Assembly: GCA_026419785.1 (NCBI GenBank)
Contig: JAODTK010005669.1
Coordinates: forward strand, 77,501-141,500
Length of the DNA: 64,000 bases
Origin: Sclerodactyla briareus
Lineage: Eukaryota > Echinodermata > Holothuroidea > Dendrochirotida > Sclerodactylidae
Direction: 5' to 3'
Part shown: piece after piece, positions 1 to 64,000 of the stretch
Layout of the letters: every line of letters starts with the position of its first letter
How positions within the stretch are numbered: position 1 is the stretch's first letter
Position numbers and translations under genes: made by a program
Notes under the pieces: model-generated
The model's input: only the letters and a program-made list of their open reading frames with translations
Told to the model about the DNA's origin: nothing
Database searches by the model: none

Positions 1-60
1 ATGTATAAGGCTGGGATTCCATAGTTTCATATGCGTATCCGGGTGGATGTAAAACCACAT
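1..60 (+). repeat. Truncated copy of the MITE end found at 156
   Basis: Bases 1-60 repeat, in the same orientation, the first ~60 bases of the element beginning at 156 (GGCTGGGATTCCATAG followed by the same subterminal sequence). Only the left end is present and the window edge cuts the flank. It may be a second insertion or a partial duplication. Confidence 0.6.
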
Positions 61-155
61 AATTAGCACAAAAACCTTTACATCCAGGAGGTCAATAAGT
101 TGTCTAGAACTGGTAAGTAGGTTCATTATGGTAAAAAAAAGTCAAATAAATTGTA

Positions 156-551
156 TAGGCTGGGATTCCATAGTTTCATATGCGTATCCGGGCTGGATGT
201 GAAAACCACATATTTATGAAAAACGAACATTTGATTCAGAAGAGAAAACACTGCAACGTTTATGCGAAAAGACCATACAAATGCAGAGTCCATGCATATT
301 TGCGTTGCTCGACTTTTTAAGGAAGATAATCCATAGAATTAATAATTCGCGGTGTGATACGCAATCGCATTGGTACGTGTGCCTTTTTCGCTATTACAGC
401 GTTGGTTTGCTTCCATTTATGATTTTGTGGCCTCTGTGTAACCCATGTCTATCTTGCAAACTAAATAGGCCAAATTCAGACACTGGCCCCCACTCAGTTG
501 ACGTAAATTGGCAATTTTCACATACCCTACGATCTATGGAATCCTAGCCTA
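156..551. mobile_element. MITE with 18-bp terminal inverted repeats
   Basis: The left end TAGGCTGGGATTCCATAG (156-173) is mirrored with one mismatch at the right end (534-551). The 396-bp interior has no convincing coding content, and the 88-codon ORF inside it is not supported. No clean target duplication is visible at the ends, so the superfamily is not assigned. Confidence 0.6.
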
Positions 552-1165
552 ATGTGCCGAAGGCCATTAATATCCCAGCTCATGTACACGGATGCTGGTT
601 GGCTTCATGAAACTGATATCCCGTTACGTAGTGAAGTGAATCTCTGTCCCGTTATGCGGCTTTAACGCCGCATTGGTACACGGGTAACTATTTTTTGCCA
701 AGCTGTTCTCGTTCCATCTATTCGAAATAAGTTGAAGTACGGGAATGCTTTCACACAGACATGGCTGGACGTGAATTTGGTATTTGTGGCCGGAGTTATT
801 CCGCACTCCTCACCACACTATGGAGTCCCACATCCAGAGTTCAGTAACTTAACAGTTCGGAAGTACCTACGTTTAGTCAAGACTAACTTCGTTCGTATTC
901 CGGGAGCTGCTCGGCCGGTGATGTATAATTACACCTGTTGTAATGGGTCATTCAATTGTTTTTGGGGAAGTTTTTTTTTCGCTGCCTTTTTATTACCGAG
1001 GGACAGTTATCAAACTGAATCTTCGAGAGCAAAACCACAGAACATGTTGCTAGTGGTGATGGGGTGCGGAATGAAACTTGTCTTCATTAAATGTCGAATG
1101 CACGTGTGAGCAGACTGAACATCTTCCTATTGCTGTAATCGGTGTGCAGTTAGTCGGCATGAACT
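552..1165. other. Non-coding, nothing recognised
   Basis: ORFs of 60-125 codons occur here but none shows a recognisable motif or splice context. I see no repeat that I can pair with another part of the window. Confidence 0.4.
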
Positions 1166-1560
1166 TTAACTTACTATACGCCTCGTGTTATGCTTCCACC
1201 CAAGGTGCTTCAGCTGAATAAGGAATCTTAGCCGGAAATTGTAGAGGCTCCAGTTTTTGTTTTGGGTGTGGAAGGACACCGGCGAATCTCGCTTACTCTT
1301 TTCGAAGAGTGACCTGAGTAAGAGGAAGGGGTGAGAATTCCGGCTCCCGGGATCGCCATTTAGCGTCCCCATCCGACACAACGGGAGGGTAGCTTCATCT
1401 GTTCATTCGCGCAGCCCAATTTCCTACACGAGAAAGAAGCCGGGTGAAGTTGGTGTCATACGTCTGTGGAGGGTTTAAATCAGGGACCTCAGGCTTACGG
1501 GCAGACACTCTACCGTTCCTGCCACCTCACCGGGCCGGGCGAAACACACACACACACGTT
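1166..1560 (-). repeat. tRNA-headed SINE (family 1)
   Basis: Read on the minus strand, 1540 down to about 1470 resembles a tRNA: an A-box-like GGTAGAGTGTCTGCC, then a degenerate B box (TGATTTAAACCC). The body then runs to about 1170. The body, including ACACCGGCGAA, GAAGAGTG and GGATCGCCA on the + strand, recurs at 8870-9140, which shows this is an interspersed family. A short CA run (1550-1557) precedes the head. The 71-codon minus ORF across the body is incidental. Confidence 0.65.
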
Positions 1561-2790
1561 AAAATATGCCTGACTTTTAACCTGGCGGAAAGCTGAGCAG
1601 CGATTCAGTCGGTCTATGTCATAAAATCACCTCTGAAATAGCGAGTTCTCGCTCAGTATGGCTTCAATAAGCCAAATTGAACGTCCGATGTTGAGGGATT
1701 ATTCGGACAAAGACTGATCCTCAAATTGTCGTTGAAATTCTATACTTATCTACATCTTCACACTAACCAGTTCTATGGAAAATAATGAATGAGAATGATA
1801 ATTACGTATGAGCGACTAATTGAAAATTGGGTTTCGAATAGGTTGGTCAAAACGCATGAAGGACAAATTCCCACCCGTCTGCAGAAGAAAGTCGTAAGCT
1901 GTCCTTCCTGCCGGATCAAGCCGAATGGATGCAAACGTGTACACGATGTACGGCATTGGATTCCATGGAATATAATTCAAGTTCTTTTACCTGATGTGTC
2001 ACAAATCAAATTATTGCAGAGGGTAGATTCGTGGTATGTGTGTTGCATGCAGGGACCAGTGATAGGTAAGACTTTCGAGCCTGGTCCAACAAGACAGTAT
2101 GGACTATAACTTTTTATTTAAAGAGGGGAGAAAAGGAGAGGAAGAGGAAGGAAAGTAGGCTGGAGAAGAAAAGCATTGAAATATAGGACACAAATATACT
2201 GATAGGATTGTAACATTAAACGAATTTTCTCATCTTAAAAGAATTCACAGTGTTTAACTTCTCAAAAACTGGTTCGAAGAGTGCAGAGGTTTACACAAGT
2301 TTCCGTATTTGATTTCTATTCTCTACTGGAAAAAACGTATTGTGTGCAATACAATTCATCAACCTCCGGTTGAAATTATATCAGCACGTTTGGAATTTGT
2401 GCACAAATTACCCCAGTTGATACTTTAAAGAGATCGAAGACAGTCGGTTATTTCAGCCATTGAATGCTGTGTGGTGAAGCCAAAATGGTATTACATATAT
2501 TACGTACTATACGTTTTTATAACCGATGAAAGCAACTAAGGAACAACTGATAGGCTTGCACACCTTCACACCAGGAGGAATATAGAGGAAGGGCAGTTAC
2601 ACTAATACATCATGATGAGTTGGGGTGCTAATTTTTAAATGATTCATGATACCATTTACTCTTGAAAGTTTATTAGAAACAATAGTGGACACCTGTTGCC
2701 AGGTTAAAATTTTCATCAGTTTTCACCAAGGAAAGTGTCTGAGGCAATGCATTTATGTCTAATCCGGTTAGAATGAACGGCAAATATCAC
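1561..2790. other. Non-coding, nothing recognised
   Basis: A 106-codon + ORF at 1789-2109 has no motif I recognise. No paired repeats or splice-flanked exons were seen. The 2110-2200 stretch is purine-rich. Confidence 0.35.
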
Positions 2791-3269
2791 TCGTATCTTT
2801 TTATTTGCTGTCAAAAATCAGAAGAGCTTCGTACTCAAAATAATCAATCTCCAACAATCCAAAACAGAAGAATGTGAAATTCGATTCTGCAGGAGAGCAT
2901 TTTATCATTATTGACGAAATAGAAAACAATGGTCCTAAAATTGACCACTGTGGTACACCTATATTATTAGTCAATTTATCAGAAGAACTATTCTCACAAT
3001 GAACATACATGATGTTGACGGTATCAAAGGATTTTGAGGGAACAATGAAAGGAGCGGGGGGGGGGGGGGAAACATTTGCTGTTATCATCTGAGCCTGTGT
3101 GGAAATTTAATCAACAATTGTGAAACGGGCAATGTGGTAGTTGACTGGTTCCATCCGAAAAAATTATGAGTAACTAAATGAATTGATATAGTAAAATATT
3201 ATAAACCAGATACGCCAAAAAGATATTGGAACGCTCGAATAGACCTCTGTTGGAAAATAATTTGGAACC

Positions 3270-3301
<32 letters not shown>

Positions 3302-3960
3302 ACCTTATTGGCAATTTTTCAGCTGGTTTTGGAGAAGATACCTCATGAGGAGGAAAGATTATAGATTGAAGTGTCAAAGGTAGTGAAAAAAGCTCGGGCA
3401 TATGTTCATTTTGAGAAATCATTAAAAATGTCACATGACCAGTACTCGTTCCACTTTTCAATTTACAGCAAAACGAGTCGGAAATTTTCACTCAGTAGCG
3501 ACAAAATAATTCACTGAATAATATTTATGAAATCTAAAAGAGGTCTTGACACCACTATACTAGCCTTTCTGCCAATTCCTCGCCCATTGGAGCCTCCGGA
3601 AATTAGTATATGTTTGAGATATAATCTTCGCCGTGCGAAAAGTCTCCGTTAAAATCAGGGTCTTGATCCTGGCGAGATTTAATATTAAATTTTCAAATTC
3701 AACGCCTTCCTGGCTGCATTTTCATCATTAGGACAAATGCCATTAAGCATAATAAAACCCATCCTTTTCTTTCATTCTCGTTTATAACACTTCTCAGAGG
3801 AATATGATTGTTGATGTGGCCAAATATCTGAAGGTAACACGTCTTGTATTTTACCAATTGAAAAGACAGGATATTGATAGTAGTCAGAAAAGTCACTTCC
3901 GAAAACACCACTTTCTCTTTTATCAACACTCGTGTTAGCAATATGGTCCAACGTCAATTA
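2750..3960 (-). mobile_element. LINE (non-LTR retrotransposon) remnant: endonuclease end and RT fragment
   Basis: On the minus strand, the stretch from about 3957 to 3800 encodes a piece resembling the C-terminal end of an APE-type endonuclease (TLDHIANTSVD, then GVFGSDFSD...YPVF, which matches the family pattern TLIDHI.TN ... DISDHYPVF). About 0.8 kb further on, 3050-2860 encodes SKSFDTVN and, in the same frame, GVPQWSILGPLF, which are typical RT palm-region motifs of CR1/Jockey-like LINEs. Stops and frameshifts separate the parts, and a 30-C run (3272-3301) lies between them. The catalytic YADD region was not found. This is a dead, 5'- and 3'-truncated copy; the clade is not assigned. Confidence 0.7.
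3272..3301 (+). repeat. Poly-C homopolymer run
   Basis: An uninterrupted run of about 30 C. Similar runs lie at 6525-6562, 11659-11687 and 44739-44754, with a long G run at 26605-26642. Run length is likely to be unreliable in any assembly. Confidence 0.95.
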
Positions 3961-4139
3961 TCATAAGCTACTGCATTTTTTTTTATAGTCCTTTCCATAT
4001 CGGTGGACAGACTTGTCATCTCTCAAAACAGGTATACTCGTAAAAACAATGTGATTCTTCATTCATACCGCATACTGTAGCGGCATTTATGGAGTCCCAG
4101 CGTAAGGATTAAGCCCGCAGAAGGTAGATTTTGCGTTTC

Positions 4140-4435
4140 AGTACTTCTATTCTGCATATTTATTTTTATTTGTATATGGTCTACTTTCGAGCAGAGGACG
4201 AACTATTCAAGGCCCACAAGCGTTAAGCTGCAGACCTGAATACTGCACCTCATTGTCAAGGATAAGGCAATGCCTCTGTGGCAGTACATTATCGTGAGGA
4301 TGGTAAGGATGGCAACTTGCACCCACCCCTAGTTTGCCCCTGCTCAGTCCCTTGTGCTAACCCGACCGGGATTCGAACCCGAGTCTCCTGTGTGGGAGGC
4401 CGATGCTCTACCACTGTGCCAACCACCCGGTTATT
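4140..4435 (-). repeat. tRNA-headed SINE (family 2), tRNA-Gly(CCC)-like head
   Basis: On the minus strand, 4432 down to 4357 reads as a near-complete tRNA-like sequence: an A box in TTGGCACAGTGGTAGAGCA, an anticodon-arm region CCTCCCACACAGGAG like tRNA-Gly(CCC), and a perfect B box GGTTCGAATCC. The body down to about 4140 carries AGGCATTGCCTTAT, GGTGCAGTATTCA and GGGCCTTGAATAG, all found again in the + oriented copy at 15085-15345. A T run (4434-4453) flanks the head. It is a SINE rather than a tRNA gene because the acceptor ends do not pair and the body is shared with another copy. Confidence 0.8.
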
Positions 4436-4453
4436 TTTTTTTTTTTTTTTTTT

Positions 4454-5861
4454 CATTATGAGAGGAGATAAAAGAAAACCCCCCACCATATCGTTTCAGC
4501 AGTTCACCTAATGAGACGTATCCACATTATTACGAAACGGTCAGGCTGATCGTGTCACAGAATGTTAGGACACCATTAATATAATAGGACTCCTGAGACT
4601 TGAGAGTGTTACCAACTGTTTTCCTGAATCCCGTGGATTTAGTGTGGTCTAAGATTCGTGACATTCATACCGTGGTATACGGTATAAAAGCTGTTATGGC
4701 AAATGATTGGAGTAGCCTATCACATTTTGATACGTCACAATATTCCAATTTAAGAGATATGGTAAAACTGGTAGGAAACACAGGTACTCAAACCTGCCTT
4801 CGATCAAAAGCATATACATTAGAGTTTGTTCTTTTTGGCACCCTACCGAAAGGTGCATTCCCTTTTTGTCATTTGGGGGAACAAATGAATGAAGCGCGCG
4901 CGGCATCTAATCGAAGAAGCCTGCGCTTTACGCGTACGGTAGGTTATATAACGTTTCAACGGCTTGGACATCTCTTCTAACACCGTATCACGCCACGATA
5001 CGATTGTTATTCAAGGCAGCGGCAGTCTATACATTAACACTGCGATAAAACTACCAACTGTAAATCAGGCATAGTAAGTGCGTGGATTTGTTTGACCTTT
5101 CTCGGTTAATAGATGGCTTCAAACCAATGACCTGTCAGTATCGAACTCAACGGGGGTAATCGGAACACTTTATTATTCATAGTCAGGTCAGTTAGAGAAA
5201 TTATCTATACAGTATATTATTATCATTATATTACACCGATGAATGATTATATATGCGCAAAATCAAGAAGTTGAGTTTTAATGCGACTTTAAAAAACACA
5301 AAACGAAATAAAATAAACACCAAAGGAGGGAAATATCGCGCAACTATGCGGAGGAAGATTATCCAGAGCTGTGTGGGGGTGCAAGGTAGCTGAAAGCCAT
5401 CTCACACTCGCTTCTCGGATGGTCGATTTATAAGGGTGGATTGGAGGAAGAAGACAGAAGTGCCCGGACGAGGAACATATATATACAATAAGGTCCTGGA
5501 GGTAGTTTTGGAGCCAGGCATGCAGGCACTTGAAAAGGTACGTGAGGATCCGACCGAAAGGTCATGCGCATCTTGCATGGAATGCAGTACTACAAGCAAT
5601 CGCACTAACCATGTATACTTGCTGTTTTGGCGCAGAACATTGTGAGGCAGAATGAACTCGAGGAGACTAAGATGCACGGAGAGGGTTGCGCTATTCTCCA
5701 GTATGCTCCAGTTAGCGACCCAATGCGATATGAACTCGCAGTAGGCGGAAGTATTAGCTAATCATTAATACTACTACTATTCTGTCAAAGTAATAATACC
5801 AGGCGGTAATTATGAAAATCAATCCATACTACCTACAGCTGCGTACCTCAGCTTTATCCCC
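4454..5861. other. Non-coding, nothing recognised
   Basis: The longest ORF (4600-4980, +, 126 codons) has no recognisable domain or splice context. No paired repeats were noted. Confidence 0.35.
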
Positions 5862-6150
5862 CAGTGGCGTACCCACGGGGGAGGAAAAGGGCGTGTTGGT
5901 CAGAACACCCCTCCCCCTTACGACCCAGTGATCATCAAATTTGTAACACTGAAACTTTTTTTAAAGTTCAGTAGAGGTTTTTCAGATGTTATTCAGCACA
6001 CTGTTGCAGCGCATGGGTTAGGAGGCCCATAAAATTGTACTGATTTGCAATAGGAAGGGTGAGGCAATTTGTGGGCGCACTTCCCTGGTCCTGTCTCCAA
6101 CCCCCTCCCCCCCCCCTCCGCCCAAGAAAAATATCTCGGTTCGCGGCCTG
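5862..6150. mobile_element. hAT-like MITE, degraded copy of the 13560-13823 family
   Basis: It starts with CAGTGGCGTACCCAC and G-rich sequence and ends with a C-rich tract followed by CGGTTCGCGGCCTG. The interior stretch near 6050-6095 (AGGGTGA, GGGCGC, CTTCC) matches the reverse complement of 13610-13645, and the right end matches the reverse complement of the left end of that copy. The flanking 8-mers agree poorly, so this insertion is older. It is non-coding. Confidence 0.6.
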
Positions 6151-8869
6151 ACAGCCTCTATGTTTCTCGCAACATTCCCATACAGCATAGTCTACGCCAA
6201 CTAACCGAGACGGCATCAATTAGCTCTGAAAGCGGTTGTGTATGGTGAATGATTAGAGTTTAGTCGCCGAAATATGTTTCATTGGGGTTTTTAAGGACAG
6301 AAATAGGAAATCAAACCAATCTGAGAGTAATCTGAATATATATGTAAACACAGGAATTGAAAGAAATCAAATATAAAGTCAAAGTGTTTGCCTCACACTG
6401 TCGTCATTCATGCGGACGCATCCGATATGGAGTTCACACAGTGGTTATCGAGAGTCTCAGTCTCGGAGGGGTAGGGGGGGTGAGATCGGGAACCAAGAGT
6501 AAAGTGCGCCTCATTATAGCTTCACCCCCCCCCCCCCCCCCCTCCCCCCCCCCCCCCCCCCCATGAGCAAATAATGAGGCCCCGCGGAAACATGGCGCGC
6601 GAAATTCGATGAAACAACAACTGGAACACGCTTACTGAACAGTAAACGAGTGTATTTTGTGTTGAACATTTACTGATCAACAAGACCCCAACTCTTCCTC
6701 GCGAACACTTGAGTTCACAACACAACGCCGCGGATCATAGTTAATCGTCTGATTGGAAAGTCTCAATCGGTCGGTTGGTGCTACGCAATACACTTCAATG
6801 TAGTGTTAAGAGTGGTCCCTTTTCTTGTTGGATATGGGAGCGTCATACGATTACATCAGAGATGTTCTGATCTTTCGCTCGCAAGCGCATGCAGTGAAAA
6901 GCATTCCTGACTCTACGTCGACGTGTGGCCACACAGTACTATATATATCGATGGGCAGGCTATGAGACTGTGTTGTCAAATTAGTAGCCGCTCGCCACTC
7001 TAAACAACCGTGGGGAAACCATAGCACCTGCGGGATGGTGGGCAAAGTTCTTTCTTTAAAGAATAAACACAAACTTTTTATACTTGCCCAGGGCGTTGTT
7101 ACAGCTGTTGTTTATCAAATATTGCGGAGGAGATTTTAAGGCTTGTAAGTATCGAACTGTTAATAGGCCCAGGCCTAGTAACTCTCCTCACAAACGTCAT
7201 AAAGGGATCTTAAACCAGTTGTTTGCATATCCAGCATGTGGACCCTAGGGAGTTTAAATCAATAGAAGAGTAGGCTTATGCAGCTTGCAAACTTTGTCAC
7301 TCGTAATAGAATTCCTTTATTTATAATTGGTCCGGTCCATTTCACATCTTTGATGGAATTGAATTGTCTTACCATTGGAATAAACTCGTGGAGCATAATA
7401 AAACCACTTATTCATATACAAATGGAATTGCGAAAGGGCCACTACGGGATGGTCCTGAATTTTCTGCTCATGTCAGCTGGCCGGCGATTCGTTTAAAAAC
7501 TGACTTCCACGGAAACAAAAAACCTCAGATATACTTTTCGATACATCCGCCAAACATCCTTCACGCCAGTTTAATGGCAAATTAACTATTCAGTTTTCTT
7601 TTCACCAAGGTCTAAAGAAAAAGAAAACAATTGCGTGCGTCTCAAAGCACTAAATTCATTGACCGCAGTTTTCGAAGCGACTGCAAAACAACATCTAAAT
7701 ACATAACATCGTAAATCACATTTATAAATACTGCGCCTCGGCTTTCCTAACCTCCCATTATAACGTCTCCTGGTTTTTAATTATGCAACAAAGGCCTGTT
7801 CATGTATTCCCTAAACACAGATATGTTGCATTTCCGGTGAAAGCGACTACGACTGCACGCGAATATCGGGTGTGCGTGAAGTGGATGGAGTTACGTTCTT
7901 TGTTCCTGGTGGCGGCTTGCCATGATCTAGTCCACGTGTTTAGTTGTTTCATTTAGACCATCATTTCTGTTTCCTTCCTGGCGGAGTCAGTTCTGGTGGG
8001 CGACTGGCGGAGCCCGCCCTCTACCTCCTCTGAAGGAGACGTAAAGGCAAAATTAGGAGTAAAAGTTACAACCACACGATGACTTTCTTGAAGGCTGCAT
8101 GTGGATCATGTCTGATTTATTCAGTGTCTTGAGACTGAATGGGAGTAATATTCCCAACATGCCCAGAATTTACTGACTTTTTTTTTTAATGATTGATCTA
8201 TAATATTGGGGAAGATCCCTGACGTTTCTCAGAATTTTTTTAAAGCTTCAGAGCACCTACGACCTCGATAAACACTGGAAGGTTTGCAATTTTTCAAGAC
8301 TGGTGAGCTAAACTGCTCACAATTAGCAGCAACAACAAGTACTGACCATTACGTGGTGCTTGTCACAACTCGTGACTAAAAAATTGGGAATAAGGGGGTA
8401 TAGTAATAAGGAATAGGTAATGAAGGAATAAAATTATTTCACTTTAGTTAAATTTGGACTCGAAGTTCACTAATTAGTTTAAGAACATATCACTGAAGAT
8501 TTTCTGTAGGCGTGAGGATTGGCATTGATCCAGAAAAGGAGAACTGTTCGATGCGCAAACATTTGTAACGTTCGTATTTGGCAGAGAAATCGTAACCTTC
8601 TAGTATCAAGTAAATATAGTCTTACTGTGTGTTGGCTAGTGTGATCCCCTATATGCACTATCAGAGTTGAGCATTCTCCAGCACGCCAATAATGTGTCCT
8701 TTCATCGAATCACGTGGTTCTTTTTTTTTCCAGAGACCGCAGAGATCCACGTTTGATCTAACCGCCGGTAGCATGCGGCTCACGTACAGGAGTGTATGAT
8801 TCAAACGATTGGTGAATGCACTCATCTTTTTTAAAACGCCTTGTCAACTGACAACAGTACTTATATAGT
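6151..8869. other. Non-coding, mostly unannotated; long C run at 6525-6562
   Basis: A C run of about 37, broken by one T, lies at 6525-6562. ORFs here (such as 7278-7585 +, in two frames) show no known motif. I see no paired repeats or credible exons. Confidence 0.35.
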
Positions 8870-9140
8870 TGTTAGTGGTGCATATTTGCCTGGCGTTTCT
8901 AGGAGATAGGGGGCTGGCTTAGTCGGAAAACTGTAGTTTCGGGTGGGGAGGCCACCGGCGAAAAACTCGCCTACCTTTTTGAAGAGTGCTCTGTCATGAG
9001 TAGCGGGGCAGGGGGTGGGAATTCCTGCTCCCAGGATCGCCACTCACCGTCTCCCTCCGACATACGAGAGTGCATAGCTTAACTCGCAGCCACTTTCATG
9101 ACGGCCTACACGAGAAGAATAGGGGTGACATTCGTGTCTG
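8870..9140 (-). repeat. SINE family 1, second copy
   Basis: The body matches 1170-1460 in the same orientation over several blocks (CCACCGGCGAA, GAAGAGTG, GGGAATTCCTGCTCCC, GGATCGCCACT, TCCGACA, CTACACGAGAA). The tRNA-like head is poorly preserved here; the sequence loses similarity after about 9130. Confidence 0.6.
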
Positions 9141-9344
9141 TGTCGACACCGGGTTTATTTTGAAAAAAACCCCAAAAAAGGACCTAGGTATGCAGGTAGA
9201 CTTTTACTCGGCCGTCACGCTCCGCTACTCATTCACTGGGTTGCCAAACTCGCTGGGCGCAAGGTCAAAGTATTGGAATCGTGAAAAATTATAAAGATAA
9301 AACAAAAATGTTATATTGATAGAGTCAAGATCCAGTCATCAGTT

Positions 9345-9755
9345 CAGACATTACATGTAAACTTCGGAGGAAGATTAATCGAAGTTTGTGGGAGGCGATG
9401 CATTTCGAGTACCATTGTGTAAGATCTAATAAAATGGCCCTCAGGCCCAGGTGGGACCTTGGACCAAAACTTCCTGAACACCCCGAGGTACAGCTGATAG
9501 ACATCAGTATGACGGAACATCAGCACTGTGCACCGAAAAAGTTGTAGGAAAGGTAGCGTTTTGCAGTTTTCTACTCATTGGCCCAATTTGCCCCTTTAAT
9601 GCCAATTGACCTTGACCGTTAGAAGGTCAACGGTGACCCATCAGTCAATAAAAATTGTGACCAAGTCTGGTCGAGATCATCAAAGCACGAACATGTTGTG
9701 GCCCAAAAAGCAAAATTTACAGACTGGATAGATAGATAGATATTAGATAGATTTA
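9345..9755 (+). repeat. Interspersed repeat A with GATA microsatellite tail
   Basis: The left part (9361-9535) matches the reverse complement of about 50745-51060: GATGCATTTCGAGTACCATTGTGT, GGTGGGACCTTGGACCAAAA and GCATCAGCACTGTGCACC have counterparts there. The right part (9540-9745) matches 59470-59690 directly (GTGACCCATCAGTCAA, GATCATCAAAGCA, TTTACAGACT) and both end in GATA repeats. Three dispersed copies with a simple-repeat tail suggest a retroposon 3' end or a SINE-like element. No ORF is supported. Confidence 0.7.
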
Positions 9756-11210
9756 TCGCGCGAATAGGACTCTCTCATTATTTCCTAATTCGCATGCTCA
9801 AGCGTAAATAAATGATTTCCCATTGTGCCTTGCGACCCTGTTGAGATAAACATAAACATATACATACAACTTCGAGAGGGCATGAAAATTCGGGACCAGC
9901 CGACACTGCCTCCTCTTGTCTGGGAGGAGGCACGGAACTTCGACAGCGGCACATGTAGAGGCTACGTCCCCGCCTATTTCTTGGGTGGGGGCGCTCTCGT
10001 CCGCTTGCGTTGGTCCAGATAGTCTTCTCTTGCCTAACCTCGGGTCTCCTGTGGAGCCGGTATAGTCAAGAGGAGGAATGGTGCCCACTAGGACTAACAG
10101 TTACTAGAAGATGCTGAGTAAAAACTTAAACCAAAAAATACGCTAAAAATAAAGCGTGCCTGCTGGGCTGTGTAGAAAACCGTCAATGACATTCTTCCAT
10201 CCGCCAGCTTCCCTGTGGGCACGCTCCAATGCCCTGCAATTGGATTACACAGCTCATCAGCCGGATTACTACATGCTAACAAAGCGAAATGTCAACTCTC
10301 TTTCTCTGCACAATCAGACCATGACAATGGTCCATAACAAACTTTGAAAGTTACAATCACAGGGAAACAACGGATCGAGGTGGGGGTTTGGACAATTACA
10401 GTACTTCTCTAAGCCATCTGCAATTGCTATTTAAAAAAAATCGTTTTTGCATGTTCAGAACCCACAACTTACTTTTATTTGTTGTTGTTGTTGTTGTTTG
10501 ATTTGCAGAAGTCTATCGAATTTCTTCGATTTTTAAACACTGCCCTATCTTGTTACTATGGGTTTTTTTTCATATTCAGTGCGCAGGAACGATGGTGGCA
10601 AAGAAGAAAGTGGATTGGGAAGGGTTGCGCTCATCAAACGTGCCGGAAGGGTGCTACCGAAGATGGTTGTATTATGTAAGGAAAAGTCTGCGTAAAGTCT
10701 TTGTAAGTACTCCAAATACTCTCCAATTTGTCTCGCCAGAGGTTTGTACAAGGAGGGACATACTGTGGTCACTCTGTGTGTGTCTGGCTGTATGTCTGTC
10801 CGTCTTTCTGTCTGTCCGTATGTAATGATCTACATAAATTTTGTATATTAATGGTAAAATAGCTCGAATACAAGATATCTCATGATCGGTAGATGCATCG
10901 TTAAGTATAGCTGGTGTAAACGACCCCCTGACCGAATTTGGGCGCAGTAGCATTGTTCCCACTTAATGTGCGCACGTAGAAACTCTAATTGCAGTATTTT
11001 CCCAATTATAGATCAGATAATAACGGGAATACCTCTATCAAATTCATCTCCTCATTATCTTTAGAATGACATATCAATACGGAACACAGCCATAGCGGTC
11101 GCGAAACTGAATATGGCTAGATCATTCGTAAACATTTAGCAAAATTGTGAAGAGAATGGAGAAAAACCAGCATTTTTTGTGACTTCACCATTACTTGCGT
11201 ACATGGGGAA
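9756..11210. other. Non-coding; CTGT-type microsatellite at 10780-10823
   Basis: The only structure seen is a degenerate CTGT/CCGT tetranucleotide tract (10780-10823) and a short GTT run (10480-10498). ORFs of 60-96 codons overlap in several frames without motifs. Confidence 0.4.
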
Positions 11211-11222
11211 GGTAGGATCGGA

Positions 11223-11657
11223 TTGCTCAACTTTGGCGATTTAGTTATATCACAGGTTAGAGAAAGAGTGATTTATGACCCTACAAAGTGGCAATGGCTG
11301 CTAATGCTTAAACGATCCCAGACTGACATAAAGGCTGAGAGTAATTTTGATTATTCAGGCTACAAATTGAGTGTCGCTAGGTATAAGACAAGTGCGCACA
11401 TCAATGTTAATGGCTATCCCATATCTGTGATCGATAGCGCGATCATTAAGGCTTCCAAGAAAAACCGCTCTGATCTCCTAATAAACAACGCCAATGAGAC
11501 CGAGCACAACCGCAAAATCCCTCCTGGGTTGTGGACTTTGACCCCGCGGTCACATCTCTTACTCGTACCCTCAAAAAGGACTTTGCCCGTTTTTAAAAAA
11601 GGACACTGCCCTAGGTGGTTTGTTAAACCAACCCCCAGTCGTGGCCCCCCCACGGCA

Positions 11658-11690
<33 letters not shown>

Positions 11691-12170
11691 CTAAGGGCTC
11701 TTCTAACCTCGGCCAAAATTACCTGTCGACCAGGAGACTCAAGGTACAAACCTTGGAATGAAGCTCAAATTTGCAAACACATCACGACTGGCAGCCCTAT
11801 CCATCTCACCAACAGCAATATTAGGTTAACTAAACCCCGAGCTTCGCCTGTGACGCCAGCAATGTGATTTATTAATTCTAGTGTAATATCTGCGCTACTG
11901 CGAGATATGTTGGCGAAACAGGTACCAGATTCAGGTGTTAAGATTCAATAATCACAAGCGGCCGATACGCGACAATGCATCTGGCCACCCAGTCGTTCAA
12001 AACTAAACTTCCCCAATCAACCATTAAATAACCTGCGAGTGCATAATTATTGATTCTGGTTCTCTACTGACGAACAGCGTAAACGTCAGGAAATTAAATG
12101 GGTCTTTAAAATCAATTCGCACTCACCGATTAAATGAGATATGGGCCACTCATGCATTACTCGTTCTATA
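11223..12170 (+). mobile_element. Penelope-like retroelement remnant: C-terminal region with GIY-YIG endonuclease
   Basis: The 214-codon ORF at 11223-11867 contains a block typical of the region linking RT to GIY-YIG in Penelope-like/GIY-YIG retroelements: NVNGYPISVIDSAIIKAS (pattern GYP..VI..A...A), then LRALLTSAKI, then CKHITTG (pattern RCKTCPHI.TG). After its stop the theme continues in shifted frames: RYVGETGTRFR near 11905-11940 (pattern YVGETG.RL..R), then FNNHKRPIRDN, then KRQEIKWVFKINSHSP near 12078-12130, which fits the usual end of such proteins (R..E..WI.KLNS..P.GLNE). A 29-base C run (11659-11687) interrupts the ORF as a proline tract. The 5' RT core is missing. At least two frameshifts are present, so this is a dead or badly read copy. 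Confidence 0.75.
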
Positions 12171-12175
12171 GTAAT

Positions 12176-13559
12176 CAATAATTTGTTCGTTGCAGCAACG
12201 CACTTGTATACCATTTGCTGTTGTATTTTACCCTGGGTATGATGAGAAAAAAAAAAAAATACTACAAACTAATCGTCAATTATGCGTATTTTTTGAGAGG
12301 CTCCCACTTTGATATCCAGCACTCATTATTACACGTGGCAACTCATCACCATGATCGCCTGATTTCGCTCACCCATTCACTGAAAATTGAATGTCATTGG
12401 CATGCATCTGATCAACAAAAGTGAGGTTTTCAAAAATTGTGCTCATGTGACCAAGAAGACCCCGAGTTTACAAACTTAAATGGGCTTTCTTCTTATTCTA
12501 CCCTACTATCAGCAATACACCCTCGAGAGTTCATTGTAACAAGGCTTCAGACAGTGAATTCTAATGACCTCAGAAAACCTCCGCCCTGAATCAAAAAACG
12601 ATAGAGATCATGCATGCAGCTAATCTTGAGAATGCATATACCAAGTATGCGCTTGAGCCATGCAGGTATGATCGAGTTACTGTGTTCACAAGCCAGGTGT
12701 CACACACATGCACGCATACACACAATGCCGATTTACTAAAGGTAGCATACTGAGATTAGTGGTATATCAAGGGTCTTTCTGTTTTTATTTCATCTTCGCA
12801 GGTTAACTGGTGTTATACACTCGTTAGATGCATTCGGCAGTTCGGAATGCGCACATATACATCACATGAAATGACTTTTTGTCTCTCATTCATACAGCGC
12901 AGTATATCAATTCCGCATCATGGAACACATCGGTTTTTCTTTTTCAACCACAATTTCTTCTAGTTTTTTTTGGTCGTCGAGTATAAAATAATGTGGTTTT
13001 GGTCCTATTAGAAATACATATTGCTTGCTTACTTATGTTATTATTCCTATTTCATTGTGTCCACAGCGTTTGTTAATACCAGAAAGGACAACTTTCCCGA
13101 AGCTATCGACAGACCAACCAATCGATATTGCCCTCTCCTCGGGTACTCTACATTGACATGACGAAGCAAACGCAAGGATATATTGACGTCTCCGTCGAAT
13201 GCACTTAGTGAAAACGCCACATTATTTGATGTTTCTGTGGAATCTGTGACCAATGTTAGTTTCTCGCTTTTTGAATCCTCAAAGAAGCAAGGCACGTCTA
13301 CCCAGGGCTAACACATCATGAACAATTATAAAAAACGAAGTCTAGCTGAAAAAAAGAACTACAATCCTGAACACGTCCCTCAATATATTTATCAACTCGT
13401 AAAATGTAAGAATATCGGTAAGCGATACTGTATGGACAGTGTGGTGGGTTCACAAGTTACAAAACCTGAGCTAGCTGTAGGTCATGTAATTCTATTCAAT
13501 CGATCGTTCATGATACTTATTTCATAAAGGTAGTTTACGTTTTAGTACATGCCCAGAAA
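12176..13559. other. Non-coding, nothing recognised
   Basis: Contains two modest ORFs (13047-13295 -, 13318-13527 +) that I cannot assign. A short CA-rich tract lies near 12702-12725. Confidence 0.35.
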
Positions 13560-13823
13560 CAGGCGCGTACCGGGAGATTTGTCTTGGAGGGGGAGGGGGG
13601 GGGGGACCCAAATGGAAGCGCGCCCTCATTAATGGCCTTCACCCTCCCTATTGGCCATAACAACACAAGTATGAGGCCCCCAGACATACCGTTGCAATAT
13701 TTGCCAAATAACCATCTGCACAACCTCTACTGACCTGCGAACAAAATCAGTTTGTTGGTGTTAAGATATTGTTCGCTTGGGTCGTGGGGGTTCTGCCCCA
13801 CCCCCTCCGTTGGTACGCCACTG
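13560..13823. mobile_element. hAT-like MITE with TIRs and 8-bp target duplication
   Basis: The left end CAGGCGCGTACC (13560-13571) is inverted at the right end as GGTACGCCACTG (13812-13823). The flanking 8-mers are CCCAGAAA (13552-13559) and CCCAGAGA (13824-13831), 7 of 8 identical, which fits hAT transposition. The ends are G/C-rich (a G run on the left, CCCC on the right). At 264 bp it is far too short to code for a transposase. It is the better-preserved relative of 5862-6150. Confidence 0.8.
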
Positions 13824-13831
13824 CCCAGAGA

Positions 13832-15084
13832 TCAGACATGTGTGAAGTTTGAGTGCATTGCGTTTCTCGAGAGGTTCTGTTTATAAGGCATAAATAATCA
13901 GATAGCAACGTTAGTTTCGGGAGGTTCCCTGAAGACTGAGCACTTAGTATCGAATTCTTTAGGAGATCGACGTTTGAGTGAGGAAAGAGGTCAAGGTGGA
14001 TGTACGGTATTTTCATGGAAGACCCTGTTGCCCAAATTTACGACAGGACCCAGAATCTAGAACCATTACGGTACATAACCGTAAAAACTGTGTATAGTGA
14101 TATAGGTACACTCTCAGTATCACTTATTGATGCTATTTATTGTTGTAATAATACTACAATAGCAACGGCTATAAGCTAACTGATAGTCAAAAGCCTTCCG
14201 AACCGAATCTCAAATGATGAATCGGGTCTGAGCTTATTGTGGAATCCTTTCGGAAGAGCCCCGCCACTCGGATGGAATTGAAAGTACCATGACTTTGACT
14301 CACCTCAACGATTGAACCAAATCGCAACAATCCTACAACCGGTCAAACTTCCTTCTAGTTCAATTTTTGACGTGTCTTCATGACTCACTGTCTTCCTATT
14401 TCTTATTGAAAATATTTACTGTTCAATGTAACTCGTGTGGATTTCCTTTGCAGCGTTTCCATTTGTTTTCCATGTAATGATAGTTGATCGTGAGGTAGCT
14501 TTTCCAAACTACGAGTGTATTATATTGTCATCTGTCGTCGGTAGACATGTCATTCAACGCTATGTTACTCAACTCCATCAGGCACAAACTGGAATACAAA
14601 TTTGGAATAGAGTGACTGTAATTATGTCAAGTGTGAAAGACTGACCAAAGTCTGCTCTTCGAAAAACATCAGCGTCAAATTGACCCGAGATTGGGTCAGA
14701 GGAAACCGTACCCTTTTCTGGGTAAAAACCTGAACCAGGTTGATTCAGATTTGACCAAATTTTGGTCGGACTTTGACCAAGAAAGGCTTTGGTTCTCCCC
14801 TTGTTCAGGTCGTGGACAATTTGACCCAGATAGTTCAGGAGTGTGTGTAGAGGCGGTTTCTGAAACCCCGTAAAGTCCAAAACCCATCATAAAACTTCCA
14901 GTTGTAGCGCAATCTCTTTTTGTAAGTCGTTTTATGCCTATTCTTTGTGTTGTGTGGATTGTTGTGATGTTTATTAAATAGATTAGAATAGATAGATGTA
15001 AGCATTCATATCCTTTCACATTTTATTCTTTCTTAATGGGCCACCACCATCGTTTCATGTTAGTCCAATTGGGTAGGGTAGGTT
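13832..15084. other. Non-coding; TTGACC-rich stretch at 14640-14830
   Basis: From about 14640 to 14830 the motif TTGACC(A/C)A recurs many times with GGTCA counterparts, so the stretch is internally repetitive and can fold on itself. ORFs in both strands over it (14578-14880 -, 14691-14873 +) are by-products. The rest shows nothing recognisable. Confidence 0.4.
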
Positions 15085-15345
15085 TAAACTACTAGTGTCG
15101 AAGCCCTTCAGCACGGGGGATTAGAGCCGGGACAAACGAGGGGTAGGCAAATTTGCAAGTTTGCCGTCTGCGTGTGTAAGGTGTTCCCACCCCACAGTTA
15201 AGGTACCGCCAAATGAGGCATTGCCTTATTCCGTGTACCTGGTGTAGGATTCGCAGTGACAATTTGGTGCAGTATTCATTCTGTCACCCTTGCTGGGCCT
15301 TGAATAGGATCGCATCCTCTGTTTCGCAAGAATACCATAAACTAA
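15085..15345 (+). repeat. SINE family 2, second copy (+ orientation)
   Basis: Begins near a degenerate B box (TGTCGAAGCCC at 15096-15106) and continues with GGGACAAACGAGGGGTAGG, GAGGCATTGCCTTAT, GGTGCAGTATTCA and GGGCCTTGAATAGGATCG, each matching the body of the minus-strand copy at 4140-4435 in order. Confidence 0.7.
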
Positions 15346-15689
15346 AATACAACCTGTGGGTCTGAACTCCTCCTGGGTCGAGTCAGTTTCCAGATATTCC
15401 AAGAAACCGGGAACAGGACCCCGTTAGGCAACCAGTGGACTGACTATCCTGGTCCCAGCTGGGCCCGAAAACGGCACCCAAGTGGACAGACATTTTTCCT
15501 TTAAAATAAGCTGCCGCAGTTTGGGATATAAATCCCTGCAGCCGATACTAACAAACATTTAGACATAGCGCATACGATGAGAAATTGGCGTTTGGCGGCT
15601 CAATTTCTTACCTGCATGCAACATCGAGCCTCTGCGAACATTTGTTCCATCATCCCGGTCAATGTCTTGTTTAACTGTATATACGACTG
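15346..15689. other. Non-coding, nothing recognised
   Basis: No motif, repeat partner or supported ORF was seen. Confidence 0.35.
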
Positions 15690-15830
15690 ACTATAACGGC
15701 CATGTGGTGACAATACAGGCGAAGTCGAGATCTGTATGTGAAAAGTCTGGCTCCAGGCGGACTTTCTTGCTTCACGTAACATTGCCCTACCAGTTGAGCT
15801 ATATATGAAGCCAACGGGAGCATGGTCTCC
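15690..15830 (-). repeat. tRNA-derived SINE (family 3), copy with good A box
   Basis: The minus strand reads TAGCTCAACTGGTAGGGCA, an excellent tRNA A box and D-loop, then GTGAAGCAAGAAAGTCCGC in the anticodon/variable region; the B box is lost. GTGAAGCAAGA and TCCGC are shared with the copy at 16000-16150. Confidence 0.6.
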
Positions 15831-15999
15831 AAAATCCTCAGAACATGACACATTTTCAGCCCCGTGAAGTCTCGTACCACGGTACTTGAGCAATGCTAGT
15901 TCTGTTTGCTGATTCGCCATCCAGGATCAGATGTTATACATTCCGCCCTGAATACCGATCGTGTTAGCAAGGCTACTACTTTGTTAAATGAAATTTGAG

Positions 16000-16150
16000 A
16001 AACGTGAGAACCTACAGTGACAACCTGGTGGAATATAGACAGAGAGGCAAGAAGGTCTGAGAGGGCTCCCTCCGGATTCAAACCGCGGACCTCTTGCTTC
16101 ACTGATGGTGGCATACCGGTATATATTGACATATAAGCTACGTGACAAAA
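16000..16150 (-). repeat. tRNA-derived SINE (family 3), copy with good B box
   Basis: The minus strand contains AGTGAAGCAAGAGGTCCGC directly followed by GGTTTGAATCC, a B-box match. The downstream pyrimidine-rich body resembles that of 15690-15830. The A-box half is diverged. Confidence 0.6.
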
Positions 16151-16971
16151 CCTGATAATGACAGTGAAAATCACAATTAAGGCGCTAAATGAACACGTCG
16201 GGGTACTATCGAGCACAGGGAATCCAATCCTAATCAGGCGCTCGCTTCCCATTTCCAATTGCGCAAGTATCTCTTACTGTTCTTCGATGTATTCTGGATA
16301 TTGCATTCATCCTTTTCAGCGATTTTATGTTCTTCTTCAATTCTCTATTTACAGACTGTAAGGAATCATCCCCCATCAAACCAATTTCTATTTCCATACG
16401 AGGAAACGTTCAACGTGAGCCATATATGTAATATGCCAGATATTGAATACGACTTGAAATGAGCTAATACGCGAGAACAAACAGGTTCGTAAGCTTGAAC
16501 ACTCCTCAGTTGGTTCCATATAGGTCGTGGCAGGATCGTTAAGATACCAGGGTGGTAAAAAACAGAAATCAGGATGCAGGTGAAATACCCTGTATGCCGT
16601 TAGTTCAATTGTCCAGAATTAGGCCTACAAAATTACACGCTCGATGCAATATGACTGCATGTGAATAAAGTATACGGAAAATAAACAATAAGGTCATCAG
16701 TGGCGACTATCCATAATTTTACCCAAATGAATGATGGCTACATCTCCACACTAACCAAAGTAATTCACCGTAATCACTCTTAGAGCGGAAACAACAGCCC
16801 AGACTAAGCTGCTAAGTGCAACGTTCAATGCAAACTAGTTCCGCACGGCCCCACCGACGGGACTCCTGACGATGTATTCTAGAGTAGCCTGGTAGGGAAT
16901 CAGCCTGAGCGGGAATACTGAGAGAGTTACTATCACACAGGTGGGGTTCGGCCTGAGCCATCTTAAATAAA
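16151..16971. other. Non-coding, nothing recognised
   Basis: Small overlapping ORFs only (16158-16462). No motifs or repeats were paired. Confidence 0.35.
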
Positions 16972-17320
16972 TATGGTCGCGCTGCTCCTCTTCCAGCTAT
17001 ACAGCTAGTGCAACAGTGCACGGCATGTTGCAAAGACTGAAGAACTGGAACAGGAGCACGGCGACCATATTTAGCATTAGTTTTGAGCATCGCCGAGGAT
17101 TTCCCGTCCGGCACCCCGGGAATTCCCTTCGGGGAACTATGCTTACCGCGAATGAGGCTTGTAAATTTCAACAAAATTCAACAAAAACCAGTGCATGCTG
17201 CATAGACCGAAAATACTACCTATCTATATGTAAGTCTCCTCCTCAGTAATCAATAGTTCACCGACGAGAATTCACCGGGGTGCCGGACGGAAAATCCTCG
17301 GCGATGCTTGAAACTAATGC
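16972..17320. repeat. Two overlapping inverted repeats (MITE-like fold-back)
   Basis: The first pair is AAATATGGTCGC..CTGCTCC (about 16972-16991) with its inverse just left of 17072. The second is a ~60-bp arm at 17073-17132 (contains GCATCGCCGAGGAT and CCGTCCGGCACCCCGG) with a near-perfect inverse at 17261-17320. Both pairs are adjacent. The region could be a nested fold-back element or two MITEs. It is non-coding. Confidence 0.7.
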
Positions 17321-18533
17321 ACCTCCTAATAATTACGCATTCACGTATTCCCTGCGATACATAACATCATAGCTATCCTCGGTGCTGCTACGTAAAAGGT
17401 CGGTTAACTTGTGTCATAACAAAACTACGGCATGTTCACTCTATGGGGTGAAACGTGTGGTGCCTAAAACGTTCTTCACAGCTTCACAACTCACGGTATT
17501 AGCAACTACGGTACGTTCCATCTTACCCTATAGTACGGTACCCAGGGTCTATTCGGGAAATATAAAATGTATTTCAGACCTGGGAATTACGCCCATGTCC
17601 CCAGTTTTTACCCACTGCATAGGGGCAAGCATGTAACATGCACACGCTAGCTGAAAAATAACATATCTTAAAGATGAAACAGCTTCAGAGAATGTGGATC
17701 TACAATCCCCGCCAAAAGTACTAGTTGGAACAAAAACTGCAAGTATTGAAAACTCTCCGCGCCCCCGATTCAGTGTAGAATTTTATCAGTGTCATTCCAT
17801 TCTAAGAACATTTTTTCCAAGAACATTGAAACGAGGGGAAGAGGGGAAATCTTGCATTCCCTCAGACCAAATTGACCGTTCCACCAGCCTCAAAATACGG
17901 CAATACGGAAAGCTTCGTTCCAACACTTCTTGCGGGGATTGTAGGCTGTTTTGGTGGCTTGAAAGCACAACAATCCGAAATTGTCCAAAAAATTATCATT
18001 CGAAAGCACTTGCGTGAACGTGAACCTTTCTAAAACTAGACATTGGCTGATGAGGATCTGGCGTTGAAAAAAAGCTTTTACGCTGGTGATCGTCAGACAG
18101 TAGGCTTTGCCCCCCCCCCCAAACAAAAAATCTTCACCATTTCAAATTGTTGATTTCACAAGCTTTGTAAAGATCTCAAACGAACGTGGTGTATTCCAAT
18201 TAGGAAATAACTAGCGATTTTAGGCAGTGATCATTAGTCTTTATATCAAAGTGATGATTTCTAATATGCAGTGTCCAAGAGAGATTGCTTGTAATTAGGA
18301 GACCGAATTATGAATGTTCTTCCACCAGTTCGGAGGGTGTATCATACATGAAATACTGGGACTGCAGAATTAACTAGGTCAATCTGCCAAGACTTGTTAA
18401 ACTCATCCAGGTATTTTTCGAAAATATACGACTATCATTGGCTGAACCAATAGTTCCGTACAAGATGCAGGCATTCGCGCCTATTCGAATGGTAGAGTTT
18501 ATACGCGCGTGATGGCAAATCATTGATATACAG
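17321..18533. other. Non-coding, nothing recognised
   Basis: ORFs at 17382-17636 and 17694-18017 (+) show no motif. A 10-C run ends at about 18120. Confidence 0.35.
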
Positions 18534-18817
18534 CAGTGGCGTAGCCAGAAGTGAAGTTACAAGGGGCGTAATCCAGGGTGGCGCCCACCCTCGGAGGTCT
18601 GGGGGAGTATGCCCCCAGACCTCCGAGGGTGGGCGCCACCCTTGGAATAATAAAACATTTTCCTGCAATCTGAGCATATTCTGGGCTAATTTCTGTGATG
18701 ACATTTTTTGTTACTTGTCTGCCTTATTTAGTTTTATTGATTTTTCCTGGCCGGCAAACGGGGAGGGGGGGGGGGGGAGGCGAACGTCTGCTCCGCCCTA
18801 TGCTGGCTACGCCACAG
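18534..18817. mobile_element. CAGTGGCGTAGCCAG-type TIR element (hAT-like MITE) with internal hairpin
   Basis: The left end CAGTGGCGTAGCCAG (18534-18548) is matched inverted by CTGGCTACGCCAC near 18803-18815. Flanks share TACAG on both sides but not a clean 8-mer in register. A perfect 31-bp inverted repeat sits inside (18575-18642), and a G run (18765-18777) lies near the right end. The 102-codon ORF across it is incidental. Confidence 0.7.
18575..18642. repeat. Perfect 31-bp hairpin inside the MITE
   Basis: Arms 18575-18605 and 18612-18642 are exact reverse complements around a 6-nt loop (AGTATG). They are very GC-rich (AGGGTGGCGCCCACCC at the base, TCTGGGGG at the tip). Confidence 0.95.
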
Positions 18818-20869
18818 TACAGAGAGAATAATAATGGACCAAGGCGAAGGTGGGGAACCGAAAAAAACCTTGGGGATCCCCCCGTCTTCTGACGTTCACA
18901 CTTAGTGACGATTTCTCACCATTATTTACAACACGCTGGGTACGATGATTCAAAACAAGTCACCCATGTGGGATTTTTGACAGATATACCGTAATTTAGT
19001 GCTTGTACGCCAGACGCTCATGTGGTACGGTACCTTAATTGTGGGGAGCTTTGCTGTAATCTGCGATCACTACATCAGTTTATTGAGACTACATCGTTGA
19101 TACTTATAGCCAATTGAGTCTTACAGAAGTGATTCTTTAGAAAACCATATCGAACAGTCGTCTTGAGTTCAGTCGATCCAAATCAGTTAAAAGATGGTGG
19201 TGATTGATGCGTTTTCCGATACTTTACATGGAATGGAGGTCAGTGAGAATGGCCAGGAATTACAATGATCTGTTTTGGTTTCCCTATTTGAAAAGAGGTT
19301 ATTACAACAATGTTCCCGTTTCGGGGCAACTGATCGATAACCACTGTTGATCAATTTCTGTATTGTTTTCAGTCACCAATGTATTATAGATGGTACATTA
19401 CATGTGATGTGTGACAGCTGGCACGGTGGCCGAGAAGAGCAGGTTTGTTCGTCCTTGCATGTGCACCAACCGTCGACTCGTCAGTTAACGTAACTTGACG
19501 TACTGACATCTCTCATCTTCAGTACGAGTGTGCGACCATAGTACGATAGGGTGTGTACCATATGCAGCCCCGGTGTACGACCATAGTACGATAGGGTGTG
19601 TACCATATGCAGTCCCGGTGTACGATGAGATGATGAGGCAGTGGGTGAAACACATGGAAAAGGATAAATGAGGAAAGTGAACAGCATTGAGAAATCAGAA
19701 TTAGCCAAGACGGGCAAATAGAATTGGGAAATCTATGAGGAGAGAGAGGACTGAAGGGGAGGAGAAAGAATGGACAGGGGCGTAAATACACAATTTTCCA
19801 GGGAGTGTGAATATTGGGACCGACAAGATGTTCTGTCTGAGACCGACTTTTTCGATTGACTATTTTTCATTTCCCCAGGTTTTTCGGCGACCATGGTGAA
19901 GTTTACGACAAGGGGGATGGGGAGGGGTGGCCAATCTTTCCGTAGGGTGGCTTCCGTACAACGGTCCATTTGTTACAGTTTTCATGGCATTCTTCGTTCA
20001 CGAACATCCATCTTCGGGGGTCTATTCAAGGTTCCTTAAAAATCAGCTTTGGCCGCTCAGAGAACGACTCAAATCTTTGGATGAAAGCAAAGGATTTGAA
20101 GCGAAAAATACGTATACCAATGTGTGCATTTCCCCTTAAACTCAAGTCAAATCATGGAAGGTAAACGAATGATGATGGAAATGAAGCGGGGATGGATAGA
20201 GAGGGAACCTACTGAATGCATATAGTCAGGAGAACCATGGTAGAGGTTTTGACAATCAGATTCAACGTATGGAGTCAACACAGGGAGCGGATAGTAACCT
20301 CCCCTTGACGTGACACGTCAGACGGAAGAAAATGTAACGTTTGTGAACTGTATGTATAGTAACGCAGTTATGCAGTAACAAGTTATACGTACACTTAATT
20401 CTATGGCGCGAACAGAGGAGGTATATAGGCCAGTTCACTCTACAGGGCCCTAGCCGAATCAATTAGAAGTCGAATCAAATGGGCACCCGCTGGGATGAAA
20501 GATCAAATACATTTTATTCATACACGCTGAGGATTAACAAGTGGAGTGCTTGTAAAACAGAGGAGATGCTATCGAGCTTATTAAGTAAGAGAGAGGTACC
20601 ACGCGCTGCAGCCCATCGAATACTCTGAAGTATAAAGATGTAGTAAGGGGAGGGGTTGCGGGCGTGGATGGGTGGGGGGGTCGGGTTTGCAAGCGGTACC
20701 ATCTACTTTTGCGATAACTGGCGAACAGGACTCGATTGTTACGCGAGGATACCTGGGACCCTGGATCCTTGAGCGAAAGCCAATTCAACATGACGTGGCG
20801 TGGTGGCGTGACATGCCGTCGGGTTGTAATTGTGTGATATTCGTCACAGCAAAGTGAAGGATAAATGAA
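18818..20869. other. Non-coding apart from a small tandem repeat
   Basis: Apart from the 45-bp tandem repeat at 19528-19625, no motif or repeat partner was seen. ORFs of 60-90 codons are unsupported. Confidence 0.35.
19528..19625. repeat. Tandem repeat, 45-bp unit, about 2.2 copies
   Basis: The units 19528-19572 and 19573-19617 differ at two positions only. Each contains GACCATAGTACGATAGGG and GTACCATATGCAG. A third unit is started and lost at about 19625. Confidence 0.9.
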
Positions 20870-21190
20870 TTAGTCAGGTTTCGCTATGTTCAAAAATATT
20901 AGTTCGTTGGTAGTTTTGGGAAGATTTGCAGATATATACATTTTTTAAAGCTGTATAATTGTGTAAGCAATCAGAAAACTAATGTTTACCATTCGCTGGA
21001 CGCATATATGGCGGCCATCTTGGATTTTCAAAATGGCCGCTTCAGAATGGGGGCTTCTCAATATCTCGACACCTAGAGGAACCAGAGTCCTGATTATAAT
21101 GGCTAAATTCATGTAATTTCGTTGGAATTTTGGGGACATTTGTATATCTATACATTTTGGAAATTGTATAGTGACACAAATCGCAAGATT

Positions 21191-22527
21191 GTACAGGTTG
21201 TACTGGTTGACGGTATTGTGGTCGTAAAGAAGCTGACAAAGAAATCGGCCAGGACACGTAGTGACCGTCAAGGATCTGAGTGAATGTTTTAATGCCAGAC
21301 TGATGTCTTTGACGCGAAACTGTGATGATATCATTTTTGGTGTTTGATACTTACAAGGCTGACTCCCTGAAGGGTACCACAAGAGAGAAACGAAGACAAG
21401 GGACGGACCCGGTCCAATATCAGATCAGAGATGACCCCACATCAAACACATCCTGATGAGCCGTTTTCCCTTCCCATGACAAGAGGACTCTGGAGTACTA
21501 CAAAGACTCGTCCAAGTTGGTCATCACATCGACCTCAAAACATACCATGAGCAACAGGAGCTGTTCTTTGAAGACAACAACCATGAAGAGGCAGACACAC
21601 TGCTGATCCACCAGGCAGTGCTAGCTCACAGTGCAAACCACCTCACTCACTCACTCACTCACTTATGGAGCACATGCCTGGAATGCACCTAGCCGCACAG
21701 TCCACCCGCCCGGCGTCCTTCGGGCAAACAACCACGCCTGAGCCTGGCCCATCCCCCACTCCCCGAGGTACCATCGAAACTGCGCCAACCATGAGCTACG
21801 GGGCGTCCCGTCGGTCGGCCCAACCCACCGGATCTCGTTCACACAGGACACGGTGGCAGGTTCGTCCGCCAGGAAGCGCGCCATATGCCCAAAGAGCGCA
21901 GTTGGCGAACGCGAATCGGGCAGCTAACCTTCACCATCCCCACATCCATGTCGATGGCCTCCGGAGTGATCCAAGTGCAACCAGTACTGCAAACTCTAGG
22001 TTCGGAGAGAGCAATGGCTCTGCCAGCCTTCCATGCATTTTTCAGAGGCAGACACCACTGGGAGGTTCTCTCGTAAAGGCAAAGCAACCTGACTGCAAGT
22101 CTACCTAAGAGCGGACGAAGAAGTCGCAAAGGCATTGTAGATGTTCTCGGGTGCTACTGACGTCACTGATGACCTGCACTCTACATTGGCTACGACTCTG
22201 CTGCATACTCACCAAAGGGGATCCGGATTGCGAGCATCTCCGAGCTGCGATGGCATCTGTTTTGCAAGTATATGGCTGAAAGTGACACACTTGGGACCCA
22301 ATGGTCAGTCAAGCCCGTCACTAACTACTGAGGTGCTCCCAGCTCCCACAGCCATCATCGAGATGGTAAGATGCCAGTGCAAACTGTTCTACAGATCGAT
22401 GTTCTTGCAGGTTCAATAAACCTGTCGTGTACAGACCTCTGCCAGTGCTGCACTCAGTGAGGACTCTGGGAATGACATATTGATAGCCAGTAACAGTGAT
22501 GATGGTGAGAGTGATAATATTTTCTGA
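21191..22527 (+). pseudogene. Frameshifted gene of an uncharacterised repetitive family (EADT / PAFHAF / Cys-rich tail)
   Basis: Read through shifts in frame, the strand encodes a continuous protein-like theme. In order it shows DGIVVVKKLTKKSAR (about 21210), VVTVKDLSECFNARLMSLTR (21262), VFDTYKADSLKGTTREKRR (21340), DPVQYQIRDD (21405), HIKHILMSRF (21440), YYKDSSKLVITSTS (21497), then FFEDNNHEEADTLLIHQAVL (21565). After a TCAC repeat and a poorly readable stretch come TLGSERAMALPAFHAF (21995) and, shifted, EADTTGRFSRKGKAT (22048). Near the end are TEVLPAPTAIIEMVRCQCK, a Cys-rich stretch (CSTDRCSCR, LSCTDLCQCC, 22390-22455) and an acidic tail ending with TGA at 22525-22527. I recall the same pattern (HEEADT..., LPAFHAFTG.DT, Cys-rich end) from multicopy uncharacterised proteins in cnidarian, fish and other invertebrate genomes, but I know of no assigned function. 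The N-terminus is absent or lost. At least six frameshifts are needed. Confidence 0.6.
21640..21663. repeat. TCAC microsatellite
   Basis: A (TCAC)n tract of about six units interrupts the decayed gene described above, just after the HEEADT block. Confidence 0.85.
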
Positions 22528-22919
22528 AGATCATGATGATGGTCTGATAGTCCTTGCCCTTGAAGTTTAGTGATGAACAATAATCATCGTCGGAAGTGCC
22601 ATTTCTGGCTCAGTTCTTGACATCATCTACCATCATCTACATCTGTCATTAGGTTTAGCATATTGTACTTGTGCCATTGGATTCCTCACCCATGTTAATA
22701 TATCCATTAGAACTATGATTCTGGGTCGCCTAGATGCTGGAATATTGGGAAACCTTCATTTAGCAACGACGCTTGACCATTTGAAACTCCAAGAGGCCGT
22801 CATATATGGCGTTGGCAAATGGCACCTTGGTTCTGATTGATTACACTGTACAGTTTTCCAAAACGTATAGATCTGCAATCTCCCAAATATTCCAACAAAA
22901 TTCATATGAATTTGACTAA

Positions 22920-25900
22920 ATAGACCAAGTCGTTAGGTAATGTTGTATTAAGCCCGCGTCACAAGGTTTGTCGGAGTGTATCGAACACCACCTGAACTCA
23001 TTTGGGGTGACAGCATCGTTCAAACACATGAAAACCTAGTCAATTCGAGAACAGATTGCCGAAAAGCAACGCCCCGTCTTTGAATAGTACAGAATCGATA
23101 GGCTGTTTCGGAATGATCTGCTGGATAAACAACAAGGTATACGATATCGCCCGAATCAACACATGCGGCCGGCCAGTACTGACGAGGCCCGGAGTTCGGC
23201 AGTGTATGTCCACATCAGGGAGACTAGTCGCGACATACGAGAGAATGTTGTGGTATTTAATCGAGAGGAGCAGTGCATCGACGATGAATTAAGGAAGCCA
23301 TCTGTCGATGAAGGCCAGACCAGGGGAGCTACGTTTCAACCGGTTTTACAACTGGGAGAGGCAATTGATACGGACCACGAAGGAATTTTCAGTAAAATGT
23401 AGGCCTAATTCTCCTTAATGTACCCAAATGAAAAAGATATCGATCTAGACCTATCAGACATCGAGGTACGCAACGGTCTCATCAGGCAGTATGAGGATAC
23501 GTACAGACGTTATATGGCTCTACATTTTGTATGCAAATTGCAGCTCTCAAAATGTCGTTGATTGGCATTCCAAGTTCTCCCAAATGTATACTGTTGTCGT
23601 CTCCAGCCGGTGTTTCGTACTGGATTAACCGGCTAATTCACTTTACACACTATATGAACTTACATACATAGGTCACGTGGTATCTATGAATGATGAAGTC
23701 AATATCAGGTGTAAGTTCTGCTATGGTTCTGTATTCATACTCACGGCTGGGGGAACCCATATCAGCGGAGCATATCATCATTTGCGATTTACCGTTTCCA
23801 GACAACAACGAACGAGAATCCACTAAAGTTCGCTAACACAAATCCTTTGACTTGAATCCCTCATTACCAGCGCCCACTTGTTTCAGTTTAAACAGAAGTC
23901 ACGGTGTCACATCCACACGTACACCACGTACTTTTATATATATGGTTTACAGAAAACAAACACGAAGACATCACCATACCACGTGTCGGTGTTCGGCAAA
24001 GAATCCGAAGAAAGGTGATAAAGATGTCTGGTACATTTATCAGCCAGTCTGGCATCTTGTTTAATAATTCCAGCATATTTTTTTCCATAGACGACTTGGC
24101 AACCCTTCCCTTCACTATCACCATATATGACTAATGGATATTCTAACTTGCAGTTCAACAGGACAAACCTCAATAAACCAGTCCGTGTCGGAATTAGTAG
24201 CGCGTGACGCTGTTCTGAGAATGGGGAGATATACGCCGATATACTGCCACTCAAGTATAACAAATATTTACTACAGACTCGAGGGGTCTTTGTGTCTGCA
24301 GGTCAACGTGTCGATATATGACTCCTGAATTTTGATGAACGAATATCAATCGGAAAGGAAATAGACCCACAGACTGTAAACGGACGTGAAGGAGCTTCTG
24401 TATTATATATCATAACCATGCTGAATGTAGCATGCGACGGCAGTGGTGGTCGGCTTACGTGCGGATGGTTACACTCGTGAACTGCAACAAATCACAGTTA
24501 GTCTGCAAGTATGCAATTAGTTGGCTGTCCGTAGCCCTTGTCATTTCGTAGTCTATGAACGGATCTTCGGATCTTCAGCAATACGTCCGGACCGAGACAG
24601 CCGCTCTGGCTACGAATCTACGAATTCAACCACCAGACAGACAAAAAGTAAGTTAGGTAAGAGTTCATTTATCTCTTCACAGAAGACATACTTTCGTCAT
24701 TTCCCTGCTGGACTGGGTGATGACTCGTCAGACGAACTGTTTAGCGGGAAATGATCACGCTACATGCATTCTCGACTAGTTAACTGTGCTGGCCGCTGCG
24801 TCCAGTTCTCAGATCACACTAAACCCGGAAAAGTTTATTAGGCAATACTAAACCGGTAATCTAGTAAACTAGTCGAGTTAACTAGTCCAGCCGACGGGAC
24901 ATAGCAAGGGCGCAGCCACTGTTGAAAGTTGGGGGGGGGGGCAAGGGGGGCAAACGCATATTGATGGGGGATCCGAACCGTAGTAACCTAAAACCACTGT
25001 GTGGAAAAAAGACTCATATGTGGGAGCCTTCCCGACAAGTTGGGGGTCATGACCCGGATCCCCCTAGTGGCTGGCCCTTGGTACATAAACAAACTGGCCA
25101 TACCCTGTTAGCCTGCTAAAACGACGATTATGAGGGAGCCTTTCATGATAAAATAGGGGGGCTATCGTTTCTCCGTATACATGGTCGAATATACCGACAA
25201 ATCACCGATTGTTAAAGTGTCATCCTGCCCATATGAGTGAATGATCGCCTGAACGAGGTAAAACAAGTCAAACGCCTGTTTCCACAGGCTCATGTAGGCC
25301 TAACCGTTAGGCGCAATTCACAGGCGCCCGAAAAAATGTAAGTAAGGTTAAGTTATCATATATATCTTCCTGTGTTTGATTGGCCAAAGAGATATCTTCA
25401 TCAAGGCTAACTTGTGCCCGCTCCTCGAGTCTGTAATATACACGTGAGTCGTACTATGAAAGGCTGTGCTAGAATTAAGTATGGCTGCCACACTTAGGCA
25501 GTACTACCATGTTTATATCTACGAAGGATTTAGTCACATTAAACTATGGTTATAGTGGACGTGGCTCCTCCACTCACTACAATTTACGTATTGGACTCGA
25601 CTCGTATTGAAAACGAAAAACAAGACAGATGGTTTCGAAGGACGCTGGTTACAAACCGTGGTTGTCCTGTGGTCTATACATTTAGTATGAATAAGCCTGC
25701 AACATATTTCGTATACGAACAAACAGAAACATAGGGGGACAACACTTTAAAGGCACGAGCGGTCGATTGTTTTCAATAATAAACCAAACAATAAGCACAA
25801 TTTCAGAGCTAGTGACGCTCCGAATACTCATGTTTGTGCCGTTAACAGGAGAAAGTGGTTACTTCTTTTCTTGTTCTGATTTCAGTCTACACAAATAAGT

Positions 25901-26530
25901 GGTGCTTCAATAATTCTAAATGGTAGGGATATTGTTTGTACAGACTGTAATTTTAAGAATTTGACAAAATGTAATATTCCGTAGGAGAGGGATGCGACAT
26001 AACTCCCTAAATAGCTGATGGAGTTTTTCTTATCCTTGACGAAATCAGAGGAGTATATGGAGCGTATGACATGTGTGTATGTGTAGCATTGGGTGTATGT
26101 AGATAGTGTGTATGGTGTGTGACGCCGGCTCGTGAACACGACACACGAACCTGACTGGATGGATCAAGCTTTTTAAGCCATTAGCATGTGTGTTAACCGT
26201 GATGAGTCCGGAACCGGTGTTTTTAGCCTAGATCAACTGGCATCCTTAGTTGTTTTGTGAACAGATGTCAAAGTCTGGAACCCTTCGAACATATTATACG
26301 ATATAGGAGTCCAGAACCAGTCCCAGGAATTACTTGAAGTTCCATTCAGCACTTATTTCATGTCCTCCCACCCACGAAAGCGATTTGAAAAAATCTGTCG
26401 GTCGAAAACGATGATAGTTATTGGGGCAAAATTCGTAATTTAGTGGGGAATAGGGTCCACAGTGCGGACGCGGACGGGCGACCGGGGAACATTCTACAGT
26501 TTCTTGCGGCCGGTTTACGGTTGCCGGGTG
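22920..26530. other. Non-coding or unrecognised, 3.6 kb
   Basis: Several ORFs of 60-109 codons overlap (23056-23402, 23852-24328, 24521-24754, 25534-25734), with no recognisable motif or splice pattern. A G-rich stretch (24931-24950) next to GGGCGCAGCC (24909-24918) looks like a solitary end of a G-rich TIR element, but I found no partner. TG/TA-rich sequence lies near 26068-26120. Confidence 0.3.
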
Positions 26531-26822
26531 CATAGGCGTCAATCCATCTTTCAGAAGGGCTGGGGGGGTGGGGGAAGGGAACATAAAGGGAATGAACAAC
26601 AGTCGGGGGGGGGGGGGGGGGGGGGGGGTGGGGGGGGGGGGGACGGGGGACATACATAACTCGCCGCCAAGGGGGGGGACATCATCATAACCTCCCTCGC
26701 CCGCCAAAAAAAAAAATTACTGTGTGAAAAAATGAAAGTCACAATGGGAGCATCCTTTCTCACCTCAAAATGGTGGGGGAGGGGCGGGGCACGTCCCGTC
26801 CCCCGCAGGATGAACGCCCATG
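26531..26822. mobile_element. hAT-like MITE, CAT(A/G)GGCGTC-end family
   Basis: The left end CATAGGCGTCAATCC (26531-26545) is inverted at the right as GGATGAACGCCCATG (26808-26822). Flanking 8-mers GCCGGGTG (26523-26530) and GCCGGCGG (26823-26830) agree at 6 of 8 positions. The interior is dominated by G runs (26605-26642). The ends match those of the 4.2-kb element at 31146-35349, so this is probably its short non-autonomous relative. Confidence 0.7.
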
Positions 26823-27892
26823 GCCGGCGGGTTTTTCATGAAAATTAACCAGGACGCTGATCACTATTCTCTCCAAGAGTAGAAATGGTTTGAGTGATGT
26901 GATTTTGACTGAAGTTTTTCTGTAAGAGAGGATCCATCGAACGATGGCATTTATGTGCAGTATCACGATGGCTTATTTTTGGAATATTTTCGAAGGGTCG
27001 AATTGAACTTTTAAGCGTAATTTACCCTCGAGATTTTCTCATGGGTATTTTTATTATACTTGACTTATATATATGAAATACACTGAAAATCCTCATTAGA
27101 ATATTCAACTCCCCTCTTGAACTGTGGACAGTGAACTGGCTGATCGGCCCGATTTCACTGACATTAAAAATCGGGAACGCCTTTCCCAAGTGGATATCCC
27201 TGCGGACCAGCTGGTATTTCGACCTTTGAAGTGTTAAATGTATGGGAACGGGGATTTTGTTTTTGACCGTGAAAATGAAACAGCGACTGGGGAGGGCTAA
27301 AACTGACAGAAATGGAAATATATTTGAAAGAAATGGGGTAGTGGGAAGAAGGAAAAGAATGGGGTATGGGTTGTGAGCTATGGGATTGACATATATTTTT
27401 CTCAGAAAATGCCCAGGAAACGTAAATGATGGAGACTAGCATCGACCGACAACAACGAAAACATTCCAAACGAGTCACTTTTCACAACGTCGCAAAATTG
27501 AGTCTGTCGTTTTTATGCTCGAAATTGAATCGATTTTGATAATTGAAACGTTTATTTCATCTACTATTGCCAACGATCCGAATTGGATCCGACAATGGAA
27601 ATGAGAGAATGCGAATAATTCAATCATTTCATTTTGTTGAAGACTTCTCAGACTCCGCGGTATAAACCACAATAATGTGGCACCGGTCATAAGGAGGGTC
27701 ATTAGCTATGGCACCCGGATCAAGGGGCAGTTTCTGTAATGTTTGCATCTAGGCATGTTCATCGTAATAATTCTTCCCTCTTAATTTGCCAGCTAAGCCT
27801 TAATCCACCCTGCTGGGGATTTAACGAGAACAACGCAGTAATTCCGGGACCAACATCCACGGGTTATCTCAAACCGCGTTTCCACGAGTGTA
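26823..27892. other. Upstream of the TRIM gene; nothing recognised
   Basis: No promoter element could be assigned with confidence. Minus-strand ORFs 27164-27478 and 27475-27702 are unsupported. Confidence 0.35.
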
Positions 27893-30075
27893 ATGGCTGC
27901 CCATATTGACCGCCTGTTGCCAAAACTCGATGAAGTCTGCCGGTGTCCGATCTGCTCGAATCGACTTAGCGATCCTAAGCTACTGACTTGTCCCTCCTCG
28001 ATTCTGTCGGGACTGCCTGGAGGTGAAACTCCGAGAAAAGAGCGAGAGTGGTTTATTTACGTGCCCGATATGTCGGACCTCGATGGAGGTGCCTCGGAAG
28101 GCCTATGAGCATAGCACTGACCGACGCATGGAGAACATAATCAGATGCACCGAGGTAATAACGGCGCTGAAGGATACCCAGGCAGCTCGTGACTGTGGTG
28201 AATGTTCTACCGCGAAAAGCTGTAGCAGTTATTGCTTTAAATGTTCTTATTATATATGTGACGAGTGTCAACACTTCCACGTCACCAGGGCTTCTTTAAA
28301 GAGTCACCAAGATTCTGTTCTTTCTCTGAGGGAAACCAACGGGAACGAGCTAACGGTTGAGGACATAGAGCGAGTTCAAACACACACTGGTATAATCAGT
28401 CACCACAAGAATATGTTCCAACGTCTGGTCTGTGTCAGTTGTGATGAAGTGTTCATCTGTGAACTTTGTGCCACTCGGTATCACAGAGGACACCAAATTG
28501 AGGATGTCACATCCGTGGCGAAGCAGTCGTTCGACCAGCTTCAGAGCAAGACAAAACAGTTGGCCTCGACTAAGGGTCGAATGGAGGAAGTAGTGTCTAA
28601 GATAGATTTCATGCAGAGCGAGCAGGGCAAACATGAACTGTATCGCAGATTAGAGATGTCCCACCAAAGAAACGTATCACTGATAAAAGTAGGGAAGTGC
28701 CTAATTGAGTCAGAAGCAGAGCGTAGGTGCTTGGAGATAAGGAATCAATTTAAGGCCCAAAAATCCAAAATCGAGCATATGGTAGAGGCTATCAATGAAG
28801 AAATTAGGAAGGAATATCAAACCACGTTGAATAAAATAATTGAGTCTGAGAAGAGGGAGTTAGAGAGTGTAACCACAAGAAAGGAAAACCAGCTTAACAG
28901 AAGCCAGCAACAAACGGAGATTCGAATCAAAACTTCGAGCGTTTGGCAGAACTGATAGATGCGTTGAAGTTAGAAGAGGCGAGGTGTACAATTCAGCTGT
29001 TTATTGTAAAACAATGATCTCTTCAAAACAGTTGAAAATACATGTCTCTCTCTGAACGAATGCTGAACTTAGGCAATAACATGGAGATTATCGAATGTTC
29101 GAGCACGGTCTGTGCGGGTATACAGGATCTACTTTTCAGAATGAATAGGCAAATTGCATCACTGGAGTCGTTACTGTTGAGGCAAACTACCCTTATAATG
29201 TCCCGACCGTACAGCTTCTGGAATATGATTCGGAGGCCACAGCAGAACAGCCGAGCTCAGAAAGCGATTTAAGGTCCGGAACCCTTCGGCGACAACAGTG
29301 ACAGTATCATTGTGAGCTCCAAAGGGAGTTAGCGTGGTCTCCGCCCACGGTCCTTGCAAGTCGCATTTCTCCGTTATCGATATCAACGGAGAACTCATCA
29401 GGATACAACCTTTCGGAAGCACTATTATATCTCCGAATAGACTCTGCACTCCGATGAAGCAAAACGAGATGGCAATGGTGTGTCCTCCAAACGAGATCAG
29501 CGTGTGGAGTTTACACCGGGACAAAGAGGTCTCAGTCGTCGGATGACTGACGTACTAGACCTGAGTAGACACGGCGGAGTGAGGTGCGTCACTTCTGACC
29601 CTTGCACCAATTCCTTGTACGTTGGATTCTTCGACTGCCGGAAGATCTACGTCTTCGACGAGCGACTCCAATATCGCAAGTTCATCGCCCTCAGCCAGTG
29701 TCCTAAGTGGCCGTACGACCTGCACATCAGCCAAAAAAACAGCTCCTCGTCTGTGATTTGTCCGGCCGGGTAGCGTTTGCTGTCGACTTGACCGGGAACC
29801 TCTCTACAGGTTCGGCAAACCGAGTGGGGACTCTGAGGAGTGGCGTCCCTTGAGCGTATGCGCAGACGGGTGTGGGCTTGTTTACGTGCTGTGGCAGAAC
29901 GCACGCTGCACCAAGGCTATGGTTGTACAGTACGGTGGGAATGACGGCAGTATATCGCGACCAGACAAGTCACTAAGGACGCCTGTCGTATTACCACTCT
30001 GGAAACGACAACAGAGAGGAAACTGCTGCTTATAACTCAGAAATTGAGGAAGCTGCAAACATTCAGTTTGGTGAG
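27893..30075 (+). pseudogene. TRIM-type RING/B-box gene, intronless, with multiple frameshifts
   Basis: The ATG at 27893 starts MAAHIDRLLPKLDEV followed by a RING: CRCPICSNRLSDPKLLTC, then after a one-base shift near 27990-28005 FCRDCLEV and FTCPICRTS. The 310-codon frame (28023-28955) then gives a B-box1-like C..C-rich segment (CGECSTAKSC...CFKC...CDEC), B-box2 (VCVSCDEVFICELC...RGHQ) and a long coiled coil to about 28950. Further shifts follow. The C-terminal third encodes short beta-propeller/NHL-like repeats (VIDINGELIRI, VRCVTSDP, LYVGFFDCRKIYVFDE, LLVCDLSGRVAFAVD) and ends around RITTLETTTERKLLLI and QKLRKLQ near 30050. Such TRIM2/3/56-like single-exon genes are E3 ubiquitin ligases, often multicopy in invertebrates. 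About eight shifts in 2.2 kb, with few nonsense substitutions, fit either a young pseudogene or base-level assembly errors. Confidence 0.8.
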
Positions 30076-30091
30076 TTTATTCATGAATTTG

Positions 30092-30497
30092 AAGGTAAAG
30101 TCCAGCCAAATTAATACTCCTTTTGGTGTTATGTTATTAAAGAGAATGAAACATCATTCAAATATCACTTCGTTCCAGGTTTATAGCATGTTCGGTTAGG
30201 AAGATATTGCTTCCTCAAATTTCATATAATTTGTGATTTGGGCAAACTGGCAACCTTTTTATGATGTCATATCTACCATAGTGTAAGGAAATAGTCAAAA
30301 TTCGTAGATATGACGTCATCAAATGTGCCAATTTGCAAAATTGCCAACTAAGCAGTGATGAATTAATTGTCTCTCAAATCAAAATTCGTAACTTTCTAAC
30401 CGAGCATGCTATGAACATGGAACAAAGTTTGTTGGCAAGAAGTGATGGCTGATTCTCAACTACACAATAATTTAAATATTCAGCTGGACTTTCCCTT
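30092..30497. mobile_element. Palindromic fold-back MITE next to the TRIM 3' end
   Basis: The end AAGGTAAAGTCCAGC (30092-30106) is inverted at 30483-30497 with one mismatch. The interior is itself a long imperfect palindrome: ATAGCATGTTCGGTTAG on the left pairs with its inverse near 30393-30410, and TGATGTCATATCTAC pairs with GTAGATATGACGTCATCA in the centre. It is about 406 bp and non-coding. Confidence 0.75.
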
Positions 30498-31137
30498 TAA
30501 CGTGCGTTGTTAGTGAATTTTTTTTTTTTTTTTTTTTTTTTTTAACGAAAAACAACAAATAACTCAAATGTCAAATCCAGTTATTTTGGATCCAATGAGC
30601 TGTCAGAAACCAAACCAGCGGCTCCAACAGAATGTTTCAAACGCACAACCAAATCGATTTGATATTTGTATGTAGAGCTACGTATATAAAGCCTACATTT
30701 TGTTCCCTACATCTTGTGGTATTCTCAATGTGTTCACCTCCTGCGCGGTGGTTGGCATTGACGTTGATATATACAGAGCTCGCAGTTTACATGCACGCCA
30801 TTGTCGTGAGGCCATGCTCAGGTACGTTCTACAGTTGGCCTAACCTGGCCTGTGAAGTCTTTAGTTTAGTATAGGTTCCAGAGCAGCTTTCGTTATTTGC
30901 ATTGTAACGACACAGTTGAGTAAACTCATAAACACCCTGGATAATGAACATTGAAGCGTTCTTAGCATATTTTTCTCTGCTAAAAATAAACACTGGCGAT
31001 TTTTTTTTTTTTTTGGGCAGGTTTCGCATGCATGAGTGAGTCCATCAACCGTCTCTATACTACAAAGCATTATAGTTACTATTGTGCCCGTCCTTTGCTT
31101 TGCAATTAAGCGTTCTACAACGTATAGCTTGTGACAT
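30498..31137. other. Non-coding; poly-T runs
   Basis: T runs at 30520-30543 and 30999-31014. ORFs are short and unsupported. Confidence 0.4.
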
Positions 31138-31200
31138 GCTTGAGTCATGGGCGTCGATCTGGGGGGGGGGGGCAGGGGGATCACGTTCCCCCACGTTTCG

Positions 31201-31245
31201 AAGTGGGGGGGGGACATCATATCAAATGTCCCCCCCCCCCACTTT
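31201..31245. repeat. G/C hairpin near the left end of the 4.2-kb element
   Basis: AAGTGGGGGGGGGACAT (31201-31217) is followed within ten bases by its inverse ATGTCCC...CACTTT, so a stable hairpin with a homopolymer stem can form. Confidence 0.85.
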
Positions 31246-32118
31246 TTGATCCTCGATGGAGACGAAATTACATGTCCGTTTACACACGTATTTGTTAAGT
31301 TTCTATGTGCGATGAAAATACTGAGAAAGCAGCCTTACAAAGACCACAATAGCCTTGATTTCAACCTGATTGTCCACAATTTCCGCGCGCTACGCGCGCA
31401 GACGACCTGCGCCTCCTGTTTCTTTAGTGTCGTGAGCAATGCATCTTGGAGGTTTATTCTGGGGACATGAAGCTTCTATGCAAGTATTCTCACTCAGAAA
31501 CATAAGTGAGGCTATAATCTTTTTTTTTTTTTAAATAAAGATCGACTCACAATAAAATGTCCATTGATAGCACGAGCGGCGTTGGCATATCGAGGCGGAT
31601 GAAGGGTCAGACTGCTCCAACACATTATGGAAGTTAAAGCAAGTTTGCAGATCGAGGAACAACCGCTTGGGCAAATAATAGCAACAATTAGGGACAGGCA
31701 CACCTGCCAAAGTGGATAAATTGCTCAGTGCCAGCAGAGTGTCGCGATTTCTCTTGTCGAAAGCCCGATGAATGAGCAAAAGTTTGTCAATCTTGTCAAG
31801 GTCGGACGTTGTGGTTTTAGTCCAAATTTCCAGAGGCCAATACACATAATTGTGATCGGCGCTGCCTGGAAAATATTTGTCTCCCTTCATACGCCGTCAG
31901 TCTTTTAACACACCTATTTTTCACATGTTACAGGCAAACGCCGTATTACTTTCAACAAGAGTTTCAATTTCGTGGCTGCATGACTCTCTCAACAAATGTT
32001 AAACTTATGTGTTAGCCTATATCAATAAGTAGCCGAGATCTTCGAATTTCAAAATTAGAAATACATTCCAGATCAATTCTCCACAATGCACCGTGCCAAA
32101 TCACACTCTTCCCTAAGC

Positions 32119-32480
32119 CAAGGGTTTCCTAACTGGGGTGCATGAACCCCCAGGGGGGTGCATGGGCCCCTTCCAGGGGGTTCGTGAAACATTTCTGAAA
32201 TTATGAATTTTCAGGAGCATGTTGCAAATGATATATCATCTCTGGTCGCCATTCGATTACAATCAGTTTTATTAAGCATTAATGATTCACTTGAATTGAG
32301 GGATCTGTGAAACGTCGCAATCACAGTAATTGTACTATACCATTGACTTGATCTTTTACAAGGCACCGTTGAGCGTATTTTATATTTTATCACTCAGATG
32401 TCTTGAAAACTGGGGGTTCGTGGACAAATCTGGCCTCCACAGGGGGTTCGTTAGGGAGGAAAAGTAGGGGAAACCCATGA
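32119..32480 (-). mobile_element. Nested hAT MITE, perhaps retaining a piece of transposase C-terminus
   Basis: Ends CAAGGGTTTCC (32119-32129) and GGAAACCCATG (32470-32480) are inverted with one mismatch. Flanking 8-mers CCCTAAGC (32111-32118) and ACTTAAGC (32481-32488) match at 6 of 8. The ends are followed by GGGGTGCATGAACCCC- and GGGGGTTCGT-type sequence common in hAT elements. On the minus strand, 32300-32211 encodes SLMLNKTDCNRMATRDDISF, faintly like the hAT dimerisation region (KTKYRNRL.VRDDL...); this part is weak. Confidence 0.7.
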
Positions 32481-33884
32481 CTTAAGCTGTCCCGACAGAG
32501 TGCGGAACTAAAGGGGTCGATCGGTAAGGGGTATCTCTTCTCCAACTCGCGAAAATGTTACTTTGCCAGGGCGAAAAACTATATTTTGCACAGCAATTCT
32601 GCAGAATATCAGTATATTAAATGCAATAGGCTATATTATTACTAACATTTTTCGAGAGTTGAAAAAAAAATATTTGCAACTGAAATAAGGCACAACAATA
32701 TAGGGCCTCAATCAGGGCTGAAAAAGCGACCCTTCCGAATCCTCTTTTATTTTGATCGATGTCCAAACAAATATGCCGGAATTTTGTCCGTTTCGGATCC
32801 TGAGAGTTGTTTCGCTTGTCAGTCTTGTGACCAACGTGCACCGAAAGCTATGAGATTCCTGTGCAAACTATTTTCATGAGTGCAATTTTGTAACTCGGGC
32901 ATATTTTACAAATAGCCGGCTAGACATTGCATTTCTAGCCAGCTGAAGGCATAGATGTACGATGCACTCCAACTTGAACAATATATATCTTGCACTTCAA
33001 TTTCAACAGAAACACTTCGTGGACCCATGGTCCGGAACAGACAGCAAAAGAATTGTGGAGCGAGTCGATATATTTCCTACAGTTAATGGCTATATAGGAA
33101 TGTATATGTTAGTTACCAAAAACCCAGCAAGAAAGGTGTAATTCTAGCAAAGATGAGGAGCAATTCTTTAAATTATAGACTATACCAGGAAACGTGCGAA
33201 AACTAGCACCTTTCCACTTGTGTGTTCTACTTCATGGGATGCAACAAATTCGAACAACTTTGTGATATCAGCCAAAAATTTCATCGAAAGAAACGGGTAA
33301 GAGGCAAAACAAAAATTTATAACCTGGGTTCTCTAGAATGGCTTACCGGTCTGACTTCCAGGCGTTCCCCCTATAGAACACAACTGAAGACATTCGGTGG
33401 TCCCATGGAAGGTAGGATTCAGTACGACCAATAACCAAAAGAAGAGAACTTACTATCCTTGGAGCCTAGAGGTTAGCACATTTTGGCACGAGAAAATCAC
33501 ATTTTAGAGCATGGATTTGCCCCTAAAGACAAAACTTTTCAAAGGGTACGGGCAAACCCGGAGTCCCCTCTCACAGCGCCCTAGTAAATGTTAGCCCCTC
33601 GCCTAGTCAGAAATGTCTTACGTCAATGCTGCCAACAGAGTGAAGAATGAATCTAGAACCATCAGTGACCAGCAGAACATGAAATCACATGGCACTTACT
33701 AATTCCGCAAGGCAATAATACCTTCACCCAATAAATCATTCGAGTTACGCCCCAGTCTGGACAAGAGTAACTAGGCTACATAGTTGTTCACAATTTACTA
33801 ATTGTAAATCCAAACTGCTTTGATTTCTAGCTAAGGAATTACCAATCGCGTAGCCCTTCAAAGAGCGCAAAGTTTTTCTGGGAT

Positions 33885-34060
33885 GAGAAATGCGGGGGAA
33901 ATTTGGACAGAAAAAAAGGCAAAAGTGAAGGAAATGCCCAAAATGTCTGCCTGAAAAACATGCATTTTTTTTCGCGCGCTCCGCACGCGAAGGTGTTATT
34001 CTGTCTTTCTATTCAGACAAAACATTTTCTGCCCTATATTAGAAAGAAGCCGTACACCTA
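33885..34060. repeat. Interspersed repeat B, copy 1 (right half of a TIR element)
   Basis: GGAAATTTGG, AAAAAAAGGCAAAAGTG and CGCGCGCTCCGCACGCG followed by GCCGTACACCTATG match, in order and orientation, the stretch 34830-35015. The closing CCGTACACCTATG resembles an inverted TIR. No left mate was found. Confidence 0.55.
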
Positions 34061-34829
34061 TGCAGCGCATCAGCTTTTTTTTCTTTCGAACCGCATATCG
34101 CTAATTGGCAAACATTTTATACAACTCGGGCTTGTGAGGGATTTTTTTTGTCAACCCCAATTTAGGTGACAATATAAATCGGTAGAGTACTTCACGGATG
34201 CGTACAGAACTGGGGAAGTTGGGGCGAATCAGTCATAATATACGAGGTCGGGTCGGGAGTCGCAGGAAAAATTGAGAGTGAAAACACAAACGAAAAATAC
34301 CCAAATCTGGAGAAATAATGGAATTTTTTTTTGGCAAAGTAAAAATTAAAAGTTTTTTAATATGAATTAAATATTCCAAAACACACGAAAAATTCGTTTC
34401 GCATAAGTACTGATTTAAGTCGGTGTTGTGCATATAAACTGCAATGAAATCCACTAACCTTTTTGAGTATGGGTGAGTTGGTTTGCCCCAATCTACTGAA
34501 CCTGTGAACGTGTACCGTGCACCTGGTCATAGCGGGTGTGCAGTGGTCACAGTGATAAGTCATAATTTGAAATTATCTCAGTCCACTATCAGGTGCGGAT
34601 CCCAGGTGGAGATCTGGACCCCACTACGGCCGAAATCGAAGAATTACCAAGTAGTGCATACATTTTCAAATGTTTCGAGCGCAATGGTGTTTTTCTACCA
34701 GGCGTTGTGAATATGCGATGTAATGCTTCGAATCATTTGTTCACTCAAATAATTTCAGAAGCCTTGGAGGCAGACCCCCCCCCCCCCCCCCCTCATTTTT
34801 TCTGAGAATGAAAAATCCGGGCAAAAACA

Positions 34830-35015
34830 TCATGGGAAAAATTTGGGAGGAAAAAAGGCAAAGTGGAAAAATGCCTTAATTTTTAACAAGAAAAAAAAAA
34901 AAAAAAAATCGCGCGCTTCGCGCGTGCTGGTACTTTCCGATGAGGGACTTGAAAAAATCGGGCAAATTTTTCTATGACCGCCAAATTGGAATGGTTCCGT
35001 ACGCCTATGGCTTTC
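34830..35015. repeat. Interspersed repeat B, copy 2
   Basis: Same order of blocks as 33885-34060: AAATTTGGGAGGAAAAAAGG, a poly-A run, CGCGCGCTTCGCGCGTG (a near-palindrome) and TTCCGTACGCCTATGG at the end. Confidence 0.6.
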
Positions 35016-35357
35016 CCTTCATTCCCATCAGGGACCGTTCGGTAGACCGCTGAATCCCATGCAAACAAAGCCAGAGTAGAGAAGGTAATAAAGAGATACC
35101 ATGTGTGATAAGCGATAAATCATCTTAGTATGCACAATGACAACTTTTTTGTTTGTCTCTTACTCAAATCACACATGTAGATGTTTGCTATGTGAGCCTG
35201 TCAAGTGCCGTTTCCGGCGATCTAGAGGGTATGAAAAGCTAAAAATTTCCTTTGTACGCTTCGCGCCAACCAATGGTGACGCTCCGCTTAGATGGTAAAT
35301 TGCATTCGATTGTCCCCCCCCCACTTTTCAGGACGGATCGACGCCCATGGCTTGAGT

Positions 35358-36016
35358 AGCTTATAGTTCGCTTATACACGGTGTGCATTGTATCCCCCGT
35401 TAAGATACAATATCATAATAATAATGTCGTTTTAATAACGCTGGAAATGCCTAGAGAGCCTACGCGCGACACGTACAACATCATAAAGAAAGTTACAGAT
35501 GCTGATCAGCAAGTTCGAACATCCGATAGAATTTGAGAACATTTCTCGAAAATATTCATTTTTTTTTCAATAAGCGTTATTGATTTACAAAGCAGGTGTA
35601 TTGGTATTATGAGCATGCCTAAAACCTACCTAAACCGAACCGTGAGCTGTTGTCAGCCACGTCGCGGTCGTTTAGTGTTTCCGCTATGCAGAGAAAAAAA
35701 CTAGCGCTATACCAGGGCGTTAGGCTGTACGTACATATACACCGATACCAGCATTGTAATCACGGTGTCCAAAGCCATATAGGAGATCAGGTAAAACAAG
35801 CAACCTATAATGACCACCCGTAGGAACGCTGCCCTTACAAAAAAAGGTGGGTAACCTTCGGGTCCTCCCGGCTGTCCATGAGCTATCCTGTCCACTTTGA
35901 CGTAAGTCGATCTGCAAGCTATTGCATGGAACCGTCCAGAATCGTTGTTCACTCAATCACTGTCTCGCTCATGTGGAGCCACCTGAAAGACGGATATGGT
36001 AGGCCAAAGCTCAATT
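35358..36016. other. Non-coding, nothing recognised
   Basis: Short overlapping ORFs only (35707-35956 on the minus strand). Confidence 0.35.
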
Positions 36017-36119
36017 CGGAAAACCTGGATTCTCGACTGATAAATCAAGTTTACCGGCCGATAAATCAAGTTTACCGATCGATAAACAAAGTTTCTCGAT
36101 CAAGAATCCACGTTTTCCG
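36017..36119. repeat. Short inverted-repeat element enclosing three 21-bp tandem units
   Basis: The arms 36017-36036 (CGGAAAACCTGGATTCTCGA) and 36100-36119 are inverted with two mismatches. Between them lie three head-to-tail 21-bp units (36037-36057, 36058-36078, 36079-36099), each with GATAAA(T)CAAGTTT. The total is about 103 bp. Confidence 0.8.
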
Positions 36120-39100
36120 ACGATAAACTTGATCATTGCCAATTATTCTTGTCAGGCTGTTTAAGCTACTGGTAAGACCTCACTGGAGTATTCCGTGAGA
36201 GTGTGGAATTCTTATTTCGCGAAAGATAAGCTGGTAATTGAGAACGTTCAAATGAGTGCTGGATTTAATTTTAATAATTTACTGTCTGTGAGATAGGCCG
36301 TATGAAGACAGATCGAAGTGCGTGGTCTGACTTCAGTGGAGCTAAGGCTAATTCGGGAAGATTTGATTCAGGTTTTAAAATTGTCCGTGGTTTCGAGTCC
36401 TCCTTTCGACCACTTTTTTAATGTTCTAATGTCATCGCTAATACTGTAATAGGGGCGAATGCCTCAAGCTTCGTTGGAGCATTATTTGGCCTGTCGTAGA
36501 TGGCATGCCATCGATGCAATGCAGCCTAGTAGAGTCATAATATTTCCTAATTTGCTAGACTTCACCCTCGAGTTCCTAATTACTGCTAGAAGTTCAAAGC
36601 TGATTTGGCAATGGGAATCGTTGCGTTAGTGTGCCCCGCCTATTTTTAACCCTATTCTTTAATCTGGACCCCGGTGTCTCTGGCTCTGATTTCGATATTG
36701 TACTGTTATCCTCCACAGACCACGCAGGTAGAGGTTTATTCCTGAGCCGTAGATGCCCCCAGTGGCGAGAGAGACACATACAACTGCTCCCAGCAAGAAA
36801 CAGAGGAATCAAATGACCAATTTCGGAACCTCAATTTCCTAGATACAACGGTGTGAGGAAGACTCGCGTGACGTGTTTAAGTTTAGTGTGTAAAAAGAAA
36901 TTATAATCCTGGTATATTTCCAGTACTAAACACGGGCTGGAGACCACACAGGAATGGGAGAACTTGAATTGGCGATCGACGGAACTTTTTGAATATTTTC
37001 ACTGTGTGCAAGTTGCATGCAAAGATAAAATGCAGGGCCTATATCGCGTCAGGTACGCATTCTACTGCTTAAATCGGAACGAACCTCAGTAACAACCACT
37101 GCATGATATTACAGCAAAACCATGAAGTGAAGACCTCGTCCATCGCAACTGGAAGTATAGCCACCTAGAGAGAGAGAGAGAAAAAAAAAAGAAAAAAAAC
37201 GTCTAGTGACTGCTGGAATCGAACCAAGGATCTTTGCTTGCAGTGCCTTACTCACTGTTACCACTTTGATATTCTTCCGCCTAATGGTTATAACATAGTT
37301 ATATAGTGTACGGAGCATATAATATATCGAACATAAGCAATCCGGTGAATTACCTTGTCAAATATATATACCGGTAATTTCAGTTCGCATACCACTGCAT
37401 CAGCTGACCGGGAGGAAACATCAGTGGAAGGGAATCACCAATTGGTACTTCTTCACAAATAGAAATTACTACAGAGGAAGTTTAATCTTACCACAGTCGC
37501 TGAAGAAACTGTCGTTGTGTTTAATACAATAGAGACAAACTTCTTTCTCGATTGCTAAAAAAAATGTGTCGAGTATCCCTGAGGCAGAAGTTCTGATTCA
37601 GCCCAGAAGTGGAGTTCCGCCACAGTAGAGGACAGTTACCCGTTTTTGTAAGAATGTTGCCTCATATTAACAAATGTGGGTTTCCTTTATGGAGGATAAG
37701 CAACTTATTTTCAACTGACGAGATCCCCCAAACCTTTGGTATGGGGTGGATTAGAGGAAGACGTGAGCACACCTATCCTACACCCATAGCTCCATCAGTA
37801 ACGACTGATATACTGATCATACAGCACATGCATCACTAACTACTGTTGTGCAGTTCAACATCGGAATCCTGTGTGGAAATTGCCTACTGAAGAATATATC
37901 AGTATTGTAACAAGTGATAAAGGTCAGGGAGCTCCCAGCTATATTTGGCATGTTATCTTTCTACCTGATGAATGAAAACAGAATCTTGAGCATAATGATG
38001 AGGTTTACATTACCAATAACTATGGATAAATATAACATCATAGTTTAGACCTGAAAGTAGTGCAGATTTGCATATATTCTCTGATTCGAATTTTTGCAAA
38101 GTCGATCAATGTTTCGTTCGTTGTATTCAGCTATGCTAATTAGGTAAGTGACAAACTAAGGCAATTTTGATGATAAGGTGGATTAAACTAACACTGCGGT
38201 TGCTCTACAGGCGTATCTAAGTATGGTATCCTTGGGCTTAGCCATGCAGCCATGGGTGTTCCCTGGGCATATGTGTTTTGTGACATATGTCGTCAGCTCA
38301 ATGTCCAAAGAACCGCTGACGTGTATCAAGTTCAGATGGATTAGGCTATAATGATCATCCGCCATAGCTCGAAACCATCAAAGGACGAGATGAGACAAAC
38401 TTCATCTGAGCTTGTCAACACGATATCCGAAGAACGCAACTGCGTATCAAGTATCTGTTGACGTTACATTGAAGAAAACAAACGAAAAACACACACACAA
38501 GCAGGTATCAAATCGAAATTTATGACCAAGAACGAACCTTGTTGCTGCTCCTGTTACTCATAATAACAAAGGGGAACAACAGATGAATTGGTTAAGTTTT
38601 CAATGCGACAGTTTGAAAATAGGCTATAACGATGACGTTATACGGGGAGAACCAGTTTTGTTCAGTGGTGAGCATGCATGCGCCCGCGCAACCGTGAAGA
38701 GGCTTCTGACGGGGGCGCTATTCAGATTTAGTGTTTGATAGTTCATAGCTAGCACTTCGTCGCGCTCGGAAATTACTGGAAGAGAGCATCGATACTGAAT
38801 GGGATCATCGTCACTATTGATGCCAGCGTATATTGGGTTTATTATTAAGAAGGCCTAGAGGATGGCGCCATGTGCGCCAGGAGCTCTGCCGCGCCCATCG
38901 GGGAAACCAACAGAGAATCTGCCGATGAATCCTATTTGACTTTCTAGGTGAGTGTTGTCGTTAGCAGAATACTGGCACCGGTAGAATGGCACTGACGCCT
39001 GACCAGGACACGTATATCGTGGTGGAGAAGTTGACAGAGAAACCTTTGCTGGAATCATGATACCTACCTATGATAGCCTACCACCTCCGCTTTCACAATT

Positions 39101-40644
39101 CCCGACTAGAGATAACCATAAGAGAAGAGAGAAAAAAAAGAAGAGGGATAGTGAATTTCCAAAAATGTCCTCGGGTTCTCGAGTCGCCAACATGAGGTTT
39201 CCCCACCCTCACTCGCCCGGGACCCTCGATCGCCTCTGCACTGAATAAACATTTCTTGTTAGGGTGATATCTTATGAGGCGAGATGTTATACGAAATAGT
39301 TATGCTATTCATAGCTCGCAGTGTGAATATCGTAGCTATTGTTTACCATTTTCCTGAAATCTTCGTTCTCAGTAGAGAGAGAGCTTGGCATTCGTGAAAA
39401 CAAATCTGGATCAATTCGGTCGGAATTTCTTCAATTTGAAAAATAATCTGGTCAATATTTATATAGCATCTATTTCTTCCGCTGATCGCAAACGTGTACT
39501 CAATTTAAACAATAACCATTGCAGAAGATACCACAGTTGTATCGGGAGGTTGCTTCGAACGAATATGCTGCATTATTGTTCAAAGGGATCTTCATATAAT
39601 CTCCAAATGGTCTTCCGATTGGCAAATGTTTTCCAATACCGTTAATACAAAATTATGCATGTTAGTTCTATATACAACCGCAAAGCTTCCTTCAAGTTGA
39701 ATGGCCAAAATATTCATCATGAGGATTCAGAAAAGGATCGCAGTGTTCATTTTGATTCTTCTTCGGAACCATCAAAACATCTAAAACGAGTAGTACACAC
39801 GAACATGTGGAAACTATATGGCCTCTCAGGTCACCTGACAGTCTGAGAAGGACTCATCCGGCTCTACGAACTGACGAAGGGCCTTCATTGTCTGCATGGT
39901 CTCAGACTTTTGAAGGTCCAAGCACACGTTGACTTTCAACTCATTTTCCTTACAAATGAAATCAAGTCACTTACAAATTTGTCACAAACTACCGTTATTT
40001 ATATCCAACTATTTGAATGGTTGTGGACTCAAAGAGGATTATGTATTTCTCACTGATGAAGCTGGGATGGGGCTAAAGTCTTCCTAGCTATGCCCGTGAT
40101 TCTGTGTGGGCCAGAGGCGGGGCGATTTGTCATAACTATTACGGGGACATTTACGTGCTTCCGACGCTTTGCGTCTCCATGCCAGGGGTATGGGGGATCG
40201 CTGAAGGTCCCCTGCTTTGGTCCAGGGGTGCAGCCTCCGACTTGAAGCCAAGCATCTGGTTCACTCTGGAGGACACAGATCGGAATTTATGCATAGCATA
40301 AACCAGAATGACATCCAAAGGTTTTTTTGAGGTCAGGGTTGAAATAGACAGTTGTGAATGCAATGCAAACTATACCATACTGGCGCTAAAACGCAGGAGC
40401 CTTGGGTCTGCAGTGTCAGTGTTATAAAAAATATCTTGGGCGTTTGTGTGGATCGTCCTGTAAACATGTAAATTTGATTTTTATTTTGTGTTTTTTTATA
40501 GACAGCATGGGCCTCATACTCAGCAGAATGCTACAAATTCAGTAGGCTCACACAGCACTGAGAATATAAATTTGTGTTCTTCAAAAAGGCATTTTGAGCT
40601 AAATTACTGTGTATAACATCAACGAATTTCCATGTTTTATTCTA
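36120..40644. other. 4.5 kb with nothing recognised
   Basis: ORFs of 60-86 codons (36594-36816, 37609-37839, 38855-39058, 39385-39846, 40104-40363) show no motif I can name. Two simple features are an AG/A-rich tract at 37168-37198 and a palindromic TGATTGCGAGTT-like motif further right. No credible exons or paired repeats were found. Confidence 0.3.
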
Positions 40645-41020
40645 TTAATATCATATCTAGTTCTTATATATCGCCTTTCCACGTTGATGAAATGCTCAAA
40701 GCGCTTCACACAGTTTACAGATATTACCCTGATCATTAGTGACTTGTCACCCGTACTATATGACGCACCTCTTGCTTATTCTCTCCCGACGCACCTTTCC
40801 AGTACGTCGCTTCATCGTGTCCCCCGGGGGACCTTCCAATAGGGCTGCCACATACGGTGCTCGCAACTCTTCACAAGTCACCTCATAAGGTACCCACTTT
40901 AACACGTGGGTGACGTGGAACATTACAGGAGACATGCCTTGTCCAACAGCACTCCATAAAAGTCCCTGGGTTTCCAATGGGCTCCGAACTCGCAATCAAT
41001 GATTGCGAGTTATTCATTCC
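40645..41020 (-). repeat. tRNA-derived SINE (family 4), diverged copy
   Basis: The + strand shares AGCGCTTCA..., TATTACCCTGATCATT and ACCCACTTTAACACGTGGGTG with 53885-54165 in the same order. A degenerate B box (GAGTTCGGAGCCC on the minus strand, near 40980) marks the head on the right. Confidence 0.65.
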
Positions 41021-43619
41021 TGCCTAATTCGAGAACCCTTTTACCGGAAATTCTTTGGGTTCACACGGCAGTGAAAAGACAAACATCAGCTCTGTTGTCA
41101 TAAAAACTCATACAAGTTTATTATTGTGTTAAGACTGGTTGATATTCCCGAATAATTACCTGTGCTTTATATCCGACACGCGCAGAATTCTGCCCCAGTG
41201 CGCCGATCACTGAAGATTATTTCAGCCAATAGGGCAGCAGATTTTTTTGTATGAGAATATGAGGGGAAATTTTCATTTCATTTATTTGTATTTACACATG
41301 ATCATCAGGACGGTTCAAGAATGGATTGATTGACATGCGAATCCAACTGTGGAAGGACAGAAAACCGGAAACCCGCGGGGCTTATCGCGGGTTTACTCCC
41401 TGAAATAGAGCAGCAGAGAAACAGTAAATGATAATAAAACACTTCAACAAAACAGGAAAAACACCGCGATGAGAAAAACACCACATCCTAATGATATCAA
41501 ACGGGTAGACCCACCCCCCTTCCTCACCCCACCTATCGAAAAAAGCCCTTGAACTAACACCAAGATTGTCATAATCAGTTAGAAAAGTTAGGGTACTAGT
41601 GGGAGTTTTTCAGGTATATTACAATATTAAAAATTGAATTGGGATATATTTGTGCCATTGTCCATGTGCAGTCAGAGAGCACACAGTTAGTCCAGATTTT
41701 ACTAGATCTATACAGTTCAGACTAAATGGCATTGGGACGTCCGGCAAGGCACTAAGTGCCAATCTCAGGTTCAAGAAGGGCTCTAACACGATAATCGTCC
41801 TCCTTACTCAAGACCAGGTAGGTTTCCGGCAGGATTCCACCACTCCGTCATTCACAGCGATGTGTCTAGCGAAAAAGTATATATATTATTCACTGGCGTG
41901 ATGCCCAGGAGCAGCGGTTCAGTGGGGAAGAATAGTAGTGGGGACATATGAGGTTGGGACTATCAAGAGCTGAGCGCCACCAACAGTTGGCGCGCAGCGA
42001 GAAAAAAATCGTTTTACAGTCCCCAGATGGCTGCCACCAGTGGACCCCCCGCGTTGGGTACAAGAAATTTTTCGTATTACAGACCTTAGTTTGCAGGCAA
42101 TTCGGCACTTCCCGGGCGTAGGCAGTCTGGCAATAAGAAAGTCCCTAAAATTGACAATAATTTCAGCATTTATATTTCAAGAAAGAAGCAACGTTCTTGA
42201 AGGGACTGATCGATGTTAATTCCTTAAATTTGTGTCACCTAAGTGGACGCGTAGTGGACAAGGAAAATTGTCTCATGACAATAAGCAACTCCTGAAATCA
42301 AACTCAAACAGCTTTGCAAAATATAAAGCTCATGAAAGATATATGTATTTATTTTTCATTTGAAGAGTACTTCAAATTAACAAAAGTTGGAATTTACCGT
42401 TCCCATGACCCTGCATGAACCAGCTTACGAAAATTTGTTTTCATTTTTTGATATTAGAAAGGAAGGGCACAGAAATGCCAGTTGACAGTGCGGCAGAGCC
42501 ACGATGGTGTTGAGTGACTCCTAGTGAGAATGACCATCCTTTGAATAATGAGTACACCATACTGAGTTGTTCAAGTCTTCCGGCAGGAAAAAGAACGCAT
42601 CACACATCACTATGTTTTCTTAATTGCGGTTCGCCTTATATAACGTGTATAAACTTATATAAACCCCGCTGATTTATCTGATCCTATAGCTACGTCCTGC
42701 GCCTAGTATTTCTGTTAGGCTTATACGTCTTGTCCATTAATTAACATTAATCCGTTCATGTCCATTCATCAAATTATATACCACCGTGATCATTACTATA
42801 CCATATATTGAGGCATGTCGACGTGACTGCGTTCCGTTTCGTCGCGTTCAATACGTCAGAAAAAAGTTGACGTAGGCTTACGCAAACCTGCTGGATTGCT
42901 AAAAAGTCCATGTACGTTCAGAAGCAAGATTGACGAAAAGGATCCTATTTGGTGTCCCGCCATGTTCAAGTGGAAATGATATTTCTGAAGAAAAAATAAA
43001 AAAAAATGAGCACAGAAGGAAGCCCATGGCTTTATACTGGGATGCAAGGTGTACACTTCAATCACATTGTTACTTCTACTGCAATTGTCTGATGTTTGTT
43101 CGAAATCAGTGACACTTAACAACCGTAGTAACGAGTCTTAAGGGCTTTATGGAACCCGGGCGCTACCGAAGGGTGTGGGTGTGATGGGACGGTGAGGAGG
43201 GGGTGGGGGGGGGGGGATAGCATACTCAGCATATTCAATCAGGATATTCTATGTCATATGTAGGGCGTACTGGAGTAGTATCCGATGGTATCTGCGATTA
43301 AGGTTGTTTATTCCAAATGCCGGATGTAAAGTGACTACTATGTCAACCGTGTTCGTGCGTTTATGCGTGTGTATATGTTTGTGACGCTTCCTTTTGATCA
43401 CGATAAAACTAACGTGCAGAAAAGTAGACGGAGTTTTATTTTGGTTAATATTTGGTAGGTATGTTATTGCTAGGATGGGAGAATATACTAATTTAATGTC
43501 AGTAGTGAGGTCAACCTGAAGCATTAGGGTCAAAGGGCATATGCTGTGAGGACGATAACTTCCGAACGCACGAGTCTGCGAAGAGTTCCTATTGTATTGG
43601 CAGGAGAGCCACTATATAA
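41021..43619. other. Non-coding, mostly unrecognised
   Basis: Possible weak TIR pairing between CGTGATGCCCAGG (41898) and CCCGGGCGTAGGC (42112), not strong enough to call. A G run at 43197-43216 lies near 43200. ORFs are unsupported. Confidence 0.3.
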
Positions 43620-44400
43620 CAAGTGACGGCCCGTTTGTATGTTGTAACTGATCAAGTTCAACAGAGGCTAAAGGTCACATGTTTGTGAGCAGATCAATGC
43701 AGAACACAAGGGTATGGCAGAAGGAAGGTATTTCAAAAGGGAGGCGCAACAGAAGAAGCGAAAAATGAACGGTCACTCGTAGACTTAGGAATGAACGAAC
43801 GTGACTTCAAGCTGTTGCCTGGAAGATGACCTTAGGGATCTGGAAGGAACATTGCAGCTGAACAAGCTAATGAGATGGGAAACTAGGAATAGGAGCATGC
43901 AGTTGATTGTTTTATTATGAGTAGAAAATCTGAAAGCAATTCTTTGCCTAACTGGGAGCCAGGAAAGCCTGGTAAGCAGTGAGTATATGCTCATGGACGA
44001 GGAACACAGAGGACTAAGACGAGCAAGTAATGTTCTGCACTCCCGGAAGCTTGTGATAAGACAGTCAGGGAGATCGAATAGCAAGGACTTACAAGCATCC
44101 AGCCTGGTGTGACAAAAGCATGGATGGTGGTGGTCTTCTGATCGAAGTACAGGCGAATGTCCCCAATCATTCTAATTGCATGCAGTGCGGCTTTACAAAT
44201 GGTTAGCACATGACTAGACATTCTAAAGGAAGATGCCATTATCATTCCTAAATTGCAAATTAAGCTCGCGATACAGGTCAACAACAGAAGGCCTACTTGA
44301 TGGTACAGTAGGATGCCAAGAAGAGGCCCTACTAAAGGTGACGAGAAGTAGATTAACTCTAGCTGTCTTCTAATCATTCAACAAAGCTGTGTTTCCACGA
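43620..44400 (-). mobile_element. LINE remnant: C-terminal part of the RT ORF (CR1/L2-like)
   Basis: Minus-strand translations across two frames give the usual end of CR1/L2-type RT proteins. One frame (about 44290-44110) has MSSHVLTICKAALHAIRMIG followed by DIRLYFDQKTTTIHAFVT, matching the pattern H....C..A...L..I..IR.YL......LVHAFV. The next frame (44084-43785) has LFDLPDCLI, ARLSPLC..., LSWLPVRQRIAFRF and SRSLRSSSRQQLEV, matching LHWLPV..RI.FK and RSLRSS....L. Coding then decays in AAP-like sequence to about 43650. The catalytic palm region is not seen upstream; the CpG-rich segment at 44395-44480 abuts the break. Confidence 0.8.
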
Positions 44401-44480
44401 GGCGAACGCGGCCGAGGGCGGGGCGCGGGCGATCCGTTTCCACGAGGCGGACGAGTGGGGCGCGGAGCGGGGGGAAAAGG
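44395..44480. repeat. CpG-rich direct duplication, TTTCCACGAGGCG motif
   Basis: GTTTCCACGAGGCG(A/G)ACG occurs at 44390 and again at 44447, separated by very GC-rich sequence. It sits abruptly in AT-rich surroundings and looks like the end of a mobile element, but no partner end was found. Confidence 0.5.
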
Positions 44481-45655
44481 TGTGGAGCTTGAGCCATTGC
44501 CTCTCCTCGTGATATTTTCTTTCCATACCAACTTCGTCAAAATAGGTATTCAGCTCTGAGTCCTATGTGTTCAGAACACTGATGTTAATTCCTGAACACC
44601 GTTTAGTGTGATGCTTCGAAATGACAATATATCTAAAATGTATTTATATATCCAAGAAACCGCCTCTTAAAGGAAACTGTTCTACGTTTAGTCACTATCA
44701 GTTTGACGCTTAGCGCACAAGGGAATGGTCTTACAGAAAACCCCCCCCCCCCCCGCCCCCAGATTGCAGGGAGCGGCACTTCACGGACTTATGGCAGTAA
44801 GCAAAAGTCATTTAAAATTGACCAAAATAACTTCCGAAAACCGATCAATTGTAAACGTAATCCTTAGAATGTCTTCATTCGTGGCGCATCTTAACCATAG
44901 CACTGTTGAGAGGTCCCCCATTCCGAGGACCCCTTCAATGGGGTTGGAGGTTGCCCACATCTTGAAAAATTTGCGTGAACCGCTGTGTCAGGGAAAAGGT
45001 GTGCATTTTTCGCGGCATTGATATTAAATGAATTGAGCCAGTAGCAGAAAAAATTGTATTCCTTTTTTCAGATTGTTTCCGTTCAAATTTCTTGTCCAAA
45101 TTTCCATTCCTCAGAATCTTCCGCCGCTCCGCCGCCTTGTTAGAGTGCCATACGTCAATAACGGTGTTGTTTCCGTTATAGCTTTCCATTAGAAACAGCA
45201 CGTCAGACTGGTAAAGCCATGCTGAACAATGAGGATCAGAAGAGACTAAGCTGTGTGCAGTGTCAAGAAAGTGGCAGTTGGATCCCGGAATCGTTAAGAG
45301 GGAGGGGGGGGTTCAAAATGAATCAGTTCCGACAAACGAAAATTCTCCTGCATCCTGGTGGTCGCATATGTTCACCGCACTTGAAGAGACACCGTTATGG
45401 AGAAAAAAAATCCCTCTTTGCAAGAATCTGACAAAGTATTGTATACATGGCCTTACTGTACAAAGTTTAGTTTACTTCTGATCAAGTCGATTATAAATAA
45501 TGACTCAGTAAAGAATTTGATACAGGTCCCTCATCAGCGTTTCTCAACAAAATCCACATAATATGGGACATTCGGACTTCTCACATAAGACAAATCTAAT
45601 GAGAAATATGGTTGGACTTTTGTGTTATGGCCGTACTGCTACATATAATTAGAGG
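44481..45655. other. Non-coding; C run at 44739-44754
   Basis: No supported ORF. A G-rich stretch lies at 45301-45309. Nothing else was recognised. Confidence 0.35.
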
Positions 45656-45659
45656 ATTT

Positions 45660-45775
45660 TTTCGCCAAAATCTGGGGGGGGGGGAAATTGATATATGTCC
45701 CCCACACCAAAAGTATTGGGGGACATGTCCCCCCCGTCTACCCCCCCCCCCCCCACCCCGTGCATCGCCGCCCAT
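45660..45775. mobile_element. Partial end of a CAT(G)GGCG-type hAT-like element
   Basis: Ends with CATCGCCGCCCATG, like the right end of 31146-35349 (GATCGACGCCCATG). It also has G/C runs and the hairpin ATGTCCCCCA...TGGGGGACAT (45694-45727). No clear left terminus, so it is probably truncated. Confidence 0.5.
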
Positions 45776-45919
45776 GATCTTCTCAAATGGAAAACAAGTG
45801 CCCATGCTCCATGTCCTCTTCCTAATAGGCCCAGAGTACCGGTACTCAGTATTACATTTACAACAAGCACCTGTGACAACGGGGAAAGTTCCCGAGATGA
45901 TTGTGCGGAAACTAAGTTG

Positions 45920-46760
45920 AGTGCCCTTGACTATCCCGACCATCAGCGGAGGGCTGGCGGTAGTAGTAGTAGTAGTAGGTTGAGTCTCGTCTATCCGACA
46001 GGCTCAGTGATCAATCTCCGCCACGCATCACGATCTTGCGCAAGGTTATTGCTCTCTCAAAACTGTGAATGTGATGTCTCTGAATTGGATTTGATTTTTC
46101 CGAGCAGAGTAGTCACCGGTCTCCCAACTGGCTTAGCAGTACGTCTCAATGCCTCTTCTCAGAGGATCTTCGCTGGGCTCATTTGGTCTCGCGAGTGACC
46201 CCGGAAAAATCTCAACGGCTATGTGCTACTACGGAAGACCAAGGGGACCGGGAAAAATGTGGTCACATCATAGGAGTTCATCGTTTGGTATCCAATTGTT
46301 ATTGGTCCATCTGATGTTGAGAACTTTGCGGAGTAGTCTCCTTTGGAAAAGTGTCAATTCTGTGATCAAGATTCTTCGTTGCTACCCCACAGTTCGCAAT
46401 TATACAGAAAAATACTCTGTATAAAGGCATCGAAAATCCGGAGTTTGATGCTGCTACTGTACTTCTCTGCTCTTGAAAATTGTGATAGAGTGTTGAAAGC
46501 GTGTGGTGATACCTCTTCTGTTAATGTTTTCTTCGGTTTACCAAAACTTCTATATTGAATTTCTCCAAATTCCATTGCAATTTCTTGTGATTGAAAATTT
46601 CTCCGTTTTCGTGCTTGTTTATTTTTAGATTTCTTCTTGCCAATTTCTCAGTCACTCGATCTTCGATGTCTTGCAATATGTTCACCAGTTGATGCCAAGA
46701 GAGGATATCATCAGCGTAAGGGCTCGGCCGGTGGTCATGCATGGTCATGGAGCTATGGTA
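45920..46760 (-). mobile_element. LINE remnant: RT YADD region and C-terminus
   Basis: On the minus strand, PYADDILSW (about 46715-46690) is an RT active-site motif (YADD), followed by ILQDIEDRVTEKLARRNLKI, where AA..GL.IN..K.E is usual. After frameshifts come KLRIFDAFIQSIFLYNCELW (46450-46390), FQRRLLRKVLNIRW (near 46340-46300) and GRPVTTLLGKI with MRGGD near the end (46130-46020). This order (YADD, KLRIF.AFI.S.FLY..E.W, FQRR.LR..L.IRW, PVGRP..TWL) is characteristic of non-LTR retrotransposons. The copy ends at a CTA trinucleotide repeat (TAGTAG on the + strand, 45960-45978). It is 5'-truncated and dead. Confidence 0.85.
45960..45978 (+). repeat. TAG trinucleotide microsatellite at the LINE 3' end
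   Basis: About six TAG units. It lies at the 3' tail of the minus-strand LINE, where simple repeats are common. Confidence 0.9.
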
Positions 46761-47339
46761 CCTGCCTGCATAGATTTTTTTTCCAAGAGAGTTTAGGCAA
46801 GAGGCTCATGAAGTGATGTACAGAAGGACATCATACTCAGTGCAATATTCTTCCTCCCCGAATTCCTGATGAAAAGTAGTCTATGCAAGAGTTGGCCTCA
46901 TTCCACTGAGCCTAAGAGATGTTTATTGAAATGGATATTCCAGACTCCGAGCACATTTGCGAATTACTGTGCAAAACGAGTCTGCCCTTATCACACTTAT
47001 GGAAAAATAAATGTATCCAACTCGGCTCGGCTTAATATAATAGCTCCATGGCTCCGAGGCGTGATTTCGATGAGACTGTGCTTTGATCAGCAGATGCACT
47101 CAAGCTCGCAAATGGTGAATGGTCGACTTCGGGACCAAGAGAAAGCGAACACTTACGAAAGGGCCTATCTCCAACGACATAATATTACACTCCCTAATAG
47201 CTTCAGGTATTTTAGTCAGAATAATAATTGTTCATGTATTACATCACTGCACAAACAGAACTACGCGATACTGGACACGGTTTTTCGCGAATGTTCCCAG
47301 TATGGTCTCAATCGGCTGGAGAATACTGATGTGAATTGA
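46761..47339. other. Unrecognised; 156-codon ORF without motifs
   Basis: The + ORF 46869-47339 is open by chance as far as I can tell: no domain, no splice pattern, and the opposite strand is the expected place for upstream LINE sequence, which I could not read there either. Confidence 0.35.
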
Positions 47340-48330
47340 ATCATCAGTCCATGACCTGGAATTCATAGACTGTTTCTGTAGGTTACATGTCATTTGAAGT
47401 TTGGAAGGTGTGTTACGCAAGATCGGGAAGCTTCCATCAAGATAATAAATGATGTCATATATACTTGAACACCTGCGAAAAACAATCTTTGGTTCTGATT
47501 TTTTTCGAAATCACCACATTATTTTCACTTTGAAAAGCATTTATTCTATGGGAGAAGATTGCTGTAGTGGGTTGGTAGGTGTTGATGGTAACTTTGGTGA
47601 GAGAAAGACAACAGAACTTCTGCTAAATGTTGACTTATTCAACAAAATGAAACAATGGAAAATCATTGATCTAACTTCATGGGTTGTCCAAGTGTGCACT
47701 ATTGCACAATTGGGATTTCTCCCTGATTTCTCTGCATAATGGACCAACTTAATTTCCAATAATACTCACATAGGAACATATAATGAATGTGGTTTGGACC
47801 TATTGTCACGTTGAACCTCATTTCAAAGGGGCACTTTGCGTTAGCAGCCAATGGAGAAAGCCAGAAAAATCATGATGTTACACTCATTTGTGGGTGATCG
47901 CCATTAAATTCTAATATTTTGTTCTCCTTATCAAACTTTGCTCAATATGCGTTCCTGGCATGGAGGTCTAGCCTTCACTGTTTAGGCCTATCATGGTATG
48001 TTTGTGTTTCGGAGATATGAGAAATGGCCTCATTTAAGTTAGAAATGGGTTTGCATCGGGATTCGCAATTTCAGTTAGTTGAATACCTAGAACAAAATAT
48101 AAAGATTTGGTGGCGATACACCCAGAAATAAGTGAAATATCGTGATTTCTCTGGCTTGTTCCATTGACTGCTAATTCGAAGTGCCCCTATGAATTCAGTT
48201 TCGCTCGTTGCCTATAATACAGTTTTCCATTCTCCTCGATATATAACCATGTTGTATCCCAGCCCTGCAGTTTTCCTTTAATATAACTTGAAGCATGATG
48301 AAAATTCCTCTGAATGAATCCCAGGGTTCT
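47340..48330 (+). repeat. Interspersed repeat C, copy 1, split by a MITE
   Basis: 47380-47826 matches 49900-50320 in order: ATTCTATGGGAGA, GATTGCTGT.GTGGGTTGGTAGG, GAATGTTGACTTATTCAACA, CAATTGGGATT and GGTTTGGACCTA. The element then resumes at 48190-48330 (ACAGTTTTCCATTCTCC, ATATAACC, TGTT..CAGCCC), matching 50318-50400. The intervening 47827-48188 is a separate MITE. Confidence 0.75.
47827..48188. mobile_element. MITE with ~75-bp terminal inverted repeats inside repeat C
   Basis: AGGGGCACTTTGCGTTAGCA (47827 onward) and the inverse of the end at 48188 stay alignable for about 75 bp (CCAATGGA, AAGCCAGA, AAATCA, GGGTG, ATCGCCA). The second copy of repeat C lacks it, confirming an insertion. 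The flanks do not show a clear target duplication. Confidence 0.75.
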
Positions 48331-49880
48331 TGAAGCTTTTGAGCCATATACTGGGTCAATAACGTACTGTACATCATTCCCATACTAAGGAGTCCGGGTA
48401 TTGCCCGGAAAAAAAAAAAAAAAATGCTCGTTTTTTTTATTTTATATTAAAAGCTTTGGCATTTGCAGGAGATCTGGAGAGTATCAACCCTTCCCTGGTC
48501 TTCATTTAGTTCATTTTTGTACTGAGTATGGCAATGATTCCAATGAGACCAGCCTGGACAATCATTCAAGTGTGTACACTTACAACTGTATGGTCATTCA
48601 GGTTCACACATACGCAGGCTCACAGGCCTTCCCACATTCCCACAACTCTGGCTGATTGGTTGATGACAGCGCCTGGTGTCTGGCTTGCCACAACAAGTAA
48701 CTTGCCTGATAGTAATAAAATGAGTAATATGGTTATTTAAGCCCCTATACATTGGTTTGTGGAGCTAACACAAGCTAGGCCACTGTTATAGGCCCTCATC
48801 TATTCTTACTCTGTATGGCCCACATTACTGACATCCATGAGAAAGTTTGAGCATGTTTACACTAGGCTGTATACTATTGACCATATTTGACTGAAGAGGG
48901 AAGTACACTACAACGGGATATAACACTATCGTGGTCAGATACATGAGATGGGGGGGGGATGCACTTCAATTCACTAAATGTGAAGTTATGAGTCCAGCAA
49001 TGCACCTATAAAGTTTGATCGATGTAACTCCCCTAGTATATCCTCCTGTTGTTGATCGGAGTGAGTGTGATTGGAATAAGTGACAAGTAGGGGTGTGTGT
49101 GAGAAGCACTAACATTTAGGTGTCTTCTGGGGTGCTGCTAGTTATGCAGTCTGTCTTTCTGTTGCCCCTATGCCCTATCATACTGTACATGTGGGGGATA
49201 GCAGGGTTGGTTGGTTCAACGTTTTTCATGAAAAGAAGAAGTGTCGGTAATAGGCGTAGGCCGATGGGGTTAGTTGGAACATGGGGTGGGGTTGATTGAA
49301 ATATTGTCGCCCGCTTCTCGGAATAAATGGGAACTTCATGACAACTATATACCCATTTGTTAACCTTGGTATATGCCTTTTATAATATATCAAATGATAT
49401 TAAAGCCTGACTTACTAAATAATAATGAATGTAATAAATATGTACAGTAAATGAATCTTTTTTTACCGAAATTCTGGTGGAATTTTCAACAAGGAAGTGC
49501 AAGAACTAGGCAACATTGAATAATTAGAATATTTTAACCTCTGCTATGTTTGCAGACTGACTGTGAAGTGTTTTCAACATTTATTTTGCAATTTATTTGT
49601 TTATAAATTCATTATTAATTTGCATCTAGGAGAAAATTCCTATGTTTCAACAAATCCCATATTCCAATTAACCCCGCTCTACCCTATGACTGAATTATCA
49701 CAATTCCTAGGGTACTGTTATAGTAGGAATAGAGAAAACCACATTTCCAGTCTGTGTTAACTTGAGTTAGCCCAGGGACTCATATCCATTAAAGGACAAC
49801 TGCAGGATGATTTACCAAGGGCTAATATAATAGCCTTATTAAAAACTGAATGCGTCAGTCCAAACTGGAAGTTCATACGA
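48331..49880. other. Non-coding, nothing recognised
   Basis: A-rich run at 48411-48423 and a G run at 48951-48958 only. ORFs are unsupported. Confidence 0.35.
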
Positions 49881-50400
49881 CTTTCAGTTACAGAGTTACA
49901 GTCCTTCGAAGTTTGTGCATGTGCATTACACAAGATCGAGAAGCATCCCATCATGCAATAATAAAAGAAATAACCCTGCAAACATTCTCTGTTTTTTATT
50001 GAAATTCAAACGTTAATTTCACTTCGGAAAGCATTTAGTCTATGGGAGAGATTGCTGTGGTGGGTTGGTAGGTGTTGATGGTTATTTAGTTAGAGAAGGA
50101 CAACAGACCTTCTGCTGAATGTTGACTTATTCAACAAAATGGAACAATAAACACATAACATAATTTCCTGTGTTATCCATGTGTGAAGTCATGCGTTATT
50201 GTGCAATTGGGATTCTCCCCAATTTGTTTGCTTAATGGCCCAAAATTTGAAGGCCAATAACTCCTCTTAGGAAGTTGGAACATCACATTGAAATGGGGTT
50301 TGGACCTACACAGTTTTCCATTTTCCACGATATAACCTCTGTTGTTTCCAAGCCGGCAGTTGTTCTTCAATCATTGGTCACAAGCCTGATGATATTCCCT
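49880..50400 (+). repeat. Interspersed repeat C, copy 2 (uninterrupted)
   Basis: Colinear with 47380-47826 plus 48190-48330, without the MITE. Short minus ORFs in both copies (around NPNC..., PLSKQIGENPNC) may reflect a distant coding origin, but this is not enough to assign one. Confidence 0.7.
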
Positions 50401-50744
50401 GTTTATTACTGGCACACTATTTTGGTATTTTTTTTTTTTAGGAACATCCATAACTAGGGACCTTGTCACTGACATACACGTCTGTGTTCTCCTCAGATAA
50501 CAAACAATGGGATGAAAAAATGGATTATTGAAACATATCGTACATACCAGTACTAAAAAACAACAAAGCGAGGACTAAAAGGACTGGTGCCAACAGCTTA
50601 TTCAGAGTTTCCAAATTTCCAGCCATTTGTAGCTCAAACAAGCTATGCTGGTAGAGCTATCGTGATCCGCCAAATGTCATTCCACCTATCCTTCTATCCA
50701 GCCTGTAAACTTCCAGTTTAATTGCTACTCCTCACATTCTTCAA

Positions 50745-51060
50745 TAGATTATGATGAAAGTTGTCATTCAGTTGGCACGTCAAAATGATGGGGTGTTCAG
50801 AAATTTTGGGCCTGAGACCCATCATGTGGAATCATGCAAAATGATTCTCTTCCTACAAGTTTGGGTGCACAGTGCTGATGCTCTGTAATGATGTTGGTCT
50901 AACAGCTGTACCTTCAGTGTGTTCAGGGATCTTTTGGTCCAAGGTCCCACTTGGGCCCAAGAACCCATTTTATTGATTTTCACACAATGGTACTTGAAAT
51001 GCAATGCATCTCCTCCCACAAGCTCCATTGATTTTCTTAAAAGTTACTTATCTTCCACAC
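50745..51060 (-). repeat. Interspersed repeat A, minus-strand copy
   Basis: The reverse complement matches 9361-9535 (GATGCATT.CATTTCAAGTACCATTGTGT, GTGGGACCTTGGACCAAAA, CATCAGCACTGTGCACC) and continues beyond it. Confidence 0.7.
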
Positions 51061-51243
51061 TTTGCATACAGTTCCTCTGTGACCAAGTAATGTTATTATT
51101 ACATATCAAGAAGATGATGTTGCTCTCTATTTCCTTCCAGAGATTCTCTCATCTTTGATGATAATTTATATTTTCTTTCAGAAAAATATCTTTGATGCCA
51201 ATTTATTTTCCGATCTGGTCTTCATTTGATTGAGAAGCTCACA

Positions 51244-51260
51244 ATGTCTGTACCATTGAG
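51244..51260 (+). CDS. Possible first coding exon of the RIDA gene (tentative)
   Basis: ATGTCTGTACCATTGAG directly before the donor GTGAGT would encode MSVPLR-like residues. RIDA proteins often start MSS.IRRVIST..., so the shape fits, and it lies 1.2 kb upstream of the first certain exon in the right orientation. No exon encoding the expected KAP.AIGPYS segment was found between 51261 and 52508, so the link is a guess. Confidence 0.2.
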
Positions 51261-52508
51261 GTGAGTACAATATGGCGAGGTAAACATAACTTCTTAATAT
51301 ATCCTGGTATGTTCCCTAGTGTAAGGCCCAGTGACCCACATTGAGCATAATTCAATGTTCAAAGACACTTAGACTGATCGTCAATGGTAATGTGTTCGGG
51401 ATTCCCCTACATTAGTATGCCCCCAGGAGCAGGGGTGGCCAGATTCACCTCACTCCTGCAGCACCATCATCATGAGGATTTGTTGGAGTAGTGCTTCTGA
51501 AGGGAGGGAGCATGCCCTTGCTAACCCCCAGCATCAGTTTCTATATACGGTACATGAGTAGGCCTCTCCCAACAAGCTACACATCCTGTAAAGAATCCAC
51601 AAACTGCAAAGCAGCTCAGAAAAATGGAGATGTTGCACCAAAGTGGTGAGGGTGGTGGATGAGAACAAACTCATTCCGATGATGCATCTTTATTAGATTA
51701 CTCCTCCAATTGCTGCTCGTCGGGATACCATAGGGAATGTTACGCACTACACAGTGTCAGTCATACATGTACCTGACTTGACTCACAATCCCTATTTGGC
51801 ACCTGAGTGGAGCAATGGAGGTGAAGTTCCTTACTCAAGGGCACATTGGAAAAGCTGATTGATTGGTCTGTGGGATCCAAACTCACAGCTTTCACAGCAG
51901 TCTGGAGCTCTGCGATTGAGATAACCCAACCTCCTTGTCATTATATCCCTGGGGTTCTGGCTTCGCGATCCCCACCATTACAGTATGGCAATTGCCGCCA
52001 GAAGATCTTTGTGTTCGCAATAACTTTACAACACTTTCCTGAATCTGTTGTTTTGGAATTATGCCACATCATCGTTCTAAGAGGAAAGTTGGATGGGTTC
52101 GAAAGTGGCGCATCTCGACCATCTTAGATTTGGGACAAAATTTTGTTATCCCAGATTTACACATGTCAGAATGTGGCAGTGGTTTGGGAACCAACTTCTA
52201 GTTTTTTCCCACCGGACCACTCCCAGTGGCCATTTGATTTTTTTTTTGCAACATTTTTTATCAAGGATCCACACGTTTCGGAACTTGCGATCATTTTGAG
52301 AAGAACAACCATTGTTGCCCTATTGGACCCCACCTGATAACCATTTTAATTTTTAAACTTTTTTTTTTGCGAACATTTCTCCCAAACCCGAACCTTTCTT
52401 GTTCACGGGACGATATCCTGCAGCGATTTTGTATTTGGGGGCGGGGACATGGATACCCTTTTGATATCAAATGAGGCAGCATTGAGGCAGCATTGTTTCT
52501 GTTCACAG

Positions 52509-52610
52509 TCCCGCTGTCATTGCCGGCCAGACCGTGTACCTATCAGGCCAGCTTGGGTTTGACAAGAACTTCAGAATCATCTCTGGGGGCATTGAAGCTG
52601 AAACAGGCAG
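52509..52610 (+). CDS. RIDA: RIDA exon (IAGQTVYLSGQLG segment)
   Basis: Acceptor TTCTGTTCACAG precedes it and donor GTATGT follows. Frame: one base completing a codon, then PAVIAGQTVYLSGQLGFDKN... This covers the beta-strand AVLVD.T.Y.SGQ.G conserved in the family. The last codons read GAA ACA GGC AG, one base short of the E-Q pair expected before the next exon. Confidence 0.85.
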
Positions 52611-53229
52611 GTATGTATCGAAGCAGTCGCTCCCAGAAAGTGATTCATTTTTGGATTTATAGATTGAGTGAGTGCTAATTCCAGCTGCCGTATATACAAT
52701 GTTACTGGGGTTGCCGGTTTACTGTTTCTGCCGCTAATAGAAAGGGAATTGGCATTACCTGGGAGTTCGAGTCTGGAAGGGTGAAAATTTAAGGAAATTC
52801 GAAACCACAATTTGGCATTATTCTGGCTCTCCTGTGATGATTAAAGCTAAAGGCACAATATCTGACCTACCTGTATTGGGAAGTGGACAAACTTTTGGGT
52901 GATTGTCCAGTTGGCAGTCACCAAATTCACCCACGGGTGCTTCCACATCAGCGTGTCCCAGGTATTATTTTGATAATCCGGTTTTGTTAGCAGCTCTATG
53001 TACCTCTCAAGGAGTACCTGCAGTCTGAATTTAGATTGCATTTTAGGATACTGTGTCAATAATATCGTGCCAGGTAATTGATACCATAACAAAACTGTTT
53101 TGTGACATCACATAATGACGTTTAAGGAAATCTACTGTTTATTCAATTCATATCCTGGCTTGTCAGGCTATGTTTCTCATCCCTTTCTTGCCATTACACA
53201 ACACAATTTTTCCTTCTGTTTTTTTACAG

Positions 53230-53284
53230 TGCCTGATAAATATGGGAAAGGTCCTTAGAAGCGTGGGTCTCTCGTATGAGGATG
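53230..53284 (+). CDS. RIDA: RIDA exon (INMGKVL segment)
   Basis: Acceptor TTTTTTTACAG and donor GTAAGT flank 55 bases encoding CLINMGKVLRSVGLSYED, equivalent to A.KNMGEIL.AAG...N in vertebrate RIDA. It ends in phase 1, as the next exon requires. Confidence 0.9.
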
Positions 53285-53559
53285 GTAAGTATTTTACTAG
53301 TGTATAGCAGGTAAAAGGAGAGTAGACATCATATAATTTGTTGTATAAAGCCCAGCTCACGCTGTAACAGTGACTCTGAACAGATAATGTTGCAATTGGA
53401 GCATCACTCTATAGCATGAAAGCCCACGATGTGCTGGGGCGTCTGAATAATAATAATTCTTTTATAAGCTGTGGATAAGCTCTGACATTGAATGTAAGCA
53501 TTCTCCGGATCTTTGGCATCAAATTTATGACTACCTTCCATTTTGATCTTTGTTTACAG

Positions 53560-53626
53560 TGGTTAAAACACAGTGTTCCTGGCCGACCTGGACGACTGTA
53601 CACGATGAATGAAGTCTACCGACAAT
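53560..53626 (+). CDS. RIDA: RIDA exon with two missing bases and a lost donor
   Basis: After the acceptor TTGTTTACAG come VVKT, then VFLADLDD and MNEVYRQ in three different frames; adding one base at each shift restores a 69-base exon whose phases fit both neighbours. The expected donor is read as GGGAGT. Confidence 0.85.
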
Positions 53627-53884
53627 GGGAGTTTATCGACACATATTCATTCTTTCAGCTGTGCACTGCGTTGATGAAAACAGTTCGTGCATGTTATGGA
53701 ACATTGCTTGTTCCAGAACTAGCACATGTAAAAAATGACACACATGTTCGAGTTTATTCCTCAAATGCATGCTAATTGCTTGGGCTACCACATTGCTGCT
53801 AAAATGTCACAAGTACGATTTGCTCCGAATAAATAATAGTTGTAGGCCTAGAATGGAGTAAGTCAAATTAAAATTAATAATATT

Positions 53885-54165
53885 TGAGAATTTATATAGC
53901 ACAACTGAAACTTGGTTGTATCGAGTGCGCTTCAAATATTACCCTGGTCATTGGAACAACCTGTTGGTCCTACACAAACGAAGGTACATGCTGCACCGAA
54001 GTGCGCTTTGACACACGTTGCACCTCACAGGTACCCATTTACACCTGGGTGGAGAGACGCAACCAAGATGAAGCACCTTGCTTAAAGGTACAACTTGGAC
54101 TCGAACCCACAACCTCTGGGTTATAAGCTCAACCCATTGATGGATTAGGCCACCACACTCCCCCC
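53885..54165 (-). repeat. tRNA-derived SINE (family 4), tRNA-Ile(TAT)-like head, in a RIDA intron
   Basis: On the minus strand, 54163-54095 reads GTGGCCTAATCCATCAATGGGTTGAGC (A-box region), TTATAACC in the anticodon loop and GGTTGTGGGTTCGAGTCC (perfect B box). The body (ACCCATTTACACCTGGGTGG, TATTACCCTGGTCATT on the + strand) matches 40645-41020. This type of tRNA-headed SINE body is common in marine invertebrates. Confidence 0.8.
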
Positions 54166-54564
54166 ACAATGATGTGCCTGAGGCATCTATGTGCCAACTA
54201 GCAATTCAGCAAATGTACAGATATTCCATTAGCCTCTTTTGTTACATGCAGCTTGGTACCACCTAGCTTTTCTGTCCAGGCCTTTTCTAAAGCCTATTGT
54301 TACTAAAGGGGTGCAGTGCAGTCATTGGCTATTCCGGGGGGGGGGGGGTCATTACACCACCCTGGATATAATAGAACTCCACCCAATTCGCTCCGGACCC
54401 CCAAACGTGGTGCACCCTTGCATCAACATGTCCATCATATAATACAAGCTTCCATCCATTCATTCCCCTGCTGTATATATTCCCTCCCTGCCGTGTTTCC
54501 AACAGAGACACCCTAATAACGCAGTCAAGTGGATCTAACAGGATTTCTTCTTTTGCCTTAACAG

Positions 54565-54620
54565 TCTTTCCGAAGAACTTCCCATCCAGATCAGCCGTGA
54601 AAGTAGCTGGCCTCTATGGG
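54565..54620 (+). CDS. RIDA: RIDA exon (FPKNFPSRSAVKVAGLYG)
   Basis: Acceptor TTTTGCCTTAACAG, donor GTAAGTG. FPKNFPSRSAVKVAGLYG matches the family's NFPARAA.QVA.LP segment, which includes the substrate-binding Arg of RIDA (R in PSRSA, family PARAA). No frameshift in this exon. Confidence 0.9.
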
Positions 54621-55452
54621 GTAAGTGTTTGTTTGTTTTTCAAACCATTGATGTCAACAGCAGCAGAGGTGCTCAATTCTGCTGTCTTTAGGGTTGGATT
54701 TGCTGACTGCATGTTTTATTGCTAGGATAGGCTCTGCAGTCTTAAATGCCCTTTCATTAGAGGTGACTTGTACCATTTTACAAGGCAAGGGTTGTACTAT
54801 TTTACAACCTGCAACTCGTTACTGACTCCCCCACTCATCAACCCTTGCTCATTCACTGAAAGCGACCCTAACAGTGAGTATACAGTTTACCCTTGGACAA
54901 TCTGAGCAGCCAGTAATGGCTGTGTCTGTGAAACCTGAAGGTATTCCCTGCAGCTTCTTAAAAGAGGACTTGATATTCCGAATATCACATATTATTGATG
55001 CACTGTTTTTATGCTATTTGTTCAATAAGATTTCAAATTTAAGTGGGCCCAGCACACCCTGCCCAGAAACACTAACCTGACTCTTCCTCTCACCCATTTA
55101 TTTTTACCATTTCTTCTTCTTTCTCTTAATTTTCCTATTAGACCTCACAATTTCTGAGAGAATTTCACAATTTTTAGCTAGATTCTCCCAACAGATGTTC
55201 AATTTGTCCCAAGACTGGGTCTTGGAGGGGAGAATCCCCCTTGGGACTTTGCCACCCTTTGCAATCCTCTGCCACCTGTCATGATAATGCTGGAGGCAGA
55301 CATGTGCAACCTAGGGTCATTAGCCTGGAAGGCTGATTCTCCCAGCTAGCAGTGTGTGTGTTATATGTGGCCCTGTGTGCAGCTATCAATTCACTACCTG
55401 GAAGATTGACCACGTATCTGGTTACCTAGTTGAGTATAACATTGTTGATGTA

Positions 55453-55716
55453 CGCTTAGGGATCATTTTCTATCCTCTTTGCTCATGAGGAGGTGAGCAA
55501 TCACTGTATGGTGTTACGTTCTCTTTTATAGCAGTTCACTCTATTCGTGTTTTCTTTTACAGGATGCCATCGTAGGACCGTGAGATTCACTGGAATATTT
55601 ACTAGGGAGCGTTTCCCATCCTCTCTGCTCGTGAGGAGGTGAGCAATCACTGTGTGGTGTTACATTCTCTTTTATAGCAGTTCACTCTATTCGTGTTTTC
55701 TTCCACAGGATGCCAG
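55453..55716 (+). repeat. 146-bp tandem duplication of intron end, acceptor and exon start
   Basis: 55453-55570 and 55599-55716 are near-identical at a 146-base offset: CCTCT.TGCTC.TGAGGAGGTGAGCAATCACTGT, TTCTCTTTTATAGCAGTTCACTC and TATTCGTGTTTTCTT..ACAG followed by GATGCCA. The second copy is the true RIDA acceptor; the first is a decoy whose reading after AG would be DAIVGP then a stop. Confidence 0.9.
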
Positions 55717-55777
55717 GGTCGAGATTGAGGGTATCGCTACATTCGGGCATTCCATCAGGCCGCTGAGCAAACTCTGA
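55709..55777 (+). CDS. RIDA: RIDA terminal coding exon
   Basis: Begins after TTCTTCCACAG in phase 0 with DARVEIEGIATFG (family R.EIEA.A), then GHSIRPLSKL without the usual two-residue-shorter ending, and stops at TGA 55775-55777. Confidence 0.9.
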   Translation, partial: DARVEIEGIATFGHSIRPLSKL

Positions 55778-55935
55778 TAGGTTTCACCCCACTATGACAA
55801 TACCGGTGTGTTCCAAGTCTTCCAGCCGGCTGTACAGGCAGCACAGTGTCAGCCTTGTCGAGTATTGTGATGATGAGGAGACTGCAGGGAATGAATTGGT
55901 GTTGTATAGAATGGGAAGTGTGTATGTATGCAATA

Positions 55936-55956
55936 CATGTGTGTGTGTGTGTGTGT
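55936..55956. repeat. GT microsatellite
   Basis: About eight GT units downstream of the RIDA stop, probably in 3' UTR or flank. Confidence 0.9.
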
Positions 55957-56109
55957 TGTTTGTCAGAAAATTCAATATGTACATCAGGAGAATCTTTGAA
56001 ATTCTTTCCTGTATACTGCAGAGGTGGAAGGATCATTTATAACACCTATTCACCTGAAGAATAGTCCAATGAATAACACAAACCTACAGATGTATTTGGT
56101 TACGGCTAC

Positions 56110-57041
56110 TAGGGGTGTGATTTCGGGTAATTTTCTGCCCGGGTCCCCCCGTCCAAGAAATTGGGCGGGATATCGGGTACCCATATTTTAAATGACCAAA
56201 ATTCGTGAACGATATTTCTGGCTGCTTTCAACCTATCCTAAGTATGGAAGTAGTGTCAAACTCAAGCCTAACGTTATCGCAATGTTGCACTGAGTTAGAC
56301 TCGTTTTTACATCAAATGATATTGACAATAATAGGCCCAAGTTTTAGGTTATCAATAAAGCTTACCCATCATTTCCTTGGTACTTACTGCTGACAATTAT
56401 ACTAGCCTGTCAATTTAGTATCGACGACTGCCTTTTGGTTGTACTAAACCAGGTCAGCTCACGGTCACGTAACTTTTCCTTAACAATTTGTTTTTCCGAT
56501 CCCCGGGCCCGTCGCTCACTTCATGCGCTGTGCATGTGCAAGTACTTGTGGTCACAGCCGGCCACATGTGTGAATTGTGCAGTGGCGATCTAAGAACCGT
56601 ACAGTGTGATGAACTGACTAGCACGGTCTGCTGGGAAGCTGTAGTGGTCAAAGTGTAGCGGCTTGAGGGAGCGGCTCTGAGAAAGGAGAGGTTCACAACA
56701 AAAAGGTTAGTGTACAGCGTGTAGTCTTGATTTGCAGAGGCCCATGACCCCCATGTCCGTCGTTTCGGTCACATTGTCGGCTAAGAAGTAAGATGTTGCC
56801 GACCGGTGCGGGCACGGCCGCTGCGCTCTCTATGTATGCAGGCAGGTGAGCCTAGTCTATGCCCGCTTCGCGAATGTCTGCTGTAATGTAATAATTGTGA
56901 CTGGAAATAGTTTAGAATTGTTTTTTATTGCTACTTTGCTTTATTTTACTAAATTTTTCGGGTATCGGGTAGTGGATTTTTATGCCGGGTCCCGATACGA
57001 TCGGGCGGGACCCGTTTACCCGGGACTCCGTCACAGCCCTA
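56110..57041. mobile_element. 932-bp non-autonomous hAT element
   Basis: Ends TAGGGGTGTGA (56110-56120) and TCACAGCCCTA (57031-57041) are inverted with one mismatch, followed inward by G/C-rich CCCGGGT-type sequence in both. The flanking 8-mers ACGGCTAC (56102-56109) and ATGGCTAC (57042-57049) match at 7 of 8, as for hAT. The ends TAGGG(C/G)TGTGA are typical of hAT elements. The interior has no recognisable transposase. Confidence 0.85.
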
Positions 57042-59469
57042 ATGGCTACATAGAGTAAAAACAGAAAACTGCCAGTTATTTTTAGGCTGTTGCACCTCTG
57101 CAAGGTGTTTTTTATAATTATGGTGGCAGCCTGGCCCGGTTGTACCTGAAGTTGGTTGATTACAGTAGACAAAATAACAGCCAGCCAAATGTTTCGAATA
57201 TCAGAAGCATTGCCTTATAATTATTCCAAACTTGCCCCTAAAAGTTGTGGTAATGTGTGAGAACCTAACCTATGATCTTTAACATTGTCAAGCTGCTCAT
57301 ATTTTGTTTTCATGTGTGTATTTTGGGCGTAGGATACTGCTTGTATTTCCATTACCCAATGGATGTACCCTAACAAGTTTTCTTATGCAGTCGACTCCAA
57401 GTCTACAACACCACTCTACATATAGTGTCATCACATGATTCAGGAGTTGATAATTTCTTCTGGGACCTCGAGGGGAATAATAAATAATTTTATGCAGTAA
57501 TGAAATTCATTCGATTACATTTATAGGCATGTGGAATACTCACGTTCTGCTTCGTGGAATAGAACGCAGAACTCTTGACTCTAGTCTTATGAAGGTTTAG
57601 TCCTAGACTTTGATCGGGCCTTCCATGTCCAGACACGATGACGAAACATAAAGGTTCTCAACCTCTGTGACCCTGAACAATGCCCTAAAATAATAGGGAT
57701 CATCTATATGATATGGCCAACCACATCCACATATGAGCCACTACATATTTTCATTGCACAAAATGTTTACGAGGTTTACCAAAAGAAAGATCATCATTCA
57801 AATCAAACCTAAACCTCCAATAGTTTTCCTTGAAGAGCTGTTATCGTGTTTACTATGTTCCTAAACTCTGACGGTCTTCGGTTGTCACTAGCATGGTATA
57901 GGAAACGTTCTTGTTGATGTGGTTTTGGATCGAGAAGGCTATACAACTCTCCCTAGGCTTGTGATAGAGAATCACGCTTGTCAACATAGCAATGAACTAA
58001 ACAAACCTCTCATTCAGTCATAATTTTTTTTTTTGTATCATGTTAGGTCTGGAAACAGTGAGAGAGAAAGTATCATTAGAGACCAATATTTGCAATTTGT
58101 GAATCAATGAATGTGGAATGCATGTATTCATTCATCTGCATTGGGAAAGAGTAGGCAAGATTTTCTAAAATGCATTTCGTTGCTCCTAAATTGGGCTTAA
58201 GTAGCAAAGTATTCCTAAATTACCATTGTACATTGCAGACTTGCTTCAAATAGACTGATAATGTGGAACAACTTCTATCTCTTGATAAAAATAAAATGTA
58301 CATCCAAGGGTTTGTTGTTCTGTATTATCAATCTGTAATCAGCTAGGGTATGAGTGGCATGGAGTATGCCTTGTAGCAAGCCAATCTGTGAAATTACTTT
58401 CTTTGTTGCCATTTATTTGGGCGAGTGTAACTATATATGAGTGGTTACCAGTTTTATCGTCTCGCCTTACTGTGTACGATGGCGCCATGGTCGAGTGCTG
58501 TTCTGTCAGCGCGGTGACTGAAAGTCACCTCATTTGCATAAATCTGCAACATGAAGTGAAACTTGGCCCGAAAAAAGCTTGTGTAGAAGATAGGGATCTT
58601 GTGATCAGTATCTGTGTTGGTGTTGAAGATGTTCAGTGAACAAGACAACTATCAGTGTACACCAACTGATTTCCGCATTACATGTGCTAAGTTTGGAGGA
58701 CGGGGGCCTTTAGTCCTGATGTTTAAGATAACATCAATTTCAAGGTACAGAAGGTTTTAATTTAGTGTCAATTACATGCCAATTTCAGCTCTCTCAGTCG
58801 CCCATTCCAGTGAGGCCGTCTGCTCACTTGCACGTGCCTATGAGTGGTTTCAATGTCCATACCGTCTGAAGTGGCCATCCTACTCTTTTAAACCTGACTT
58901 GCAAAGCAGTCTTGGCCTGGCACTAGGGACCTATTGGAGCGGTCTTTTCTTGGTCCCGCAGGGTTGTACCTATGATTGGTTGGTGTAGATTTGTCCATTG
59001 GATAGTGATGACCATTTCCTCACAACAATTCATGCTACAATTTGTCCTATGTCCAAACACAATATTAAATGGGAAATTATACCAATTCATCATCATGGGC
59101 AACATAGGACAATCTTCACAGGCGTCGCATTTTACACAAAGGTTTCAGTACACGCCAAACTCTAGTCTTGATCTGGACTATAAGCATCCAGCTTCTGGAC
59201 TTACATGCTTATGAATGAGATTCAGACCCAAAAACAATAGAGATCATGTCTACTCACCAAGTAGTATGAAATCGAGTTTCTACCAAAATCAAGAGGGTTC
59301 TCCTGCACTCGTAAAAGTAAAAATTCCAACTCATTCGGATCGACCTTCTGGACTTATCGTGTTCACAAGGATTTCAGACATGCACAAAGTTCATCTTTCT
59401 CATTGAAACGACCTCGGATATACAGGAATCAATTACAAGCATAATCAATGATGACACCGGTCATGTATC
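57042..59469. other. Intergenic, nothing firmly recognised
   Basis: The 83-codon + ORF 58388-58639 starts with a hydrophobic segment but lacks a family signature. ORFs around 58776-59406 are unsupported. Confidence 0.35.
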
Positions 59470-59690
59470 ATGGCAATCTGACCTAATCTGCAGGAGAAAT
59501 AGCATTTTGCATTTTTCCACCTCATGGCCCATGGAGTTCCATTAATGCCATTTTATCTTGACCTTTGGGTGGTCAACAATGACCCATCAGTCAAGTCAAG
59601 AGTATGGTCAAGATCTATCAAAGCAAGAACATTTGGTGGCCAAACAATTGGAAGTTTACAGACTCGATAGATAGATAGAGAAATGACATG
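59470..59690 (+). repeat. Interspersed repeat A, right-hand part
   Basis: Matches 9540-9745 directly (TTTAATGCCA/ATTAATGCCA, GTCAAC.GTGACCCATCAGTCAA, TGGTC.AGATC.ATCAAAGCA, GAACAT) and also ends in GATAGATAGATAG (59667-59679). Confidence 0.75.
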
Positions 59691-60992
59691 GCGATCACAA
59701 TTGCACACAGTTTGGCTGTTTTAGCGAAAAATGAAAAGATTGTATAGATTGAACCCAATTTGATCTCTTATTGATACACTAAAATCAAAACAATATTTCA
59801 CAATGCTAGTTGATCAGTCCCCTATACTGCTGAAATACAATAAACCAAAATGGGTTTCCACTGTTAGCAATAAACCATGTTCGTAGATTATAGAATATGC
59901 CTTATACAACCTATATCTGGAAAGGGGACATAATATTATGGTGGAGATCTACGTCATTTTAAACCCTAATAAATACCTTCGCAAGATACGGTACTTCCAA
60001 AATGGCAGGTCGAATGTTAACAGCTGTATCTACTTCAGCTTGTATTCATTTGTATTCAAAATAAATAAATAGCTCTGTACACATAGTCATAGACGAGCTT
60101 GAACAAATTTTAAGGAATCAGACCCCATTCTCTCCCTGCTCAGCATGCATGTGTTGTATAATGGCATAACAAGGGGAGGGGGGCATGAGCAAGTTTATTC
60201 TGAGGAGTACATTTTGCCTTTCATACAGAATAAATGGAATGAGACAACAATACACTCTTCATCAACAACCCCCCCCACCCTCACGCTCCCACCAAACTAG
60301 CAGCCAACTTTGAAGCAACAATACAGCACAATGGGTGGGCAGGCGGGTGGGTGGGCAGGCGGGTGGGCAGGCAGGCAGTGTAGGTGCAATAAGAATCAGA
60401 GAGATGCAAGCACAACAAAAATTGAAGAGTGAATATGAAAGTACTTCCAATCTTATCACTGACCCAGGGGCACAGCCACAGGGGATGGGAGTCCCAGTGG
60501 GGACGTTGTGACCCCCATGTTTTTTCCACACAAAAATTCTGGTGACTGACCAGTTTAACAGGAATGCATCCAGCTGTGGTTGACCAACCTTCCTATATAT
60601 AGGAGGAGAAGTAAGGCTGCCAGATTTGACGGAATAGGCTGTAGGAATTAATAGCCATGGTATTAGTTAGATGACGCATTGGAAAAAGTAAAAACAAGTG
60701 CGACATTGATGGAATAAATATTTATGGCTGCTATAGTGAGATTCCACCTCAGACGAAAAAAGTTCTCAAATTAGATCCATAGTAAAAGTCATAGTAGAGA
60801 CATGACTAAAAGACTTTAAATAGAACATGTATGTGCTAAAATTTGATAGTGAAAGAGGGGGAAGACAAGAATGTTTCCCATAAAACATTATTTGGACTTT
60901 ATTTGTTATAGCAAAAGTAACTAAACATTTGTACTCTATGGAAGAGACAGCTAAATGCAACTGATGTAGGGGCTTTTTATTCTATCACTTAG
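59691..60992. other. Intergenic; GGGCAGGCGGGT microsatellite at 60330-60380
   Basis: A degenerate GGGT/GGCA tract lies at 60330-60380. No supported coding content. Confidence 0.4.
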
Positions 60993-61058
60993 GTTCGGCT
61001 GGCGCACCGCAAATTTTCCACAGAGAACGCCATCGTTCTGCAGTACAGGCACCTCATG
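60993..61058 (+). CDS. Possible 66-bp internal exon (unassigned)
   Basis: A pyrimidine-rich acceptor (TTTTTATTCTATCACTTAG) precedes a 66-base open segment with higher GC than its surroundings, encoding VRLAHRKFSTE then NAIVLQYRHLM, followed by GTGCGT. The size is a multiple of three. I do not recognise the peptide, and a promoter or chance match is equally possible. Confidence 0.2.
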
Positions 61059-62809
61059 GTGCGTTCTTGTGTATATCCTACCGACAAGACAAAATACTTT
61101 CTTCCGGGATACGAGTGGCAACTTTGAGTCGTGATTTTGGCACTAATGCGATCAACTTTTCACTCTCACGACATGACAATTGTTTGATGATGATCAATGC
61201 ATGGATATCTAACTGAAGCTCCCCTATTGAAGGCGTATGGGTTCACAGTAATAGTCCTCATTTCTCAAATTTTACCCCACATCAATATTCCCATCTAAAC
61301 CTATATCTGTTCATAGAAAAACGATTATACTTGAAAATATTTATATATTTATGTTACTTTTAATAAAATATCCTCCCGCCAATTTTACCACCAATAGTAC
61401 GAAGCATAGACCTACATGCAGTATGCAATAAAATATAAGAGATATATTCTCAAAAAGTGTAATAACAGAATAGATTAATTCACCTCACAATCGTAAGTAA
61501 TACCATAGATCAGATCTAGTAAAGGCTGTTGGATGTGACATCACGGGAAGAATGTGTATACGGCAGCATGTTCGGCCCACGTCCACCTAACCTCATGTAG
61601 TTTACAACCCTTACCTGGAAAAAAATAGTGATTTTGAGAAGCCCCTTCTGGAAAATCTGGCCATTCTGGAGGGACATTTTGCGATCCGATACATTTTGCA
61701 TTCTCAACCTGAGCATTTTCAAAAATTTGTGAGCTTCAGGGAATTATTATCAACTTCCTGGGGGAAAAAATTCCCCCCTTCCCGAGGATTCACAATTTTT
61801 TCCAGCCCCAGTTCCCCATATTATCCAGATGCTCCCCTGGCTATGGTTATAAGAAAGAAGGGGGGCATATGAATGGAATGTCCGGGTAAAATGACTGTGG
61901 GCAGTGCTTTACTGGCCTGTACACAGCCATTCCTACATACTGATATACTGCAGTGAACTCTTCCCCCCTGTATGTGACAAGTGAGAGGGCATGCACGCTA
62001 GGTCAAACATCACTCATACAAATGACAAACTGCTGATTCAGTTGTGACAGAGACTCCATGGAGGAATCATCTTCTTAAATTACCTGTGTGAAGTTCAAAC
62101 TCATACCTCAAACTTGAGCAGATCACCTTGAACATCATATATATTGCTAGAGCATATTCCACAACCTCTGAACCTCAAATTTGGAGCTACAATTCCCCGT
62201 GCTTTGTGTTATGTACATCAAGAAGGTAGTACCTTTGCAACACCTGCAGAATAATGGACAGTTCCATTTGCATGACCTACAGAAAAAACCCCAGAAAAAG
62301 AAAATTTGATGGACATAGAATAGGTACAACGTATGGTGCCGTTGTCGAATTCCATTGAGTCGTGATGTCATGCGAAAGACACTGTTGCGTGTTGCCCAAT
62401 TGTTGACAGAATGACGAAGAGGTGATATGGCACTGTGTGTGAAAGTTCTGGTAATTCAAGTGAATGAGTCCCAGAAACTTTATACCCCTTTCTCTCTAGT
62501 TTTCCAAGCTGATTTTGCGAGAATTTGAATATAAGGAATACCTAAAACTTGTTAACCTGAAAGCTTCATAAGATTTTGCTACAACATTATTAGAAGACCT
62601 TTGGTTCTGACGATGGAATGGATCAAACAGACAGAAGTATCCAAATTCTCTGTTCAAAAGACTAACTATCAAATCAAATCAAATACAGTTGCAGTTCATT
62701 TCGAAGTTGAAGAGACTGCAGCCTATCAGCAGGCTGCAGCTCCCTCAGCATATTTAAAATAGCTGTTTTTATTCTTCAATAGCCTCCTCTCAGAATGGCC
62801 CCCTTTAAT
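61059..62809. other. Intergenic, nothing recognised
   Basis: AT-rich sequence with short unsupported ORFs. A small palindrome CTGCAGCCT...AGGCTGCAG sits at about 62717-62740. Confidence 0.4.
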
Positions 62810-62848
62810 GAATATGCCCCCCTCATGCAGAGGGGGGGGGGCATATTC
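62810..62848. repeat. Hairpin with C/G-run stem
   Basis: GAATATGCCCCCCTC (62810-62824) and GAGGGGGGGGGGCATATTC (62830-62848) are inverted around ATGCA, the G run being longer than the C run. It resembles the G-rich subterminal hairpins of the MITEs here. Confidence 0.8.
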
Positions 62849-63725
62849 ACTGAAAAAGCTGCAGCCAGCATTGTACTATATCATCATTGAGAGGATTTGT
62901 GCACCATCTGAAGACATCACCATCTTATACTGTTCCTGTTGGCCACACCTCTTCCCCCCCCCGCTCTTCCCAGAATGACCCCTCTGGTATCATTACACCT
63001 AGTGTATTGCACCAACTGCTAGACGTAACATGCTTCCAGGGCCAGTGGTCTCTGAGCTACCCTCTTACATTAGACTGCAATGAATACTTGAGCTCTTTAC
63101 AAATGGTGCATACCAATGAGCCGATCACTGATTCACAGCAGTAGCATCCATGCCATGGATTAGGACATTAAACATGTCGTGTGGTAACATGGTCATTGTT
63201 CCTCCGTTGAACGAACACCTCGGCGAACCGACAGTGCACACGGTGTTTCCAACCACGATTGACATGCAATGTCACACCAATGACTCCCCTGCCTTGCTCC
63301 TTGCAGTAACATTAATAGCATTATGTGATGTAGAACACAACCTCAGGTACACACCCATTGGTACCATTGAGGACATAACGATGTCACTCATACTGCCGAC
63401 AATGCAGTTTGCACGTCCTAGTTTGCTGCCTGGTTTGCGATCGTTTTTTTGTTTAGTCACTGCCAGATGTAGTGATGCACCGACCGCTCAACTTCTTTTT
63501 GCAGTTGAAACGAGAATTACATCATACATCATACACGAGTTTGTGCACATGTCCAAGAGAGACAAAAAGTCTCGTGGGAACACGTTTTATAAGGATGGAA
63601 AGCTGGCAAAACTGGTTGGAGTTGGTTTACATACAACAACCGATGCAGTTTTTGCATCAACTTGGTGTGAGCTGTTCCACCAATCGGCATTCAGCCACAC
63701 GGCTGTCCTTCGAGGTGCACTGTCG
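62849..63725 (-). other. Probable 3' UTR/flank of the minus-strand gene
   Basis: Lies directly downstream of the stop at 63726 on the minus strand. The AATAAA-type signal was not located with confidence. A 228-codon ORF on the opposite strand (63150-63836) runs across it and the exon and is probably accidental. Confidence 0.35.
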
Positions 63726-63915
63726 TCAATCGGCCTTGCTGGACTTGAGGGCAGCAGGCGTTCTGCCCACCTCGCGTTCCACGGCCTCCCAGGCAGCGTC
63801 GTCCCACCCTCCCGCATCATCCCAGGTCTCTTCTAGAGACGTCACCTTCTGGCTGGTCTCCTGCGATTTGGTGGCGGTCGTCGTCTTCTTCGAAGAACCT
63901 GAACTCACAGGTTTA
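63726..63915 (-). CDS. 3'-terminal exon of an unassigned gene (Trp/Asp-rich tail)
   Basis: On the minus strand a good acceptor (CATTCATGCTTCTTCCAG) opens at 63915, then one base completes a codon and the frame stays open for 62 residues to TGA at 63726-63728. The segment is Ser/Thr/Lys-rich at first (SSGSSKKTTTATKSQ), then ETWDDAGGWDDAAWEAVERE, and ends KSSKAD. Third codon positions are GC-rich, unlike the flanks. W-D-rich acidic tails of this kind occur in trafficking scaffolds such as SCYL1-like pseudokinases, but that link is only a thought. The upstream exons lie beyond the right edge of the window; the 3' UTR would run leftward from 63725. No frameshift. Confidence 0.6.
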
Positions 63916-64000
63916 CTGGAAGAAGCATGAATGAATGATGCAGGCTTTCAGTTGAATGTTAGGTATGCACGTGTATGTTGGTTCTGAGTATTTATCCTAA

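Follow-up and report, generated by a model that had tools for sequence, protein, structure and literature searches.

Academ DNA transposons carry a nuclease that goes by the label XPG-like. Two lineages are placed together in this superfamily in the literature; AcademX elements have target-site duplications of 3 or 4 bp and AcademH elements duplications of 9 or 10 bp, these being tied to nuclease and helicase (PMC10045372); curated Academ elements of bivalves are on average 5,565 bp long (PMC10294476). Here we describe a related-looking locus in Sclerodactyla briareus, lying in a 64,000-nucleotide stretch of DNA that was analysed as a whole and is called the window below. We read positions 20871-22918 of the window, with a probability of roughly 0.7, as a dead copy, with an internal deletion, of a cut-and-paste DNA transposon whose family most resembles the AcademX lineage of the Academ superfamily. 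The Academ assignment is made because the length of the duplication, the size of the element and the nuclease-like motifs fit Academ/AcademX traits as published. The element is thus probably AcademX-like, filed by published traits rather than by comparison of transposase sequences.

Self-comparison of the window aligned positions 20903-21109 with 22899-22697 in inverted orientation (207 bp, 214 columns, 70.6% identity, E 7.6e-25), which bears out the imperfect inverted repeats of about 220 bp that a preliminary description of this DNA had reported at both ends. The best inverted-repeat score was 102 bits, compared with a maximum of 34 and a mean of 25 in 100 dinucleotide shuffles of the 2.4 kb spanning the element. 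A gap-free repeat search of the window listed no inverted pair, probably because its extension allows no gaps. Relatives of the element have the terminus TAGTCAGGTTCACTATG in common, with variants, and comparison of flanks places a 3-bp AAT directly outside each end (Table 1); the span proposed earlier, 20870-22919, was therefore correct to 1 bp.

Table 1. Features of the transposon copy in the window.
Feature	Position	Strand	Remarks
Left target-site duplication	20868..20870	.	AAT; flank comparison
Left terminal inverted repeat	20871..21182	+	a ~213-bp subrepeat plus the truncated beginning of another; begins TAGTCAGG
Internal deletion junction	21176..21182	+	~2.96 kb missing relative to C2237 (L009 3725 to 6688)
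Gene remnant, first part of nuclease-like domain	21204..21642	+	VDG, FDTY, HEEADT; frameshifted
Unrelated multicopy ~300-bp repeat in gene	about 21643..21941	+	genome and copy comparison
Gene remnant, remainder of nuclease-like domain, linker and Cys-rich segment	21942..22480	+	
Acidic C-terminal end of gene remnant	22481..22530 (boundaries approximate)	+	
Right terminal inverted repeat	22697..22918	-	about one subrepeat; ends TGACTA
Right target-site duplication	22919..22921	.	AAT; flank comparison

Between the arms, all of the protein blocks noted earlier could be read across frameshifts, namely HEEADT (21582-21599), LPAFHAF (22020-22040), EADTTGRF (22045-22068), a Cys-rich stretch and an acidic end. 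The gene is split by the ~300-bp repeat, which takes the place of 75-87 bp of coding sequence present in other copies; the SPDTD motif, as read in copy C2506, falls within this replaced segment. The repeat occurs at many further sites across the genome, and we also saw it at L020 (about 2061-2374) and L021 (about 1993-2302). It has a CACTCACT-rich start and a SINE-like size, and ARAGORN detected no tRNA in the insert.

We searched the same genome, comprising 319 Mb in 3,171 contigs, for further copies, and every count obtained in this way is a minimum. Relatives elsewhere were directly observed to have arms, gene and boundaries in common with the window element, along with a recurring 3-bp duplication and decayed coding sequence, mostly at 70-84% identity to the window copy. 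A fuller copy, C2237 (L009 3425-8475), is 5,051 bp long and has inverted repeats of ~480 bp, each made of two ~213-bp subrepeats, with 488 columns of the arms matched at 75%. Left and right arms are 71% identical in the window copy and similarly diverged in C3147 (69%), C385 (70%), C187 (69%) and C2837 (66%), and those of C2915 align to each other over only 57 columns. Stops were present in 17 of the 18 matches from a whole-genome protein search, the one without stops being 42 residues long and part of the window copy itself, and this search found no unbroken copy of the gene. Several copies have rearrangements of their own: C3147, which spans about 8.6 kb, contains a minisatellite-like array of ~167-170-bp units in two rows of 3.6 and 12 copies (L010 6392-9015); in C187 (L016 5234-8666) about 1.7 kb of the gene is duplicated in direct orientation, the two stretches being 79% alike; and in C474 (L052 135-6645) the left arm and the transposase part are repeated, as if copies were nested or part of one had been duplicated.

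The gene and the arms are linked in this genome, a conclusion supported by both directions of search and accompanied by the recurring duplication. Arm sequence lies beside the gene in 11 of the 13 contigs with a protein match. The remaining two are C3023 and C2670. C3023 is a more diverged copy, and the ~3.3 kb of it that was compared did not match the arms; this stretch extends about 1 kb past the gene, where it includes the ~300-bp repeat. In C2670, a distant relative, L046 likewise did not match the arms, and a search of 6.5 kb of L049 for a long inverted repeat gave none. Conversely, a left-arm search matched 27 contigs, and gene sequence was present in 15 of the 16 looked at, the exception being C3111; a right-arm search matched 10 contigs. 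Arms without the gene were seen at two places, C3111 (L019) and C2316:329380 (L030; 8.5 kb inspected). The preliminary description had proposed that the bracketed gene is carried by, or belongs to, a DNA transposon, and had named gene copies lacking arms, or arms occurring widely as a separate repeat, as observations that would count against it. The proposal holds, with arms in 11/13 gene contigs and the duplication in 5/8 two-ended copies, and the gene appears to be the element's own; among the contigs looked at, the contrary observations are confined to the few arm-only places and the two gene-only contigs.

A check suggested earlier was whether the same arms and a constant target duplication recur in other copies, and a 3-bp duplication does recur. 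Identical 3-bp flanks, at one fixed boundary, occur in five of eight copies with two placeable ends (window AAT/AAT, C2237 ACT/ACT, C3147 TAA/TAA, C385 TAT/TAT and C187 ACT/ACT, the last after allowing for an additional A at the left), and flanks differ in the other three (C2837 AGG/TGT, with an altered left end; C2915 ACA/ATA; C2339 AAT/TAG). The count covers copies with both ends placed and so leaves aside C2598, C2506, C2316, C1892, C1435, C2875, C2854 and C3111, with one or no placed end, as well as C474, in which arms and gene are present and the right terminus is not placeable. When the boundary was scanned in the first seven copies over offsets of -6 to +8 and lengths of 2 to 10, two peaks appeared, the terminal 3-mer (5/7) and a 2-mer two bases further in (6/7), with 0 or 1 match in every other cell. 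Random 3-mers matched at a rate of 1.7%, and when the right flanks were permuted 100,000 times, at least five matches arose in 58 cases, both figures being somewhat generous because the boundary was picked after inspection of the flanks. A mariner-like duplication of TA only was considered and rejected, since the palindromic terminal TA matches trivially (6/7) and the outer three bases match directly in five copies.

The coding region, stitched across frameshifts in C385, amounts to about 1,200 residues, and the frame pieced together from broken copies exceeds 1,200 aa. In other copies long stretches of the gene run in the same order as in the fuller copy. Its C-terminal third contains, in order, VDG, FDTY, HEEADT, SPDTD and GADNTG, followed by a cysteine cluster and acidic residues. 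The catalytic acids of XPG/FEN nucleases come in this order, and from the order of acidic motifs the C-terminal domain is apparently XPG/FEN-type nuclease-like. By elimination, and from conserved D/E-containing blocks, we infer that the upstream and central part is a DDE-type transposase. No piece of the protein had a Pfam match above cut-off, and the only matches below cut-off, for protein pieces or the distant relative, were PerB, NeuB, HCV_env and TCR; PDB searches with the protein returned nothing relevant, and the Pfam, PDB and Rfam searches together nothing useful. The cysteine cluster matched Pfam TCR (PF03638) at E values of 0.27 and 0.71 (12 and 10.7 bits, below the 23.5 cut-off) in two of three queries, both of which mix readings from several copies; the single-copy query from C2506 gave no such match. 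The resemblance to the Tesmin/TSO1-like CXC domain is one of cysteine pattern, covering positions 3-37 of 38 in those two queries. Pfam XPG_I matches a single place in the genome, outside this transposon family and probably a host gene. Scans of viral and prokaryotic contig collections, a weak test with two short peptide patterns per scan, yielded no confirmed relatives.

A distant relative of the protein, at 27% identity, lies on the minus strand of C2670 (L049 about 4072-4811), where the motifs DTDALVL and DTTDHIQGKGK can be read. DTDALVL and DTT..GKGK are thereby conserved in a second lineage of nuclease-like protein in the same genome, one beside which no arms were found.

Several other superfamilies were weighed and set aside. 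PIF/Harbinger elements make TWA target duplications, a pattern that only one of the five duplications here (AAT, ACT, TAA, TAT, ACT) fits. EnSpm/CACTA elements end in CACTR, and the termini here are TAGTCAGG and variants. Kolobok elements duplicate TTAA, and a 4-bp boundary match was found in none of seven copies.

The family agrees most closely with AcademX, which it resembles, by description rather than by sequence, in its 3-bp duplication, its inverted repeats, its size of about 5 kb and its nuclease-like motifs. The exact 3-bp duplication in five of eight two-ended copies lies within the 3 or 4 bp given for Academ/AcademX (PMC10045372), the terminal inverted repeats are present, and the acidic nuclease motifs occur in the expected order with no Pfam XPG_I or PDB match. 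In this last respect it differs from AcademX, as Pfam XPG_I misses the nuclease-like domain of the present element. Its likeness to XPG/FEN1 nucleases likewise lies in the order of acidic motifs, with no significant sequence match. AcademH belongs to the same superfamily as AcademX but differs from the present family, with reported duplications of 9-10 bp and a helicase (PMC10045372), whereas here the duplication is 3 bp and Pfam finds no helicase; a 9- or 10-bp match occurred in none of seven copies at offsets of -6 to +8. The idea in the preliminary description that this is a DNA transposon of an unrecognised type finds no support here; the traits agree with a superfamily already described, Academ with its AcademX lineage, of which the element is probably a member.

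How firmly this placement stands depends on what else could produce such a locus. The strongest competitor, which we regard as unlikely, is a cut-and-paste transposon outside Academ that makes a 3-bp duplication with its own transposase and gained its nuclease-like domain independently. None of the libraries searched puts a name to any portion of the protein, and the Academ link consists of duplication length, size and nuclease-like motifs, compared without sequences, both of which leave room for this reading; however, duplication length, inverted repeats and size agree with Academ/AcademX as described, and the TAGTCAGG termini and mostly non-TWA duplications are unlike those generally ascribed to CACTA or Harbinger. 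A more specific form of it, a superfamily outside Academ in which one polypeptide would combine transposase and XPG/FEN-like nuclease with a CXC-type DNA-binding cluster, with tandem ~213-bp binding units in the arms, seems to us slightly more doubtful.

It is highly improbable that the gene was instead captured, as a host gene or one from an unrelated repeat, by a non-autonomous element that depends on a transposase encoded elsewhere. Such a capture could accommodate the lack of an unbroken copy among those found, the arm-only places at C3111 and C2316:329380 and the 2/13 gene contigs without arms, yet it sits poorly with arms in 11/13 gene contigs and the gene in 15/16 left-arm contigs looked at, and the reading is long enough for a transposase to be included. 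A palindrome formed by chance or as a foldback, with no bearing on mobility, is a scarcely credible account of the arms: they are imperfect (71%) and have internal subrepeats, as such a palindrome might, but they score 102 bits against at most 34 in shuffles, and their shared ends with recurring 3-bp duplications contradict the idea because the boundaries recur.

On the AcademX-like reading, a full copy would be about 5 kb long, with long inverted repeats each of two ~213-bp subrepeats, and would encode one long protein in which a central DDE-type transposase is followed, towards the C-terminus, by an XPG/FEN-like nuclease domain, then by a cluster of cysteines resembling CXC and finally by an acidic tail. 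The transposase would bind the repeated subunits of the arms, cut at TAGTCAGG ends and insert with a 3-bp stagger; here the duplication is observed and the chemistry presumed. The nuclease-like domain may trim flaps, free ends, or intermediates of cleavage or repair. The missing middle of the window copy is what would be expected after incomplete gap repair, and the unrelated ~300-bp repeat would have been taken up after this internal loss.

As a single locus the window copy is an ordinary genomic relic, probably of an already known kind. The wider interest is that a repetitive protein family unnamed in Pfam is now tied to its mobile element, which offers a handle for naming similar proteins left blank by profile libraries and raises the question of why a flap-type nuclease should be joined to a transposase. 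Elsewhere in the window, a 322-aa open frame on the plus strand (27987-28955) matches the B-box zinc finger at 18.7 bits, below the cut-off of 24.1; by eye it has a RING-like start, and it resembles TRIM-type proteins.
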